A stretch of 64,000 bases of DNA from Planococcus kocurii (GTDB lineage Bacteria > Bacillota > Bacilli > Bacillales_A > Planococcaceae). The notes under the pieces were generated by a model that saw nothing but the letters and a program-made list of their open reading frames with translations, was not told where the DNA came from and ran no database searches. Position numbers and translations under genes: made by a program. The DNA lies in NCBI RefSeq assembly GCF_001465835.2, contig NZ_CP013661.2:620001-684000 (forward strand), in the 5' to 3' direction. Of this stretch, positions 1-64,000 are shown in pieces. Positions within the stretch are counted from its first letter, which is position 1, and every line of letters starts with the position of its first letter.

Positions 1-1307
1 GTTTCGTTTCCACTGTCTAGTAAAGCTTGCGCAAATGCTGGAATAGTGTGGCCTTGTTCTTTCATTTTATGGACTGATTTTTCAACACCAATGGCATCCC
101 AAATTTCAAATGGTCCTTGTTGCCAACCGAAGCCCCATTTCATAGCATTGTCAATGGCAACAATATCATCAGCAATTTCTCCAGTTAACTCAGCCGAATA
201 CAAAAGTGTCGGAGCAAGTATGCTCCAAAGCAATTCACCGGTACGGTCTTCTGCATACACAAGCGTCTTCATTTTAGCTGCAAGACCTTTTTGCTGTTTC
301 GCGAGTTCTTGTGAAGGCGTTTTCAATTTACCGGCTGTGCGGTATTCAAGCGTCTCTGGATCAAGTTCTAAAATCTCTTTGTCTTTTTTCAAGAAGAAGC
401 CCTGTCCCGACTTTGCTCCTAACCAACCATTTTGCACCATTTTCGTCATAAATTCAGGCGCTTCAAAAACCTTTTGTTCTTCTCCTGAAGTTTGATCATG
501 GACATTTTTGGAAACATGCATGAACGTATCCAGTCCAACAACATCAAGTGTACGGAATGTTGCTGATTTTGGACGACCAATTAGTGGACCCGTTACCGAG
601 TCGACTTCTCCTATTGAATAGCCACGTGCCATCATTTCACGTAACGTAACCAATAGACCATATGTACCGATTCGGTTAGCGATAAAGTTTGGTGTATCTT
701 TTGCAATAACTACACCTTTTCCTAAACGATTTTCCCCAAATGCCGTCATGAATTCGACAACTTCTGGAGCAGTCGTTGTCGCAGGAATGATCTCTAACAG
801 CTTCAAATAACGTGGTGGATTGAAAAAGTGAGTTCCTAGGAAATGTTTACCGAAATCTTCCGAACGCCCTTCGACCATCGCATTAATGCTAATACCCGAT
901 GTATTTGAAGAAATAATGGTGCCATCTTTTCTAACGCTATCAATTTTTTCATATAATGATTTTTTTACATCCAGGTTTTCGACAATAACTTCGATAATCC
1001 AGTCGATGTCTTTTAATTTATCTAAATCATCTTCCAGATTTCCTGGTGTGATTAGTTGAAGATTTTTTTTAGCTGTTAATGGAGCTGGTTTCTGTTTAAG
1101 TAACTTCTGAATAGAGCCGGTTGCAATTCGATTACGAACCACACTGTCTTCCATAGTAAACCCTTTTGCCTGTTCTTCTTTTGACAATTCACGAGGAACA
1201 ATATCAAGCAACAATACAGGAATTCCTATATTTGCAAGGTGCGCTGCAATTCCCGAACCCATAACACCTGAACCGAGTACAGCCGCTTTTCTAATTTGGT
1301 AAGCCAC
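1..1307 (-). CDS. fadN: 3-hydroxyacyl-CoA dehydrogenase FadN, N-terminal part
   Basis: Beta-oxidation enzyme that oxidises 3-hydroxyacyl-CoA with NAD; family members also carry an enoyl-CoA hydratase-like C-terminal domain. About 435 residues are visible and the gene runs off the left edge. The N terminus shows the Rossmann motif GSGVMGSGIA (residues about 10-19), followed by the HFFNPPRYLKLLE motif of the dehydrogenase domain. The start is a GTG at 1305-1307, chosen because AAGGAGGG lies just upstream and no ATG fits. A perfect FadR operator lies directly upstream, so fatty-acyl-CoA-relieved repression is expected. FadN usually precedes fadA and fadE, which would lie outside the window. Confidence 0.88.
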   Translation of the reverse strand, partial: MAYQIRKAAVLGSGVMGSGIAAHLANIGIPVLLLDIVPRELSKEEQAKGFTMEDSVVRNRIATGSIQKLLKQKPAPLTAKKNLQLITPGNLEDDLDKLKDIDWIIEVIVENLDVKKSLYEKIDSVRKDGTIISSNTSGISINAMVEGRSEDFGKHFLGTHFFNPPRYLKLLEIIPATTTAPEVVEFMTAFGENRLGKGVVIAKDTPNFIANRIGTYGLLVTLREMMARGYSIGEVDSVTGPLIGRPKSATFRTLDVVGLDTFMHVSKNVHDQTSGEEQKVFEAPEFMTKMVQNGWLGAKSGQGFFLKKDKEILELDPETLEYRTAGKLKTPSQELAKQQKGLAAKMKTLVYAEDRTGELLWSILAPTLLYSAELTGEIADDIVAIDNAMKWGFGWQQGPFEIWDAIGVEKSVHKMKEQGHTIPAFAQALLDSGNE

Positions 1308-1329
1308 TAGCAAACCCTCCTTGATTTTT

Positions 1330-1347
1330 TGAATGAATACTCATTCA
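1330..1347. promoter_or_regulatory. FadR operator upstream of fadN
   Basis: TGAATGAATACTCATTCA fits the published Bacillus FadR box (TGAATGA-N-TA-N-TCATTCA) at every defined position. It lies 22 bp from the fadN start, where bound repressor would block transcription. An identical 18-mer lies upstream of the acyl-CoA ligase at 54542. Confidence 0.85.
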
Positions 1348-1461
1348 TTTTTAGTTTAAAAAAATAGAACGTTCTCCTATGTCTCTTAGTGTAAGTTATT
1401 TTCTCTTTTTTCGCAATATTTAATCGCTAAAAAATCCCTTAATTTTTCAGAAACAAATTCT

Positions 1462-1489
1462 TTGCCATTTTATAAATACACGGTAAACT
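1462..1489 (+). promoter_or_regulatory. SigA-type promoter for the thioredoxin-like gene
   Basis: TTGCCA, a 16-bp spacer and TAAACT are followed by a strong ribosome binding site (AAGGAGG) 12 bases before the ATG at 1519. Predicted by eye only. Confidence 0.45.
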
Positions 1490-1518
1490 GAAAGGGAACC
1501 TATAAGGAGGCCATCTAA

Positions 1519-1839
1519 ATGAAATCACTTTCTACGAACGAACAATTTAACGAAGCTATAAACGGCGAACAACCGGTAATCGTAAAATTTCAAGCTGGTT
1601 GGTGCCCAGACTGCAGAAGAATGGATATGTTTATCGATCCAATCGTCGAAGAATACAACCAATACCAATGGGTAGACGTTAACCGCGATGAACTTCCAGA
1701 ACTTGCTGAAAAATATGACGTAATGGGTATTCCAAGTCTATTGATTTTCAAAAACGGCGAGAAAACAGCTCATCTTCACAGCGCTAACGCAAAATCACCT
1801 GAATCTGTTACAGAATTTTTGAACGACCAAAAAGAGTAG
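1519..1839 (+). CDS. Thioredoxin family protein
   Basis: Small cytoplasmic thiol-disulfide protein of 106 residues, the usual thioredoxin size. The redox motif is C29-P-D-C32, preceded by the typical strand ending in Gly-Trp. The cis-proline loop GIPSLLIF is present near residue 72. The PD dipeptide in the active site differs from the GP of housekeeping TrxA, so this is a thioredoxin-like paralogue whose partner is unknown. It is monocistronic, with its own promoter and a terminator that overlaps its stop codon. The ATG is preceded by AAGGAGG at ideal spacing. Confidence 0.85.
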   Translation: MKSLSTNEQFNEAINGEQPVIVKFQAGWCPDCRRMDMFIDPIVEEYNQYQWVDVNRDELPELAEKYDVMGIPSLLIFKNGEKTAHLHSANAKSPESVTEFLNDQKE

Positions 1840-1860
1840 GCTCATGCCTACTCCTTTTTT
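1834..1860 (+). terminator. Intrinsic terminator of the thioredoxin-like gene
   Basis: The stem GAGTAGGC/GCCTACTC has a TCAT loop and is followed by CTTTTTT. The left arm contains the TAG stop codon. Confidence 0.85.
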
Positions 1861-1940
1861 CTCTACTAAAATTTTCAAGCGTCTATCACATGTTTCATTT
1901 AATAATTTCATACTTACTACAAGACCCTGGAGGTATATAG

Positions 1941-2402
1941 ATGGATCCACAACAGGAAATAACCCAATTAAAAGAACAACTGCTTTATTATGAAAAGCTG
2001 ATCAAAAATATGTCTGCTCCGATAATTCCATCAGTTGTTCCAAAGACCATTTTAGTACCAATCGCTGGTTTTATTTTTTCAGAGCGCTTTGATTTGATTC
2101 GTACAACTGTATTAACCTACGCAGAAAAGCATCGCGATACTGAACGTGTCATCTTTGATTTTACTGGTGTGACAACTGATAACTTGATGGAATTCGACTA
2201 TGACGGATTAGCAAGTGAACTGAGCCAGTTGAATTCTGCTCTGAGTTTAATGGGACTGCGTGCTATTTATGTCGGATTTAATCCATTGTTTGTACGTGAA
2301 ATCGTCCGGGCTGGCATCCAAGTCGAACTGGAAGTTTATACAACATTTAAAACTGCTCTTGAACGTTTGCTCACTGAAAACAAAAAATTAACGACTACGT
2401 GA
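1941..2402 (+). CDS. STAS-domain protein, RsbR-like
   Basis: Protein of 153 residues with a short N-terminal helix rich in Glu, Gln and Lys (residues 1-25, likely coiled coil) and a STAS domain over about residues 35-145. The fold is suggested by the strand VIFDFTGV, the LMGLRAIYVGF segment and the closing helix. STAS proteins of this kind sit in stressosomes or act as anti-sigma antagonists. The phosphoacceptor Ser/Thr at the usual helix cap is not obvious: the region reads TTDNLMEFDYDG. There is no rsbS, rsbT or sigB gene nearby. The ATG follows GGAGG. A STAS fold is likely; a role in SigB control is only a guess. Confidence 0.65.
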   Translation: MDPQQEITQLKEQLLYYEKLIKNMSAPIIPSVVPKTILVPIAGFIFSERFDLIRTTVLTYAEKHRDTERVIFDFTGVTTDNLMEFDYDGLASELSQLNSALSLMGLRAIYVGFNPLFVREIVRAGIQVELEVYTTFKTALERLLTENKKLTTT

Positions 2403-2442
2403 TAAAACTAATTGTTAGAAACTCCGTGGAGGTAAAATTGCC

Positions 2443-2958
2443 ATGAAAAAACTCATCGCTTTTCAAGGTCTTTCCCAACATGATACAAGTATTCACAAAA
2501 AATATCGTTCTTCTGCGTGTGGACCTGTGACTATTGCTGCCATTATGCAATACCACGAAGAACTCAATATTGGTATCAATCAACTGTATCAACTTCTCGG
2601 CTCTACACGCATCGGGTTGTTTACTTGGAGACTATTGAAAAATTTTCAGAAGCTCAGCGGCAAACGGTATGAGGCAAAAAAAGTTCTCGATATGTCCGAG
2701 GTAAAAGAAGAATTGTTGGCAAATCGACCGCTTGCTATGAAGTTTGACCGCTACTTTACTTTTCGTTGGTTTTCTAAACCGCTATATAGCTATCACTGGG
2801 TCCCGTTAATTGGTTTTGAGGAAAAGTCAGCTGACCTCGTTCTCTATTTTCACGACAACGGACAGAAAAACCGTCCCAGCAAAATGCGGACGGCTTCTTA
2901 TTTAGCAAATCAACACGTGCTGACCTTTGTGAAAATTACGCCCAAGGATCGATCGTAA
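2443..2958 (+). CDS. C39-like (papain-fold) peptidase family protein
   Basis: Protein of 171 residues that resembles the peptidase_C39-like family. The putative nucleophile is Cys26 in SSACGPVTIA, the catalytic His is His118 in YHWVPLIGF, and HDNG (137-140) gives the third position. No signal peptide or membrane segment is seen, so it appears cytoplasmic, which is unusual for bacteriocin-processing C39 peptidases. The substrate is unknown. The ATG at 2443 follows GTGGAGGT. Its last 23 bases overlap, tail to tail, the end of the exonuclease gene on the other strand. Confidence 0.65.
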   Translation: MKKLIAFQGLSQHDTSIHKKYRSSACGPVTIAAIMQYHEELNIGINQLYQLLGSTRIGLFTWRLLKNFQKLSGKRYEAKKVLDMSEVKEELLANRPLAMKFDRYFTFRWFSKPLYSYHWVPLIGFEEKSADLVLYFHDNGQKNRPSKMRTASYLANQHVLTFVKITPKDRS

Positions 2959-3835
2959 CTTCGGCATTTTTTTCGAGTTGTTTAGCCAGTAACAATAATT
3001 GTTGATCGCGACATAACTGTATATGGTCATTGGTGTAGCTAGGAACAACAAGTTGCTCTAGCGGCATATCCAACTGGATGTCACATTTGATGACAGCCAG
3101 TTTTTTTGATAGCAGCAGCATTTCTTTATGTTCTTCAATTTTCTTTTTCTGTGCCGGTTTTAATTCGTCGATGGCTCTTAGTACACCATCAGTCGAGCCG
3201 TACGTTTGAATCAGCTGAAGTGCCGTCTTCGGTCCAATCCCTTTAACGCCAGGATAGCCATCGCTTGGGTCACCCATAAACGCTTTAACATCAGCAAACT
3301 GCGAAGGCTGAATGCCATACTCTTCAATAAATCGATCATCAGTATAGACATCGTAAACGTGAAATCCTTTTTTCATAAACGCAATTTTGACAGAAGGCGA
3401 TAATAGTTGCAGCATATCTTTGTCACCGGTAATGATGGTAAAGTCGACTTGGCCCTGCCATTGCTTTGTAAATGACCCGATAAAGTCATCTGCTTCAATC
3501 CCCGCTTCACCATAATTTTTCCAACCCAGTTGCTCAGAAATTTCTTGTGCCCAGTCAAACTGATGCACCATGTCTTCTGGTGGTGCCGGACGATTGGCTT
3601 TATAGCCATCGAAAAGATCTGTACGGAAAGTTTTAGATCCCATATCCCAGCACACGGCCATATGTGTCGGTTTCATCATCGTTTTAGCCGCTAGCACGTG
3701 TCGCGTAAATCCTTGAACGCCATTTGTCGCTAATCCTTCTGTTGTGCGGAAATATTGGTTGACTGCTGAGGTTGCAAAAAACGACCGGAACAAAAGAGCC
3801 ATTCCATCTATTAATAACACATGTGGTTTTTCCAT
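2936..3835 (-). CDS. ypcP: 5'-3' exonuclease (YpcP-type, stand-alone Pol I nuclease domain)
   Basis: FEN-family nuclease of 299 residues, homologous to the N-terminal domain of DNA polymerase I and acting on RNA primers and flaps. It shows LIDGMALLFRSFF at the N terminus, the acidic cluster EADDFIGSF and TGDKDMLQLL, then the helix-hairpin-helix GVKGIGPKTALQL. The metal-binding aspartates are all present. The start at 3835 was preferred over the ATG five codons upstream because the GGAGG ribosome binding site lies between them and overlaps the upstream ATG. Convergent overlap with the C39-like gene is 23 bp. Confidence 0.9.
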   Translation of the reverse strand: MEKPHVLLIDGMALLFRSFFATSAVNQYFRTTEGLATNGVQGFTRHVLAAKTMMKPTHMAVCWDMGSKTFRTDLFDGYKANRPAPPEDMVHQFDWAQEISEQLGWKNYGEAGIEADDFIGSFTKQWQGQVDFTIITGDKDMLQLLSPSVKIAFMKKGFHVYDVYTDDRFIEEYGIQPSQFADVKAFMGDPSDGYPGVKGIGPKTALQLIQTYGSTDGVLRAIDELKPAQKKKIEEHKEMLLLSKKLAVIKCDIQLDMPLEQLVVPSYTNDHIQLCRDQQLLLLAKQLEKNAEVTIDPWA

Positions 3836-3890
3836 ATAAAAATCCTCCATCTTTTTATTGCTTCCCTTCTATTCTAACGCCTATGTATTG

Positions 3891-3915
3891 AAAAAACCGC
3901 CAAAGCGGCGGTTTT
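3891..3915 (-). terminator. Terminator of the BCCT transporter gene
   Basis: The stem AAAACCGCC/GGCGGTTTT has a five-base loop and ends in a T-rich tract on the minus strand. The stop codon lies within the stem. Confidence 0.8.
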
Positions 3916-5410
3916 AACGTTTGCGTTTAATTGCTTTGTATTCAATTGTTACTGCTTTATAGAAGGATGTCATCATGAGCAGGATAATAATCGAGAACGG
4001 GAACGCCGCAATGATTAGCACTGTTTGCAATGTATCCAGTCCACCTGTCGAGAGTAAAATGACCGCAATGGCTGATTGTGCAATCCCCCAAGTTAATTTT
4101 ACTGTGTTTTGAGGATATAACGATCCACCTGTTGTTTGCATACCGAGAACAAATGTTGCCGAATCGGCAGAAGTAACAAAAAACGTAGTGATTAAGAATA
4201 CGGCAATAACAGATAAAATCACGCCAAACGGCAATTCATTAAATACGGCAAACAAAGTTTGCTCTGTCAATAATCCAGTCAAATCCACTCCGCTTTGTTG
4301 CACATCGATTGCTGTTGTACCAAAAGCTGCAAACCAAAGGAAACTGATAAACGTTGGAATCATCAATACGCCTAGTAAGAATTGACGAATTGTCCGACCT
4401 TTGGAAACACGTGCGATGAAAACACCAACAAATGGAGACCAAGAAATCCACCAAGCCCAGTAAAAGATGGTCCAGCCATCAATCCACGCACGATTTTCGC
4501 CATCGATTGGGGCTGCACGGAAACTCATTTCAACGATGTTTTGGAAATACGTACCGATTGTGTCAGTAAACATATTCATGATCAACAAGGTTGGCCCAAG
4601 AATGATGACGGCTAGCAATAGTACAACAGCTAACACCATATTGGTATTTGACAAGTATTTAATCCCTTTGCTTAGCCCAGACCAAGCTGAAATCATAAAC
4701 AATACCGTCACAATGGCAATGATGACCAATTGAACAGAAAAACTATCTTCCGAGATTCCGTCAAACAAATACGCAAGGCCGCCGTTTATTTGGATAGCGC
4801 CAAAGCCAAGAGTCGTTGCGACACCGACAACTGTTGCGAAAACCGCAATGACGTCAACAAAAGTACCCCATGGTCCTTTCATCTTGTCTCCAAATATCGG
4901 TTTTAACGTTGCCGAAATCAAGCCAGGTTCCCCTTTTCGGAACTGAGCATATGCAAGTGCTAATGCCACAACGGCATAAATCGCCCATGCATGAATACCC
5001 CAGTGGAAAAAGCTGAATCGCATTGACTCACGCATCGCTTCAGCGGTTCCAGGTTCAGCGGTTGCTGAATCAATCGCGTAATGCGACAGCGGTTCTGCCG
5101 CTCCCCAGAATACCAAACCAATTCCCATTCCTGCTGAAAACAGCATGGCAATCCACGTTCCAAATGAAAACTCAGGCTTGTCTGAGTCTTTCCCTAATTT
5201 GATTTGCCCCATCGGACTGATGAGGAAAAACAAACAGAACAAAACGATGATGGAAACAATTAATAAATAATACCATCCAAACGAAGTTGTCAGGAATGAT
5301 TCTATATTCCCTGTAACTTCTGAAAAACTATCAGGTGCAAGCGCGCCAAAGCCAATGGCTAACAATACGAGCGCAAGTACAATCCAAAATACATTGGTTA
5401 CTTTTTTCAT
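3914..5410 (-). CDS. BCCT-family glycine betaine/choline transporter
   Basis: Sodium-coupled compatible-solute importer of about 498 residues with 12 predicted membrane helices, similar to OpuD. Family marks are the glycine-rich segment [11 protein letters not shown] in the first third and the tryptophan-rich segment [16 protein letters not shown] in helix 8, which forms the betaine-binding aromatic box. Substrate is most likely glycine betaine, though choline or carnitine cannot be excluded. The start at 5410 (MKKVTNVFW) is favoured over 5431 because GAGGAGAGG lies between them. The gene stands alone, with its own promoter, a long structured leader and a terminator. Confidence 0.88.
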
Positions 5411-5442
5411 ATAGTACCTCTCCTCTTCCATTTTTATCGCCG

Positions 5443-5497
5443 CTTTAACGGTCAGTAGATTCTCGCATCCTGAGCAAGATTCCGCTGACCGCTAAAG
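5443..5497 (-). promoter_or_regulatory. Long leader hairpin upstream of the BCCT gene
   Basis: On the minus strand CTTTAGCGGTCAG and CTGACCGTTAAAG pair over 13 positions with one G-U. The intervening bases extend the stem (GAATCTTGC with GCGAGAATC, one mismatch), giving a near-continuous hairpin of more than 20 bp that ends 32 bases before the start codon. It matches no riboswitch class I can recognise. Confidence 0.6.
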
Positions 5498-5513
5498 TCC
5501 GAATCGATGAACT

Positions 5514-5544
5514 AAAAAACAGCAGAGGATGAAGACCCCCGCTG
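5514..5544 (-). terminator. Terminator-like hairpin in the BCCT leader
   Basis: CAGCGGGGG pairs with CCTCTGCTG (nine pairs including G-U) around a seven-base loop, followed by TTTTTT on the minus strand. It lies between the predicted promoter and the gene, so it may act as an attenuator. Confidence 0.65.
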
Positions 5545-5573
5545 ATTGAAGTTTATCTTTATCACAAGTGTAA

Positions 5574-5602
5574 AGGATACGGAAATTTTCGGCTCCTGTC
5601 AA
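5574..5602 (-). promoter_or_regulatory. SigA promoter of the BCCT transcript
   Basis: TTGACA (5597-5602), a 17-bp spacer and TATCCT (5574-5579) lie on the minus strand. It predicts an untranslated leader of about 155 bases that contains both hairpins described here. Confidence 0.65.
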
Positions 5603-5810
5603 ACTAGCCGGGCTAAAAAAATTCCTAAAAGACTTTAAAACCAGGTTTTTACACATTCAAAAAATGATAAACAACTGACCATTTTTTCATAGTAGTAGTC
5701 GCTTACGTCCTCACATACTCCACTCTACTAGCAAAATTTCCTGTTCAAGCTAAAAATCGTTGTTCACCGCATAAAATCCATTTCTCCGCATTTTGTATCC
5801 ATCTATTTAT

Positions 5811-5847
5811 TTTTTAAAAAAATCAGATTCACAAGGAATCTGATTTT
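5811..5847 (-). terminator. Terminator of the SurA-N lipoprotein gene
   Basis: AAATCAGATTC/GAATCTGATTT stem with a five-base loop, then a T run on the minus strand. Confidence 0.85.
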
Positions 5848-5854
5848 CGGTGGT

Positions 5855-6616
5855 TTATAAATTAATGGTGACTTCTGCTTTTTCGCGAAGTTTTGCGATT
5901 AACGCTTGTGTGGCTTCACTTTCTTTTTGCGCCTTCATTTGCTCTTCAATCTGTGGCTTGACTTCTTCAAATGCTGGAATTTCTTCGCCATCCGATTCTT
6001 CTTGCTGTGCTTTTGCTTCATCATAGTAAGTTTGTAGTTCTTTATCCGTTAGTTTGATTTCGCCAGTTTCTGATGCAACCAGCTGATCAATTTTTACTTG
6101 CGATTCTACTTGAGTCATTACTTCTTCTTTAGAAACGCCTTGCTCTTCAAGTGCTGTCAATAACTCATCTGACGACTTAAGGCCATTTTGCTGAGCCAAT
6201 TCTTCTAACGCTGTATTGATCTGTTCTTCCGTTGCCGATAACTTTTGGTTTTTCGTTTCTTGAACAAGCAATTCTTGTGCCACTAGGCTTTCAGCAACTT
6301 GCTCTTTTAACTGAGTCTGATCGACTTCTTGACCAGACATTTGTGCTTGCATCGCCATCTGTTGAAATTGTCCAGTATAGGTCGATTCAAATTCTTTTTT
6401 ATCGATTTTTTCTCCATTTACTTCTGCTACGACATCAGGAATGTCTTTCAAATCAGGTTCAGGCATTTCTGGTTGCTCCGCGCTTTCTTGATCGGTTGCT
6501 ACCTCTTCTTGCGGTGTTTCTTCACCTTCTGTTTCTTTAGCAGTATCATCACCACAAGCAGCTAACGCTACCATGGATCCTCCAAGTACAATTGTTAAAA
6601 ACCATTTTTTAATCAT
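5855..6616 (-). CDS. SurA N-terminal-domain lipoprotein (PrsA-related foldase)
   Basis: Secreted lipoprotein of about 253 residues. The start MIKKW is chosen because GAAGGGAG precedes it. The signal peptide ends in the lipobox LAAC, followed by a Glu/Gln/Pro-rich linker (to about residue 65). The chaperone core opens with VVAEVNGEKIDKKEF, a hallmark of SurA/PrsA N-terminal domains, and continues with long charged helices. There is no parvulin PPIase domain, unlike true PrsA, so this is a chaperone-only relative. The enzyme Lgt that would lipidate it is encoded at 35590. Monocistronic. Confidence 0.8.
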   Translation of the reverse strand: MIKKWFLTIVLGGSMVALAACGDDTAKETEGEETPQEEVATDQESAEQPEMPEPDLKDIPDVVAEVNGEKIDKKEFESTYTGQFQQMAMQAQMSGQEVDQTQLKEQVAESLVAQELLVQETKNQKLSATEEQINTALEELAQQNGLKSSDELLTALEEQGVSKEEVMTQVESQVKIDQLVASETGEIKLTDKELQTYYDEAKAQQEESDGEEIPAFEEVKPQIEEQMKAQKESEATQALIAKLREKAEVTINL

Positions 6617-6861
6617 GGGTATTCTCCCTTCAAACATAATGTGGATTATTGTAGCACACTCTGTAGAGCTGTAAAAACAATAACCATTGCACCTTGTCTA
6701 TTAACATTATTTAGAAATAAAAAAATTCTACATTATTCAGCAAGCTTTTCTTATATAAACACGCTTACCATCATTAGACTCCCTCAAAACAATCAGTTGC
6801 AAGACGAAAGTCATAGATCTTCGTATTTTTTTGATTTGAATCACTTCTACTTTAATTTTAA

Positions 6862-7061
6862 CTAGCTCTTACTTAATTTTAAGAAGTCAGTCATTATTTC
6901 AGCACTCCCTGGTGTAAACACGAACAATGAAAATGCAATAAAAACGATCCCTATAACGCCAAATCCGATGCGCATCGGTAACTGAAACCGCTTTTCATGA
7001 AGACTCCAGAGAAGAGTAAACTTTTTCCTATAAGCAACATCAAGAAATACCGAAACTCCAT
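6862..7061 (-). pseudogene. Small two-helix membrane protein, apparently frameshifted
   Basis: From the ATG at 7061, preceded by AGAGGTG, frame one encodes MEFRYFLMLLIGKSLLF and a second Met, then stops after 36 residues. An overlapping frame (minus one) encodes FQLPMRIGFGVIGIVFIAFS and ends at a TAG at 6862. Joined near 6994, the two give a coherent protein of about 65 residues with two hydrophobic helices. Either this is a decayed gene, a sequencing error, or a frameshift is used. I do not recognise the family. It lies between tmRNA and the SurA-N gene, both also on the minus strand. Confidence 0.4.
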
Positions 7062-7161
7062 ACGGACACCTCTTTTAGCGTTATACGGTAATAGGACGAT
7101 CGTGATTGGTAGAGGTTCGATCTATCTTGAATAAACAGAAAGTCAATGTTGGGCAGGAACC

Positions 7162-7199
7162 AAAAAACGCCAAAACCAGTAAAGGTTTTGACGTTTTTT
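7162..7199 (-). terminator. Terminator downstream of tmRNA
   Basis: AAAACGTCAAAACC pairs with GGTTTTGGCGTTTT around a six-base loop, followed by T residues on the minus strand. Confidence 0.85.
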
Positions 7200-7208
7200 A
7201 TCTCACTA

Positions 7209-7559
7209 TGGAGACGGCGGGAGTCGAACCCGCGTCCAGAAACTCCGCTACTTAAGCATCTACGCGTGTAGCTCATCTATTAAGGTTTCATGCGCCATTC
7301 TGCCGATAAGCAGGCGTCTTGGGCACTAATCTGAGAATCTCTCCCGGTTGCCTCAGATGGCAGCAAACGGTGTATCCCACTAAAGTTGAGCTTTACCTAG
7401 CCACATGGGCGATGGATAGATAAAGCAGATCCGAGCTTACGCTGCGAATGCTAGGTTTTGGTTTGTTTTGCCAGTTGTTATAAGTACGTTTGTGACGGAG
7501 ACGACCCTCCGACGCGCAACTCAAGCCCAGATCATCCCTGTCGAATCCGTAACGTCCCC
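7209..7559 (-). ncRNA. ssrA: Transfer-messenger RNA (tmRNA)
   Basis: Rescues stalled ribosomes and tags the nascent chain for proteolysis. The 5' end GGGGACG pairs with CGTCTCC at the 3' end (seven pairs, one G-U), and the T-arm contains GGTTCGACTCC. The discriminator A is encoded and the CCA is not. The tag reading frame at 7437-7472 gives (A)GKTNQNLAFAA followed by TAA, closely resembling tags of Listeria and Bacillus. Length of about 351 bases is normal. It lies just downstream of smpB, whose product is its obligate partner. Confidence 0.95.
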
Positions 7560-7643
7560 TTATTAAAAGAGACACGGAAGATGTATAAACAGCTTCATGT
7601 GCTATATCCTTATTATAAGGCAACGAAGGTCAGACATCAAGCC

Positions 7644-8108
7644 CTAGCGGTTGTGTTCTTTTATTGCTCGGGCAATGTCGCGTTTCGCATCTTTTTTCTT
7701 CAAATCTTCTCGTTTGTCGTAGTTTTTCTTACCCTTACCGACACCGAGTAAAATTTTAGCAAAGCCGTCTTTCAAATACATTTTCAGCGGGATAATCGCG
7801 GAGCCTTGCACTTTTGAGTGTGCCAGCAAATTAGCAATTTGCTTTTTATGAAGCAACAGCTTACGCGACCGTGTCGGATCGTGGTTAAACTGATTTCCCT
7901 GATCATACGGGCTAATGTGCATATTTGAAATCCACGCTTCACCGTTACGAATACGGACGAACGATTCTTTTAATTGGACTTTGCCATTTCGTGCAGATTT
8001 AATTTCGGTTCCCTGCAAGACGATACCTGCTTCGATTGTTTCTTCAATGAAAAAATCAAAACCGGCTTTCTTGTTTTGGGCAATTACTTTGCCTTCTCCT
8101 TTGGCCAT
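7644..8108 (-). CDS. smpB: SsrA-binding protein SmpB
   Basis: RNA-binding protein of 154 residues that delivers tmRNA to stalled ribosomes. It has the N-terminal start [13 protein letters not shown], the HISPYDQGN segment of the OB-fold core, and the basic C-terminal tail [18 protein letters not shown] that enters the mRNA channel. Length matches the family. It sits between rnr (upstream) and ssrA (downstream), the standard arrangement in Bacillales that groups trans-translation with the RNase that degrades nonstop mRNA. Confidence 0.97.
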
Positions 8109-8130
8109 GTGGTTTCACCTCAGCTAGATT

Positions 8131-8153
8131 CAAAAAGCGGCCCTCGAGCCGCT
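8131..8153 (-). terminator. Weak terminator between rnr and smpB
   Basis: AGCGGC/GCCGCT stem with a six-base loop and five T residues on the minus strand. The short stem suggests partial termination. Confidence 0.5.
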
Positions 8154-8156
8154 ATT

Positions 8157-10481
8157 TTATTTTTTCTTGTTGCGCCCTTGCTTTGCTGCGCCTTCATAGA
8201 ACTTTTTCTTGGCATTTTTCGGCTTGCGTGTAGGTCCGCCGCTTTCTGGCTTTTTGCCATCACGTCTTGGTTTTCCAGCGCCGTCTTTTTTACCAGCACG
8301 GATTACTTTCGGCTGATCTTTTCTCGTACGACGAGGTGTTTGTACCATGCCAACAATTTCAAAATCAATGGATGACTCTTCTGGTTTAACACCAATCACT
8401 TTGATTTCAATTTCGTCACCAATACGGAATTGGCGATTGGTACGTTCCCCAATCATCATCATGCTGCGATCATCAAAGCGGTAATAATCATCAGTCATGT
8501 TAGACACGTGAACCAACCCTTCAATGGTATTCGGTAATTCAATGAATAAGCCAAAGTTCGTTACTGAAGAAATAATCCCAGTAAACTGTTCCCCGATTTT
8601 ATCAGCCATAAACTGTGATTTCTTCAAAGCATCGGTATCGCGTTCTGCTTCTACTGCCCGGCGTTCACGCTCGGATGTATGGGTCGCAATGTCATCCATG
8701 TTCGCATCCCAACGTGCAATCGTTTTCTGAGACAAATCTTTTTCGATCAAATACGTGCGGATCAAGCGATGGACGATCAAATCCGGATAACGACGTATCG
8801 GTGAAGTAAAATGCGTATAAAATTCAGTCGATAAGCCAAAGTGTCCTAAGCTTTCAGACGAGTATTTCGCCTGTTGCATTGAACGCAACATCATCGTAGA
8901 AATGACTGGCTCTTCTGGAGTTCCTGCAATCGATTCGACGATTTCTTGCAATGCACGTGGGTGGATTTGTGTACCCGAACCTTTGACCACAATACCAAAA
9001 TTTGTAACGAATTCGAAAAAGCGTTGCAGTTTTTCCGGTTTTGGATCTTCATGTATGCGGTAAATTGCTGGTACTTCTAGATGATGAAAATGTTCTGCTA
9101 CTGTTTCGTTAGCAGCTAGCATAAACTCTTCAATTAGACGTTCAGCAATCGTTCGTTCGCGAACAACTACGTCTACTGGATAGCCGTTTTCATCTACTAA
9201 TACTTTTGATTCTTTGAAATCAAAATCAATGGCACCTCGACGCATCCGTTTCTTACTCAAGACTGCTGCTAGTTCTTTCATCAATTCGAACATGGGCACC
9301 AATTCGCTGTACTGCTCTTTTAGTTCTTGATTGTCTTGCTCAAGAATTTCATAAACGTCCGTATAGGTCATACGTGCGGATGTGTTAATAACACTTTGGA
9401 AAATATCGTGAGACTGCACTTCACCTTGGTCATTGAAAATCATTTCACAAGACAAAGTCAAACGGTCAACTTGTGGATTTAATGAACAAATACCATTCGA
9501 CAAGCGATGCGGAATCATTGGAATCACACGGTCAGTCAAGTAAATACTCGTTGCACGGTCATAAGCTTCACGGTCCATTGGAGACCCTTCCGTCATATAA
9601 TGGCTAACATCTGCGATATGCACACCCAATTTGTACGTACCGTCTTCGTATTTTACGACTTGAACAGCATCATCCAAATCTTTAGCATCCGCTCCATCAA
9701 TCGTTACAATTTGCTCGTTACGTAAATCACGGCGATCCTTAAGATCTGCCGGGTCGATTTCGTCTGGCACGTTGTTCGCTTGTTCTAAAACATCAGGCGG
9801 AAACTCCGTTTCAATGCCATATTTATGAATAATCGAAAGAATGTCAACACCTGGATCGTTTTTATGACCCAAAATTTGCGTCACCATACCCGTCGCAGAC
9901 ATTCTGCCTTCAGGCCATCCCGTGATTTCAACTACTACTTTATGGCCATCAACAGCACCTAACGTATCACCTTTAGCTATAAAGATATCCATATTCATTT
10001 TTTTATCATCTGTTACGACAAAGCCAAATCCTTTGTTTTCTTGGAATGTACCAACAGCTTTTGTCGTTCCGCGTTCAAGGATTCGAATAATCGCGCCTTC
10101 GCGTCGATCACCAGATGACCCTTCTGAGACGCGAATCATAACTGTATCTCCGTTTACCGCACCATTTACTTCCGTCGGTGGAATAAACACATCGTCCAAG
10201 CCCGCTTCTTCAGGTGCCACAAAACCAAAACCTTTTGGATGCCCAATGAATTTTCCGCGCATCAAATTCATTCGTTCTGGCACACCGTAGCGGTTTGATC
10301 TTGAACGGATAAGTGTTCCGGATTCTTCCAAACGCACCAAAGTTTTGACCAATTTCTCGAATTCATCGGCATTTTCAAAACCGAATTGCTCTTCTATTTC
10401 CTGTACAGTCAGCGGCTTATATGCTTCTTCACGCATGAAAACCAATAAGCGCTGTTCTAATGAACTTTCGGGATTCCCCAA
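8157..10481 (-). CDS. rnr: Ribonuclease R
   Basis: Processive 3'-5' exoribonuclease of 774 residues. Order of domains: a winged helix-like N terminus, two cold-shock domains ([13 protein letters not shown] and [13 protein letters not shown]), the RNB catalytic domain with [16 protein letters not shown] carrying the metal-binding aspartates, an S1 domain, and a Lys/Arg-rich tail. The start is TTG at 10481, supported by AAAGGAGGAG at good spacing; no ATG fits. It cooperates with SmpB and tmRNA encoded next to it. The gene starts 25 bases after the esterase stop. Confidence 0.97.
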
Positions 10482-10505
10482 ATCTAACTCCTCCTTTATG
10501 ACCGT

Positions 10506-11252
10506 TCACACACTCCAATCAAGTGATTCGAAAAATGTGAAAATGTCTTCGTGCAATTGCTTTTTCTCTTTATCAAGCGTAATGACATGCCCTGAGTTTT
10601 CGTACCATTTGATGTTTTTATCGGTTGATTCCGCATTATCGTAAATGACATTAGCCGAATCTGTATTAATCACCGTATCCAGTCTACCTTGGGCAACGAA
10701 CAAAGGCGCATAAATATGGTCTACATGTTCTTTGACTTCTTCAACCAAGGCGCGTAAATCGGCTAACGATTCCATCGGCTGCTCTTTCAATGCCTGCATC
10801 TCTTTTTCGATAAGCTCAGCACTTTTCCCTTCAAATCCCTTGTAATCGCGTGCATATTTTAAAACACCTTCATACATGAGATCTGTAGTTTTCATGTACA
10901 TAGGTGCACACATCGTGACAATTCCTTTAATAGGTTTTGTATACCCTAATTTCAGGCTAAATACGCCACCAAGTGACAGTCCAGCCACGGCAATTTCCGT
11001 ATAGCCTTCTTCTATCAACGCATCATATGCTTGCTCTACATCTTTCCACCAATCTACTGGACCGGTGACTACCAGTTCCTCAGGTGCCACACCATGACCT
11101 GCGTAATGCGGTGCAATGCTCGTATATCCTTTTGTTTCTAGAAAACGACCTAACATCCTTACATCCGCCGAATTCCCAGTAAATCCATGCAAAAGAAGTA
11201 CTGCTCGAGGTCCAGATTTGAAGAAAAATGGTTTTGGTTGCGAAATCCGCAT
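10506..11252 (-). CDS. Carboxylesterase (Est30/YvaK type)
   Basis: Alpha/beta hydrolase of 248 residues acting on short- to medium-chain esters. The oxyanion segment is LLLHGFTGN, the nucleophile lies in GLSLGG (Ser near residue 93), the acid is Asp in QGRLD, and the His is in SGHVITLD. The same gene lies between secG and rnr in Bacillus, so the neighbourhood supports the call. A hairpin separates it from secG. The physiological substrate is unknown. Confidence 0.92.
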
Positions 11253-11274
11253 AACAATTCCTCCATTTCAATAC

Positions 11275-11308
11275 TAAAAGAAAACGCCCAACCATGTATG
11301 GTCAGGCG
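11275..11308 (-). terminator. Hairpin between secG and the esterase gene
   Basis: CGCCTGACCA pairs with TGGTTGGGCG (ten pairs, two G-U) around a four-base loop, then TTTTCTTTT on the minus strand. Confidence 0.65.
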
Positions 11309-11323
11309 ATTTAATCATCTACA

Positions 11324-11551
11324 TTAAACTTTCGTTACGGCAATAGCCAGAATAAAGAATAAGGCAGCAAGTACAATCGTTACTCGGTGTAAGACTAAGT
11401 CCAAGCCACGAGCTTTTTGCTTGCCGAAAAGTTGCTCTGCTCCACCGGAGATGGCTCCTGAAAGACCTGCACTTTTTCCGGATTGCAATAAAACGACTAC
11501 GATTAATGCGAGCGATACGATGACGAGTAATGTCATTAACAACGTATGCAT
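11324..11551 (-). CDS. secG: Preprotein translocase subunit SecG
   Basis: Small membrane subunit of SecYEG, 75 residues. It has two hydrophobic helices (about residues 5-23 and 52-72) joined by the conserved loop [20 protein letters not shown]. The start ATG at 11551 lies eight bases after AGGAGG; the upstream in-frame GTG falls inside that ribosome binding site and was discarded. Its position between eno and the esterase matches Bacillales. Confidence 0.95.
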
Positions 11552-11624
11552 AAATTCCACCTCCTGAAACGAACGTTCACAACAAAATTAAGTTTACCAA
11601 AAATTGTGACCGGTGACAATAGCA

Positions 11625-11660
11625 ATAGAAAATAGAAGGCAAATGCCCTCTATTTTCTAA
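11625..11660 (-). terminator. Stem-loop downstream of eno
   Basis: AGAAAATAGA-GGC pairs with GCC-TCTATTTTCT. No clear T tract follows. A second imperfect inverted repeat (AAGTTAAAT/ATTTAACTT) spans 11661-11700. Together they probably end or stabilise the glycolytic mRNA. Confidence 0.5.
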
Positions 11661-11725
11661 AAGTTAAATCAGAAAATTTGATTTATCAATTATTTAACTT
11701 CAATCAAATTCTATTTTCTATCACT

Positions 11726-13021
<1,296 letters not shown>

Positions 13022-13036
13022 TTAAAACAGCTCCCT

Positions 13037-14569
13037 TTAATATAATGGTTTTCCGGTCATTTCAACCGGTTGTTCTACATTTAGCATTTTTAAAATGGTT
13101 GGTGCTAGGTCAGCAAGAATGCCGCCTTTACGAAGTTCATGACCTGACTTCGTTAAAATTACTGGGACTTGATTGGTCGTATGTGCTGTCATTGGCTGTC
13201 CTTCAAGGGTACGGACTTCGTCAGCATTGCCGTGATCGGCAGTAATCAATGCCGAGCCACCCTGAGCATGTAGCGCATCAACTATGCGACCTAGACATTC
13301 GTCCACTACTTCAATGGCACGAATCGTAGGTTCCAGCATCCCACTATGGCCAACCATATCCGGGTTCGCAAAGTTCAAGATGATGGCGTCGTGCGCACCC
13401 GCTTCAATTTGCTCAACTAGACGGTCGGTCACTTCGTAAGCACTCATTTCAGGTTGCAAATCGTAAGTTGCAACCTTTGGCGAAGCAACGAGAATACGAT
13501 CTTCTCCAGGAAAAATGTCTTCACGTCCACCACTCATAAAGAACGTAACATGTGGGTATTTTTCGGTTTCTGCAATGCGCAGTTGCGTTAGTCCATTTGC
13601 GGATAACACTTCACCAATGGTATTTTCCAAGTTCAATGTTTCAAATGCTACACGCGTCGGCAAATCTTCACTATAAGAAGTAAAGGTGATATAGCTTAAT
13701 GCTCTCGGATGCTTAGCACTTAATGGGAATCCAACAAAATCTTCACGAATAAATGCTTTTGTTAATTGAATCGAACGGTCCGGTCGGAAGTTAAAGAAAA
13801 TTAGTGAATCGCCTGAATCAACGGTCGCTACTGGTTTGCCATCTTCTTCGATTACGAATGGTAGAACAAATTCGTCCGAAACGCCTTCTTCATAAGAAGC
13901 AGCAATACCGGCAGTTGCCGATTCCGCCATTTTTCCAACGCCGTCAACTAAAACGCGATATGCTAAATCGGCACGTTCCCAGCGCTGATCACGATCCATT
14001 GCATAATACCGTCCGCTAATCGACGCGAATTTCCCAATACCAATTTCTGTCATTTGCTGTTCAGCTTGCTCTACGTATTTAAGCGCAGTCCTTGGTCCCA
14101 CATCGCGCCCATCTAAGAAGCCATGAACATAAACTTCCGTTAATCCTTGCTGTTTAGCAAGTCGCAATAAAGCGAAAAGGTGCTCATAATGGCTATGAAC
14201 GCCGCCATCAGATAATAACCCCAATATATGAAGCGCTTTGCCGCGGCTTTTCGCGTTCGCAATCGCTTCAAGAAATGCTGGATTTTCGTAAAAATCGCCA
14301 TCACGAATTGCTTTATTGATACGCGTTAAATTTTGGTAAACCACTCGGCCAGCACCAATATTCAAGTGACCTACTTCTGAATTACCCATTTGTCCTTCAG
14401 GCAACCCAACCGCTTCACCTGAAGCGGTCAGTAATTCATGTGGATAAGTCTCCCATAAACGATCAAAATTCGGCTTATTAGCCTGTGCTACTGCATTACC
14501 AAAACTTTCTTCACGGCAGCCAAATCCATCTAAAATGATAAGAGCCGCTGGGTGTTCAGTTTTACGCAT
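13037..14569 (-). CDS. gpmI: 2,3-bisphosphoglycerate-independent phosphoglycerate mutase
   Basis: Manganese-dependent mutase interconverting 3- and 2-phosphoglycerate, about 510 residues. It has the alkaline phosphatase-like N terminus [17 protein letters not shown], the phosphoserine motif [15 protein letters not shown] (Ser near residue 62), [12 protein letters not shown] and [10 protein letters not shown] metal ligands. The start at 14569 overlaps the tpiA stop by eight bases (ATGCGTAA) and follows GGAGG; the longer frame starting at 14596 lies within tpiA. Strict translational coupling to tpiA is likely. Confidence 0.96.
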
Positions 14570-15323
14570 GCGAACCAGCCTCCAACAATTTAACAAATGA
14601 CTCGGCTTCTAGGCTTGCGCCTCCAACTAATGCTCCGTCAATATGTTCCATTGTCATTAACTCATCTACGTTTGCTGGCTTTACGCTGCCGCCGTATTGA
14701 ATACGCAGTTGCTCAGCTGCTTCATTCTGATACAAAGATGCTACTTTTTTGCGAATGATTCCACAAACTTCGTTGGCGTCTTCAGCAGTAGCTGTTTTCC
14801 CTGTGCCAATTGCCCAAATAGGTTCATAAGCAATAACCAATTGAGTGATTTGTTGTTCAGTCAAACCAGCGACTCCTTTTTCTACTTGTGCTTCAACGAC
14901 AGAACCCGTTTCTCCGTTTTCACGTTGTTCAAGTGTTTCGCCAACACATAGAATCGGCACTAACCCATGAGTAAAAGCAGCTTTTACTTTTTGGTTGGCT
15001 GACTCGTCTGTTTCATTGAAATACTGGCGACGTTCTGAATGTCCAATAATGACATACTTAACGCCAATATCCGTTAGTTGGACAGGGCTAATTTCGCCTG
15101 TATAGGCACCTTCGTCTTGCTCTGACATTGTTTGTGCTCCGATTTGAAGCGGACTATTTTCTGCAGACACAACTAGTTGTGCCAAGAATAATGCTGGTGC
15201 GCAAATAACAGCGTCTACTTTATCAGATGCTGGCACTAAGCCATTCACTTTTTCAACAAATTGTTTTGCCTCTGTAGCGGTTTTGTACATTTTCCAGTTT
15301 CCTGCAATAATTGGTTTTCTCAC
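14562..15323 (-). CDS. tpiA: Triosephosphate isomerase
   Basis: TIM-barrel enzyme of 253 residues interconverting dihydroxyacetone phosphate and glyceraldehyde 3-phosphate. It has GNWKMYKT (substrate Lys), [11 protein letters not shown] (His), [13 protein letters not shown] (catalytic Glu) and the phosphate loop YGGSVKP. The start is GTG at 15323 with GAAAGGGAG upstream. It lies between pgk and gpmI in the classical order and overlaps the latter. Confidence 0.97.
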
Positions 15324-15355
15324 AAGAGCACTCCCTTTCAGTTTAGCTATCTTAT

Positions 15356-16540
15356 TTATTTGTTTGTTAACGCGCTGACACCTGGTAAATCTTTCCCTTC
15401 CATAAACTCTAGTGAAGCGCCTCCGCCTGTAGAGATATGATCCATTTGTTCAGCCACATGGAATTTTTCAACAGCTGCTGCTGAATCTCCACCACCGATT
15501 ACGGTGTAACCTGAAGTTTCTGCCATTGCTTGTGCGACAGATTTCGTGCCATTTTCAAATGCAGGCATTTCAAAAACACCCATCGGTCCATTCCAAATAA
15601 TCAACTTCGAATTTTTAATAACATCCGCATATAACGCTACCGTTTCAGGACCAATGTCTAAGCCCATCCAGTCAGCTGGGATTTCCGTGATTTTCACACT
15701 TTTGGTTTCGGCATCTTTTGAAAATTCGTTAGCTACAGTTGCATCTACTGGCAAATAAAATTTAACGCCTTTTTGTTTTGCTTTTTCAATAAATGAGTTA
15801 GCCAAATCTAATTTATCTTCTTCAACAAGAGAGTTTCCGATCTCGTAACCTTGCGCTTTGATAAACGTATACGACAACCCTCCGCCAATAATTAAATTAT
15901 CTACCTTATCTAACAAATGATCAATGACGCCGATTTTGTCTTTTACTTTCGCGCCGCCGATTATTGCCGTGAACGGACGTTCTGGCTCAGACAAAGCTTT
16001 GCCTAAAACCTCTAACTCTTTTTCTAACAGTAAGCCTGATACCGCCGGTAAATGACTCGCAATGCCTGCTGTTGAAGCATGAGCACGATGAGCTGCTCCA
16101 AATGCATCGTTAACGAAAACGTCTGCTAGCGAAGCAAATGCTTGTGCAAGTTTGTCGTCATTTTTTTCTTCACCTTCATGGAAGCGGACGTTCTCAAGTA
16201 AGATGATGTCGCCTTCTTGCATCGTTGAAATGTCCTGTTCTACTTTTTCGCCGATTGATTCGTCCAGGCTTTTCACTTCTTTATGTAACAATTCGCCTAA
16301 ACGAAAGCCTGTTGCAGCCAGTCGCATTTCTTCATTGACTTGGCCTTTCGGACGACCTAAATGGCTAGCCAAAATTACTTTAGCGCCTTGGTTGACTAAA
16401 TATTCGATCGTCGGTACAGCTGCACGGATTCTCGTATCATCCGTCACTTTACCATCTGACATCGGTACGTTAAAATCGACACGGCAAAATACCCGTTTTC
16501 CTTTCAAATCCAAATCTTTCATGGTCATTTTCTGCTGCAT
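15356..16540 (-). CDS. pgk: Phosphoglycerate kinase
   Basis: Makes ATP from 1,3-bisphosphoglycerate; 394 residues, full length. It shows [12 protein letters not shown] near the N terminus, [11 protein letters not shown], the [12 protein letters not shown] segment, the hinge [15 protein letters not shown] and the nucleotide-site motif [12 protein letters not shown]. The ATG at 16540 follows AGGAGG. A strong terminator-like hairpin separates it from gapA, so it may also depend on read-through from the CggR-controlled promoter. Confidence 0.97.
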
Positions 16541-16563
16541 GAAAATACCTCCTATTTGTATTC

Positions 16564-16597
16564 AAAAAAATAAGGAGCGGGGTAAGTTCCCCGCCCC
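16564..16597 (-). terminator. Strong hairpin between gapA and pgk
   Basis: GGGGCGGGG pairs with CCCCGCTCC (nine pairs, one G-U) around a six-base loop, followed by TTATTTTTTT on the minus strand. It would divide cggR-gapA expression from the rest of the pathway. Confidence 0.75.
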
Positions 16598-16651
16598 TTT
16601 TACCCTCTTTTATTATAGAGGTTCATTGGTAATTAAGCTATGATTTCGGGA

Positions 16652-17659
16652 TTATAAGCCCGTTTTGTACATGTGAAGCGCAAGGTCGATACAACGGCCT
16701 GAGTAACCAGATTCGTTATCGTACCATGAAAGAACTTTAACCATGTTATCGCCAACCATCATCGTTGAAAGACCATCGATTGTAGCTGATGCTGTGTTGC
16801 CGTTATAGTCTCTAGATACTAGCGGCAATTCGCTGTAGTCCATGAATCCTTTTAATTCGTTTTCTGCTGCATCTTTTAATGCTTTGTTCACTTCTTCGAC
16901 AGTTACGTCTTTTTCAAGATGAGCAACTAAATCGATAAGTGAAACGTTTGGTGTTGGAACGCGGATCGCCATTCCATCAATTTTGCCTTCTAATTCAGGC
17001 AATACTTTTGCAACTGCTAAAGCTGCACCAGTAGTTGTCGGAATCATTGATTCTGCAGCTGCACGCGCACGACGGAAGTCACTGTGCGGAGAGTCTAAAA
17101 GAATTTGGTCATTTGTGTAAGAGTGGATCGTTGTCATCATTGCATGTTTGATACCGAAACGCTCGTTCAATACTTTCGCCATTCCTGCAAGACCGTTTGT
17201 TGTACATGAAGCATTTGAAATCACATGATGCTCTTTCGGATCATATGTTTCGTGGTTAACACCCATAACAAGTGTCTTCATGCCGTTTTTGCCTGGTGCT
17301 GAAACGATTACTTTTTTAGCGCCGGCTTCGATGTGTTTAGAAGCAGAAGCAGCATCCGTGAAGAATCCAGTAGATTCAACAACGATGTCTATGCCATGCT
17401 CTCCCCAAGGAAGGTTAGCTGGATCTTTTTCAGAGAATACGCGGATTGTTTTGCCGTTAACAACAATGTTGTCGCCATCAACTGAAACTTCAGCGTCTAA
17501 AATACCATGAACAGAATCGTATTTCAAAAGATGTGCCAACATTTTTGCGTCTGTCAAATCGTTTACTGCTACCACTTCTACTTCGTCATTTGTTAAAGCT
17601 TCACGAAATACAATGCGTCCTATACGTCCAAATCCGTTAATTGCTAATTTTAAAGTCAT
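16652..17659 (-). CDS. gapA: Glyceraldehyde-3-phosphate dehydrogenase (glycolytic)
   Basis: NAD-dependent glycolytic dehydrogenase of 335 residues. It has the N-terminal Rossmann motif NGFGRIGR, the catalytic motif SNASCTTNGLA (Cys near 152), and the C-terminal WYDNESGYSGRCIDL. Coupling to cggR marks it as the catabolic enzyme rather than the gluconeogenic GapB type. The ATG starts at the base directly after the cggR stop codon, so the two are translated from one message. Confidence 0.97.
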   Translation of the reverse strand: MTLKLAINGFGRIGRIVFREALTNDEVEVVAVNDLTDAKMLAHLLKYDSVHGILDAEVSVDGDNIVVNGKTIRVFSEKDPANLPWGEHGIDIVVESTGFFTDAASASKHIEAGAKKVIVSAPGKNGMKTLVMGVNHETYDPKEHHVISNASCTTNGLAGMAKVLNERFGIKHAMMTTIHSYTNDQILLDSPHSDFRRARAAAESMIPTTTGAALAVAKVLPELEGKIDGMAIRVPTPNVSLIDLVAHLEKDVTVEEVNKALKDAAENELKGFMDYSELPLVSRDYNGNTASATIDGLSTMMVGDNMVKVLSWYDNESGYSGRCIDLALHMYKTGL

Positions 17660-18703
17660 TTAGTATTCCTCCAATTTTTTAGTCAATTCCATAATTTTTC
17701 GTGCAGCACCTTCGTCTGTGATCAACACTGTCGGACTCGCTGCGTTTTTAGCGTACGATAAAATCGCTCTTGCTTTAGATTCACCACCGGCAACTGCCAA
17801 AACAGTTGTCGCTTTTTGCACCTGCTCTAATTGAATGCCCGCCGTTCGAATGCGATAAACAATTTTTCCGTCTTTATCGAAATAATAGCCGAAAGCCTCA
17901 CTAATCGCTCCGCCTGAATGAATCTTTTCAACTTCTTCAGTAGAAGAGTGCCGACGAACCGCCATCTCTCCTGCATTGCCAATCCCGTGGACGACAACAT
18001 CTGTTTGATCGTACAAATCCATCATTTCTTTAATCACTGGTTCTTTCATCATCATGGCAAATGCTTCTGCACTCAAATGATCAGGCAAGTATAGCGTCTT
18101 AAATGAACCACCTGTTTTTTCGGCAAATGCAGCTGCAATCGTATTTGCTTGGTGCAAAACATCTTCTCCCAGTCCACCGCGTGCAGCGATAAATTGCAGC
18201 GCTTTGTCCGGCTTTACGTTCGTTAGTTCTTTCGAGATAGCCGCCATTGTGCTACCGCCAGTAACAGCGATTTTCTTATAGCGAGCAAACAACGTTTCCA
18301 AAAAACGAGCAGCCTCTTTACCAATATGGGACTTCACTGCTGGAATTTCATCGCTATCTTGCGGTAAGATCACAACTTTCGTAATTCCTAGAATTTCCTG
18401 TAGCTGTATTTCCATATCTGTCAGTCCAGACATTTCACGCACAAAAACTTTTAGCTTCTCTAGCACTTCCAATCCTTGCGAAGTAACTGTCATGCCCGCT
18501 GTTTTCATTTCAATCAATTGCTGATTGCGTAGTAAATCCGTGTCTTTTCTAATTTCTCGCTCTGTCAAACCGGCAACTTCACTCAAAGTTCGCCTACCGA
18601 TTGGCTGTTCCAAGTTGATAATCTGTAAAATTTGATAACGTTTTTTCAGGAGTTCGGACATTTCCGGCATCAACTTTTGCTGAGCGACAGATAATGCATC
18701 CAT
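17660..18703 (-). CDS. cggR: Central glycolytic genes regulator CggR
   Basis: SorC/DeoR-type repressor of 347 residues controlling its own operon, with fructose 1,6-bisphosphate as inducer. It has an N-terminal helix-turn-helix (residues about 35-60, IGRRTLSEVAGLTEREIRKD), then a sugar-phosphate isomerase-like effector domain with AVTGGSTMAAI and the phosphate-site glycines. Two direct copies of its probable operator half-site lie between the promoter and the gene. The ATG at 18703 follows GGAGTG. Confidence 0.95.
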   Translation of the reverse strand: MDALSVAQQKLMPEMSELLKKRYQILQIINLEQPIGRRTLSEVAGLTEREIRKDTDLLRNQQLIEMKTAGMTVTSQGLEVLEKLKVFVREMSGLTDMEIQLQEILGITKVVILPQDSDEIPAVKSHIGKEAARFLETLFARYKKIAVTGGSTMAAISKELTNVKPDKALQFIAARGGLGEDVLHQANTIAAAFAEKTGGSFKTLYLPDHLSAEAFAMMMKEPVIKEMMDLYDQTDVVVHGIGNAGEMAVRRHSSTEEVEKIHSGGAISEAFGYYFDKDGKIVYRIRTAGIQLEQVQKATTVLAVAGGESKARAILSYAKNAASPTVLITDEGAARKIMELTKKLEEY

Positions 18704-18734
18704 AGGTTCACTCCATTCTATCTGGACGTTTTTT

Positions 18735-18764
18735 GTCCCACTAATTAATTGTGCGTCCCACTAA
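18735..18764 (-). promoter_or_regulatory. CggR operator
   Basis: TTAGTGGGAC occurs twice on the minus strand (18735-18744 and 18755-18764), 20 bp apart, so both copies face the same side of the helix. The site begins just after the predicted -10, a roadblock position, as known for CggR in Bacillus. Confidence 0.75.
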
Positions 18765-18768
18765 ATTC

Positions 18769-18797
18769 ATTCTACCTAATCTTTCTTTTAATTGCAA
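18769..18797 (-). promoter_or_regulatory. Promoter of the cggR-gapA operon
   Basis: TTGCAA (18792-18797), a 17-bp spacer and TAGAAT (18769-18774). The -35 abuts the T tract of the upstream glutaredoxin terminator. Confidence 0.7.
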
Positions 18798-18828
18798 ATA
18801 AAAAGAAGCGTTAAGTTTCTAACGCTTC
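18797..18828 (-). terminator. Terminator of the glutaredoxin-like gene
   Basis: GAAGCGTTA/TAACGCTTC stem with a six-base loop and TTTTTATTT on the minus strand. The stop codon lies in the stem. Confidence 0.85.
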
Positions 18829-19041
18829 TAGTAATTCAACATAACCAATATTGCCATACACCAATACGCGATTGTTTTTTTCTAATACAGGAATCATCAT
18901 CATGTATTTTTCGTGTAAGGCTTCATCACTTTCGATATCTACTTCTGTGTAAGGCAATGGTACCTCCTCGTTGACTAGTGCAATCATCAATTTGGCTTCA
19001 TCGCAAAGAGGGCAATTAGAACGCGTGTATAAAGTGTACAT
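18811..19041 (-). CDS. Glutaredoxin-like family protein
   Basis: Thioredoxin-fold protein of 76 residues with the redox motif CPLCDEAK at the N terminus (Cys 9 and 12) and an IPVLEKNNRVL cis-proline segment near residue 50. It resembles the DUF836/glutaredoxin-like group, whose partner is not known. The start at 19041 (MYTLYTRSN) follows AAGGAGACAG; the upstream in-frame ATG at 19095 has no ribosome binding site. Confidence 0.8.
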   Translation of the reverse strand: MYTLYTRSNCPLCDEAKLMIALVNEEVPLPYTEVDIESDEALHEKYMMMIPVLEKNNRVLVYGNIGYVELLEALET

Positions 19042-19432
19042 CTGTCTCCTTCTTTCTAAATAAAAGTATGAAGTTACTGGTGAAGCTTTCTCCAAACCGA
19101 TATCTGTTAGACAATCAATAACACGTTACTATTGATCAACAGAGCTTTCCATTGTTTCTACTAAGTTAGGTAGTAAATCAAGTGTACACTGTTACTAAAT
19201 TTCAATTTGTGCTTAAAACTCGTTACTCTCTTCTTTAAGGTGCATGAAGCCATTATATTGGTACGAGAATCGCTGCTTCACTACCAATAGATACGATGAC
19301 AATAAGAATCAGTAATTTGCTCACCTGTTGCTTTTCTCTACTAGTATAAGCTATTAGTCATTTCCCTTTCTACCGGCTCTTTTAAACTTCCCTTTTCTCT
19401 TTGGTTTTTTGAAATCAAAAAATACAGCCAAA
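19042..19432. other. AT-rich intergenic region without a recognisable gene
   Basis: No long reading frame, repeat or RNA was recognised. A 23-codon hydrophobic frame starting at a GTG (19324 to 19253, minus strand) lacks a good ribosome binding site and was not called. In Bacillus this position holds rpoN (sigL), which is absent here. Confidence 0.5.
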
Positions 19433-19470
19433 AGTAAAAAACACCCCTTTACCAATTAAGGCAAAGGGGC
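19433..19470 (-). terminator. Terminator downstream of tRNA-Arg
   Basis: CCCCTTTGCC pairs with GGTAAAGGGG (one G-U) around a six-base loop, followed by GTGTTTTTT on the minus strand. Confidence 0.75.
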
Positions 19471-19546
19471 ATTTCTCAACTTTAGAACAATAGATTTTAG
19501 TTGAATAGGCTTTTTCCGGATTCAACGAGTTGTTGTGCTTTTCTTA

Positions 19547-19618
19547 TGCCCTCGGAAGGAATCGAACCTCCATCTCAAGAACCGGAATCTTACGTGTGAT
19601 CCATTACACTACGAGGGC
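19547..19618 (-). tRNA. tRNA-Arg (anticodon CCG)
   Basis: The acceptor GCCCTCG pairs with CGAGGGC. The anticodon loop reads TTCCGGT, giving CCG, which reads the Arg codon CGG. The T-arm GGAGG-TTCGATT-CCTTC is intact. The discriminator is A and the CCA is not encoded. A tRNA-Arg beside clpP also occurs in Bacillus. Confidence 0.92.
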
Positions 19619-19694
19619 GTTTTCGCTATTAGCGACTTTTCTATTATACAAAAATATTTTAACATAATCAAGTCCGTTTTTTTGATTCGTTAGA

Positions 19695-19725
19695 TTTGAC
19701 CTTCATTGACCATGATGTGTATGAT
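19695..19725 (+). promoter_or_regulatory. CtsR operator overlapping the clpP promoter
   Basis: TTTGACC-TTC-ATTGACC (19695-19711) is the complement of the CtsR heptad repeat GGTCAAA-NNN-GGTCAAA with one mismatch. The first TTGACC also serves as -35, with an 18-bp spacer to TATGAT (19720-19725). Heat-shock derepression is expected. Confidence 0.85.
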
Positions 19726-19790
19726 AATAGTACAGCTGAGAGAACTTTCAGCATTGTTTGTAAAACACTTAATCGAGGAGGAACTATTCT

Positions 19791-20402
19791 ATGAACTTAA
19801 TTCCTACAGTAATCGAACAAACTAGCCGAGGCGAACGTGCTTACGATATTTACTCACGTTTGTTAAAAGACCGCGTCATTATGCTAGGTAGTGCAATTGA
19901 TGATAACGTTGCAAACTCTATTGTGGCGCAACTTCTATTCCTTGAAGCAGAAGATCCAGATAAGGATATTTCAATCTACATTAACAGCCCAGGTGGTAGT
20001 ATCACAGCTGGTATGGCGATTTATGATACGATGCAGTTTATCCGTCCAGACGTTCAAACAATCTGTATCGGTATGGCTGCTTCAATGGGTGCTTTCCTAC
20101 TTGCAGCAGGAACAAAAGGCAAACGCCTTGCACTTCCAAATGCTGAAGTAATGATTCACCAACCGCTTGGTGGTGCCCAAGGACAAGCGACTGAAATCGA
20201 AATTGCAGCAAAACGCATTCTTCACCTTCGCGAAAAATTAAACCAGATTCTTTCTGAGCGTACAGGTCAGCCAATCGAAGTTATCGCTAAAGATACAGAT
20301 CGCGATAACTTCATGACAGCAGAACGCGCACTTGAATACGGCTTAATCGACCAAGTGATTACACGTAGCAAATTGCCTGAAAACCACAAAAAAGAAAACT
20401 AA
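19791..20402 (+). CDS. clpP: ATP-dependent Clp protease proteolytic subunit
   Basis: Serine peptidase of 203 residues that forms the tetradecameric chamber used with ClpX, ClpC and ClpE. The N terminus [20 protein letters not shown] is nearly invariant in Bacillales. The nucleophile is Ser98 in GMAASMGAF, His123 is in MIHQPLGG, and the catalytic Asp is near 172 in the ATERALEYG region's preceding DRDNF segment. It recognises SsrA-tagged substrates made by the tmRNA encoded at 7209. Controlled by the CtsR site upstream; monocistronic. Confidence 0.98.
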
Positions 20403-20409
20403 ATCAAGC

Positions 20410-20446
20410 AAAAAACTCACAGTCATCTTTGACTGTGAGTTTTTTT
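20410..20446. terminator. Bidirectional terminator between clpP and crh
   Basis: AAACTCACAGTCA/TGACTGTGAGTTT with A and T tracts on either side, able to end clpP (plus) and crh (minus). Confidence 0.9.
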
Positions 20447-20494
20447 ATACGTTTCGTTTGTGGAAGTTACTTGAAATAATAGATTGCTGCTTTT

Positions 20495-20752
20495 TTACGC
20501 TTCTTTTTCAATAATCTCCGATAAAGACTGAACCGCTTTTTCTTCATCCAAGCCTTCTGCAGAAATGGTGACTTCTGTTCCTTTACTAATTGCCAAGCTC
20601 ATAATTCCCATAATACTTTTGGCGTTTACTTTCTTATTGTCTTTTTCCAAATAAACATCTGCGCTGTATCGATTTGCTTCTTGAACAAATAACGCTGCTT
20701 GTCTTGCTTGAAGACCTGATTTTAATCGTACTTTTACTTGTTTTTCAACCAT
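20495..20752 (-). CDS. crh: HPr-like catabolite repression protein Crh
   Basis: HPr paralogue of 85 residues. Position 15 is Gln rather than the phosphotransferase His, and the regulatory Ser46 is present in NAKSIMG, the combination that defines Crh. HPr kinase (encoded at 36424) would phosphorylate Ser46 to allow CcpA co-repression. Residue 18 is Gln where Bacillus Crh has Pro. It follows whiA, as in Bacillus, and closes the operon before a shared terminator. Confidence 0.93.
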   Translation of the reverse strand: MVEKQVKVRLKSGLQARQAALFVQEANRYSADVYLEKDNKKVNAKSIMGIMSLAISKGTEVTISAEGLDEEKAVQSLSEIIEKEA

Positions 20753-20803
20753 ACGGATCCTCCTCCAAAACTCAACTCTCTTCTATATAAACGAACAGCC
20801 TAG

Positions 20804-21754
20804 CTAGCGGCCGATCATTTCTCCATTTCTCAGGGATGCTGCAATCTCATCAATTTTTCGCAGACGATGGTTTACCCCCGACTTGCTGACGGTTCCGCCC
20901 GATACCATTTCCCCTAGCTCTTTTAACGTCACATCTTGACACTCTACCCGGAGTCTGGCGATTTCACGTAGTCTTTCAGGCAATTGGTCAATGCCAATTG
21001 TTTGGTCGATAAATCGAATATTTTCTACTTGCCGCAATGCCGCATCGATGGTTTTGTTTAAGTTAGCGGTTTCACAATTTACTAACCGATTAACGCTATT
21101 ACGCATATCTCGAATAATTCGAACATCCTCAAATTTCAATAAAGCAGAATGTGCGCCTGTAATGCTTAGAAAATCAGAAATTTTTTCTGCTTCTTTCAGG
21201 TAAGTCACAAATCCTTTTTTACGTTCAATCGTTTTGCTATTCAAACGAAATTCGTTCATTAATTCAACTAACGAGTCTGCATGGTCTTTGTAGAGCGAGT
21301 AAATTTCGAGATGGTAAGATGACGTTTCAGGATTATTGACAGATCCTCCAGCTAAAAAGGCACCTCGGATATACGAACGTTTGCAACAGTTCTTTTCAAT
21401 CAGCGACTTGACAATCTGGTGCTGGAATTGAAATCCTTCAGTCAAAATTTCGAGATCTTCGAGAATATGCTTAGCGCCTTCTCGGATTCTACAAATGTAA
21501 ATATTATTCTTTTTTAAGCGCATCTTTTTTCTAACCAGCAATTCGACGGGATAAGTTTTGTAAAAACGTTTTAATAACGTGTAAATACGGCGGGCGATCG
21601 CCGCATTCTCAGTTTGAATATCCAGGCTCAATTGCCGATTGGAAAACGATAGAGTGCCATTCATCCGGATCATTGCGGAAAGCTCTGCTTTGCCGCAGCA
21701 ATCATCTATCTCTATTTGTGTCATTTCTTTTTTTGTTTCGGATGCAAAAGACAA
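20804..21754 (-). CDS. whiA: Sporulation/division regulator WhiA
   Basis: DNA-binding protein of 316 residues with a degenerate LAGLIDADG homing-endonuclease domain ([15 protein letters not shown] at about 130-145) and a C-terminal helix-turn-helix ([20 protein letters not shown]). In non-filamentous Firmicutes it influences division and chromosome segregation. The start is TTG at 21754 ([10 protein letters not shown] in the usual alignment), supported by AAAGGAGG. It lies 23 bases after yvcK. Confidence 0.95.
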
Positions 21755-21777
21755 AATTCGTTCCTCCTTTCAAAGCG

Positions 21778-22773
21778 TCAAAAATACAACTGCTTCGAAT
21801 CTTCACTAGCACGGCCATCAGCATATTCGAATAACCATTCTGCAACTTTCGTCGGCTCGTGACGTACAGTTTCTCCAGAGATATTAGCAATGTCTTTTCT
21901 GTAGACTTCGAGACCCATTTTTTTCAGGCGCTCTTCGTCATACTCAACAGGCCATGCTTTCTCTTTTTCGTAACGTTCTGCAATGTTAGACGGCATTTGG
22001 ACTTTATCAATTAGAATAGCATCTAGAAATTTTTCTCCGACATGATTGTAAAGTGCTTGAACATGGTCAGAGGCTGTATATTGATAAGTCTCCCCTGCTT
22101 GTGTCATTAAATTACAGATGTATATTTTCTTTGCCTTAGCAGCTATGACTGCTTTTTTAATATCTTTCACTAACAAGTTCGGCAAAATACTGGTGTATAA
22201 AGAACCTGGACCCACAACAATTACGTCTGCATTTTTAATTGCTGCAATTGTTGCAGGCAAGGCTTTAACATCATGTGGTTCAATAAACACACTTTTAATT
22301 GGCTGTAAATAGGCAGGAATTTTGGATTCCCCTTTTATAATCGTCCCATCTTCTAGCTCTGCGCTAAGCGTAACAATTTGGTTGGCGGCAGGTAAAACCG
22401 TGCCATTGACACTTAATACACGACTCATTTCGCGGACTGCATGGGAAAAGTCGCCTGTAATATCCGTCAATGCCGCGAGCATTAGATTACCCAAAGAATG
22501 ACCGTCAAGATCTAAGGAGTGCTTAAATCGATATTGGAACATTTCAGCAACTAAAGGTTCTGTATCTGATAATGCTGCCATAACATTTCGAATATCTCCC
22601 GGGGGTGGAATATCCAGGTCATTTCTTAAGCGTCCCGAACTTCCACCATCGTCTGCAACTGTTACAATAGCCGTCAAATCCAGTGGATACAATTTTAACC
22701 CACGCAACAATGTAGACAGTCCCGTGCCGCCGCCTAAAATAACGATACGTTTCCGGTGCTGATTATGTTCCAT
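21778..22773 (-). CDS. yvcK: Gluconeogenesis/cell-wall factor YvcK (GlmR)
   Basis: UDP-GlcNAc-binding protein of 331 residues, in the CofD-like fold. It has GGGTGLSTLLRGLK at the N terminus and VADDGGSSGRLRNDL, the substrate-site segment. In Bacillus it is needed on gluconeogenic carbon and stimulates GlmS. It lies between rapZ (four bases) and whiA in a conserved operon. The ATG follows a GGAT-type site. Confidence 0.95.
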   Translation of the reverse strand: MEHNQHRKRIVILGGGTGLSTLLRGLKLYPLDLTAIVTVADDGGSSGRLRNDLDIPPPGDIRNVMAALSDTEPLVAEMFQYRFKHSLDLDGHSLGNLMLAALTDITGDFSHAVREMSRVLSVNGTVLPAANQIVTLSAELEDGTIIKGESKIPAYLQPIKSVFIEPHDVKALPATIAAIKNADVIVVGPGSLYTSILPNLLVKDIKKAVIAAKAKKIYICNLMTQAGETYQYTASDHVQALYNHVGEKFLDAILIDKVQMPSNIAERYEKEKAWPVEYDEERLKKMGLEVYRKDIANISGETVRHEPTKVAEWLFEYADGRASEDSKQLYF

Positions 22774-22777
22774 GCAC

Positions 22778-23659
22778 TCAATCCTTTCTAATTTTAATGT
22801 CTCTATGCGTGATAATCACTTTATTATTCTGTGCCAGAAGCTTGCCATAGTACTCAGCTAACGTAACCGAGCGGTGTTGGCCTCCTGTACAACCGAAGGC
22901 GATAACAAGTTGTGCCTTCCCTTCATTTTTGTACTGTGGAATCATAAACTGCAGTAAATCAGTTAATTTTTCTAGCAGCGTTTGCGTTTCTTGCCATTTT
23001 AGTACATAGCTCGACACTCGCTCATCAAGCCCTGTTAGCGGATTCAACTCTTCAATATAATAAGGGTTTGGTAAAAAGCGTACATCAAACACCAAATCAG
23101 CATCAATCGGCATGCCGTGTTTAAATCCGAAAGACAAGACGTTTACGGTAAAGACATTACTGGTCTTTGATGAAAAATCGGCGATGATTCGTTCTTTTAG
23201 TTGGCGAGGCTTCATGTTAGAAGTATTGTATATATGCTGTGCTCTCCCTTGAAGGTCACTCAGCATATCGCGCTCTTTTTTGATGCCACCCAAAACCAAT
23301 CCACCGGGTGACAGTGGATGAGATCTTCTCGTTTCCTTGTAGCGGCTCACTAAGGTTTCGTTTTCTGCATCCAAAAATAGAATCGTGATGGAGACATTCG
23401 GATCTTGTGATAGGTGGTCAATTGCGTCTACTAAACTATCAAAAAAATCGCCTCCGCGCAAATCCATAACTGCAGCTACGCGCTTCATCGATTTTCCCGA
23501 ATCTCTCATCAAATTGATAAACGTTGGCAATAACGTGGGAGGCAAATTATCGATTGTAAAAAAACCTAAATCTTCAAAGCTTTGGATTGCGACCGTTTTA
23601 CCTGCACCTGACATGCCTGTAATAATGATTAACTCTGTTTCTTCTTTATGCTTTTCCAT
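22778..23659 (-). CDS. rapZ: RNase adapter/nucleotide-binding protein RapZ (YvcJ)
   Basis: P-loop protein of 293 residues. The Walker A is GMSGAGKT near residue 15, followed by [11 protein letters not shown]. The C-terminal domain ends with [15 protein letters not shown], typical of the RNA-binding part of RapZ. In Bacillus, YvcJ hydrolyses GTP and affects competence, which is of interest because comK is nearby. It overlaps the end of the nudix gene by 14 bases. Confidence 0.95.
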
Positions 23660-24137
23660 TAGGATGATTCACCTCTTCAATTGATGATTGGATGGTTTCT
23701 TTGATCAGCTGAAATTCTGGCGTATAGTAGAATGTCCCGTACTGAACTCCTTGCTGGTTAGCTGCAAATTGCAGATTGGTCCGGTCCCCTTCAGCCATTG
23801 GCAAAGATGCCAACGCTTCTACTGGATGCCACTCTAACAGCCCCTCGGTCGTTTCTTGAAATAACTCTCCAATTACGCGGTTTGCAGCGAACGTAAACAA
23901 CATCCACTCATCCACCGTTTTTTCATGTTCTTGAATCATCATGGTATAGACCCCTTTTAAATGTGTACCTATTGGGGTAGCATTCGTTTCTTCTTTGAAC
24001 TCACGGACTGCAGCTTCGATAATCGATTCTCCGGCTTCCATTTTACCACCGGGCGCTACATACCAATCACGTCGTGGTTTTTTCAATAATAATACTTGTC
24101 CATTTTCAATGACTAATAAATTCGCGATTCGCTGCAC
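23646..24137 (-). CDS. Nudix hydrolase (YvcI type)
   Basis: Hydrolase of nucleoside diphosphate-linked compounds. The Nudix box is complete: [21 protein letters not shown] in two parts with the REXXEE core. Several starts are possible. I chose the GTG at 24135-24137 because GGAG precedes it and because a promoter -10 (TATAAT) overlaps the ATG at 24173, so that ATG would not be transcribed. A GTG at 24146 is the alternative that matches the length of Bacillus YvcI. First gene of the nudix-rapZ-yvcK-whiA-crh operon. Confidence 0.85.
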
Positions 24138-24171
24138 ATTCGACACTCCGTCTCTATTGTAAACTCTCTCC

Positions 24172-24201
24172 ATTATACATCTATCCTGGCGTGTCATGCA
24201 A
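24172..24201 (-). promoter_or_regulatory. Promoter of the nudix-rapZ-yvcK-whiA-crh operon
   Basis: TTGCAT (24196-24201), an 18-bp spacer and a TG-preceded TATAAT (24172-24177). The leader is about 30 bases. Confidence 0.65.
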
Positions 24202-24204
24202 AAG

Positions 24205-24248
24205 AATAAAAAAAGAGGCTGTCTTTCGAGTTACTCGAAAGACAGCCC
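24205..24248 (-). terminator. Terminator of trxB
   Basis: GGCTGTCTTTCGAG pairs perfectly with CTCGAAAGACAGCC around a three-base loop, followed by TCTTTTTTTATT on the minus strand. It abuts the next operon's -35. Confidence 0.92.
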
Positions 24249-24339
24249 AACAAAATCTTTTATAAAAAGGGGGTCAATTTACTCTTCTTACTATAAACCT
24301 TATTCATGACAACCACGTTACAAAACAGTTAAAAACTAA

Positions 24340-25329
<990 letters not shown>

Positions 25330-25371
25330 TTAAATCGTATAAGATTCATGCGAAAGCTTCAACTTTTATGC

Positions 25372-26895
25372 CTATGATTCGATGTGTGGTAAGAAAACAG
25401 TTAGTTCTTTACTGTATTTTGTCAACGTAGCAACCGATATACCAAATTGATCCGCCAGTTCTTTTTTTGTGGTTTTTTCATTTTTAGAAGAGTGAATCAT
25501 ATATTCTGCAGCCGCAGCAAGAGCCGCGGGATTTTTGAATGCATAGTTCCTGCTAAAGCCTTTTTCTAGCAGTAAAAACCACAGTTGAAAGAGTTCTTCT
25601 TGCTGTTTTTTCACCATTCCATATGAGCCATAAAGAAGTTCTGCTGCTTCCATCGCACGCATAAAAGCCTTTTCAGCCGGAACGCTTTCTTTGAAAGGAT
25701 GACCAAGTGCATAACCCAAAACAAAAGTTTCCAAAACAGAAGGCTGATCAGATGCCAACCAATTTGGGTGTGAAATAATTTCTTGCTTATGTGCTGATTT
25801 GCCTAACAAAAACAAGCCGAATAACCGTTCACTTTTCTTTTGGTGATCCAGTTTTCCAACCAAATAATCTCGATCATGCTCAAGCGCATCGACGTGCGGC
25901 ATTTCTGAATGCTCGTTCCATGGCGCATAACCGTCTTTATCTGGGTCCATTTTTTTCAATTGATCCCAAGCTTGTCTTGACGCGTCTTCATGGCCTGAAT
26001 GATACGCAGCATGCGATAACCAAAAGTAAAACGCTGCATCACCTTCAAAGCCTTTTTTCTGCAAACTTTTGAGCCAGCGATAAGCTTCTTTGTATTTACC
26101 AACCAATGCAAAAGTCGCACCTAGTTTATAGCGATGCTCAAATACATAAGGTTGTATTTTTTTTAGCAAATCGAGTACATCATCCAATTCTGCGTTTTTT
26201 TCATAGTAATGAAAGACTGCTAAATTACACAAAGCGTGCAAATTGCCAGTATTTCTCCGCAGTACATCGTAAAGCAGCGCTTTCGCCATTTCTGCTTCTC
26301 CGATATAAAAGTAAGCCAAAGCTAAGTTATTGCAAGCTCCCCAAAAATCCGGCTTTCCTTCAATTAACTTTTCAAGCAATTCAATAGCACCGGTAAAATC
26401 ACCTTGCTCCATCATTCGACGTGCTTTTTCCTGTCGGTAATGGTGTTCGCTGTCCTGCAAGTCCCCGTCCTCATCAAAATTTTGCCAATCTTCTTGCTCG
26501 GCAAAATCAATAATTCCCATTGCTTCAGATGCATATTTCCCTTGTGTTTCATAAACCAAGTACTTTTTAGCAAATTTTCGAGCATCCCAAAACAAGCCCA
26601 TATGTGCATGGACTTCAGCAAGAAAATACAGAATGTCGGGTTCTTTTGAGTCTAGTTCATGTGCTGTATGCAGCACATCCATTGCCTGCTCAAACTCTTG
26701 TATTTCCATTAGCACAATTCCGTATTGCGTCAAAATGAGCGGATCTTTCGGACTCAACTCTGAAGCACGACGCAAATACTTATGTGCTTTTGAGTAATTT
26801 TCACGCTGAAGCTCTTTCAACGCTTTTCTGTAATAGAATTCTCCTGTCGGAATAAACGACAATACGTTTTTAGTATTTATTTTTTTATTCTCCAA
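25372..26895 (-). CDS. Tetratricopeptide repeat protein (YvcD type)
   Basis: Protein of 507 residues, cytoplasmic, rich in TPR helices: clear repeats at about residues 19-52 (ALKELQRENYSKAHKYL), 53-86, 170-205 (FTGAIELLEKLIEGKP) and 205-240. The C-terminal 40 residues resemble a helix-turn-helix (ELADQFGISVATLTKYSKEL). Function is unknown; a scaffold or assembly role is typical of such repeats. The start is TTG at 26895, six bases after GGAGG. Same position next to trxB as yvcD in Bacillus. Confidence 0.88.
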   Translation of the reverse strand: MENKKINTKNVLSFIPTGEFYYRKALKELQRENYSKAHKYLRRASELSPKDPLILTQYGIVLMEIQEFEQAMDVLHTAHELDSKEPDILYFLAEVHAHMGLFWDARKFAKKYLVYETQGKYASEAMGIIDFAEQEDWQNFDEDGDLQDSEHHYRQEKARRMMEQGDFTGAIELLEKLIEGKPDFWGACNNLALAYFYIGEAEMAKALLYDVLRRNTGNLHALCNLAVFHYYEKNAELDDVLDLLKKIQPYVFEHRYKLGATFALVGKYKEAYRWLKSLQKKGFEGDAAFYFWLSHAAYHSGHEDASRQAWDQLKKMDPDKDGYAPWNEHSEMPHVDALEHDRDYLVGKLDHQKKSERLFGLFLLGKSAHKQEIISHPNWLASDQPSVLETFVLGYALGHPFKESVPAEKAFMRAMEAAELLYGSYGMVKKQQEELFQLWFLLLEKGFSRNYAFKNPAALAAAAEYMIHSSKNEKTTKKELADQFGISVATLTKYSKELTVFLPHIES

Positions 26896-26909
26896 AATAT
26901 GCCTCCGAA

Positions 26910-26938
26910 AAAGTAAAAGAGACGATTTCCATCGTCTC
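26910..26938 (-). terminator. Terminator of the histidine operon
   Basis: GAGACGAT/ATCGTCTC with a four-base loop and TTTTACTTTTT on the minus strand, 38 bases past hisI. Confidence 0.85.
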
Positions 26939-26976
26939 CATACTCAAATATGCTGTAATTATAGCATATTTCCCTA

Positions 26977-27603
26977 TTATTTACTTGTCGCTTTTGTTTC
27001 ATGACGTTCTTTTAATACATTGGTCACTTTGTTAAAGTTTACCTTTTGTTCTTGTAAAAGCACCAACACATGATACAACAAATCGGCTGTTTCCATTGAT
27101 AGCTCTTCAGCGTCACGATTTTTGGCTGCGATAATCACTTCAGCTGCTTCTTCGCCTACTTTTTTACAAATTTTATCTATGCCTTCTTCAAACAGATAAG
27201 TCGTATACGCACCTTCAGGCATTTCTTTTTCACGCGCTTCGATTAACGCGGTCAATTGTGCGAACATATCGCCTGGAGATTCATTGCGCTCACCATGAAT
27301 GGTTTCAAAAAAGCAGCTATCCTTACCCGTATGACAAGCGGGTCCATTTGGAATTACTTCATAAATTAGCGAATCGCCGTCGCAATCTAATCGCACAGCC
27401 GTCACTTTTTGAGTGTTACCACTCGTCGCACCTTTGTTCCACAATTCACTACGGCTTCTTGAGTAAAGCCACGTTTCATTTGTAGCCATTGTTTTTTGGA
27501 CGGCTTCTTCGTTGGCATAAGCCAAAGTTAACACTTCTTTTGTTTCGGCATTCTGGATTATCACGGGAATCAGCCCGCTTGGATCATATTGTATGGTTGT
27601 CAT
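26977..27603 (-). CDS. hisI: Phosphoribosyl-AMP cyclohydrolase / phosphoribosyl-ATP pyrophosphatase
   Basis: Fused HisI-HisE enzyme of 208 residues performing steps 2 and 3 of histidine synthesis. The HisI part (about 1-115) carries [12 protein letters not shown], the metal ligands in RLDCDGDS and [10 protein letters not shown]. The HisE part (about 118-205) has [15 protein letters not shown] and [14 protein letters not shown]. Its ATG overlaps the hisF stop codon (ATGA). Last gene of the operon, followed by a terminator. Confidence 0.97.
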
Positions 27604-28352
27604 CGGACGTTCACTCCCTCTTTCCGTAAATATTGCTTGACCTCATCTACACTGGTTTCTTTGTAATGGAAAATAGAGGCCGCTAAAGCAGCATCAGCAT
27701 CCACCATTTTAAAGACTTCGCTAAAATGTTCTTTGTTTCCTGCTCCACCACTGGCAATGACCGGTACTTCTACCGCTTCGCGTACAGCTTGTGTTAATTC
27801 CAAATCAAAACCGTCTTTCGAGCCGTCTTTGTCCATGCTCGTCAACAACAGTTCACCAGCTCCAAGCTCAACACTTCTTTTTGCCCATTCAACTGCGTCC
27901 CAATCAGTTTTGTTGCGACCACCATGTGTGTAAACGTCCCAGCTATCACCATTTTTCTTAGCATCAATTGCTACGACAATACATTGAGAACCAAAAAAGT
28001 CTGCGCCTTCTTTGATCAACTCAGGACGGTCAAGGGCAGCTGTGTTTAAAGAGACTTTATCAGCTCCGGCGCGCAACAAACGTTTCATGTCATCAAGACT
28101 GCGAATACCGCCACCTACTGTAAACGGAATCGACAGTTCTGTTGCAACAATTTTCACGACTTCGACCATCGTTTCCTTGCCTTCGTGAGAAGCCGAAATG
28201 TCCAAAAACACCAATTCATCCGCCCCTTGCTCATCATAAAAACGAGCCAATTCAACAGGATCTCCCGCATCACGCAGCGAAACGAAACTAACGCCTTTGA
28301 CGACACGTCCTTCTTTTACATCAAGACAGGGAATAATGCGTTTTGTCAACAT
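27600..28352 (-). CDS. hisF: Imidazole glycerol phosphate synthase, cyclase subunit
   Basis: TIM-barrel cyclase of 250 residues that works with HisH. It has [15 protein letters not shown] (catalytic Asp near 11), [12 protein letters not shown] and the phosphate site VIASGGAGN. The second catalytic Asp lies in [13 protein letters not shown]-like LLTSMDKDG. It overlaps hisA by seven bases and hisI by four, so the subunits are made by coupled translation. Confidence 0.97.
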
Positions 28353-29074
28353 GACAAAACCTCCTCCAGCGTAAAACGTTTTTCATAAAGTGCTTTCCCT
28401 ATAATAACACCTGCGATGTTACTTTGCGCAGATGCTTCTTTAACATTTCGTACATCTTCTAGCGAACCAATGCCACCTGAAACAATGACTTGTGCTGATT
28501 CAGCACCCACCAACGATTTATTGGCGGTAATATTTGGTCCTGCGAGCGTGCCGTCTGTTGCAATATCTGTATAGATAAAATGTTTTGCACCTTTTTGCGC
28601 GAAATAATCCGCTACTTCTGTCGCTGCTTGTCCAGATGTCTCGATCCAGCCCTCTGTTGCAGCCATGCCATTTTTCGCATCAATACCGATCACAATTTGG
28701 TCGGCTCCAAATTCTTCAATAAACGATACAGCAAGTTCCGGATTACGGATTGCTAGGCTGCCGATAATGACACGTGCTACACCATTTGATAAATAATGCT
28801 GGATATCTTCACGAGTTCGAATGCCTCCGCCGACTTGTACTTTAGCACCGAGCTTTGCGGCTTCAATGACCACTTGATCGTTAATGCGGATGCCGTCTTT
28901 GGCACCGTCTAAGTCGACCATATGTATCCACTCTGCACCAGCTTCTACGAATTTCCGAGCCATTTCGACTGGTGAATCTCCGTAGATGGTTTCCTGAGTA
29001 TAATCTCCTTGAAATAGGCGTACACATTTGCCATCCCTTAAATCAATCGCAGGATAGATTTGAAACTTAGACAT
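28346..29074 (-). CDS. hisA: ProFAR isomerase
   Basis: Phosphoribosylformimino-5-aminoimidazole carboxamide ribotide isomerase, a TIM barrel of 242 residues. It has [28 protein letters not shown] and [12 protein letters not shown]. The start at 29074 (MSKFQIYPA) follows AGGAGG; the longer frame start at 29092 lies upstream of that site. It overlaps the hisH stop by eight bases. Confidence 0.97.
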
Positions 29075-29696
29075 GTAGGTTCCTCCTAACATTTGAAATC
29101 CATTGTTCTAATAAATAATGGCCAAAATCACCTGATTTTTCTGGATGGAATTGCATACCCGTTATCAAACCTGTCCCGACTACTCCCGGAACGTTGAGGC
29201 CTCCGTAGCTTGCTGTAGCTAAAACTTCTTGCTGCTTTGTATTTATCGCTAAAAAAGAATGTACAAAGTACACGTGCGTATCACTTAATACATCCTCTAA
29301 CCAATACGGCATATGCGAAAATTCCAAACGGTTCCAGCCCATATGAGGAATTCGGTATGTGCCTTTTTCAAAACGACGAATTTGTCCTGTCAGTAACCCC
29401 AAACCTTTTGTCGGTTTCACTTCCGAACTATCTTCATATAACAACTGCATACCGAGACAAATTCCAAGAAGCGGAATATTTTTTTCTGGCAATGATTGGA
29501 TAAATCCTGAAAGTCCTTTGTCATTTAACAACTCCATAGCATCTGGAAAAGCACCGACTCCTGGCAGCAAAATCCCTTCTGCTTCGAGCAGCACCGCAGG
29601 GTCATCGGATACAATCACTGTACATTCCAGCTTTTTTAACGCTTGCTCGACACTGAATAAGTTGCCCATGCCGTAATCAATAATGCCAATGATCAT
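29067..29696 (-). CDS. hisH: Imidazole glycerol phosphate synthase, glutamine amidotransferase subunit
   Basis: Class I glutaminase of 209 residues feeding ammonia to HisF. It has IDYGMGNLFSVEQAL, the nucleophile in LLGICLGMQLL (Cys near 80) and the His-x-Glu pair in QFHPEKSG. Overlaps hisB by four bases (ATGA). Confidence 0.97.
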   Translation of the reverse strand: MIIGIIDYGMGNLFSVEQALKKLECTVIVSDDPAVLLEAEGILLPGVGAFPDAMELLNDKGLSGFIQSLPEKNIPLLGICLGMQLLYEDSSEVKPTKGLGLLTGQIRRFEKGTYRIPHMGWNRLEFSHMPYWLEDVLSDTHVYFVHSFLAINTKQQEVLATASYGGLNVPGVVGTGLITGMQFHPEKSGDFGHYLLEQWISNVRRNLHV

Positions 29697-30280
29697 GTGA
29701 GCAACCCCTTTGTTGATGGTACACCTTTAACTCGTGGATCAATCATCGTCGCTTCATCAAGCGCACGTGCTAGCGCTTTAAAGATTGCTTCGATAATATG
29801 GTGCGTATTTTTTCCGTAATGAACGATAACGTGGACGTTCATCCTTGATTCTAGCGCAAATTTCCAAAGGAATTCCTGGATCAATTCCGTATCAAACGTT
29901 CCTACTTTTTCAGTCAGCGGCTGACTACGGAATTCCAGATGTGGGCGATTTGAACAATCAATAATTACTTGAGCTAACGCATCATCCATTGGTACAAATG
30001 CGTTGCCGTAGCGACGTATGCCTTTTTTATCGCCAAGTGCTTCTTTAACAGCTTGACCTAAAACAATGCCAATATCTTCAGTAGTGTGGTGGTCATCGAT
30101 GTGCGTATCGCCATCTGCCGTAATATCGCCATCAAATAAGCCATGTTTAATAAACAAATCCAGCATATGATCCATAAATGGAACACCTGTATCAATTACC
30201 GATTTCCCTTCACCATCTAAGAAAAATTTGATGGCTACTTTGGTTTCATTGGTATTGCGTTTGATTTCAGCTTTTCTCAT
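29693..30280 (-). CDS. hisB: Imidazoleglycerol-phosphate dehydratase
   Basis: Monofunctional dehydratase of 195 residues, Mn-dependent. It has RNTNETKV, GVPFMDHML and HIDDHHTTEDIGI with the metal-binding histidines. The start at 30280 overlaps the hisD stop (ATGA) and follows AGGGGAACC; the longer frame at 30301 lies inside hisD. No phosphatase domain is fused, as expected for Firmicutes. Confidence 0.97.
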   Translation of the reverse strand: MRKAEIKRNTNETKVAIKFFLDGEGKSVIDTGVPFMDHMLDLFIKHGLFDGDITADGDTHIDDHHTTEDIGIVLGQAVKEALGDKKGIRRYGNAFVPMDDALAQVIIDCSNRPHLEFRSQPLTEKVGTFDTELIQEFLWKFALESRMNVHVIVHYGKNTHHIIEAIFKALARALDEATMIDPRVKGVPSTKGLLT

Positions 30281-31560
30281 AATCGGTTCCCCTTTTCCCA
30301 CGACCGCGATTCGACTGCACGCGCATGGCCTTCTAATCCTTCAAGACGTGCTAGACGAGCAATTTTTTCTTTATTGTTTTGCCAAGCCTGTTCGCTATAA
30401 CGGATAATGCTGGTTCTTTTAATAAAATCATAAACAGATAAAGCACTCGAAAAACGTGCCGTGCTGTTTGTTGGCAATACGTGATTCGTTCCTGCAAAAT
30501 AATCGCCAATTGGTTCAGACGAAAACCTTCCGATAAAAATGGCACCGGCGTGGCGAATCTTCTCCGCGACTGATTCTGCATCTTCTGTCATAATTTCCAA
30601 ATGTTCAGGCGCTAGTTGATTGGCGGCTGTAATCAGCTCTTCTACCGTTTGCCCTAGATAAATCATGCTGTGATTTATCATCGCTGGACTCGCAATGGCT
30701 TGACGAGGCAAGTTTGCTAATTGACGCTTTACTTCTTTAGAAACCGCATCAGCCAATTGTTCGCTAGTCGTTAATAACACAGCGCTCGCCATCGGATCAT
30801 GTTCTGCTTGTGACAATAAATCAGCTGCCACTTCATCAGCATATGCGGAATCATCCGCAATTATCGCGATTTCACTTGGTCCAGCAATCATATCAATCGC
30901 CACGTCACCATTCACTTCTCGTTTAGCAAGCGCAACAAAAATATTGCCCGGACCGGTAATTTTATCAACGGGTGCGATAGATTCCGTGCCGTATGCTAAA
31001 GCTGCGATTGCTTGGGCACCACCTGATTTATAAACTTCTGTAATGCCAAGAATATGAGCCGATGCGAGTACTCCGTCAGACAATGTGCCGTCTTTACTCG
31101 GTGGTGAAATTAAGACAATGCGTGATACGCCTGCTACTTGTGCCGGAATGACGTTCATCAACACAGATGAAGGATATGCAGCTGTGCCACCTGGTACGTA
31201 AAGTCCAGCTGACTCGATAGCTGTAACACGCTGTGCAACATACGAACCATCATCGTTATCTAAACGGTAGCCTTGTTGTTGCTGACTTTCATGGTACTTC
31301 CGAATATTCGCCGCAGCTTCAGTTAAGTCCGTTAACAATTGCGGGTCAAAACGGTCGACTGCTTGCGAAATTTCTTCTTCTGTCACACGTAAAGAGGTTA
31401 ATTTAGCACCATCCCATTTTTCTGTAAAGCGAAACATCGCTCTGTCCCCGTGATCTTTCACTTCTTGAATAATCGCTTTTACCGCTGTAACTTGCTGTTC
31501 CGTGCCTTCTGCAATCGTTCTTCTGATGGAAATTCCTGAAGATAAACGAGTCACTTTCAT
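30277..31560 (-). CDS. hisD: Histidinol dehydrogenase
   Basis: Zinc enzyme of 427 residues oxidising histidinol to histidine in two NAD-dependent steps. It carries [53 protein letters not shown] and the late [10 protein letters not shown]. Overlaps hisG by four bases. Confidence 0.97.
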
Positions 31561-32183
31561 AAAATGGCCTGCTTTCTCAGTCTTTCTACTAGCTCTGTAA
31601 TGCGTTTTTGCTTTAAGCGATAACTTACAGGATTTGCAATCAAACGTGACGTGATGTCGACAATTTTTTCGTATTCAACTAAGCCATTTTCTTTTAATGT
31701 TTTACCAGTAGAGACAATATCCACAATACGATCCGCTAAACCAATCATTGGCGCCAATTCAATCGAACCGTTTAATTCGATGATTTCGACTTGCTCGCCT
31801 TTGCCACGATAATATTGCGACGCTACTTTCGGGTACTTAGTCGCAACACGCGGAGATACTTTATTCATCGGCGTGTCCGGCATACCTGCAGTTGCGATAT
31901 AACAGCGGCTGATACCAAGATCTAATAATTCATAAACATCTCGGTCATGCTCAAGCATCACATCTTTTCCAGCAATGCCAATGTCTACAACTCCATGTTC
32001 GACATAAGCTGGAACATCCATTGGTTTGGCAAGAATAAAACGAATATTTTCATTGGGTGCTTCGACGATCAATTTTCGTGAATCATCGAGTTCTTTTGGC
32101 AAATCATAGCCTGCTTTTACTAATAATTCATAAGCTTCTTCAAATATTCTCCCTTTGGGCATGGCAATCGTTAATGCATCCAT
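31557..32183 (-). CDS. hisG: ATP phosphoribosyltransferase, short form
   Basis: First committed step of histidine synthesis, 208 residues. This is the short form that lacks the regulatory domain, with [23 protein letters not shown] and the PRPP loop [14 protein letters not shown]. It requires HisZ, encoded directly upstream and joined by a TAATG overlap. Confidence 0.97.
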
Positions 32184-33340
32184 TACTTCACACCTTCCAA
32201 TCTTAGAACCTTGCTGAAATGTTTACTAAATTCGTCAAGAGCCATAACCGCTGGTGCAAATTGCAATGTGACTCGGGTTCCTTGCTGACGAAGATTTTGT
32301 GCTTCATCATAGGCACGCTCTTCGTGTTGTTCATCAAATAAGATTAATGTATGGTCTTGTTGTTCGGAAACAGCTGAAATCAGTTCTAGTAAACGATCTA
32401 CACGTAAACCAAAGCCGGTTGCACCAACCTCTAATCCAAATTGCTTCATTAATCCGTCATAACGTCCCCCGTTGCCAAGTGGAAACCCACTGCCCGTTGC
32501 ATACACTTCAAATACTAAGCCAGTGTAATAGGTCATATGGCTGTTAAACGACAAATCATACGTTACCGCGTCTGCTAAGCCGCTGCGCTCCAATATGGTT
32601 TTCAGCTTTTTCATATCTTCGAATAAAGAACTTTGTTTGGCGTTATGAGGATCAATCCATTGCTGCCATTCTTCTACAGTAGAAGTGGACATCAAACCAA
32701 TAAATGATTCTCGACTAGAAGCTTCTATAGGTAACTGGTGAACCAAGCTTTCAAAGCCTACACTGTTTTTGGAAACGAAAGCACTGCGAACTTGTTCAAT
32801 TTGCTGCTGATCCAAACCGAAATCCTCTAAAATCAACTGCAATAATTGGGTATGTCCAATAACAAAGCGGCTAGACTCAATATCTAGATTTTTTAAAATG
32901 GTCCATGCCAAAATAATAACTTCTGCATCTGCATATAAAGAGTCATCGCCAATCAACTCAACGCCCATCTGTTCAAACTCAGCTGGACGTCCCCCTTCAC
33001 GTTTTTGAGCGCGAAAAACATTTGAATAATAGCCAAGTCGTACCGGCATCTTTTCTTTTAGTAGCTTAGATGCAGCGACGCGTGCAATGGGTGAAGTCAT
33101 ATCTGGACGTAATACCAAGGTTTCACCTTGGCTGTCTAGTAATTTAAACAACGCATTATCAGCAATTGCTGAAATTTTACCGATGGTTTCGTAATATTCT
33201 AAAGTAGGTGTTTGCAGCAAATCATAGCCTGCCTGTTGAATAATAGACGTTCCATTTGTACGGAGTTCCGCTTTCTTTTTTGCGATAAATGGGAAATCAT
33301 CTCTCATGCCTAGTGGTTTCTCGAACATTTGTATAGTCAT
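32183..33340 (-). CDS. hisZ: ATP phosphoribosyltransferase regulatory subunit
   Basis: Histidyl-tRNA synthetase-like protein of 385 residues that activates short HisG and senses histidine. It has class II synthetase-like motifs, including [25 protein letters not shown] and the C-terminal [15 protein letters not shown], but no anticodon-binding domain. First gene of the operon; the ATG follows GGGAG. Confidence 0.95.
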
Positions 33341-33402
33341 TTATAAAACTCCCTAATATTGGTTATTTTACTTTAGTTCGCTAATGTGATGAAGTAATAT
33401 TT

Positions 33403-33432
33403 ATTTTAGCGCACTGTTCCATCTACCGTCAA
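33403..33432 (-). promoter_or_regulatory. Promoter of the histidine operon
   Basis: TTGACG (33427-33432), an 18-bp spacer and TAAAAT (33403-33408). The leader is about 55 bases, too short for a T-box. An inverted repeat CGCTAA/TTAGCG flanks the -10 and could be an operator. Confidence 0.6.
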
Positions 33433-33443
33433 GAGATATACTC

Positions 33444-33480
33444 GAAAAAAATCCTGAAAGCAATCGTTGCTTTCAGGATT
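33444..33480 (-). terminator. Terminator of the hprK-lgt-yvoD-ppaX-yvoF operon
   Basis: AATCCTGAAAGCAA/TTGCTTTCAGGATT, 14 perfect pairs with a short loop, then TTTTT on the minus strand. The yvoF stop codon lies in the stem. Confidence 0.92.
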
Positions 33481-33985
33481 TTGCTTGGCGCTCTGCCATT
33501 TGTTCAGCTGTATAAATAATATTCATCGGATTTCCGCCGACAAAAGCTCCAGCTGGCACATCTTTATGGACGAGCGTGGCAGCGGAAACAATTGCGCCGT
33601 TTCCAATCGTGATGCCGGGCAAAATCGTAGTGTTTGCTCCAATCATGACGCGGTTTCCGATCACTACGTCGCCAAGTCGATATTCATCTATTAAATATTC
33701 ATGTGCAAGAATCGTTGTATTGTAACCGATTACGGTGTTTTCTCCAACCGTTATTTTCTCCGGAAACATAACATCCGGCATGACCATCAACGCAAAAGAT
33801 GAGTGTTTTCCAATTTTCATATGGAGAAACGTTTTATACAGCCAATTTTTCATAGGCAAAAACGGCGTATATCTAGCCGTTTGAATCACTAGGAAATTTT
33901 TGGCAACTTTCCAGAATGGCACTGTTTTGTAAATATGCCAAAGTGAATTAGGCCCTTCCACAAAATGCCGTTGTGTGTCTCTCAT
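33473..33985 (-). CDS. yvoF: Hexapeptide-repeat acetyltransferase (YvoF type)
   Basis: Left-handed beta-helix acyltransferase of 170 residues. The repeat region (about 75-150) includes ITVGENTVIGYNTTI, DVVIGNRVMIGANTTI and ITIGNGAIVSAATLV, ending with the PAGAFVGGNPMNII cap typical of maltose/galactoside-type acetyltransferases. The acceptor is unknown. It overlaps ppaX by four bases, as in Bacillus. Confidence 0.88.
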   Translation of the reverse strand: MRDTQRHFVEGPNSLWHIYKTVPFWKVAKNFLVIQTARYTPFLPMKNWLYKTFLHMKIGKHSSFALMVMPDVMFPEKITVGENTVIGYNTTILAHEYLIDEYRLGDVVIGNRVMIGANTTILPGITIGNGAIVSAATLVHKDVPAGAFVGGNPMNIIYTAEQMAERQAKS

Positions 33986-34638
33986 TTTACAGCCTCTTTA
34001 GTTAATTCCAGTAAATCACTAATATGCTGCAACATAAAGTCCGGATTAAAACTGGCTAAGAATTCTTCTCCTTTTGCAGACCACGCCACGCCCGCAGTTC
34101 GAACTCCTGCATTTTTACCACCTTCGATATCGTGGGAATTGTCACCAATCATTAAGGCTTCATCGTGAGACGCACCTAATTGCTCTAATGCCAAATGCAA
34201 GGGCTCTGGATTTGGTTTTGGGTTTGTGACATGATCCAGACCAACCAACACATCAAACACATCGTTAACGCCCATTAGCTTCAAGCCATGACGTATTGTG
34301 TCACTTCTTTTTGTCGAGACAATTGCCATTTTCATTCCTTGCGCTTTCAGTAAACGTAAGGTTTCTGCGACACCATCATATTCTTCGACTAGTTCATCGT
34401 GCAACGTACGATTGAGCGCGCGGTATTGAACAGTCAGCTCTTCCACGCGGTCCGGATCAATCGCTGCAAATGTTTGTGTTAACGATGGGCCGATAAAATC
34501 CAGTGCATCTTGACGATCAAAGCGACCAGGATAATGTTCACCAAGGACGGCTAAGAAAGTTTGAATGATTAATTCATTGGTATCGAGCAAAGTTCCGTCA
34601 AAATCGAATAATAGCGTATTTATTTTTTTTGCAGTCAT
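33982..34638 (-). CDS. ppaX: Pyrophosphatase PpaX
   Basis: HAD-superfamily pyrophosphatase of 218 residues. It has the nucleophile motif LLFDFDGTLLDTNE, motif II IVSTKRSD and motif IV MIGDNSHDIEGGKNAG. In Bacillus it removes the pyrophosphate made when HPr(Ser-P) is dephosphorylated by HprK, which explains its place in the hprK operon. Overlaps yvoD by four bases. Confidence 0.93.
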   Translation of the reverse strand: MTAKKINTLLFDFDGTLLDTNELIIQTFLAVLGEHYPGRFDRQDALDFIGPSLTQTFAAIDPDRVEELTVQYRALNRTLHDELVEEYDGVAETLRLLKAQGMKMAIVSTKRSDTIRHGLKLMGVNDVFDVLVGLDHVTNPKPNPEPLHLALEQLGASHDEALMIGDNSHDIEGGKNAGVRTAGVAWSAKGEEFLASFNPDFMLQHISDLLELTKEAVK

Positions 34639-35570
34639 GTCGAAATCACTTCCTTTTGTTTTTCTTCCGCTCTACGCCACATATAAGAAACAAAGACCGT
34701 TAGTACTAATGCCGTAACGATTCGGATTAACAATAGCGGCCAGATTGGAATACCTAATGGCATAAAAATTAATGTGTCTTCCACTACCGCGTGACAAGCA
34801 ACGAGAAAGATAAATACCAGTGTCGCATCCTTTTTACTAACGCCATCTTCTCGTACAGCTTGAATCATCACACCCGCTCCCATAGCGAGTCCGAAAACCA
34901 GTCCTGAAGCAAGTGTTAACGAAGCGTTTTTCTGAACACCCAATAAACGAGTTAAGGGTCCGAGCAGATTGGATATTTTTTGAAGGTATCGTTTATCTTT
35001 TAAAATTTGAATCATAATCATTAATGGAATAACAATCATCGCCAACTGAAGAACACCAAACGAAGCTTTTTCAAGTCCGATTAGCATCACCCCAATCCAA
35101 CTCTCAGGAACAGCTGATGCTTCAGGCGCAAAACCGTATTGCGCCATCTCGCTGCCACCTTTCCAAAAGACATTAATGATAATAGCAGATAACGCAGCTA
35201 GACCAAAGCGGACAACTAAAACGATCCACAGCTTGACGCCAACTTTTAGCGCTACGCCAGTTTCAATGAAAATATTATGTGAAAATGATAGCATGACGGC
35301 CAAGATAAAAACTTCTTTAACCGTTAAATCTAATGATAGGATGCCGGCAATTCCAGCATAAAGATTAAGCGCATTACCGAGAACCAGTGGAATTGCCGCA
35401 TCGCCGCTTAATCCAAACAAGCCCATAACGGGTGATACTAAATCGATAACAAAAGGCAAAACCGGTGTGTATTGAAGCATGGTGACGAGCAAAGTGATAG
35501 GGAAAATGATTTTCCCTAATGACCAAGTCGTTTTCAACCCTGCCTTCAAACCATTTTTCAGTGTCGACAT
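34635..35570 (-). CDS. yvoD: Nucleoside-recognition domain membrane protein (YvoD type)
   Basis: Integral membrane protein of 311 residues with about eight hydrophobic helices and the gate-like motifs GNALNLYAGIAG and FSHNIFIETGVA typical of the nucleoside-recognition (Gate) family. Function and substrate are unknown. Conserved position between lgt and ppaX. Confidence 0.8.
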   Translation of the reverse strand: MSTLKNGLKAGLKTTWSLGKIIFPITLLVTMLQYTPVLPFVIDLVSPVMGLFGLSGDAAIPLVLGNALNLYAGIAGILSLDLTVKEVFILAVMLSFSHNIFIETGVALKVGVKLWIVLVVRFGLAALSAIIINVFWKGGSEMAQYGFAPEASAVPESWIGVMLIGLEKASFGVLQLAMIVIPLMIMIQILKDKRYLQKISNLLGPLTRLLGVQKNASLTLASGLVFGLAMGAGVMIQAVREDGVSKKDATLVFIFLVACHAVVEDTLIFMPLGIPIWPLLLIRIVTALVLTVFVSYMWRRAEEKQKEVIST

Positions 35571-35589
35571 CTGATCGCTCTTTTCCTAA

Positions 35590-36402
35590 TTAGTTATCCT
35601 TATAATGAGGTGGATTTTTAATTGTGACACGACGGTATACGATGAATACAACAGCGATGACAATAGCCAATACTGACACTAGTTGTGCAGCACGAAGTTC
35701 ACCAATTACATACAGGCTATCTGTGCGCATTCCTTCGATATAGAAGCGGCCAACAGAATACCAAATCATATAGAAGAAAAACATTTCACCACGTACTAGA
35801 TTTACTTTTCGTAGTAGCAACAAAAGAATAATTCCCACTAAACTCCACATAGATTCATACAAGAAAGTTGGATGGTAATAAGCCCCGTCTATGTACATGT
35901 GATTGATGATCCAATCAGGGATAAACAGATTTTCAAGGAAAGTCCGTGACACTTCTCCGCCATGTGCTTCTTGGTTGATAAAATTACCCCAACGACCAAT
36001 GGCTTGTCCGATTAAGATACTTGGTGCTAATATATCCGCCACTTTCAGAAATGACGTATTACGCTTTTTGGTAAACAGATAAGCGACAATAACAGATGCA
36101 ATCAAGGCACCATGTATCGCAATTCCACCGTTCCAAATAGCAATAATTTGACTAGGATTGTCTTTGTAATGTTCCCACTCGAACGCTACGTAATAAATAC
36201 GTGCGCCAACAATCGCCAGCGGTACCGCCCAAATTAGTAAATCAGTTAAAAATTCAGTATGCAGTCCTCGCTTAACCATTTCACGCTGGCCTACCAAAAA
36301 GGCGATGATAATACCAACAGCGATAATAACACCGTACCATTGAACCGAAATCGGACCGAGTGAAAAAGCGGTCGGATCTATTGAAGCTAATATTGCAAAC
36401 AT
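35590..36402 (-). CDS. lgt: Prolipoprotein diacylglyceryl transferase
   Basis: Transfers diacylglycerol to the lipobox cysteine of prolipoproteins such as the SurA-N and YtkA-like lipoproteins in this window. Protein of 270 residues with seven membrane helices, the signature IGRWGNFINQEAHGG near residue 135 and the Arg in the GARIYYV segment. The start at 36402 (MFAILAS) is chosen because GGAAGG precedes it by eight bases; the upstream GTG lies in that site. Confidence 0.96.
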   Translation of the reverse strand: MFAILASIDPTAFSLGPISVQWYGVIIAVGIIIAFLVGQREMVKRGLHTEFLTDLLIWAVPLAIVGARIYYVAFEWEHYKDNPSQIIAIWNGGIAIHGALIASVIVAYLFTKKRNTSFLKVADILAPSILIGQAIGRWGNFINQEAHGGEVSRTFLENLFIPDWIINHMYIDGAYYHPTFLYESMWSLVGIILLLLLRKVNLVRGEMFFFYMIWYSVGRFYIEGMRTDSLYVIGELRAAQLVSVLAIVIAVVFIVYRRVTIKNPPHYKDN

Positions 36403-36423
36403 GTCGTGCACCTTCCCATTCGC

Positions 36424-37350
36424 TTAGTTTGTATCTTGTGCAATCACGTCATCCAGACGCTTCGAAAACTCTTCGGCGGCGTTAACGCCCATTCGTTTCA
36501 AACGATAGTTCATCGCGGCAACTTCGATAATAACCGATAAGTTACGACCTGGACGAACAGGAATTGTTAGTTTCGTCAATTGTGTATCAATAATCTTCAT
36601 TTTTTCTTCTTCTAGTCCTAATCGATCGTAGGTTTTGTCTTGATCCCAGATTTCCAAATCAATGACCAAAGAAATCCGTTTAAATGTGCGAACAGCGCTC
36701 GCACCAAATAAGGTCATGATATCGATAATACCGACTCCACGAATTTCGAGCAAATGCTCAATTAGTTTAGGTGCAGATCCTACTAATGTATTTTCACCTT
36801 CTTGATGAATTTCTACACAGTCATCGGCAACTAAGCGGTGACCTTTTTTGACAAGTTCTAAAGCTGTCTCGCTTTTACCAACACCACTTTTTCCCGTCAG
36901 CAACACTCCAACACCGTATATATCTACAAGAACGCCATGGATTGCCGTCGTAGGAGCTAACTGACTTTCTAAAAAGTTCGTCAGCAAACTCGAAAACCGA
37001 GTCGTTGACATTGGAGTCGTCATGACTGGCACATGCCGATTGCTTGAAGCAGCGATCAATTCTTCTGGAACTGGTACACCATGCGAAACAATAATTGCTG
37101 GCGTATCGTCTGTGCATAGCTTCATCATACGATCTAATCGTTCTTTAGGTGATAGCATAGAAAAAAAAGAAAGCTCGGTTTTGCCGAGCAATTGCACACG
37201 ATTTGCTGGATAATGGGTGAAATAACCGGCCATTTCCAACCCTGGTCTTGAAATATCGCTAATGGGGATATGACGGCCAATGCCTTCTTCTCCACTAATT
37301 AATTCCAAGTCGAACGTCTTCATCACTTGTTTTGTCGTTACTTGTCCCAT
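36424..37350 (-). CDS. hprK: HPr kinase/phosphorylase
   Basis: Bifunctional enzyme of 308 residues that phosphorylates Ser46 of HPr and Crh and reverses it, driving CcpA catabolite repression. It has [21 protein letters not shown] in two parts in the N-terminal domain, the P-loop [12 protein letters not shown] (about 153-164) and the capping motif [11 protein letters not shown]. The start at 37350 ([10 protein letters not shown]) matches the usual N terminus and follows GAGGA. Crh is encoded at 20495. Confidence 0.96.
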
Positions 37351-37517
37351 TTGGTATTCCTCACTTCCTATCCACACATTATTTTGAATTTTCATCAAAA
37401 CAATTATTTTTATATGCGGTTTGCTTTTATTTTAACATGGAAACTATATATTTGAAGATTTTTGTCCCCTTTGTCATGTTTCCTTCCTATATAGATTGCA
37501 AAAGGAGGTCTATCCCA

Positions 37518-38066
37518 ATGAAGATTATGATTGATGCCGGACACGGCCCAGATACACCTGGAAAGCGCTCACCCGATGGCAAATTGAGAGAATTCCATTT
37601 TAACGTGGCCGTAGCAGAAGAAGTTAAAAAGCGATTGGTACTGGATGGACATATTGTCTTTTTCAGCCATCAAAATGACTTTGATGTTCCATTACACGAA
37701 CGCACGAACCTAGCAAATCGTATGAAGGCAGATGTATTCGTCTCGATTCACGCCAACGCAGTGGGGCATACATTTAACTCTACAAATGGCCTAGAAACGT
37801 TTACCTATAACCACCCTCAGCCTGCTACACACATGCTAGCATCTGCAGTCCAACAGTCACTAATACAAGTAACTGGACGAAAAAATCGCGGGATTAAACA
37901 AGCAGATTTCGCCGTACTTCGGGATACCCATATGCCAGCTATTCTGGTGGAATGCGGCTTTATGACACACAAGGAAGAAGTCGAATTACTTAAGTCAGCC
38001 GCTTACCGAAAACGCTGCGCACAAGGAATCTGTTTCGGTATCGCTTGTTTTGAAGCAAGTCGGTAA
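37518..38066 (+). CDS. N-acetylmuramoyl-L-alanine amidase (Amidase_3)
   Basis: Zinc amidase of 182 residues that cleaves the lactyl-peptide bond in peptidoglycan. Zinc ligands are in IDAGHGPDTPG (His), FNVAVAEEV (Glu) and VSIHANA (His). The catalytic Glu is in ILVECGFMTHKEE. The catalytic domain is alone: no signal peptide, SH3b or LysM domain, so how it reaches the wall is unclear. The start at 37518 follows AAAGGAGG; the longer upstream frame overlaps hprK antisense and was rejected. Divergent from hprK. Confidence 0.9.
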   Translation: MKIMIDAGHGPDTPGKRSPDGKLREFHFNVAVAEEVKKRLVLDGHIVFFSHQNDFDVPLHERTNLANRMKADVFVSIHANAVGHTFNSTNGLETFTYNHPQPATHMLASAVQQSLIQVTGRKNRGIKQADFAVLRDTHMPAILVECGFMTHKEEVELLKSAAYRKRCAQGICFGIACFEASR

Positions 38067-38095
38067 AGGGGGAACTTTACACTTATATGAAAACG

Positions 38096-38147
38096 GGGCT
38101 GTCTCAAAAGGTCATGAACTAAGACTTTTGAGTGCAGCCTCTTTTTC
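38096..38147 (+). terminator. Terminator of the amidase gene
   Basis: GGCTG-CTCAAAAG and CTTTTGAG-CAGCC form an interrupted stem followed by TCTTTTTCTT. Confidence 0.8.
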
Positions 38148-38424
38148 TTGCAACAGAACAGGCCGCTTTTCGCGGGAACAGTCTCAACCGGTTGAACCAT
38201 CTTAACCACACATTGTTTCCATTCCCATCAACCCCTTTAAAACTTTAAAAAGTGCATTTCTGTAAACTGAAAGTACAGGTCAAAGCAGCTCTTAAAGTGG
38301 CATCGATAACGCAAAATCACAATAGAAAGTGTGTTCTTCTATAAAGGAAAATTAATCATTCCCAAGAATTCACCTCTGGAACCTTGAAAAAGTAAACCGA
38401 GTTCGGAATTGTGAGGCGCGATTC
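38148..38424. other. Intergenic region, possible dispersed repeat
   Basis: No credible gene. It contains a 12-bp palindrome (TCAACCGGTTGA near 38187) next to the amidase terminator and has the character of a dispersed non-coding repeat. This cannot be tested within one window. Confidence 0.35.
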
Positions 38425-38470
38425 AAAAAAACAGACAGAGAAAAAGATACTTTTTCTCTGTCTGTTTTAT
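38425..38470. terminator. Orphan long terminator hairpin
   Basis: AAAACAGACAGAGAAAAAG pairs perfectly with its complement (19 bp) around ATA, with A and T tracts on the sides. No gene ends at it on either strand. Confidence 0.75.
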
Positions 38471-38547
38471 TTTAAACACTTATGGGACACTCCCTTTTTT
38501 ATAATTGCATATAAATTCTGCTAAACTAGAGATAAAGAGGTGACAAC

Positions 38548-40494
38548 ATGAACAAAACGATTGGAATTCTTGCGCATGTCGATGCCGGTAAGACTACTTT
38601 TTCAGAACAACTGTTATATCATACGAAAAGTATTCGGCAGCGCGGGCGAGTCGACCACCAAAATGCTTTTCTCGATAGCCACACCATTGAAAAAACCCGA
38701 GGCATAACAATTTTTGCTGATCAGGCAACCTTTACACTAAATGATTCTACTTATTTTCTTATTGACACACCTGGTCATGTTGATTTTTCTCCAGAAATGG
38801 AGCGTTCGATTCAAGTAATGGATTACGCCGTTATTATCATTAGTGCAGTTGATGGCATTGAAGGGCATACTGAAACCGTTTGGCAGCTTCTTCAAAAACA
38901 TAAGATTCCGGTCTTTTTCTTCGTTAATAAAACAGATCGCGAAGGAGCAGATGCCGTTCAAGTTTTAGCAGACATTCGTTTGAATTTTTCCGAAGATGTC
39001 TGTGACCTAACAAATAACTTTCACAATGGTGAGTTGAGCGAAAGTCTCATTGAATTTATTGCTGAACGAGACGAAGAATTGCTGATGCAGTATGTCGAGA
39101 CTGGTTTTGATAAAAAAACCTGGATAGAGGCTTTTCAGCGGTTGATTGCAGCTAACCAGATTTTCCCTTGTGCTAGTGGCTCTGCTTTACAAGATATCGG
39201 CATCTTAGATTTCCTGCTCCAACTTGATCAATTAACGACTAGTGCTTATTCAGAAGATCAAGCATTTGGTGCACGAATTTATAAAATTCGGCACGATGAC
39301 AATGGCAATCGAATCTGTTTTTTAAAAGCGTTTAGCGGGACTTTACAGGTTCGTGATAAACTCGTTTATGGTCCTAATCAGCTTGAAGAAAAAGTGACGC
39401 AAATCCGCAATTATAATGGCAACAAATTTAAACTGGTTGAACAAGCAAGGGCAGGCGAACTTTTTGCGATAGCGGGATTGACAGAGGCTATGGTCGGTGA
39501 TGTCATTGGGAATTATGCTACTGACAACCAATCTGAAGTAGTGCCAACATTGAAATCAATTGTCCTTTTTGATGCGTCTCTCCCTGCAAAAGAAGTACTA
39601 TCAAGTTTCCAAATTCTCGGTGCTGAAGACCCTTCTTTGTCGGTTTTTTGGAACGAGTATTTCCAGCATATCCAAATTCAAGTAATGGGCATTATTCAAT
39701 TAGAAGTTCTCGAACAAGTAGTTCTAGAACGGTTTGGCCACCACGTCCAGTTTGGGGAACCTGAAATTCTCTATAAAGAAACGATTAGCATACCCGTGAT
39801 GGGCTATGGCCATTTTGAACCTCTTCGCCATTACGCTGAAGTTCATTTGAAGCTAGAGCCGGGTGAGCGTGGCAGCGGCTTACAGGTAGACAACGTCTGC
39901 CATGCTCACGCTTTATCTGTCGGAAATCAGAACCTCATCTTGCATCACCTTAACGAGCGCGACCATCATGGCTTACTAACTGGTTCTCCTTTGACCGATG
40001 TTAAAGCAACGCTTGTAACTGGACGCGGTCACAACGAGCACACCTCTGGCGGTGATTTCCGGGAAGCAACTTTTCGAGCGCTTCGTCAAGGACTTGAACA
40101 AGCACAAAACCGTCTACTTGAACCCATGTACCGTTTTAAAATCAAAGTAAGTTTAGAGCAAATGGGAAAAGTATTATCGGATGTTCAGCAAGCACATGGT
40201 AGTTTTAATACTCCTGAAACCATTGGTAGCAAAACGATCATCGAAGGTCGTGTACCCGTAGCGACATTTATGAAATACAGCACAGAATTTGCTGCACTTA
40301 CCCACGGCAAAGGCGCACTCAGTTTACTATTTGATGGTTATGACTTCTGCCATAATGAAGAACAAGTAATCAACCGGATTGGCTATGAAAAAAACACTGA
40401 TCCTCTTTATACATCCACTTCTATTTTTTGCGCAAAAGGCAAAGGTTATAAAGTTTCTTGGGACGAAGCAGAAAAAGCGATGCATTGTTTGTGA
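38548..40494 (+). CDS. TetM/EF-G-family translation GTPase
   Basis: GTPase of 648 residues with the architecture of ribosomal protection proteins. G motifs: AHVDAGKTT (10-18), RGIT, DTPGH, NKTD and SGSA. Domain IV includes the EPLRHYAEVHLKLEPGERGSG segment. The domain IV loop that in TetM carries the tetracycline-displacing YSPVS aligns here to HNEHTSGGDF, so tetracycline resistance is doubtful; the protein is more likely a housekeeping or stress translation factor. It ends with a distinctive FCAKGKGYKVSWDEAEKAM tail. Its ATG follows GAGGTGA. A DUF1801 gene follows after 29 bases. Confidence 0.8.
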   Translation: MNKTIGILAHVDAGKTTFSEQLLYHTKSIRQRGRVDHQNAFLDSHTIEKTRGITIFADQATFTLNDSTYFLIDTPGHVDFSPEMERSIQVMDYAVIIISAVDGIEGHTETVWQLLQKHKIPVFFFVNKTDREGADAVQVLADIRLNFSEDVCDLTNNFHNGELSESLIEFIAERDEELLMQYVETGFDKKTWIEAFQRLIAANQIFPCASGSALQDIGILDFLLQLDQLTTSAYSEDQAFGARIYKIRHDDNGNRICFLKAFSGTLQVRDKLVYGPNQLEEKVTQIRNYNGNKFKLVEQARAGELFAIAGLTEAMVGDVIGNYATDNQSEVVPTLKSIVLFDASLPAKEVLSSFQILGAEDPSLSVFWNEYFQHIQIQVMGIIQLEVLEQVVLERFGHHVQFGEPEILYKETISIPVMGYGHFEPLRHYAEVHLKLEPGERGSGLQVDNVCHAHALSVGNQNLILHHLNERDHHGLLTGSPLTDVKATLVTGRGHNEHTSGGDFREATFRALRQGLEQAQNRLLEPMYRFKIKVSLEQMGKVLSDVQQAHGSFNTPETIGSKTIIEGRVPVATFMKYSTEFAALTHGKGALSLLFDGYDFCHNEEQVINRIGYEKNTDPLYTSTSIFCAKGKGYKVSWDEAEKAMHCL

Positions 40495-40523
40495 AACCTA
40501 TCTGCATGAAGGAGGAATGGGCT

Positions 40524-40949
40524 ATGTACGAACAAAAAACAAAAGAAACCGATGCCGACGTTATTGAATTTATCGAATCTGTCGATCATCCAAAAAAACG
40601 TCAAGATGCTTATAAGTTACTGGAACTATTTGAAAAGGCGAGCGGTCACTCCGCAAAAATGTGGGGCCCCAGTATTATTGGCTTTGGCTCTTACCATTAT
40701 GTTTATAAAACCGGACACGAAGGCGATGCGCCACTTGTCGGTTTTTCTCCACGCAAAGCGAAGATTAGTTTGTATTTTGCAACTGGTGATGAAAATCGCG
40801 GTCCTCTACTCGAGAAATTCGGCAAGCATACAAGTGGAAAAGCCTGTATTTATATTAATAAAACCGAAGACATCGACCTTGATGTCCTTCAGCAATTGAT
40901 CCAACAATCCATCAGCTTTCTTCAAAGTTTGTATCCACCTCTAAAATAA
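40524..40949 (+). CDS. DUF1801 (YdhG-like) protein
   Basis: Protein of 141 residues. The motifs MWGPSIIGFGSYHYVY and FSPRKAKISLYF, and the closing KACIYINKTEDID segment, identify the DUF1801/YdhG family, a compact alpha/beta fold of unknown function. The ATG follows GAAGGAGGAATGGGCT. Probably cotranscribed with the GTPase and ended by a shared bidirectional terminator. Confidence 0.85.
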   Translation: MYEQKTKETDADVIEFIESVDHPKKRQDAYKLLELFEKASGHSAKMWGPSIIGFGSYHYVYKTGHEGDAPLVGFSPRKAKISLYFATGDENRGPLLEKFGKHTSGKACIYINKTEDIDLDVLQQLIQQSISFLQSLYPPLK

Positions 40950-40976
40950 CAATGTAGTTTCGTCACCTAAAATCGT

Positions 40977-41013
40977 TAAAAAGCCGGCACAGGAAATCTG
41001 TGCCGGCTTTTTG
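40977..41013. terminator. Bidirectional terminator between DUF1801 and yvlB genes
   Basis: AAAAGCCGGCACAG/CTGTGCCGGCTTTT, 14 perfect pairs with a five-base loop. Confidence 0.92.
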
Positions 41014-41026
41014 TTTTATCTATTAT

Positions 41027-42199
41027 TTAGTCGATTGTTAAATAGCGTAGCAAGACAGAACCTGTTTTGGTTTCTCCATAGACTAATAACGGAGCTGCAG
41101 CTGGTTCAGTTCCTTGCTTTGAAAAACGTATCGATTTTTGCATGAATTGTCCTTGTTCGTGCGTAGAATCGATATCCGATAATAAGACATCTATTTTGCC
41201 CAAGTTTGACGAAACTTCACCTTTTAACGGCAAATGAGCTGGAATGTAAATTTCTACATTGCCTGCCAAGGTTTTCGTTTCAAGTTTGCGAGCTTCTTTG
41301 CATCTTGTTGTAGCGACAATATTGCCGTTTAATGATTTAGTAACGATTGTTTGAATATCGCCATCAATATAAATGCGGCCATTTAATGTCTCTGCTTCCA
41401 CTACTTTCCCTTTTGCTTCCTGAACATGAATAGCACCATTAGCCGTTTCTAGTTCAGCATCATCAAACTCTACATTTTTCAAATCCACTTTACCATTTGC
41501 TGTTTTCACTTTTATCAATGCAGCATTCATGCGTTTCATTGTGAATCCACCATTGAACAAGCGAGCTGTAATATGTTGATAGGAAGCTTCTGGAACATAC
41601 AGGATCACATTTACTTGCGTTGTTTTCAAATCACTGATGACGCGTAACTTTTGATCGTCGGCAATAAAAACAAACTTATCAAGAAAATCTTCTTTCGCTT
41701 GTGTTGCTGACTCTGAACGATATGCTTTAACGTTGCATTCTGCACGTAGCAAGCCGTCTTGAGATGGGAAAATTTCCAGCTGACCATTTGCGATATCCGC
41801 AACGATGGTGTTCAAGTCTGTCATATTTTCTGTAAATGTATGAGTAAACTGAACTGCTTCACCGAATGGCGAGTCAAATTCCATCGTTTTTAACTTGCCA
41901 ACAGACGACTGCATAAAGTCCATCATTCGTGTACCCAAATCATTAAAGTCTCGTGACACATTTTTGGAAACGTTTTTGGAAACGTTCTTTGAAAAATCTT
42001 TGGATACTTTTTTAACAATATCTTCTGGTCTAAAAAATCCACGTTTGCTAGGTTTGTCTCTTTGGTTGCTACGGCCATAATTTGACTCGTTCGACGATGA
42101 ACTACTACCATCAATTGCCCGCAGCAACTCAACTGCTTCACGTGCTGAAATCGTACCATTCTCAACCATATCCAAAATGCGTTCTTTTTCACTTTGCAT
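41027..42199 (-). CDS. yvlB: DUF4097 adhesin-like beta-strand protein (YvlB type)
   Basis: Protein of 390 residues. The N-terminal segment MQSEKERILDMVENGTISAR is the short helical domain found in YvlB (about 1-35). A Ser/Asn-rich linker follows, with four copies of a K(D/N)(V/F)S unit near residue 70. The rest is DUF4097, a repetitive beta-strand domain with periodic NG(K/A) turns (ANGKVDL, ANGAIHV, LNGRIYI, LNGNIVA). In Bacillus the gene is linked to envelope stress control. The start at 42199 follows GAGGAGG. It lies 100 bases after uvrA. Confidence 0.85.
   Translation of the reverse strand: MQSEKERILDMVENGTISAREAVELLRAIDGSSSSSNESNYGRSNQRDKPSKRGFFRPEDIVKKVSKDFSKNVSKNVSKNVSRDFNDLGTRMMDFMQSSVGKLKTMEFDSPFGEAVQFTHTFTENMTDLNTIVADIANGQLEIFPSQDGLLRAECNVKAYRSESATQAKEDFLDKFVFIADDQKLRVISDLKTTQVNVILYVPEASYQHITARLFNGGFTMKRMNAALIKVKTANGKVDLKNVEFDDAELETANGAIHVQEAKGKVVEAETLNGRIYIDGDIQTIVTKSLNGNIVATTRCKEARKLETKTLAGNVEIYIPAHLPLKGEVSSNLGKIDVLLSDIDSTHEQGQFMQKSIRFSKQGTEPAAAPLLVYGETKTGSVLLRYLTID
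41958..42005 (-). repeat. 12-bp tandem repeat within yvlB
   Basis: Four imperfect copies of the unit ACGTTTTTGGAA encode repeated Lys-Asn-Val-Ser. In-frame copy number could vary between strains. Confidence 0.75.
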
Positions 42200-42299
42200 G
42201 TATTGCGGCCTCCTCTTTGTCTGAATGCCGATAAGTAAATCCTTACCCTTACAAACAGATGGTTCTTCTATGTTGATACGTTTACTAGCAGAAAAAGTT

Positions 42300-45182
42300 T
42301 CATTTAACTGTTTTTTTCTTGCGACTTGCACCTTTGACGACAGCATCCATACGTGCCCGGTCGCGCTCCAGTACTGGTTTCAAGTACTTTCCGGTATAAG
42401 AATTTTCAACAGCGGCGATTTCCTCGGGAGTACCTGTAGCTAAGATCATGCCGCCTTTATCTCCACCTTCGGGACCTAAATCGATAATATAATCCGCAGT
42501 CTTAATGACATCTAAATTATGTTCAATAGTCAGTACTGTATCGCCATTTTCTACAAGCCGCTGCAGAACGACCAATAACCGAGAAATATCATCTGCATGC
42601 AGACCTGTAGTCGGTTCGTCCAGAATGTAAAAGGACTTACCATTTGAACGTTTGTGAAGCTCAGATGCTAACTTAACGCGCTGCGCTTCTCCGCCGGATA
42701 AGGTAGTCGCAGGTTGGCCAAGCTTAATATACCCCAACCCTACATCGACAATCGTCTTTAGCTTGCGATTGATCTTTGGAATGTTTTCAAAAAATGCGTA
42801 GCCATCTTCCACTGTCATCGCAAGAACATCCGCAATGCTTTTGTTTTTATACTTCACTTCCAATGTTTCCCGGTTGTAACGTTTACCATGGCAAATTTCG
42901 CACGGCACATAGACATCCGGTAGGAAATGCATTTCTATTTTTATAATACCATCTCCACGGCAAGCTTCACAGCGACCGCCCTTGACGTTGAAACTAAACC
43001 GGCCTTTTTTGTAGCCACGAACTTTTGCTTCGTTCGTTGTGGCGTAAACATCACGGATATCATCGAAAACACCTGTGTAGGTTGCTGGGTTTGAACGTGG
43101 CGTCCGACCAATTGGGGACTGGTCAATATCGATAACTTTTTCCAATTCTTCAGTTCCTTCAATTAGATCAAAATGTCCTGGTTTGGCTTTCGCACGATTC
43201 AATCTATGAGCCAATGTTTTGTACAGAATTTCGTTAATGAGCGTACTTTTACCTGATCCTGAAACCCCAGTCACTGCTGTAAATAAACCGAGTGGAATAT
43301 CGACATCTACTTTTTTCAAGTTGTTTTGATTCGCACCGCGGATTGAGATTTTCCGGTCGCTTGGTACTCTTCGCTCAGCAGGCACGGGAATAAATTTCTT
43401 GCCGCTTAAGTATTGACCCGTTAATGATTTTTTATTTTTCATTACTTTTTCAGGTGTTCCTGCAGCAATAATTTCTCCACCATGCGCTCCTGCTCCCGGT
43501 CCAACATCAATCAAATAATCAGCAGCTAACATCGTATCTTCGTCGTGCTCTACGACAATTAAGGTATTGCCAATATCTCGCATACTTTTCAAAGTCTCAA
43601 TCAATCGATCATTATCTCGTTGATGAAGACCTATGGATGGTTCATCGAGTATATAAAGTACACCGGTAAGTCTTGATCCGATTTGAGTTGCTAGGCGGAT
43701 TCGCTGCGCCTCTCCTCCGGATAAAGTTCCCGATGCACGACTTAACGTTAAGTAATCCAGTCCAACATTGATCAAAAAACCAATGCGTTCTTGAATTTCC
43801 CGTAAAATCAGTTTGGCAATTTGCATATCTTTTTCTGACAATACGAGCTGATCGAAAAACTGATTGGCTTCGACAATCGAAAATTCAGCGACGGTTCCGA
43901 TATGAAGACCATTTACTTTCACTGACAGCGATTCAGGCTTTAGACGATAGCCTTCACAAACTGTGCAACTTTGCTGACCCATGTATTTTTCCATTTGGTC
44001 ACGGATATAATCTGAAGATGTCTCACGATAACGACGGTCCACATTGGAAAGGACACCTTCAAAATTAATGTGATTGTCTCGAATTTGACCATAGTCATTT
44101 TCATAACGGAAACGAATTTTATCGTTTCCAGAACCGCGTAAAATAATGTTAATATGCTCTTCTGGCAATTCACTTACTGGAATGTCCATATCAATTTTAT
44201 AATGCTGACAAACCGCTTTTAGAAGTTGCGGATAATATTGCGAACTGGTTGGTTGCCAAGGAACAATTGCTCCTTTGTTCAACGTGGCAGTCCAATCTGG
44301 AATGACCAATTCAGGATCAACTTCTAGCTTTATCCCTAAACCGTCGCATTCTGGACATGCACCAAAAGGTGAGTTAAACGAAAACATTCTCGGTTCAAGC
44401 TCACCAATAGAAAATCCACAAATCGGGCAGGCATGATGCTCACTAAACAGCAATTCTTCTTGCTCCATCACATCTACTAAAACACGGCCTTCTGCTAGCC
44501 GAAGGGCTGATTCTAAAGAATCACTTAGACGTGGCGCAATGCCCTCTTTAATGATGATGCGATCAATAACAACTTCAATGTTGTGCTTTTTATTTTTATC
44601 TAGTGCAATGTCGTCATCGAGATCAATTAGTTCCCCGTCCACGCGCACCCGGACATACCCTTGCTTTTTAATGTCCTCAAGTAACTTGACGTGAGTTCCT
44701 TTTCGACCAGAAACAATTGGAGCTAAAATTTGCATTTTGGTACGTTCCGGGTATTCCACGATGCGATCTACCATTTGTTCAATGGTTTGAGAAGAAATTT
44801 CTATACCATGATTTGGACAAATCGGCTTACCAATCCGTGCATACATGAGCCGCATGTAATCATAGATTTCCGTAACTGTCGCTACTGTAGAACGCGGATT
44901 TTTACTCGTGGTCTTTTGATCAATCGAAATAGCCGGTGACAATCCTTCAATTAAATCAACGTCAGGCTTATCCATTTGTCCTAAAAACTGGCGTGCATAA
45001 GCAGACAACGATTCAACATATCGCCGCTGTCCTTCCGCATAAATCGTATCAAATGCAAGCGAAGATTTACCGGATCCTGACAGTCCAGTCATAACCACAA
45101 GCTTGTCACGTGGAATCACCACATCAATGTTTTTTAGATTATTTGCACGCGCGCCTTGTATCCGTATTTCCTGATTTCTCAA
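42300..45182 (-). CDS. uvrA: Excinuclease ABC subunit A
   Basis: DNA damage-recognition ATPase of 960 residues. It has two ABC modules: Walker [10 protein letters not shown] near residue 35 and GVSGSGKST near residue 645; two signature motifs SGGEAQRI and LSGGEAQRV; and zinc modules (CPICGF...CPECDG and CEACRGDG...CEICHG). The start is TTG at 45182 with AAGGATG upstream. It lies six bases after uvrB. Confidence 0.98.
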
Positions 45183-45188
45183 CTTGCA

Positions 45189-47171
45189 TCATCCTTCCGC
45201 TTTCAATTCAAGAACTGTATCACGCAGTTCTGCGGCACGTTCGAAATCGAGTGCTTTTGCCGCCTCTTTCATTTCTGTCTCTAGCAAACTGATCAGCTTT
45301 ACGCGCTCTTCTTTTTTGAGTTTTTTGCCTGATACTGCTTTAGAGATGTATTCCTCTGACTCTTCTGCTGCATTAGTCGCACGAATGACGTCACGGATTT
45401 TCTTCTGTATCGTAATCGGCGTTACGCCATGTTCTTCATTGTATTCAGCTTGAATGGTCCGACGTCGCGTCGTCTCATCCATCGCTCTTTGCATGGAATC
45501 TGTTATTCTGTCTGCATACATAATGACACAACCATTTGAATTTCTAGCTGCCCGGCCCATCGTTTGAATCAATGCCCGTTCAGAACGCAAGAACCCTTCT
45601 TTATCAGCATCTAAAATGGTGACTAGTGAAACTTCTGGAATATCCAATCCTTCACGTAGCAAGTTAATGCCCACCAATACATCGTAAACGCCCATCCGCA
45701 ACTCTCGAATAATTTCAATACGTTCAAGTGTTTTAATCTCCGAGTGCAAATAATTCACTTTGATACCGGCATCTTTTAGGTAAGCTGTTAAATCTTCCGA
45801 CATTTTCTTCGTCAACGTCGTTACTAGTACACGCTCATTGACTTCCGCACGTTTGCGGATTTCATCCATCAAGTCATCTATTTGGCCTTCAATTGGACGA
45901 ATCTCAATTGTTGGATCTAATAGACCTGTCGGACGAATGATTTGTTCAACCATTTCTGGGGTATGTTCCAATTCGTAAGGACCTGGTGTTGCGGATACAA
46001 AGACCGCTTGGCTAATATGCTTTTCAAATTCATCAAAAGTTAACGGTCGATTATCCATAGCAGAAGGCAAGCGGAAACCATGATCAACTAGCACTTTTTT
46101 ACGTGCTTGGTCACCATTGAACATGCCTCTTACTTGCGGTAAGGTTACGTGACTTTCATCCACTACTAGTAGAAAATCTTCTGGAAAATAATCAATTAAC
46201 GTATACGGTTGAGCCCCCGCAGGACGCAGAGTTAAATGACGGGAGTAGTTTTCAATACCCGAACAAAAACCCATCTCTCGCATCATTTCCAAATCGTAGC
46301 GCGTTCGTTGCTCAAGTCTTTGCGCTTCCAGTAATTTGTCTTCTGCACGCATTTCTTTTAAACGTTCCTCTAATTCTATTTCAATATTTTCAATTGCTTT
46401 AACCATCTTATCTTCGCGTGTAACAAAGTGAGATGCTGGAAAAATTGCTACATGGTCACGTTCACCGATAATTTCACCTGTTAACGCATCGACTTCGCGA
46501 ATTCGATCAATTTCATCGCCAAAAAATTCAACGCGTAAACATCTTTCGTCACGGGATGCTGGGAAAATCTCCACTACGTCTCCACGAACACGGAATGTTC
46601 CACGAATAAAATTAATATCATTGCGCTCATATTGAACGTCAACTAACTTTCTCAATAGCTGATTGCGTTCAATTTCCATTCCTTTTCGAAGGGAAACCAC
46701 GAGTTCTCTGTACTCTTTTGGCGAACCAAGACCATAGATGCATGAAACAGACGCAATAACGATAACATCATCCCGTTCAAATAACGAACTCGTGGCAGAA
46801 TGGCGTAATTTATCAATTTCATCATTTATACTTGCATCCTTTTCGATAAATGTATCTGATTGAGGCACATAAGCTTCTGGCTGATAATAGTCATAATAAC
46901 TAACAAAATACTCAACTGCATTATCGGGAAAAAATTCCTTGAATTCGCTATAAAGCTGGCCTGCCAATGTTTTATTGTGGGCCATAACTAATGTTGGTTT
47001 TTTAACTTGCTGGATGACGTTTGACATCGTGTAGGTTTTCCCTGTACCAGTAGCACCTAATAAGGTCTGGCAGCGTTTGCCACTAATGATGCCTTGTGTC
47101 AGTTCAGCAATAGCCTGAGGCTGATCGCCAGCGGGTTCGTAAGGGGCTTGAAGATTAAATTCCTGTTTCAT
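45189..47171 (-). CDS. uvrB: Excinuclease ABC subunit B
   Basis: Helicase-like incision factor of 660 residues. Walker A GATGTGKT near residue 40, the beta-hairpin [17 protein letters not shown]-type Walker B ([11 protein letters not shown]), [18 protein letters not shown], and a C-terminal UVR domain ([23 protein letters not shown]) that contacts UvrC. The start at 47171 follows GGGAGG. A LexA-type box lies upstream, so SOS induction is expected. Confidence 0.98.
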
Positions 47172-47241
47172 AGCAAGGCGTCCTCCCATTCTTTCAATAC
47201 TTCTACTTTAACATATGCCCTAAAAAACCCCTAACAAAAAG

Positions 47242-47255
47242 CGAACGTATGTTTT
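47242..47255. promoter_or_regulatory. LexA (SOS) box upstream of uvrB
   Basis: CGAACGTATGTTTT matches the Bacillus box CGAACRNRYGTTYC at 13 of 14 positions. It lies about 70 bp upstream of the uvrB start. Confidence 0.75.
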
Positions 47256-47302
47256 TTATGTGAAGATACTCAAAAAATAACCGAATTTGCTTTTTATTAG
47301 AC

Positions 47303-47345
47303 ATAAAAAAAAGAGGAATTAGATTAGCTCTAAATCCCCTTTTTT
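47303..47345 (-). terminator. Terminator of the IDEAL-domain gene
   Basis: GGGGATTTAGA/TCTAATTCCTC (two mismatches) around a five-base loop, then TTTTTTTT on the minus strand. Confidence 0.75.
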
Positions 47346-47367
47346 ACGGCCATTCTTAGGCAGCTAT

Positions 47368-47610
47368 TTATTCAGTTTCTTCGTAATTTAAAGTTTGCAA
47401 TTGTGCAGTATATCTGGTGAACGCTTTTTGATCATGATTGTCCAAGGCTTCATCGATGAGTGTCATCAGCTGTTCTTCTTGCTGGGAGCGGTGAACATGC
47501 TTTAAGAACAAATCCAAGTAAATATCATTCAGCAGCTTTTCCGCTTCCGTAATTTTTTTTGTTTGAGCCATTGCCTTCATGAAATCAGCATAAGAATAAT
47601 AGTTTTCCAT
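47368..47610 (-). CDS. IDEAL-domain protein
   Basis: Small protein of 80 residues. The C-terminal half carries the IDEAL-type motif LIDEALDNHDQKAFTRY, named for the sequence in Bacillus YpiB and related proteins. The N-terminal half is helical and charged. Function is unknown; in some relatives the domain binds ClpC or regulates competence factors, which may matter because comK is the next gene. Divergent from comK, sharing a 177-bp regulatory region. Confidence 0.8.
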   Translation of the reverse strand: MENYYSYADFMKAMAQTKKITEAEKLLNDIYLDLFLKHVHRSQQEEQLMTLIDEALDNHDQKAFTRYTAQLQTLNYEETE

Positions 47611-47677
47611 TCTACTTCACCCCGAATGCTTTTCATTAGTATACATGACACGAATAGAATAAATCAATATTTATTTG

Positions 47678-47710
47678 AAAATTATGATTAAATAGAAAAA
47701 ATTTTATTTT
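47678..47710 (+). promoter_or_regulatory. Candidate ComK box (K-box) upstream of comK
   Basis: The AT-box AAAA-N5-TTTT is perfect at 47698-47710, and a degenerate copy (AAAA-N5-ATTA) lies at 47678-47690, spaced seven bases apart. This arrangement suggests autoactivation. Confidence 0.5.
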
Positions 47711-47724
47711 CAATCTAATGCATA

Positions 47725-47752
47725 TTGCAGAATTTCCATTTTTTATTATAAT
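47725..47752 (+). promoter_or_regulatory. comK promoter
   Basis: TTGCAG (47725-47730), a 16-bp spacer and TATAAT (47747-47752), with the ribosome binding site TAGGGGGT before the ATG. Confidence 0.55.
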
Positions 47753-47787
47753 AAGGTATGTAAAGTAAATTTAGGGGGTTTTTCTTC

Positions 47788-48342
47788 ATGAGTAAAAAGA
47801 ATCATCGGCCGTCATCATATACTATTTGTACGAACACCTATGCTCTTTTGCCTTATCCAGATGGTCATCGAACGTGGACGCGTGTCATTGAAAATCGCAG
47901 CGAGCTTGTCGTTGAAGAAGCTGTTTACAAAACAGTTACAACATCTTGTCGGTTTTATCGCGCTTCTTTAGAAAGTGCTACACTCTACGCTCAAAAAGCA
48001 GTTGGCGTAAAGCATAAGCCCCCGGTTATTATTGGCGAGTATTATGGCAATCCGCTCATTTTCTTTCCGACTCACTCTCCAAAAAACAAAGAATGTGTGT
48101 GGTTTAATTACGATGCAATCGATTTGATAGAAAGTGACAGCAGCGGAAAAGGCAGCATTGTTTATTTAAGCAATAGTGAAACCGTTTGTTTGGATGTATC
48201 GCCTATCGCTTTGCGAAACCAGCATTCGTTTGCTGGTTCTCTCCGCCGCTATTTTAAAAAGGCGCAGCGTGTCCATAACCAACCGATGGCTTACGTAACA
48301 AAACGAACATTTCTGTCCCGCAAACAGCAGCCACTCGATTAG
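47788..48342 (+). CDS. comK: Competence transcription factor ComK
   Basis: Master activator of DNA-uptake genes, 184 residues, close to the 192 of Bacillus ComK. The segment TSCRFYRASLESATLYA followed by HKPPVIIG matches the conserved core of the family. The C-terminal ends in a basic stretch (LRRYFKKAQRV and KRTFLSRKQQ). A putative autoregulatory AT-box lies upstream. Whether this strain is competent depends on the com operons outside this window. The IDEAL-domain gene lies divergently upstream. Confidence 0.9.
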   Translation: MSKKNHRPSSYTICTNTYALLPYPDGHRTWTRVIENRSELVVEEAVYKTVTTSCRFYRASLESATLYAQKAVGVKHKPPVIIGEYYGNPLIFFPTHSPKNKECVWFNYDAIDLIESDSSGKGSIVYLSNSETVCLDVSPIALRNQHSFAGSLRRYFKKAQRVHNQPMAYVTKRTFLSRKQQPLD

Positions 48343-48499
48343 TTTTGAGGCTGTGAAAATTCTGCTGGAAAAGAGTCTCTTCTATAATCATGTACAACTT
48401 TCTTGATTTATCGAGTATGATTGCGTAAGGAGCTCTGCTTCCCTCGCTTTTTACTACACAAGCTTTATTGCTCCACCCACTAGCTCCAGAAATACTCAT
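48254..48499 (-). CDS. Possible small hypothetical protein antisense to comK 3' end
   Basis: Frame of 81 codons from ATG at 48499, beginning MSISGASGWSNKACVVKSEG. The first 53 residues look protein-like (PYAIILDKSRKLYMIIEE) and lie outside comK; the remainder overlaps the comK 3' end antisense. The ribosome binding site is weak (GGTGGTAAC). No family is recognised. It could be a recently gained or non-functional frame. Confidence 0.3.
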   Translation of the reverse strand: MSISGASGWSNKACVVKSEGSRAPYAIILDKSRKLYMIIEETLFQQNFHSLKTNRVAAVCGTEMFVLLRKPSVGYGHAAPF

Positions 48500-48528
48500 G
48501 TTACCACCAGTCCTTATTTATACCAAAA

Positions 48529-48580
48529 AGAGTTGCCGACCCAAGTCACAATGTCTGACTTGGGTCGGCAACTCTTTTTT
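48529..48580. terminator. Long bidirectional terminator between comK and aarF
   Basis: A 20-bp perfect inverted repeat beginning AGAGTTGCCGACC, with a seven-base loop. T tracts lie on both strands, serving comK (plus) and the UbiB-like gene (minus). Confidence 0.9.
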
Positions 48581-48671
48581 CGTAGAATCTAGACTCTGGC
48601 TTAGCTCTTCGGGATGTAAGTCACCCTGTTGTGCGGCAAAGAACGCCGCTTGGAGCGCGTTTTTGCTTTTC
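48581..48671. other. Short spacer between the terminator and the UbiB-like gene
   Basis: A minus-strand frame reads ALQAAFFAAQQGDLHPEEL without a start codon. It was not called as a gene. Confidence 0.3.
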
Positions 48672-50288
48672 TTATTTAATCGATCGGTAAGCCCACAGCG
48701 ATCCTACAAAAAATACGGATGAGACCCACATGTACGGTTCGTTCCAAAACCAGACTGACACTGAAATTCCAACGAAAGAAATGATGGTGAAAATTCCAGC
48801 AAACATTCTTGATTGCAGATCACGACGGTATTCACGCTCTCGGCCATCTCGATTTTCAATGTAACGGCGGAGACGTTCAGGCTCTTCCAGGTAATTAATG
48901 ACTTTTTGCGGAAAGATTCGCAGTGGCCCCGTTGCATTCAATACCCAGCGTAGAATATCTTCTTTTCCGAAGATTCCTTTGCCTTCCTTCTGCGAAGCTG
49001 CCCACTCCAATATTCGAGGACGGGCAAGTGCTAATAAATCTACTTTTGGATCTAATACGTGCAAGACGCCAACAAAAATAGAAACAGCACGACCAAAAAA
49101 AGCAAATTCTGCCGGCAATTGAACCGGTTGAGTTCGAACGATTTCTTGCATATCAGTAAGAATCCGCTCAACAACAAAACTATCCATCTGTGACAGTTCG
49201 TTCGATTCATAAGCTGCGACTAGCCGTGAAATGGCATCTCCTAAAATGGCGCGATCCGCCTGCGGCAATAAGAAACGCAAATCTTCTAGTGCATCTAATA
49301 CTTGATCATAATTTTTAAAAATAATTCCTTCTGCTGCACGTAACACTGCTTGAGAATCTTTTGGTGTTATATTGCCAATCATCCCAAAATCAATTAAGAC
49401 AATGCCACCATCCGGTTCTAACAAGATGTTTCCTCCATGAGGGTCTGCGTGAAATTGTCCGCCGTATAAAACTTGTTCTAAAAACAAAATAAACAAGCGC
49501 TCTGAAATTTCATGACGATCTAACTCATTCTTTTCAATAAATGCTAAATCTGTAATACGTGCTCCTTCAATCCATTCCATAACTAATACACGACGTGTCG
49601 TGTATTCATCGAAATACAACGGAATGCGAACGCCTTCCATTGCGTCAAACCGATCGGCAAAAGCACGACCATTTTGAAGCTCTCCCAAGAAGTTCAACTC
49701 TGCGCCAATGGTTTCAGTCATTTCTATATACAATAAGTTAAAATCAATTTGTTTTGTGAACGGCGTAAATTTTTCAGCCAACCAAATGACTATGCGAATG
49801 GCCTTAAAGTCTGCGCGTAAAATACGATCTGTTCCCGGCCGCTGAACTTTCACAGCAACCTCTACACCATTTTTCAATACCGCTTTATACACTTCACCAA
49901 TAGAAGCTGAAGCGACAGCCGAATCAGATAAGTTATCTAAATAATCGGTGTGAACGGTGTTCCACTCTTGCTCTAACACCGAAACGATGCTATTTCTTGA
50001 AACAGATGGCACACGATCTGTTAATCCTTCTAGTTCCGCAAGAAATGAGGGCGGCATAATATCTGCTCGTGTCGACAGGAACTGACCTAACTTAATCATT
50101 AGCCCACCTAGTTTTAAGGCGAGATTTTTGTATTCTTTTGCTTGTTTGGTGATCATTTCATTCCATCTTTTTTCAACTAGTGGAGTCCATTTTCCACGAT
50201 TTCGCTTTTGGAAAAACGTCACTTGCAAAAAGATTTTAACTGCTAGCCAAACAATCCGGAAGATACGGATAAACGTAATTTTATTCAT
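48672..50288 (-). CDS. UbiB/AarF-family atypical kinase
   Basis: Protein kinase-like fold of 538 residues. It has the lysine-rich KxGQ motif LGGLMIKLGQFLSTRAD, the substitute P-loop SASIGEVYKA, EVAVKVQRPG, the HADPHGGN catalytic loop and the DFG-like LIDFGMIG. Two C-terminal hydrophobic helices anchor it in the membrane. In UbiB-type proteins the role is quinone biosynthesis and lipid handling. The start at 50288 follows GGGAGGG. Divergent from the enoyl-CoA hydratase gene. Confidence 0.9.
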   Translation of the reverse strand: MNKITFIRIFRIVWLAVKIFLQVTFFQKRNRGKWTPLVEKRWNEMITKQAKEYKNLALKLGGLMIKLGQFLSTRADIMPPSFLAELEGLTDRVPSVSRNSIVSVLEQEWNTVHTDYLDNLSDSAVASASIGEVYKAVLKNGVEVAVKVQRPGTDRILRADFKAIRIVIWLAEKFTPFTKQIDFNLLYIEMTETIGAELNFLGELQNGRAFADRFDAMEGVRIPLYFDEYTTRRVLVMEWIEGARITDLAFIEKNELDRHEISERLFILFLEQVLYGGQFHADPHGGNILLEPDGGIVLIDFGMIGNITPKDSQAVLRAAEGIIFKNYDQVLDALEDLRFLLPQADRAILGDAISRLVAAYESNELSQMDSFVVERILTDMQEIVRTQPVQLPAEFAFFGRAVSIFVGVLHVLDPKVDLLALARPRILEWAASQKEGKGIFGKEDILRWVLNATGPLRIFPQKVINYLEEPERLRRYIENRDGREREYRRDLQSRMFAGIFTIISFVGISVSVWFWNEPYMWVSSVFFVGSLWAYRSIK

Positions 50289-50389
50289 AAATGCAGTCCC
50301 TCCCATATTTTTCATTATAGAGTCTGATGGCGAAATAGTCCAAAAAGTGATATGTTTTTAATGGATGGAATGATACAAGGGGGATGGAA

Positions 50390-51166
50390 ATGGACACAAT
50401 TCATTATGAACAGCGAAACAATTTAGCTTTTATTACCTTAAATCGGCCCGATTCAATGAATGCCTTTAACTATGACATGCTTCTTGAACTTGGACAGGTC
50501 GTAGAAGCAATCCGCATCAACCCAGATATCCGTGTAGTGGTATTTACCGGCGCTGGAGAAAAGGCTTTTAGTGTGGGCGCAGATTTGAAAGAACGTAAAA
50601 ACTTAACGGAACAGCATGTTAAACGCAATATCTTTAAAATTGGTGAAGTGTTCTCGACAATTGAGAATTTGCCGCAACCTACCATCGCGATGATGAATGG
50701 TTTTGCCTTTGGAGGCGGAATGGAATTGGCACTTGCCTGCGATTTCCGCATTGCTGCAGACGATACATTGCTTGGTCTGACTGAAACCAGTCTCGGCATT
50801 ATTCCAGGAGCTGGGGGGACGCAACGTTTGCCTCGCTTAATTGGAGAAGCCAAAGCACTAGAACTGATTTTGACTGCTCGTCGTCTAAAATCAACTGAAG
50901 CACTGGCATATGGATTAGTAACACGTGTAGCAGCACGTGATGAGCTTGCCGACGTGACAGCGGCTTTTGCTGATGCGATTCTTGCCAATGGTCCAATTGC
51001 TCTTCAACAGGCAAAATTCGCCATCAAGAATGGCATGAATACGGATTTACAAACAGGCCTGCACATCGAACGCAAGGCCTATGAAATCACTATCCCCACA
51101 GAAGATCGAGTTGAAGCGCTAACTGCTTTTGGCGAAAAAAGAAAACCCATATTTAAAGGTAGATAA
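50390..51166 (+). CDS. Enoyl-CoA hydratase/isomerase family protein
   Basis: Crotonase-fold enzyme of 258 residues hydrating enoyl-CoA. It has the N-terminal LNRPDSMNAF, oxyanion-hole segments SVGADLKER and AMMNGFAFGGGMELALACD, and the catalytic glutamates in LGLTETSLGIIPGAGG. The second ATG (50390) is chosen because AAGGGGG lies six bases upstream. No FadR box is seen before it, although other beta-oxidation genes in the window have one. Confidence 0.92.
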   Translation: MDTIHYEQRNNLAFITLNRPDSMNAFNYDMLLELGQVVEAIRINPDIRVVVFTGAGEKAFSVGADLKERKNLTEQHVKRNIFKIGEVFSTIENLPQPTIAMMNGFAFGGGMELALACDFRIAADDTLLGLTETSLGIIPGAGGTQRLPRLIGEAKALELILTARRLKSTEALAYGLVTRVAARDELADVTAAFADAILANGPIALQQAKFAIKNGMNTDLQTGLHIERKAYEITIPTEDRVEALTAFGEKRKPIFKGR

Positions 51167-51202
51167 AAAACGGAGCGGCTAAAAATAGCTGCTCCGTTTT
51201 TT
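51165..51202. terminator. Bidirectional terminator after the enoyl-CoA hydratase gene
   Basis: AAAAACGGAGC-GGCTA/TAGC-GCTCCGTTTTT with one mismatch, T tracts on both strands. It also serves the S9-like gene, whose stop is five bases away. Confidence 0.85.
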
Positions 51203-51207
51203 GATTT

Positions 51208-52797
51208 TCACACGTTATCTGCTAGCCAATTCACAATTTTTTCTAAACGAGCAATCCGGTGGTTTGGAGTGTCTGTACGTGATAAATCTGGAAAATGAAC
51301 GAATGTTGTTGCGATATTCATGCTTTTCAACTTCAGAGTTACTTGTTCTGCGACTTCTTCACCCAGCACAGCTATGCGACTAACATCAATCCAGTCAGCC
51401 GATTCCACAGTATCCGTGATCGCGCTCAGAAGGTCTTTATAAGTAAAGTCCCGGCTTGCAGCCGCAAATTCCTGGCTATATCCTTGACTACCGCTTGGAT
51501 TGACGTAGAAAATGCCGAAACCGCTCGCTGCATAAAGTTGCATTTCCAGAGAAAAGGTGTTGGCAAACATCTCATGAGGGGTGTCATGAACTTTAATGAT
51601 TAAGGGATAGTTCTGACCTTCCTCAAAACTAGCAGGTTTTATTAGCCAGCCATGAACCACATCAATCGAACCTGTTGTAAAGGTAGTTTGTGCTTGGACC
51701 AACTCAGTATCTTCCATAAACTTTTGGTTAAACGAGGTCAACGCCTGATATTCACCGGTCGTAATCGTCAAACGATGGAGCTCTCCCGGTTGAATCGGAT
51801 TGCTACTGGCTAAAACTGCATAGACGCCGTCTCGTGAAACATCGTAATCATACACATGTTCCATGTCAGGTGAAGCTGGGAAAATCATTCCATCAAGCGA
51901 CGCAAAGTACAAGCGCACATCCCCCATCGTCGATACTTGGAAATACAAATGATCGTCTTTTGTCCAGACAACGGCAGGTGCAACTGCCTTCTTGTAATCA
52001 CTAATTGCGTAATCACCAATAGGTGCATCCATCCCTTCCGTCAAACAAAAGCGAGTATTTGTTAGTAAGTCTGCGATATAAAGTTCAGTATGGGTTACAT
52101 CTCCGTAATAACGCATGCTACCGGTATAAGCGATTTTTGAATCGTCATGTGAAAAAGCGGCATCATTAAAATACCCTTGCCCTTCTGTCAGCATGGTTTG
52201 TTGCGCTGTTTTAGTATCGTACAAATAGAGAGGCTGATGAGGATTTTTTTGTAGATTGCCGGTCAAGCCAAAGACTATTTTTTCACCGTCATGCGAAACG
52301 GCTTTTAAATGATGATTGAAATTTCCTTGTGTCACAAATTCCACACTTTTCGATTCATGATCTACTAAGCCAATTTGACTGTAGCTTTGTGACTGCGTAT
52401 CTTCTTTTTTCACTGCGGCATTAATCCAAATTTTTGTTCCGCAAGGTGCCCATTCGAATCGATCTACCCCATTCTCAAAACGGGTCAACCTGTTCATTTT
52501 TCCATCAGCGATTGATAATACAAACAATTGCTTTTCTTTTCCTCGATCGAATAAAAAAGCGACAGCTGTTCCATCAGTTGACCACCGCGGGGAAAGGACT
52601 CTTCCTGCGCCATTTGTCCACTGACTTTGTTGCCCCGTTTTTAAGTCGATATGATACAGATGCGTTGTGTACGTATTTTCCTTTTCGTCTATTTGCGTAC
52701 GGACGAAAACTACTCTTTTTCCATCCGGTGAAATTTGAGGATCTGTCACTGAAATCAATTTCGTTAAATCGCTACTTTCTACTACTTTTTTCACCAC
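51208..52797 (-). CDS. S9-peptidase-like beta-propeller protein lacking the catalytic triad
   Basis: Protein of 529 residues. The N-terminal part (about 1-370) is a beta-propeller with repeated (I/V)S.DG and SPRWSTDG motifs, as in acylaminoacyl peptidases of the YuxL type. The C-terminal alpha/beta domain begins normally (PLIIKVHDTPHEMFANTF, NPSGSQGYSQEF) but then appears cut: the Ser motif GGSYGG, the Asp loop and the catalytic His are all absent. Compared with YuxL-type proteins (about 650 residues) roughly 100 residues are missing, in frame, between RIAVLGE and EVAEQ. The start is GTG at 52797, after AAAGGAG. Confidence 0.8.
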   Translation of the reverse strand: MVKKVVESSDLTKLISVTDPQISPDGKRVVFVRTQIDEKENTYTTHLYHIDLKTGQQSQWTNGAGRVLSPRWSTDGTAVAFLFDRGKEKQLFVLSIADGKMNRLTRFENGVDRFEWAPCGTKIWINAAVKKEDTQSQSYSQIGLVDHESKSVEFVTQGNFNHHLKAVSHDGEKIVFGLTGNLQKNPHQPLYLYDTKTAQQTMLTEGQGYFNDAAFSHDDSKIAYTGSMRYYGDVTHTELYIADLLTNTRFCLTEGMDAPIGDYAISDYKKAVAPAVVWTKDDHLYFQVSTMGDVRLYFASLDGMIFPASPDMEHVYDYDVSRDGVYAVLASSNPIQPGELHRLTITTGEYQALTSFNQKFMEDTELVQAQTTFTTGSIDVVHGWLIKPASFEEGQNYPLIIKVHDTPHEMFANTFSLEMQLYAASGFGIFYVNPSGSQGYSQEFAAASRDFTYKDLLSAITDTVESADWIDVSRIAVLGEEVAEQVTLKLKSMNIATTFVHFPDLSRTDTPNHRIARLEKIVNWLADNV

Positions 52798-52910
52798 TTT
52801 GTATACTCCTTTACGCGTTTATTGCTCACCAATGAAAACCACCAGTTTTACCAATCAAAGTCTACCACAAACGACGATGCAGAAAGAAGATAAGGTATGT
52901 GATAGCCATA

Positions 52911-52940
52911 TAAAAAAGGCTCCGATTCAATCTCGGAACC
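52911..52940 (-). terminator. Terminator of the acyl-CoA ligase gene
   Basis: GGTTCCGA/TCGGAGCC (one G-U) with a seven-base loop, followed by TTTTTT on the minus strand. Confidence 0.85.
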
Positions 52941-52968
52941 TCTTTCTTATACTTAATCTGGCACTGCC

Positions 52969-54522
52969 TTATTTCTGCATCGCTTGGTCTTTTAGCGATC
53001 GCCGTAAAATTTTCCCAGTTGTATTCTTCGGCAACTCTTTAAGAACTTCAAACTGTCTTGGCACTTTGTATTTTGCTAAATGCTCTGTGCAATAAGCTTT
53101 AAGATCTTCTATAGAAACCGCTGGATCCTTTAATACTACATAAGCATTAACTTCTTCACCGAAGTCTGGATCCGGTAAACCGACAACTGCGGCTTCTAAG
53201 ATTGCAGGATGAGCAAAAAGCACTTCTTCCACTTCTCGTGGATAAACGTTGTAACCGCCGACGATAATCATATCTTTTTTGCGGTCTACAATATAGAAGT
53301 ACCCTTCTTCATCAACACGTGCTAAATCACCCGTATAAAGCCAGCCATCACGAATTGCTGAAGCTGTTTCTTCAGGCATTTTGTAATAACCTTTCATGAC
53401 GTTCGGTCCACGAACAATCAATTCACCCACCTCGTTTGTTGCTACTTCTTCACCTAATTCGTTAACCACTTTGTTTTCTACATTGATAATGGAAGTACCA
53501 ATTGAGCCCGCTTTACGCTCACGATCAATCGGGTTAAAGCACGTAACTGGTGATGCTTCAGATAAGCCATAGCCTTCTGAAATACGCACATTGAATTTGT
53601 CTTCGAAACTATGCAACAAAGCAACCGGCATTGCGGAACCTCCTGACACCGCAAGACGAATAGACGCAAAATCCGCTGGGTCAATGTCTGGCAATTGGTT
53701 CATAAAGTTAAACATAGTTGGTACGCCAGCAAAAACGCTTGCTTTGTGTGTTTTAATCGCATCAAACACTTCTTTTGGATGAAAGCGTGGAATCAAAACA
53801 ATTGTCGCACCTTGTAATAATGGTGCGTTAACTACTACTGTTAATGCAAATACATGGAAAACTGGCAAAGTTGCTACTACCCGATCATTTCCACCAATTT
53901 GCAAATACGCTCCAACATCACGTGCGTTTGAATATAAATTCTGATGTGTCAGTAGTGCGCCTTTTGGCTTTCCAGTGGTACCCGATGTGTATAAAATGAC
54001 GGCATTATCATCTGCTGCAACTTCTGCAAAAGTATTAGTTGCTGTTGAACGAGCCAACAGATTTGTAAATGAATACACCTTCTTTTGAACAGCTTCAGGC
54101 AATTGCATCATTTTCTCTTGTGTCGATGGATCTGTTTCACAAATAATATACGATTCTACAAAAGGCAGTGCTTGATGTGCTTTTTCTATGAGCGGAAGTA
54201 AGGCGTCTAATGCTACTACTACTTTTGCATCACTATCATTGACTATGTAAGCGATTTCATCGGGGCTATAAATAGGATTGATGGGGACACTTGTAGCTCC
54301 CAAGCGCATTGTGGCGTATAGTGCAATTAAAAAATGTGGCGTATTGCTTAAAAGAAGTGCAACATGATCGCCTTTTTTTACGCCTAAACTTTGTAAAGAA
54401 TTAGCAAAAACAGCAACTGTTTGATCAAATTCACCATAGCTTGTATCTTTCCCCATAAAGCTATAAGCGACTTTTGCAGAATCCTGTTGTGAAATTTCAT
54501 GAACACGTGTCATTAAATTCAT
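52969..54522 (-). CDS. lcfB: Long-chain fatty acid-CoA ligase (LcfB/YhfL type)
   Basis: AMP-forming ligase of about 517 residues that activates long-chain fatty acids for beta-oxidation. It has the P-loop ILYTSGTTGKPKGALLTH (about 160-177), the adenylate motif ISEGYGLSEASPV, DGWLYTGDLARVDEEG and the C-terminal KDMIIVGGYNVYPREVEE with the catalytic Lys in TGKILRR. A perfect FadR operator lies upstream. The ATG at 54522 is favoured by spacing from GAGGG. In Bacillus the homologue lies near lplJ and yhfH, as it does here. Confidence 0.93.
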   Translation of the reverse strand: MNLMTRVHEISQQDSAKVAYSFMGKDTSYGEFDQTVAVFANSLQSLGVKKGDHVALLLSNTPHFLIALYATMRLGATSVPINPIYSPDEIAYIVNDSDAKVVVALDALLPLIEKAHQALPFVESYIICETDPSTQEKMMQLPEAVQKKVYSFTNLLARSTATNTFAEVAADDNAVILYTSGTTGKPKGALLTHQNLYSNARDVGAYLQIGGNDRVVATLPVFHVFALTVVVNAPLLQGATIVLIPRFHPKEVFDAIKTHKASVFAGVPTMFNFMNQLPDIDPADFASIRLAVSGGSAMPVALLHSFEDKFNVRISEGYGLSEASPVTCFNPIDRERKAGSIGTSIINVENKVVNELGEEVATNEVGELIVRGPNVMKGYYKMPEETASAIRDGWLYTGDLARVDEEGYFYIVDRKKDMIIVGGYNVYPREVEEVLFAHPAILEAAVVGLPDPDFGEEVNAYVVLKDPAVSIEDLKAYCTEHLAKYKVPRQFEVLKELPKNTTGKILRRSLKDQAMQK

Positions 54523-54541
54523 CTTCATCCCTCTTTCGCGT

Positions 54542-54559
54542 TGAATGAATACTCATTCA
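54542..54559. promoter_or_regulatory. FadR operator upstream of the acyl-CoA ligase
   Basis: TGAATGAATACTCATTCA, identical to the fadN operator at 1330 and a perfect match to the consensus. It lies 20 bp from the start. Confidence 0.85.
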
Positions 54560-54604
54560 TATTTAAATCTATTTTTATTATAAAATAAATCTTCAGACAA
54601 TACA

Positions 54605-54632
54605 ACAGGCACCGTAAAATTACGGTGCCTGT
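54605..54632 (-). terminator. Hairpin at the end of the permease gene
   Basis: ACAGGCACCGTA/TACGGTGCCTGT, perfect 12-bp stem that includes the stop codon. The T tract is poor. Confidence 0.55.
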
Positions 54633-56557
54633 AAGTGAGCGACATAGCGCCAACGAATCAAGAAAAAGTATAAAATTTGCGCCACTGTAAATCCGCCAAG
54701 CACAATGGACATTTCACCAAGAATCGACAACTCAGCAAATTCATCCCATACAACTTGCAACGAAATGAACGCAAATGCACTGTGAAGTAAAGCAAGTAAC
54801 CACGGCAAAAAGAATTGAGGAATAAGTTGCCGGTTCACAATTTTCCCTAGCTCTTTGTCAGTCATCCCTAGACGAGTTAGCAATTTATATTGCTTACGAT
54901 CCCGTTCAAGACCTGTATACAATTTAAAGTAGATAAAGCTCCCTGCTGCCAACAAAAAGACAGCTGCTACCATAACTCCGATAAACAACAACAAAGCAAA
55001 AGAAGATTTAAACCACCGATAATCGGCGCCAGGATTTTCAAAGAAAAAATTAACGTCACTAAAATTGGCAGTTTCCACTGCCTCATCAACTATCGCCGTT
55101 AACCGATTGCCAATATTCATTGTTTCTGTCCAATTTAATACATCAAAGGCATAGTAAGAGAAATTTGATTTTCCAGCTTCGTAGCCTAGTAGCGGTTGAT
55201 CGATGGCTCGATAATCGGCGTCACTAACAACAATCGTATTGATGTTTAATGTGTGAATTGGAAACACAACATGCGGATACGTTGAACGAAGCGATAAAGG
55301 TACATCACTTTCGAGCAATACGGTATCGACGCTAGCACTTTGCAACTCTTTTAAAGAATCTAATGAAAATGGTACAAATAGCCCTTCTCCTTGCTGCAAT
55401 TGCGCTGGTTCAAAATCAAGCGCTGTTGCTAAGCGATTAAATTCGGACAGCGCTAAAATATCGACGTCGTTTCCAGTAGCCGCTGAGGTTTGACGTTTGA
55501 CCGTCAATTCGACCATATCGTAGGATAATTGCTCATCTCTTAATTGGCTCGCTAGTCTGTCGATATGCTCTTCTTCCAACTCATTGTCGTCAAACGAAAT
55601 ATAAACAAGGCCTAATGGATTTGATTCACGGAAATCTCCTGTATAAGACATAAAAGACGCCAAAGTTCCGACTGTCAAAAAAGCTACCGTCGAAACGATA
55701 GTGACAATAAAAAACATTTGAGCACTGTCTTTTAATTTAACTGAAGCCTCGGCCAACGACACTAAGCGCGTTTTTTTCCAATATACAATCTTTTTTCGTT
55801 TGTATAGTTGCAGGGAAAAATGAAGTGTATGCGTGAAAAAGAGATACGTACCGAAAGTCGCAAGTGGCGGAACGATAAAAACCATTTGGTACACTGTTTG
55901 ATCTGATACATTTGCCGCAAATGTATAGGCAGAAGCTAAAAAGACAATACCCATAATCGCTAGCACAGTAGAAGATTTCGACTCTTCCTCGACCTTCCAA
56001 AAGCCTTGCAACAAATCGACGATTCGCTTCGTCCGAATAAACCCGACGCTGACAAAGGATATAATGACAAACAGACTAGCGAATGCCGCAATCGTCAGCA
56101 AAAAGGGCTCCCATGAAACATAGAGGGGCAACGCATCTAATTCCATAATCTCTCGGCCGATCATAAAAAAGAATTTAGAAAACGCAAAACCGAAAACGAT
56201 TCCAGTTACAGTTGAAATTGTTCCAATAATGAGCATTTCGAAAAAAATTAACTTGTTCAGTTGCTTTTTTGACATTCCCAAATGCATCAACACGCCGAAT
56301 TCCTTTGAACGTGCCTGTAAAAAAGCGCTCATCGAATAAAACAAGAAAAATAACGTAAAAATATACAACACTATTTCTGCAATCATCATGCCTCGTATAG
56401 CAAGCAGTTGCAATCCATCCTTGTCAAATATCGGATGAAAAATAAACATCGAGCAGACAAAAAATACCATGACAGAAAAGACGCTAGCTAAAAAGAACGC
56501 TGCGTAATTTCTTCGGTTACGGACAACGTTATGGTAAGCGAGTTGCCGAAAGGTCAT
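54620..56557 (-). CDS. Bacitracin-type (BceB-like) ABC transporter permease
   Basis: Permease of 645 residues for a peptide-antibiotic sensing and detoxification module. Layout: TM1, then helices 2-4 (to about 150), a helix pair to about 230, and a large extracellular domain (about 315-530) between helices 7 and 8, the substrate-sensing domain of BceB proteins. Two FtsX domains are present. The start at 56557 follows GGAGG; the longer frame lies inside the ATPase gene. It works with the ATPase and the two-component pair upstream. Confidence 0.9.
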   Translation of the reverse strand: MTFRQLAYHNVVRNRRNYAAFFLASVFSVMVFFVCSMFIFHPIFDKDGLQLLAIRGMMIAEIVLYIFTLFFLFYSMSAFLQARSKEFGVLMHLGMSKKQLNKLIFFEMLIIGTISTVTGIVFGFAFSKFFFMIGREIMELDALPLYVSWEPFLLTIAAFASLFVIISFVSVGFIRTKRIVDLLQGFWKVEEESKSSTVLAIMGIVFLASAYTFAANVSDQTVYQMVFIVPPLATFGTYLFFTHTLHFSLQLYKRKKIVYWKKTRLVSLAEASVKLKDSAQMFFIVTIVSTVAFLTVGTLASFMSYTGDFRESNPLGLVYISFDDNELEEEHIDRLASQLRDEQLSYDMVELTVKRQTSAATGNDVDILALSEFNRLATALDFEPAQLQQGEGLFVPFSLDSLKELQSASVDTVLLESDVPLSLRSTYPHVVFPIHTLNINTIVVSDADYRAIDQPLLGYEAGKSNFSYYAFDVLNWTETMNIGNRLTAIVDEAVETANFSDVNFFFENPGADYRWFKSSFALLLFIGVMVAAVFLLAAGSFIYFKLYTGLERDRKQYKLLTRLGMTDKELGKIVNRQLIPQFFLPWLLALLHSAFAFISLQVVWDEFAELSILGEMSIVLGGFTVAQILYFFLIRWRYVAHLQAP

Positions 56558-57302
56558 TAACGGATCCTCCCAACAACGACAAAACATTTAAAATTCGCTG
56601 GTAAAATGTCTGGCGTCGTTCATCTCCATAAATTTCATTGAAGAACTCACCATCTTTGATAAACAGCACACGATCACAATAACTTGCTGCAATCGGATCA
56701 TGCGTTACCATAATGATTGTCGTGTTATTGTCTTTAGCAATATTCGATAAAATTTCAAGTACGTCACGTGAAGATCTAGAATCTAAATTTCCTGTCGGTT
56801 CATCTGCCAAAATAAGTGCTGGCTGATGGATAAGCGCACGTCCAATAGCTGTTCTTTGCGCTTCTCCACCTGAAATTTCGTTTGGTTTTTTATGAAGGAT
56901 TGATGTCAATCCGAGACGTTTCGCAATTCGCAACACGCGACGTGCCATTTCATCAATTGGCACATAATCAAGCGTTAACGGCAAAACTAAATTTTCTTCA
57001 ACCGTCAGCATCTGCAGTAGGTTAAAGTCTTGAAAAACAAAACCTAGTTGTCTTCTACGAAATAACGCCAATTCATTTTTATTCAACAAATGTGGATTGG
57101 TTCCGTCGATTAAAATCTCTCCAGAAGTTAACGAGTCAATTGTTGAAATCAAGTTTAGCAGCGTTGTTTTACCACTCCCTGAAGGTCCCATTACTGCCAG
57201 AAATTCACCTTTTTCCACTGTGAAGCTCAACTGGTTCACTGCCCGGTGCGTCACTTTCCCCTCGTAGACCTTGGTCACTTCGTCGATTTTCACTACTGTC
57301 AT
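56529..57302 (-). CDS. BceA-like ABC transporter ATPase
   Basis: ATP-binding subunit of 257 residues. Walker A GPSGSGKTT (about 40), Q-loop FVFQDFNLLQML, signature ISGGEAQRTAIGRA (a variant of LSGGQ with Glu), Walker B LILADEPTGNLDS and the switch His in VTHDP. The chosen ATG at 57302 follows AGGAGG. It overlaps the permease by 29 bases and the histidine kinase by 98 bases. Confidence 0.92.
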   Translation of the reverse strand: MTVVKIDEVTKVYEGKVTHRAVNQLSFTVEKGEFLAVMGPSGSGKTTLLNLISTIDSLTSGEILIDGTNPHLLNKNELALFRRRQLGFVFQDFNLLQMLTVEENLVLPLTLDYVPIDEMARRVLRIAKRLGLTSILHKKPNEISGGEAQRTAIGRALIHQPALILADEPTGNLDSRSSRDVLEILSNIAKDNNTTIIMVTHDPIAASYCDRVLFIKDGEFFNEIYGDERRQTFYQRILNVLSLLGGSVNDLSATRLP

Positions 57303-58311
57303 CATTTTCCTCCTGTGTTGCAAAATCTTGGTTGAAGAATCGTACAGATACAGTTGTCCCTTCTCCTTGAATAGAAGAAATCAACAATTCATGACCCAGC
57401 TTCCCGCAAATTTCTTTTGCCAAGTACAAGCCCATTCCTGTGGATTCTCCAGTTTTCCGTCCATTTTCTCCAGTGAAGAACGCTTTAGTTATACGTGGTA
57501 AATCAGAAGAAGAAATACCGATTCCTTCGTCGCGAACTGTCAAGAGCGTATTGCCGTTCGAACATTCGGCAGCAATCAGCACTTTTTTATTCGGTTCAAA
57601 TGTGTACTTAACCGCATTTGTTAAAAATTGACCCATGATAAATTTCATCCATTTTTGATCCGTTGCTACAACGTGCTCTTCTGCTATTGAAATTTCAGGG
57701 TATACACGTTTTGAAATAAATAATCGTTTATTTTCTGTAACTACTTCACTAACTAAAGACCGTAAATTAATTTTTTCAATTTGCATATCTTGCTCAAATG
57801 TATCTAAACGTGCATTCATCAAAACTGTGTCCAGCCCTGCTTTTAAACGGTCCATTTCTTCATGAACACTTTTCTTATCAAGCTCCTGCTCTTCTTGAAG
57901 TAAGAGGTGCATAACCGATAAAGGAGTTTTCATTTGATGTACCCACTGGTTCATAAACTGCAAATGGCGGTTTTGAGAAGCATATAAAGATTGCACTTCA
58001 TGCTGGTACAGTCGATATAATTTTTGCAGGTAGATTTCATTTTGTACTTGCTCAGGTGACTTCCCTTCACGTTGAAGCATATGTTCCATATTCTGTGGAG
58101 TGGCCAAAATACGTTGATAATATTGGTAACGTTTAACAAAGCGTGTCAAAAGAAACGAAATGACCAAAACTGTGCTAATGACGAATGAATAAATAGCTGT
58201 ATCCACATTACGAAAACCATCTAGCCAGTACAGCAGCATAATAAAAGCTACCAGCACCATTTGAAAGACGATGAATGCTGCGTGTTCTTTCAAAAATAAT
58301 CGCCACATCAT
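57205..58311 (-). CDS. BceS-like intramembrane-sensing histidine kinase
   Basis: Kinase of 368 residues. Two helices at the N terminus (about 12-30 and 36-55) with almost no extracellular loop, the intramembrane-sensing layout. Phospho-His is in NQWVHQMKTPLSVM, followed by the ATPase boxes QFLTNAVKYTF (N), DEGIGI (G1) and TGMGLYLAKEI (G2). It probably receives its signal from the BceAB-like transporter rather than directly. The C terminus runs on about 45 residues past the usual end in a polar tail, because the frame overlaps the ATPase by 98 bases. The ATG overlaps the regulator's stop codon. Confidence 0.92.
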   Translation of the reverse strand: MMWRLFLKEHAAFIVFQMVLVAFIMLLYWLDGFRNVDTAIYSFVISTVLVISFLLTRFVKRYQYYQRILATPQNMEHMLQREGKSPEQVQNEIYLQKLYRLYQHEVQSLYASQNRHLQFMNQWVHQMKTPLSVMHLLLQEEQELDKKSVHEEMDRLKAGLDTVLMNARLDTFEQDMQIEKINLRSLVSEVVTENKRLFISKRVYPEISIAEEHVVATDQKWMKFIMGQFLTNAVKYTFEPNKKVLIAAECSNGNTLLTVRDEGIGISSSDLPRITKAFFTGENGRKTGESTGMGLYLAKEICGKLGHELLISSIQGEGTTVSVRFFNQDFATQEENDDSSENRRSDQGLRGESDAPGSEPVELHSGKR

Positions 58312-59012
58312 GCTTCCTCCTCGTGAAGCAATAGACGGTATCCCGCCCCTCTAACCGTTTCAATCGTAGACTTCACAGTGTAATCAGCTAGTTTTTTACG
58401 AACTCTCGTCATATTCACATTTAGCGTGTTCTCATCCACAAATGCCTGATCGTCCCATAATTCCTCAAGCAATTGCTCACGTGATACTACTTTCGGATAA
58501 TTAGATAACAAGAGTTCCATAATTGTGCACTCTTTTTTTTGCAGCGGAATAACTTCAGCCTTTACATGCAGCTCCATTCGTTCCATATACAGTATGATGC
58601 GCCCCACTTTGACAGAGCGTTCTTCTTGTTTTGGTGCGTATTCCCCATAAGCTCTACGCAAATGGCTCCTTATTTTTGCAAGGACGATTTCATAATGGAA
58701 AGGTTTCGTAATGAAATCATCTCCACCATTTTCCAAAGCGAAAACTTGATCCATTTCACCTGAGCGAGCTGAAATGAAGAGGATTGGACACGTGCTTTGC
58801 TGCCTGAGCTGACGGCACCAATAATAGCCATCGTAAGAAGGCAGGTTAATATCCAGTAAAATCAAATGGGGATCAAAAGCTTCGAATTCTTCGATGATTT
58901 GATCAAAATCTTTTGCGGTCTCTACTTGGTAATGGTACTTCCTTAAAGTCTCTGCCAATAACTCCGCAATTTTCAAATCATCTTCTACTATGAAAACCCG
59001 TTGAACAGCCAC
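58308..59012 (-). CDS. BceR-like OmpR-family response regulator
   Basis: Regulator of 234 residues. The receiver domain has VEDD, the phosphoacceptor in LILLDINLPSYDG and KPFHYE; the C-terminal winged helix has VSREQLLEELWDD and NTLNVNMTRVRKKL. It would activate the ABC genes that follow. The start is GTG at 59012 with GGGGG seven bases upstream; the longer frame begins in the lplJ terminator. An extended -10 sits just upstream. Confidence 0.93.
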   Translation of the reverse strand: MAVQRVFIVEDDLKIAELLAETLRKYHYQVETAKDFDQIIEEFEAFDPHLILLDINLPSYDGYYWCRQLRQQSTCPILFISARSGEMDQVFALENGGDDFITKPFHYEIVLAKIRSHLRRAYGEYAPKQEERSVKVGRIILYMERMELHVKAEVIPLQKKECTIMELLLSNYPKVVSREQLLEELWDDQAFVDENTLNVNMTRVRKKLADYTVKSTIETVRGAGYRLLLHEEEA

Positions 59013-59040
59013 ATTGATTCCCCCTTTCCTTTTTCTTTCC

Positions 59041-59049
59041 ATTTTAACA
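59041..59049 (-). promoter_or_regulatory. Extended -10 promoter of the bce-type operon
   Basis: TGTTAAAAT forms a TGnTATAAT-like extended -10 with no -35 consensus. It lies at the T tract of the lplJ terminator and gives a leader of about 20 bases. Confidence 0.45.
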
Positions 59050-59074
59050 AAAGAGCCTGCATAAAAGCAGGCTC
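59048..59074 (-). terminator. Terminator of lplJ
   Basis: GAGCCTGC/GCAGGCTC with a six-base loop and TTTTGTT on the minus strand. Confidence 0.85.
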
Positions 59075-59084
59075 TCAGCAATTC

Positions 59085-60077
59085 TTAATAAATTAATTTT
59101 AAAAATTCATCTGTCGTGATGCCGCCCAGAAGTTTGGGGATGTCGATCCCTGAAATCGCTTCATCTAATGAGGCACGCTCGTATTTAGATCCAGCAATCG
59201 CCTGTTCGATTTCCGATACATCACCAACACCGAAAAAGTCTCCGTAAATATTGACATCTTGAACTATGCCCTTGTCTACTTGCAATCGGACATCAATACC
59301 GCCAACTGGAAAACGATGAGAGTGCTTAATGTTGAACTTAGGTGACTTGCCGTAATTCCAATCCCAATTGCCGTAGCGCTCTTTCGACAATTCATGAATA
59401 TTCTTCCAATCTTCGTCCGTTAATTCATAATAACGTACATTTTCTTCACCTTCAAAAATTGAATGTAAAATCGCATTACGGAATTCTGTCACTGTCATCG
59501 GCTCTTTCAAAAACTCAGAAATGTTCGCGACGCGACTCCGAATCGACTTGATGCCTTTTGACTCGATTTTTTCTTTGCTAACTTTCAGCGCAGATACGAC
59601 TTCATCAATCTGTGTATCAAACATCAATGTACCATGGCTGAACATACGTCCTCTAGTTGAAAATTGTGCATTACCCGATACTTTCCGACCTTCTGCCATT
59701 AAATCATTGCGTCCAGAAAGCTCTGCGTTAACGCCAAGACTTTGCAATGCTTTTACAACAGGTTCAGTAAATTTACGAAAATTACGGAAGCTGTTGCCGT
59801 CATCAACTGTAATAAAGCTGTAATTCAAATTTCCTAAGTCGTGATAAACTGCGCCACCACCTGATAAGCGGCGAACGACATGAATGCCATTAGAATCTAC
59901 GTAATCCGTATTAATCTCTTCAGCTGTGTTTTGATTCTTGCCAATAATGATAGATGGTTCATTAATATAAAATAGAAGAAATGGATCTTTCTCAACATCC
60001 ATTGTTTTTAATAGATATTCTTCGATTGCCAAGTTAATTCGCGGGTCTGTAATGCCTTTATTATCTACAAAATACAT
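59085..60077 (-). CDS. lplJ: Lipoate-protein ligase LplJ
   Basis: Attaches free lipoate to GcvH and the E2 subunits, 330 residues. It carries RRLSGGGAVYHDLGNLNYSF with the conserved glycines, the catalytic Lys in GRKVSGNAQF, and the C-terminal accessory domain (about 250-330). The ATG follows GGAGAG. In Bacillus the homologue (yhfJ) also sits near yhfH and the acyl-CoA ligase. Monocistronic with its own terminator. Confidence 0.95.
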   Translation of the reverse strand: MYFVDNKGITDPRINLAIEEYLLKTMDVEKDPFLLFYINEPSIIIGKNQNTAEEINTDYVDSNGIHVVRRLSGGGAVYHDLGNLNYSFITVDDGNSFRNFRKFTEPVVKALQSLGVNAELSGRNDLMAEGRKVSGNAQFSTRGRMFSHGTLMFDTQIDEVVSALKVSKEKIESKGIKSIRSRVANISEFLKEPMTVTEFRNAILHSIFEGEENVRYYELTDEDWKNIHELSKERYGNWDWNYGKSPKFNIKHSHRFPVGGIDVRLQVDKGIVQDVNIYGDFFGVGDVSEIEQAIAGSKYERASLDEAISGIDIPKLLGGITTDEFLKLIY

Positions 60078-60163
60078 ATTCTCTCTCCTTTTGGCTACGT
60101 CGCTCTTTCTAGTTTAACGGATTATTTAAATAAATTCACTATTTTGGGTTGACGAATCCAAAC

Positions 60164-60172
60164 TGTTATAAT
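60164..60172 (+). promoter_or_regulatory. Extended -10 promoter of the yhfH-like gene
   Basis: TGTTATAAT; a nearby TTGACG is only 12 bases upstream, so the extended TG probably compensates. Confidence 0.55.
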
Positions 60173-60221
60173 ACACTAACTTAAACACCAACAGTACTAT
60201 AACAAAAAGGAGCTGGAAGTT

Positions 60222-60347
60222 ATGATTGAAAACGTAGTCGAATTTTTCAAGAACTTGCCCCCGAAACAGTGCGCGTCTTGTGGAGAAAAAATGGAAGAGC
60301 AGCATGAATGTTATGGTACTAAATGTGACTCGTGCAACGATTTATAA
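60222..60347 (+). CDS. yhfH: YhfH-family mini zinc-ribbon protein
   Basis: Protein of 41 residues, too short for most gene finders. It starts MIENVVEFFKNLPPK and carries two CxxC pairs, C17-A-S-C20 and C35-D-S-C38, plus a Cys at 30, so a zinc ribbon is likely. It matches the YhfH family seen in Bacillus next to lplJ. The ATG follows AAAGGAG at good spacing. It has its own promoter and terminator. Function is unknown. Confidence 0.85.
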   Translation: MIENVVEFFKNLPPKQCASCGEKMEEQHECYGTKCDSCNDL

Positions 60348-60375
60348 GATCAACTAAAGCATACTTAGAAGAAAT

Positions 60376-60409
60376 GAAGCAACGCTCTTTAGCGGTGCTT
60401 CGTTTTTTG
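60376..60409 (+). terminator. Terminator of the yhfH-like gene
   Basis: GAAGCA-CGCT/AGCG-TGCTTC with one mismatch, followed by GTTTTTTG. Confidence 0.85.
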
Positions 60410-60689
60410 TATTAATCAATATAACGGATCCGATAATTCAATGCTGTACTACAACACGCGGTATTTTTACGGGCGCAATCGCTGCCGAGCAATTCTAAAA
60501 CCTAAGCTACCTTATCTATCACAACACAAATTCCCCCTCTTCCTATCACTATGCAGCGAAAGCACGTCAAAGGAGTCGATCGAGTGATAAGACTGGCATT
60601 TTCTCAACATATCGCGAGACCCTACTCCGAAGCAATTTCCAAAACGTTAAAATCGATTTCTTTAGCTCTCTCTTATTGACCATACACAA
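60410..60689. other. Intergenic region with one possible mini-ORF
   Basis: No gene is recognised. A 31-codon plus-strand frame (GTG at 60584, stop at 60679) has a very good ribosome binding site (AAAGGAG) but no known relatives, so it is only noted. Confidence 0.3.
60584..60679 (+). CDS. Candidate 31-residue protein
   Basis: Starts at GTG eight bases after AAAGGAG and reads VIRLAFSQHIARPYSEAIS, an amphipathic, partly basic helix. Nothing supports a function; presence in related genomes would decide. Confidence 0.22.
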   Translation: MIRLAFSQHIARPYSEAISKTLKSISLALSY

Positions 60690-60716
60690 CAAAAAAGACA
60701 CCGCCTGAGCAGTATC
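60690..60716 (-). terminator. Terminator of the hem-ytkA operon
   Basis: GATACTGC/GCGGTGTC (two G-U pairs) with a four-base loop and TTTTTT on the minus strand. Confidence 0.75.
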
Positions 60717-60730
60717 TTCGTCATTTTATA

Positions 60731-61201
60731 TCAATGGCCTGAATGATCTTCCATCTTATCCATGCCTTGTGTATCATCACTATCATCCGAAACAATAGAT
60801 GCTGGATCTGGATTACCCACCGTAATTTCTTGTTTTGGCATGACATGCAGCGAACGCGCAGTCGTATGTGCCTGCATAAAATACAGTCCCTCTTCTTCAA
60901 AGCTTGTTTGTGCTTCGTAAATGCCCTCTTCCGTATGTTCAGCTGGAATCATTTCGCTATTGCTGCGATCTCCAGACTGCCATACTTCATAGACAACTTC
61001 ATCAGCATCTTCCACAGCTTTATCGCCCTGTGTCACAGTAACAGACAAAAGAACTTCTTTAGCCGGGTCAGCTTGTGTATCGGTATTAAATGCAACTTTC
61101 ACTTCTTCAATTTGAGGTGCGGCACCAGGAGAATCAGCTTCTCCTGTTCCGCATGCAGCAAGTAAAAGAAAAGGGATACCTAGCCAAAATAATTTTTTCA
61201 T
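60731..61201 (-). CDS. YtkA/FixH-like lipoprotein
   Basis: Lipoprotein of 156 residues. The signal peptide (LGIPFLLLAAC) ends at the lipidated Cys17. A beta-sandwich YtkA-like domain follows (about 35-130), with VEDADEVVYEVW and the GLYFMQAHTTAR segment. The tail is acidic and ends DKMEDHSGH, with Met and His residues that could bind metal. Relatives are linked to copper or haem-copper oxidase handling. It overlaps hemY by four bases, so a link to haem is plausible. Confidence 0.8.
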   Translation of the reverse strand: MKKLFWLGIPFLLLAACGTGEADSPGAAPQIEEVKVAFNTDTQADPAKEVLLSVTVTQGDKAVEDADEVVYEVWQSGDRSNSEMIPAEHTEEGIYEAQTSFEEEGLYFMQAHTTARSLHVMPKQEITVGNPDPASIVSDDSDDTQGMDKMEDHSGH

Positions 61202-62637
61202 TTCGTATTTCCCTCCGTAGTAGGTGTTTCAGCAGAAAACAGTTTTAGTAGTTGAGTGGCAGCTGCTTTTCCTTGGTCAACGCAAGCTGGCAAGCCGAAC
61301 CCTTCAAAAGATCCCCCCGCAACCTGCACTTGTGGAAAAGCATATTGCAACTCTTTCTTTGCTAAAGCTACGCGTTCATCATGACCAACCAAATATTGTG
61401 GCATCGCTTCTTTCCAACGGGAAACCACTGTAAATTCAGGGATTAGTTGAATATCCAATAATTTTTGCAGATCTTCTAAAACAGCTTTAACAATTTCACC
61501 ATCTGATAGTTCTACAACAGCCTCATCCCCGACACGGCCAATAAATGACCGATAAACAGCTTTTCCAGACGGTGTTAGGCTCGGCCATTTCAAATGGGCT
61601 GCTGAACAAGCAGTGATCGTAAAATCACTATTTCGCGCTACAACAAAACCGGTACAATCACTTTTGCTCGCTCGGACACTTTCTGGTAAAACAATAGACA
61701 CTGTCGCGATAGACGTAGAAGGCATATCTTTTAATCCTTGTAACAATCCTAAAGGCTCAAAGATTGGCATTAATTTCGCATGTGGCAACGCGAATATTAC
61801 GCCATCCACGGTTATCGATGTCTCATTGTTTAACGTAAGCTCTATTTCACGCTGTTGCTGCTCTATTTTTTCAACTTTGATGCCTTTTAAAATCGTGCAC
61901 TTCTCCAATTCTTTTTCCAGCGTCTGCACAAGTGTTTCAAGACCGCCTTCGAACGTTTGGAACAAACCTTCTTTTTCGGTATCAAAAGCACGATAATCTG
62001 ATACTTTCTTTTTCTTTAAGCCATGAATTAAGCTACGATGTTGTTGCTCAATTGCCAGTAATTCAGGAAATGTTGCTTTTAAACTCAATCGGTCAATGTC
62101 CCCAGCAAAAACACCTGAAAATAAGGGTTCAATTAAATTTTCAACCAATTCGTTACCAAATCTACGTCTTAAAAATCTCCCCAGCGGCTGATCGTCAAGT
62201 ATAGTCGATGCAGGCAAGACAAAATCTCCCAAAGTACGGATCTTGCCAAACCAAGAGCTAGTACCTGAAGTGAAAAACGAAGCGAAATTGGTAGGTATGC
62301 CCATAACCGATTCTGTTGGAATCGGATAAAGTCGATTCTCAACCACTACATGGGTTTTACCAGGAGCACTTTGGACCAATTGATTTTCTATCCCTAATTC
62401 TCGAGCCAGCTGTTGAATACTATTTTTTCGTGAGACAAACGAATCCGGACCACGCTCAATTACAAAACCATCCTTTTGCAAAGTCTGGATTTTCCCGCCA
62501 AGACGGTGGGCTGCTTCAATCAAAGTGATTTCGATTTCCAAACCTTGCTCAATTGCTTGCTTTTGTAAATAGTATGCCGCTGACAGTCCAGTTATGCCAC
62601 CGCCTACAACGACTACTTTATGCGTTTGTACAGTCAC
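61198..62637 (-). CDS. hemY: Coproporphyrinogen III oxidase / protoporphyrinogen oxidase (HemY, CgoX)
   Basis: FAD enzyme of 479 residues. In Gram-positives it oxidises coproporphyrinogen III to coproporphyrin III. It has the FAD motif VVVVGGGITGLSAAYYL, the RLGGKIQTLQKDGFVIERGPDSF segment in two parts, and the C-terminal VAGGSFEGFGLPACVDQG. The start is GTG at 62637. It lies 25 bases after hemH. Confidence 0.96.
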   Translation of the reverse strand: MTVQTHKVVVVGGGITGLSAAYYLQKQAIEQGLEIEITLIEAAHRLGGKIQTLQKDGFVIERGPDSFVSRKNSIQQLARELGIENQLVQSAPGKTHVVVENRLYPIPTESVMGIPTNFASFFTSGTSSWFGKIRTLGDFVLPASTILDDQPLGRFLRRRFGNELVENLIEPLFSGVFAGDIDRLSLKATFPELLAIEQQHRSLIHGLKKKKVSDYRAFDTEKEGLFQTFEGGLETLVQTLEKELEKCTILKGIKVEKIEQQQREIELTLNNETSITVDGVIFALPHAKLMPIFEPLGLLQGLKDMPSTSIATVSIVLPESVRASKSDCTGFVVARNSDFTITACSAAHLKWPSLTPSGKAVYRSFIGRVGDEAVVELSDGEIVKAVLEDLQKLLDIQLIPEFTVVSRWKEAMPQYLVGHDERVALAKKELQYAFPQVQVAGGSFEGFGLPACVDQGKAAATQLLKLFSAETPTTEGNTK

Positions 62638-62661
62638 GTTTAATCCTCACTTTTATCTAAT

Positions 62662-63591
62662 TTATTTTTCTGCTAGTTTGCGCAATACGACATCTGTTAA
62701 CCCATCAATAAATAAAGGCTGAACGTTCGGCATTTTTGGACGATAATAATTTGCACCAATGTCATCGCATACTACTTTACATTCATAATCGTTATCGAAA
62801 AGAACTTCTAAATGATCTGTTACAAAGCCAACTGGTGTATAAACAAATGATGTATACCCTTTTTCTTCGAAAAGATCACGAGTTAAGTCTTGAACATCTG
62901 GTCCAATCCAAGGTTCGCCCGTTTGTCCGGCACTTTGCCAGCCAATTTCTACATTTTTAACGCCCGTTGCTTGCTGAATCATTTGGGCTGTTTCTTTTAA
63001 TTGGTCTGGGTATGGATCACCGTTTGCAATAATTTTTTCTGGCAATGAGTGTGCAGAAACGATTAAACAAGCATTTGCTCGTTCTTCTTCTGACATTCCA
63101 TCAAACGTTTCACTTACTTTTTCCGTCCAATATTGGATGAATTTTGGTTCTTTGTACCAACTTTCAACAGAAGTCAAAGAGATGCCTGCTTTTTCAGCTG
63201 CTTCTGCTGCACGGCCATTATATGATTTTACTGAGAACGTTGAAAAATGGGGTGCTAAGACGATTGAGATTGCTTCTGTAATGCCGTCTTTTTTCATTTC
63301 TTCAACACCATCTTCTACAAATGGCTCAATGTGCTTAAGACCTAGATACATTTTGAATTCAATGTCATCTTGAACGTCATTTAAACGATCGCATAGGCCA
63401 TTCGCTTGTTCTAATGTAATTTTAGCAAGTGGCGAAATACCACCAATTGCTTTGTAACGACTTTTCAAGTCTTCTAAACTTTCTTCGCTCGGCTTACGGC
63501 CACGGCGGATATGTGTGTAGTAGCGTTCAATATCATCTTCTGAGTAAGGTGTTCCATATGCCATTACTAATAATCCCATTTTCTTTTTCAA
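62662..63591 (-). CDS. hemH: Ferrochelatase (coproporphyrin, HemH/CpfC)
   Basis: Inserts iron into coproporphyrin III, 309 residues. It carries [25 protein letters not shown], the metal-site His in [11 protein letters not shown] and VGWQSAGQ-like [13 protein letters not shown]. The start is the TTG at 63591, supported by GAGGTGA five bases upstream; a GTG at 63600 is an alternative. Coproporphyrin use is the Firmicutes norm. Confidence 0.96.
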
Positions 63592-63618
63592 CCTAGTCAC
63601 CTCATTATGAATTTTGTT

Positions 63619-64000
63619 TTACTTCCAGTTATTTTTATGTGCAGCACTGTATTCGTGAACAAATGATGTTAAGCGTTTCAAAGTATCTGGATTAACCTCT
63701 GGGAATACTCCGTGACCTAAGTTAAAGATATACCCATCATTTTGCATACCCATATCTAAAATCTTTTTCGCCCGCTCTTCGATTACTGACCAATCTGCCA
63801 ATAAATAAGCTGGGTCAAAGTTGCCTTGCAACGCTTTTGTTAAGCCCATTGAACGCGCTTCTGAAATCGGCAAACGCCAATCCAGTCCAACGACGTCGAC
63901 AGGAAGTTCGTGCCATTCTTTAGCTAAATGACTTGCGCCTACTCCAAAGATGGTTAATGGTACATTTTCTGTACGCAATTCTGCGAAAATACGATCCATT
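63619..64000 (-). CDS. hemE: Uroporphyrinogen decarboxylase, C-terminal part
   Basis: First gene of the operon, decarboxylating uroporphyrinogen III. Only the last 126 residues lie in the window: [16 protein letters not shown], the NFDPAYLLA segment and the terminal [13 protein letters not shown], all hallmarks of HemE. The rest lies past the right edge. Stop is 27 bases before the hemH start. Confidence 0.95.

Follow-up and report, generated by a model that had tools for sequence, protein, structure and literature searches.

An S9C peptidase homologue of Planococcus that has lost its catalytic triad: a probable recurrent pseudoenzyme with a retained propeller block

Introduction

What becomes of a peptidase gene whose reading frame is intact and whose catalytic residues are gone? 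Bacterial S9 proteins are usually named and viewed as peptidases, and the question is raised by a gene in a stretch of 64,000 nucleotides of the Planococcus kocurii genome (contig NZ_CP013661.2, positions 620,001 to 684,000), which is referred to here as the window. An earlier reading of the window, the original prediction, proposed that the encoded protein lost its whole triad in frame and is kept for a non-enzymatic role rather than decaying. The analysis described below favours the view that the protein is a recurrent S9C pseudoenzyme, that is, a propeller with a putative catalysis-independent, probably binding, role; we assign this reading a probability of about 0.67. Its main rival is a decaying gene.

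Architecture of the window protein

The gene and its translation signal are located as follows.

51208..52797, minus strand: gene of the putative S9C-like pseudoenzyme (ORF and translation: 529 aa, GTG start, frame intact)
52806..52812, minus strand: Shine-Dalgarno-like AAAGGAG, 8 bases upstream of the GTG, by eye

The ribosome binding site on which the original prediction had relied is therefore present, as judged by eye. A promoter scan of positions 51100-53100 returned 5 sites against 4.1 expected by chance, none of them immediately upstream of the S9 gene.

Pfam and fold searches resolve the window protein into a beta-propeller and a reduced alpha/beta-hydrolase remnant. DPPIV_N and PD40 are matched above cut-off, and Peptidase_S9 (PF00326) passes its curated cut-off (27.6 vs 22.6 bits) with the first third of the profile only, positions 2-70 of 213. 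The N-terminal beta-propeller expected of S9C peptidases is thus recognized by Pfam, by the predicted model and by the fold search. Assignment to the TolB-type propeller proteins was considered and rejected, as NCBIfam TIGR02800 scores 76.9 bits against a cut-off of 343 and the likeness is confined to the propeller.

The structure prediction that had been proposed as a check yielded an AlphaFold2 model with pLDDT 82.5 and pTM 0.86; the underlying alignment included full-length relatives, which biases the remnant towards a native-looking shape. The nearest solved relative in sequence and fold alike is the Geobacillus S9 carboxypeptidase (PDB 8wt1), which has the same two-domain fold over the kept parts (TMq 0.88), and the S9 peptidase of D. 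radiodurans (5yzm/5yzn) is similar over the same parts with TMq 0.76-0.82. Deletions were referred to L038, a full-length orthologue of 658 aa from Planomicrobium stackebrandtii (genome G044), which aligns with 8wt1 over residues 9-658 (636 bits). L038 has the same neighbouring genes and the same propeller block (described below) as the window protein and differs from it by its length and intact triad. Full-length S9C orthologues of this kind are presumably the proteins that the original prediction labelled “YuxL-type”.

Loss of the catalytic residues

Comparison with L038 places five changes within the window gene.

51357..51358, minus strand: junction of an 86-aa in-frame deletion, between window residues 480 and 481 (L038 520-605 missing)
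51285..51286, minus strand: junction of a 4-aa deletion, between window residues 504 and 505 (L038 630-633, ADHN, missing)
52396..52411, minus strand: approximate site of the propeller-loop deletion, 31 aa (L038 131-137 and 141-164 missing)
51574..51588, minus strand: degenerate HGGPH, read as HDTPH, residues 404-408 (HGGPH in 39/39 full-length Planococcus rows, changed in 6/6 short forms)
51487..51501, minus strand: NPSGS for NPRGS, residues 433-437 (R in 39/39 full-length rows, S in 6/6 short forms)

Two triad residues, S520 (nucleophile) and D600 (acid; L038 numbering), fall inside the 86-aa gap, and the 4-aa gap eliminates the catalytic His, H632, so that all three residues of the Ser-Asp-His triad of an active S9C peptidase are absent from the window protein. 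S520 is identified as the nucleophile by alignment to the D. radiodurans enzyme, for which S514A mutant structures are present in the PDB; D600 and H632 are presumed to be the acid and the catalytic His from the same alignment and from general knowledge of the family. The HGGP motif, which we take to be the oxyanion-region motif, is likewise missing. This is in contrast to 8wt1 and the D. radiodurans enzyme, which have GGSYGG, acid and His, whereas the window protein is without all three, without HGGPH and without the propeller loop.

The ORF and the L038 alignment confirm an intact frame of 529 residues with the whole triad lost, as originally predicted, and the join between RIAVLGE and EVAEQ and the change of HGGPH to HDTPH also stand. 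The loss of “about 100 residues” was placed correctly at the hydrolase end; its size is 86 + 4 residues. The propeller-loop deletion, the NPSGS change and the three small gaps described below come in addition to what the original prediction listed.

DSSP assignments for the window model and a full-length model suggest that the 86-aa deletion takes out alphaC, beta6, alphaD and beta7 as whole elements, so that beta5 now leads into alphaE and beta8. Such unit-wise removal hints at how a smaller hydrolase fold could survive.

The short forms of five other Planococcus genomes show how variable this region is. Four short forms share a 64-aa gap (L038 528-591), while the window genome (G000) and G045 have differing 86-aa gaps, 520-605 and 527-612, both of which span it. 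At the nucleophile position G008 and G027 have S, G009 and G045 have N and G006 has C, while in G000 the position is deleted; none of the six retains the acid or the His. The GGSYGG region, which the original prediction described as gone from the window protein, persists, altered or not, in relatives. Common to all six are the replacement of R470 by S and three small in-frame gaps of 1, 1 and 4 aa (the equivalents of G304, of W414 and of four residues near 485-490). The propeller-loop gaps are identical in five of the six, and the sixth has overlapping gaps of 6 + 15 aa. The loss was stepwise.

Distribution and ancestry in Planococcus

The S9 gene is found in all 46 Planococcus genomes, as a short form in six (G000, G006, G008, G009, G027 and G045), at full length in 39 and frameshifted in one (G038). 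The six short forms constitute a single clade, with support 1.0 in the gene tree and 0.935 in a tree built from five neighbouring genes, and together with the full-length forms of G002, G016, G031, G034, G037 and G044 they make up a 12-species group with support 1.0 in both trees. These six full-length members are the sister clade in the neighbour tree (0.891) and form no separate clade in the gene tree. The S9 tree comprises 45 of the 46 rows (without G038) and the neighbour tree likewise 45 (without G040, which had more than 40% gaps); the G038 locus, L024, was omitted from one S9 alignment. Because both trees unite the six short forms, a single loss followed by descent is indicated. The original prediction had held that a deletion unique to this assembly would count against retention. 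The triad loss is spread over 6 of the 46 genomes, and the exact breakpoints 520-605 belong to G000 alone among the six.

Synteny was scored with ten marker genes, of which the two adjacent ones are the following.

50384..51166, plus strand: enoyl-CoA hydratase-like neighbour, named by eye; adjacent marker in 44/46 Planococcus genomes
52969..54528, minus strand: AMP-binding acyl-CoA ligase-like neighbour, named by eye; adjacent marker in 45/46 Planococcus genomes

The two genomes in which the first was not found, G021 and G026, have the S9 gene at a contig end, and so does G040, the one genome in which the second was not found. In G082 and G063, discussed below, the acyl-CoA ligase gene is likewise next to the short gene. 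Further along the window, positions 54620-59081 of the minus strand encode, in succession, an ABC permease, an ABC ATPase, a histidine kinase and a response regulator, by eye a BceAB-BceRS-type module, and the permease lies near the S9 locus in 45 of the 46 genomes. The genes around the locus offer no clue to what the S9-like protein does. Positions 51170-51199, which fall between the enoyl-CoA hydratase gene and the convergent S9 gene, contain an almost perfect inverted repeat that has T-tracts on both strands; by eye it is apparently a shared bidirectional terminator, and it is not among the sites of the promoter scan. We also note that contig C1 of the window genome (L096; 13,524 bases) can be aligned along its full length, in 3 pieces at 100%, with the 16,573-base plasmid pA26H3 of Planococcus sp. 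ANT_H26, and carries a heavy-metal P-type ATPase, an ArsR-type regulator and an ISL3 transposase.

An assembly or annotation artefact, or a catalytic part supplied by a separate gene, would be a trivial explanation of the short frames. In its favour, the gene of G038 is broken, and the same assembly splits genes next to it as well. The loss is, however, common to six species, and a search of G000 with L038 at E<=10 matched three pieces of the same ORF and neither a second copy nor a detached catalytic piece; we regard this explanation as scarcely credible. In the other five short-form genomes no second S9 locus was found at E<=0.001. L005, a protein of 682 aa with a PF00326 match, was considered as a replacement S9 enzyme and rejected, being of the CocE/NonD type by eye and unmatched by L038 at E<=10. 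As for the broken gene itself, the S9, acyl-CoA ligase and histidine kinase genes of Planococcus sp. 107-1 (L057/G038) are all split, and this assembly looks error-rich.

Selection on the short forms

Selection was estimated with a codon model written for this analysis, which reproduces the IQ-TREE omega of 0.197 for the short clade; the six full-length sister species give 0.065. Neutrality (omega = 1) is rejected for the short clade with 2dlnL 554. Selection in the short clade is relaxed about threefold, yet far from neutral. In four neighbouring genes omega is alike in the two groups (0.050/0.053, 0.027/0.040, 0.031/0.032 and 0.045/0.043).

Single omega values are rough, owing to large synonymous distances. 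On the terminal branches they are 0.123 (G000), 0.168 (G045), 0.190 (G006), 0.220 (G009), 0.231 (G027) and 0.318 (G008), and omega = 1 is rejected on all six, most weakly with 2dlnL 8.4. Two internal branches (0.209 and 0.163) reject it as well, and a third (0.380, 2dlnL 2.6) does not; all nine values are below 1, and eight reject it. The closest pair, G008/G009, gives 0.234.

By region, omega in the short clade is 0.188 for the propeller, the value that the original prediction had proposed to compute, 0.079 for residues 276-330, 0.170 for the hydrolase remnant and 0.374 for the C-terminus. The purifying selection on the remnant could be taken to mean that other residues now support an altered catalytic chemistry or substrate. 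Against this, the nucleophile position reads S, N, C or a gap, acid and His are gone in every short form, HGGPH is scrambled and the G082 protein is nearly without a hydrolase domain, so an altered chemistry appears very improbable. Domain stability offers another setting for the remnant. In a cold-adapted Sporosarcina S9 enzyme, each domain on its own is less stable than the complete protein and the N-terminal helix is anchored to the hydrolase domain (PMC3574126). Interdependence of this kind would fit the hydrolase remnant being retained.

The relaxation bears more directly on slow decay, in which catalysis is unneeded and the residual constraint reflects avoidance of toxic misfolding or the short time since loss. 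The threefold higher omega than in the sister species is what decay would produce, as are the active-site motifs, which vary freely among the six, and the further deletions in G000 and G045. On the other hand, the loss is older than the split of the six species, and the branch values described above are all below 1. In a neutral simulation, about 8 premature stops have accumulated by 0.4 substitutions per codon and none of 200 runs is stop-free; five of the six terminal branches exceed this length. Together with the propeller block discussed below, these observations lead us to consider slow decay unlikely.

The six-species clade thus combines homology to an enzyme and loss of its catalytic residues with selection across species, the features by which a pseudoenzyme is recognized. 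The claim of the original prediction that the gene is kept rather than decaying is supported in that the triad loss is found in 6 of 46 genomes, omega is 0.197 for the clade and 0.123 for the window branch, and the propeller block is complete; it needs the qualification that constraint is about threefold weaker than in the full-length sisters. The prediction had also named full-length genes in related strains combined with relaxed selection as evidence against itself. The full-length gene is indeed present in related species and selection is relaxed, but it is not neutral.

Independent losses in the family

L038 is matched in 228 of 261 genomes of the family at E<=1e-40. Intact frames that lack the catalytic part occur in at least two more genomes, from two other genera: G082 (440 aa) and G063 (450 aa). 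The protein of G082 has 216 aa fewer than that of its relative G242, which is full-length and 76% identical to it, and is cut from just before HGGPH to the last helix. The frame of G063 ends soon after beta5, and the two genus mates examined are full-length. The propeller loop is absent from G063 and present in G082. With the Planococcus clade, these two losses imply that the catalytic part was lost at least three times. The count is a lower bound, since of the 218 members of the family with scores below 1e-200 (G038 and G056 among them are split) most were judged by score, and listed rows also by match range and frame length. The broken copies G038, G056 and G252 and the contig-end copy G251 were excluded from the dead-but-intact frames. 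In G056 (L119) and G252 (L118) the S9 gene is split into two frames; the former lies on a 5.7 kb contig, and the latter genome is 83% complete with 9% contamination.

G082 and G063 represent one fast-evolving species each. The propeller branch of G082 has an omega of 0.108 vs a background of 0.118, and its protein branch is 0.221 vs 0.083 for the sister (2.6 times); the protein branch of G063 is 1.23 vs 0.154 for a neighbouring gene (about eight times). The longer protein branches suggest loss followed by faster evolution, which also fits decay in progress. Decay draws further support from 33 of the 261 genomes, which lack a match to the S9 protein at E<=1e-40. Among the 20 of these that are listed, 10 belong to genus g14; the protein is accordingly dispensable in some genomes, for example in that genus.

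The retained propeller block

One part of the propeller has remained untouched through the three losses.

51802..51975, minus strand: retained propeller block, residues 275-332 (WTKDDHLYFQVSTMGDVRLYFASLDGMIFPASPDMEHV; L038 309-366)

Invariant residues were defined from 53 full-length rows (39 from Planococcus and 14 from others of the family), taken from the 218 family members mentioned above. These rows share 173 invariants, and the propeller without the lost loop accounts for 63 of them. All 17 invariants of the block are kept in all eight dead proteins, as against 17 of 46 in the rest of the propeller, and this preservation after three losses speaks against decay. The longest run of kept invariants across the eight is 18, which was reached in 0 of 20,000 permutations. 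Taken by subset, the corresponding permutation counts are 269/20,000, a weaker result, for the six alone and 11/20,000 for G063 alone; for G082 alone the count is 6502/20,000, the loss there being too recent to inform. When the block is set against the remaining retained regions, Fisher tests give 7.7e-5 (six) and 1.6e-5 (G063), with the block selected post hoc, after inspection of the data.

The opposite combination is found in five full-length relatives, each from a different family of the class outside this one. GGSYGG, acid, His and HGGP are present in all of them, and they keep 75-103 of 107 hydrolase invariants and 5-11 of the 17 block residues. These relatives are distant across the propeller as a whole (22-30 of 46 other propeller invariants kept), and their peptidase activity is assumed. 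Since the dead forms keep the block and the other-family relatives keep the motifs, block and catalytic motifs separate in both directions. Constraint at the DNA level was considered as a cause of the kept block and rejected, because its synonymous sites do vary: the neutral tree length is 9.4 for codons 276-330 vs 11.8 for the whole gene. Structural stiffness, rather than function, may account for the preservation of the block.

A pseudoenzyme with a propeller-borne role would have arisen as follows. The ancestor was presumably an S9C (acylaminoacyl-peptidase / S9 carboxypeptidase-like) enzyme, of the type still present in most of the family. The propeller of the active enzyme would already have had a second, catalysis-independent job carried by the block, most likely the binding of a protein or peptide partner, and once a lineage could do without hydrolysis it would have retained the protein for that job. 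The peptide binding suggested in the original prediction would be one possible form of this role. More tentatively, at somewhat under even odds, the S9C enzyme of the whole family may have a putative second binding function in one blade (WT..LYF..S..G..RLY.A.L.G...PA....EH), and the dead forms would be stand-alone binding propellers.

Relation to known pseudoenzymes and implications

DPP6 and DPP10 are eukaryotic S9 proteins with non-enzymatic roles that lack the Ser and keep the hydrolase domain, in contrast to the window protein, which lost the catalytic core. Another S9 protein, PREPL, is credited with a non-enzymatic role in the accessible part of PMC11385081; the S9 fold is used there beyond hydrolysis, as proposed here, but PREPL is an active hydrolase and eukaryotic. 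Pseudopeptidases as such are a known kind of protein (PMC11266112, accessible part). In prokaryotes, 42 of 966 serine proteases of five families are inactive, and in the accessible part of that paper the families seen are S1, S8, S12 and S14 (PMC2605481); these homologues are likewise conserved, but they belong to other families, S9 not being among those named there. Bacterial pseudo-orthocaspases are conserved inactive peptidase homologues (PMC6426788, accessible part) of yet another family with point changes in the dyad, whereas in the window protein the catalytic core is deleted. The open-access literature searched yielded no bacterial S9 form that repeatedly loses its catalytic core by deletion, nor anything on this gene among the entries for P. 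halocryophilus. Pseudopeptidases, and non-enzymatic roles of S9 proteins in animals, are therefore known, and the bacterial deletion form appears to be new as far as these searches go.

Automatic annotation misleads in such cases, as a PF00326 match above cut-off labels inactive proteins “S9 peptidase”. The short forms also provide a graded series of in-frame steps by which an alpha/beta-hydrolase domain is dismantled. Three losses at one locus with the same block untouched suggest that evolution can split a hidden second role from catalysis, and the kept block singles out candidate residues for that role. If the S9C enzyme of the whole family does carry a second binding function, the repeated loss of the peptidase would amount to a natural separation-of-function experiment.
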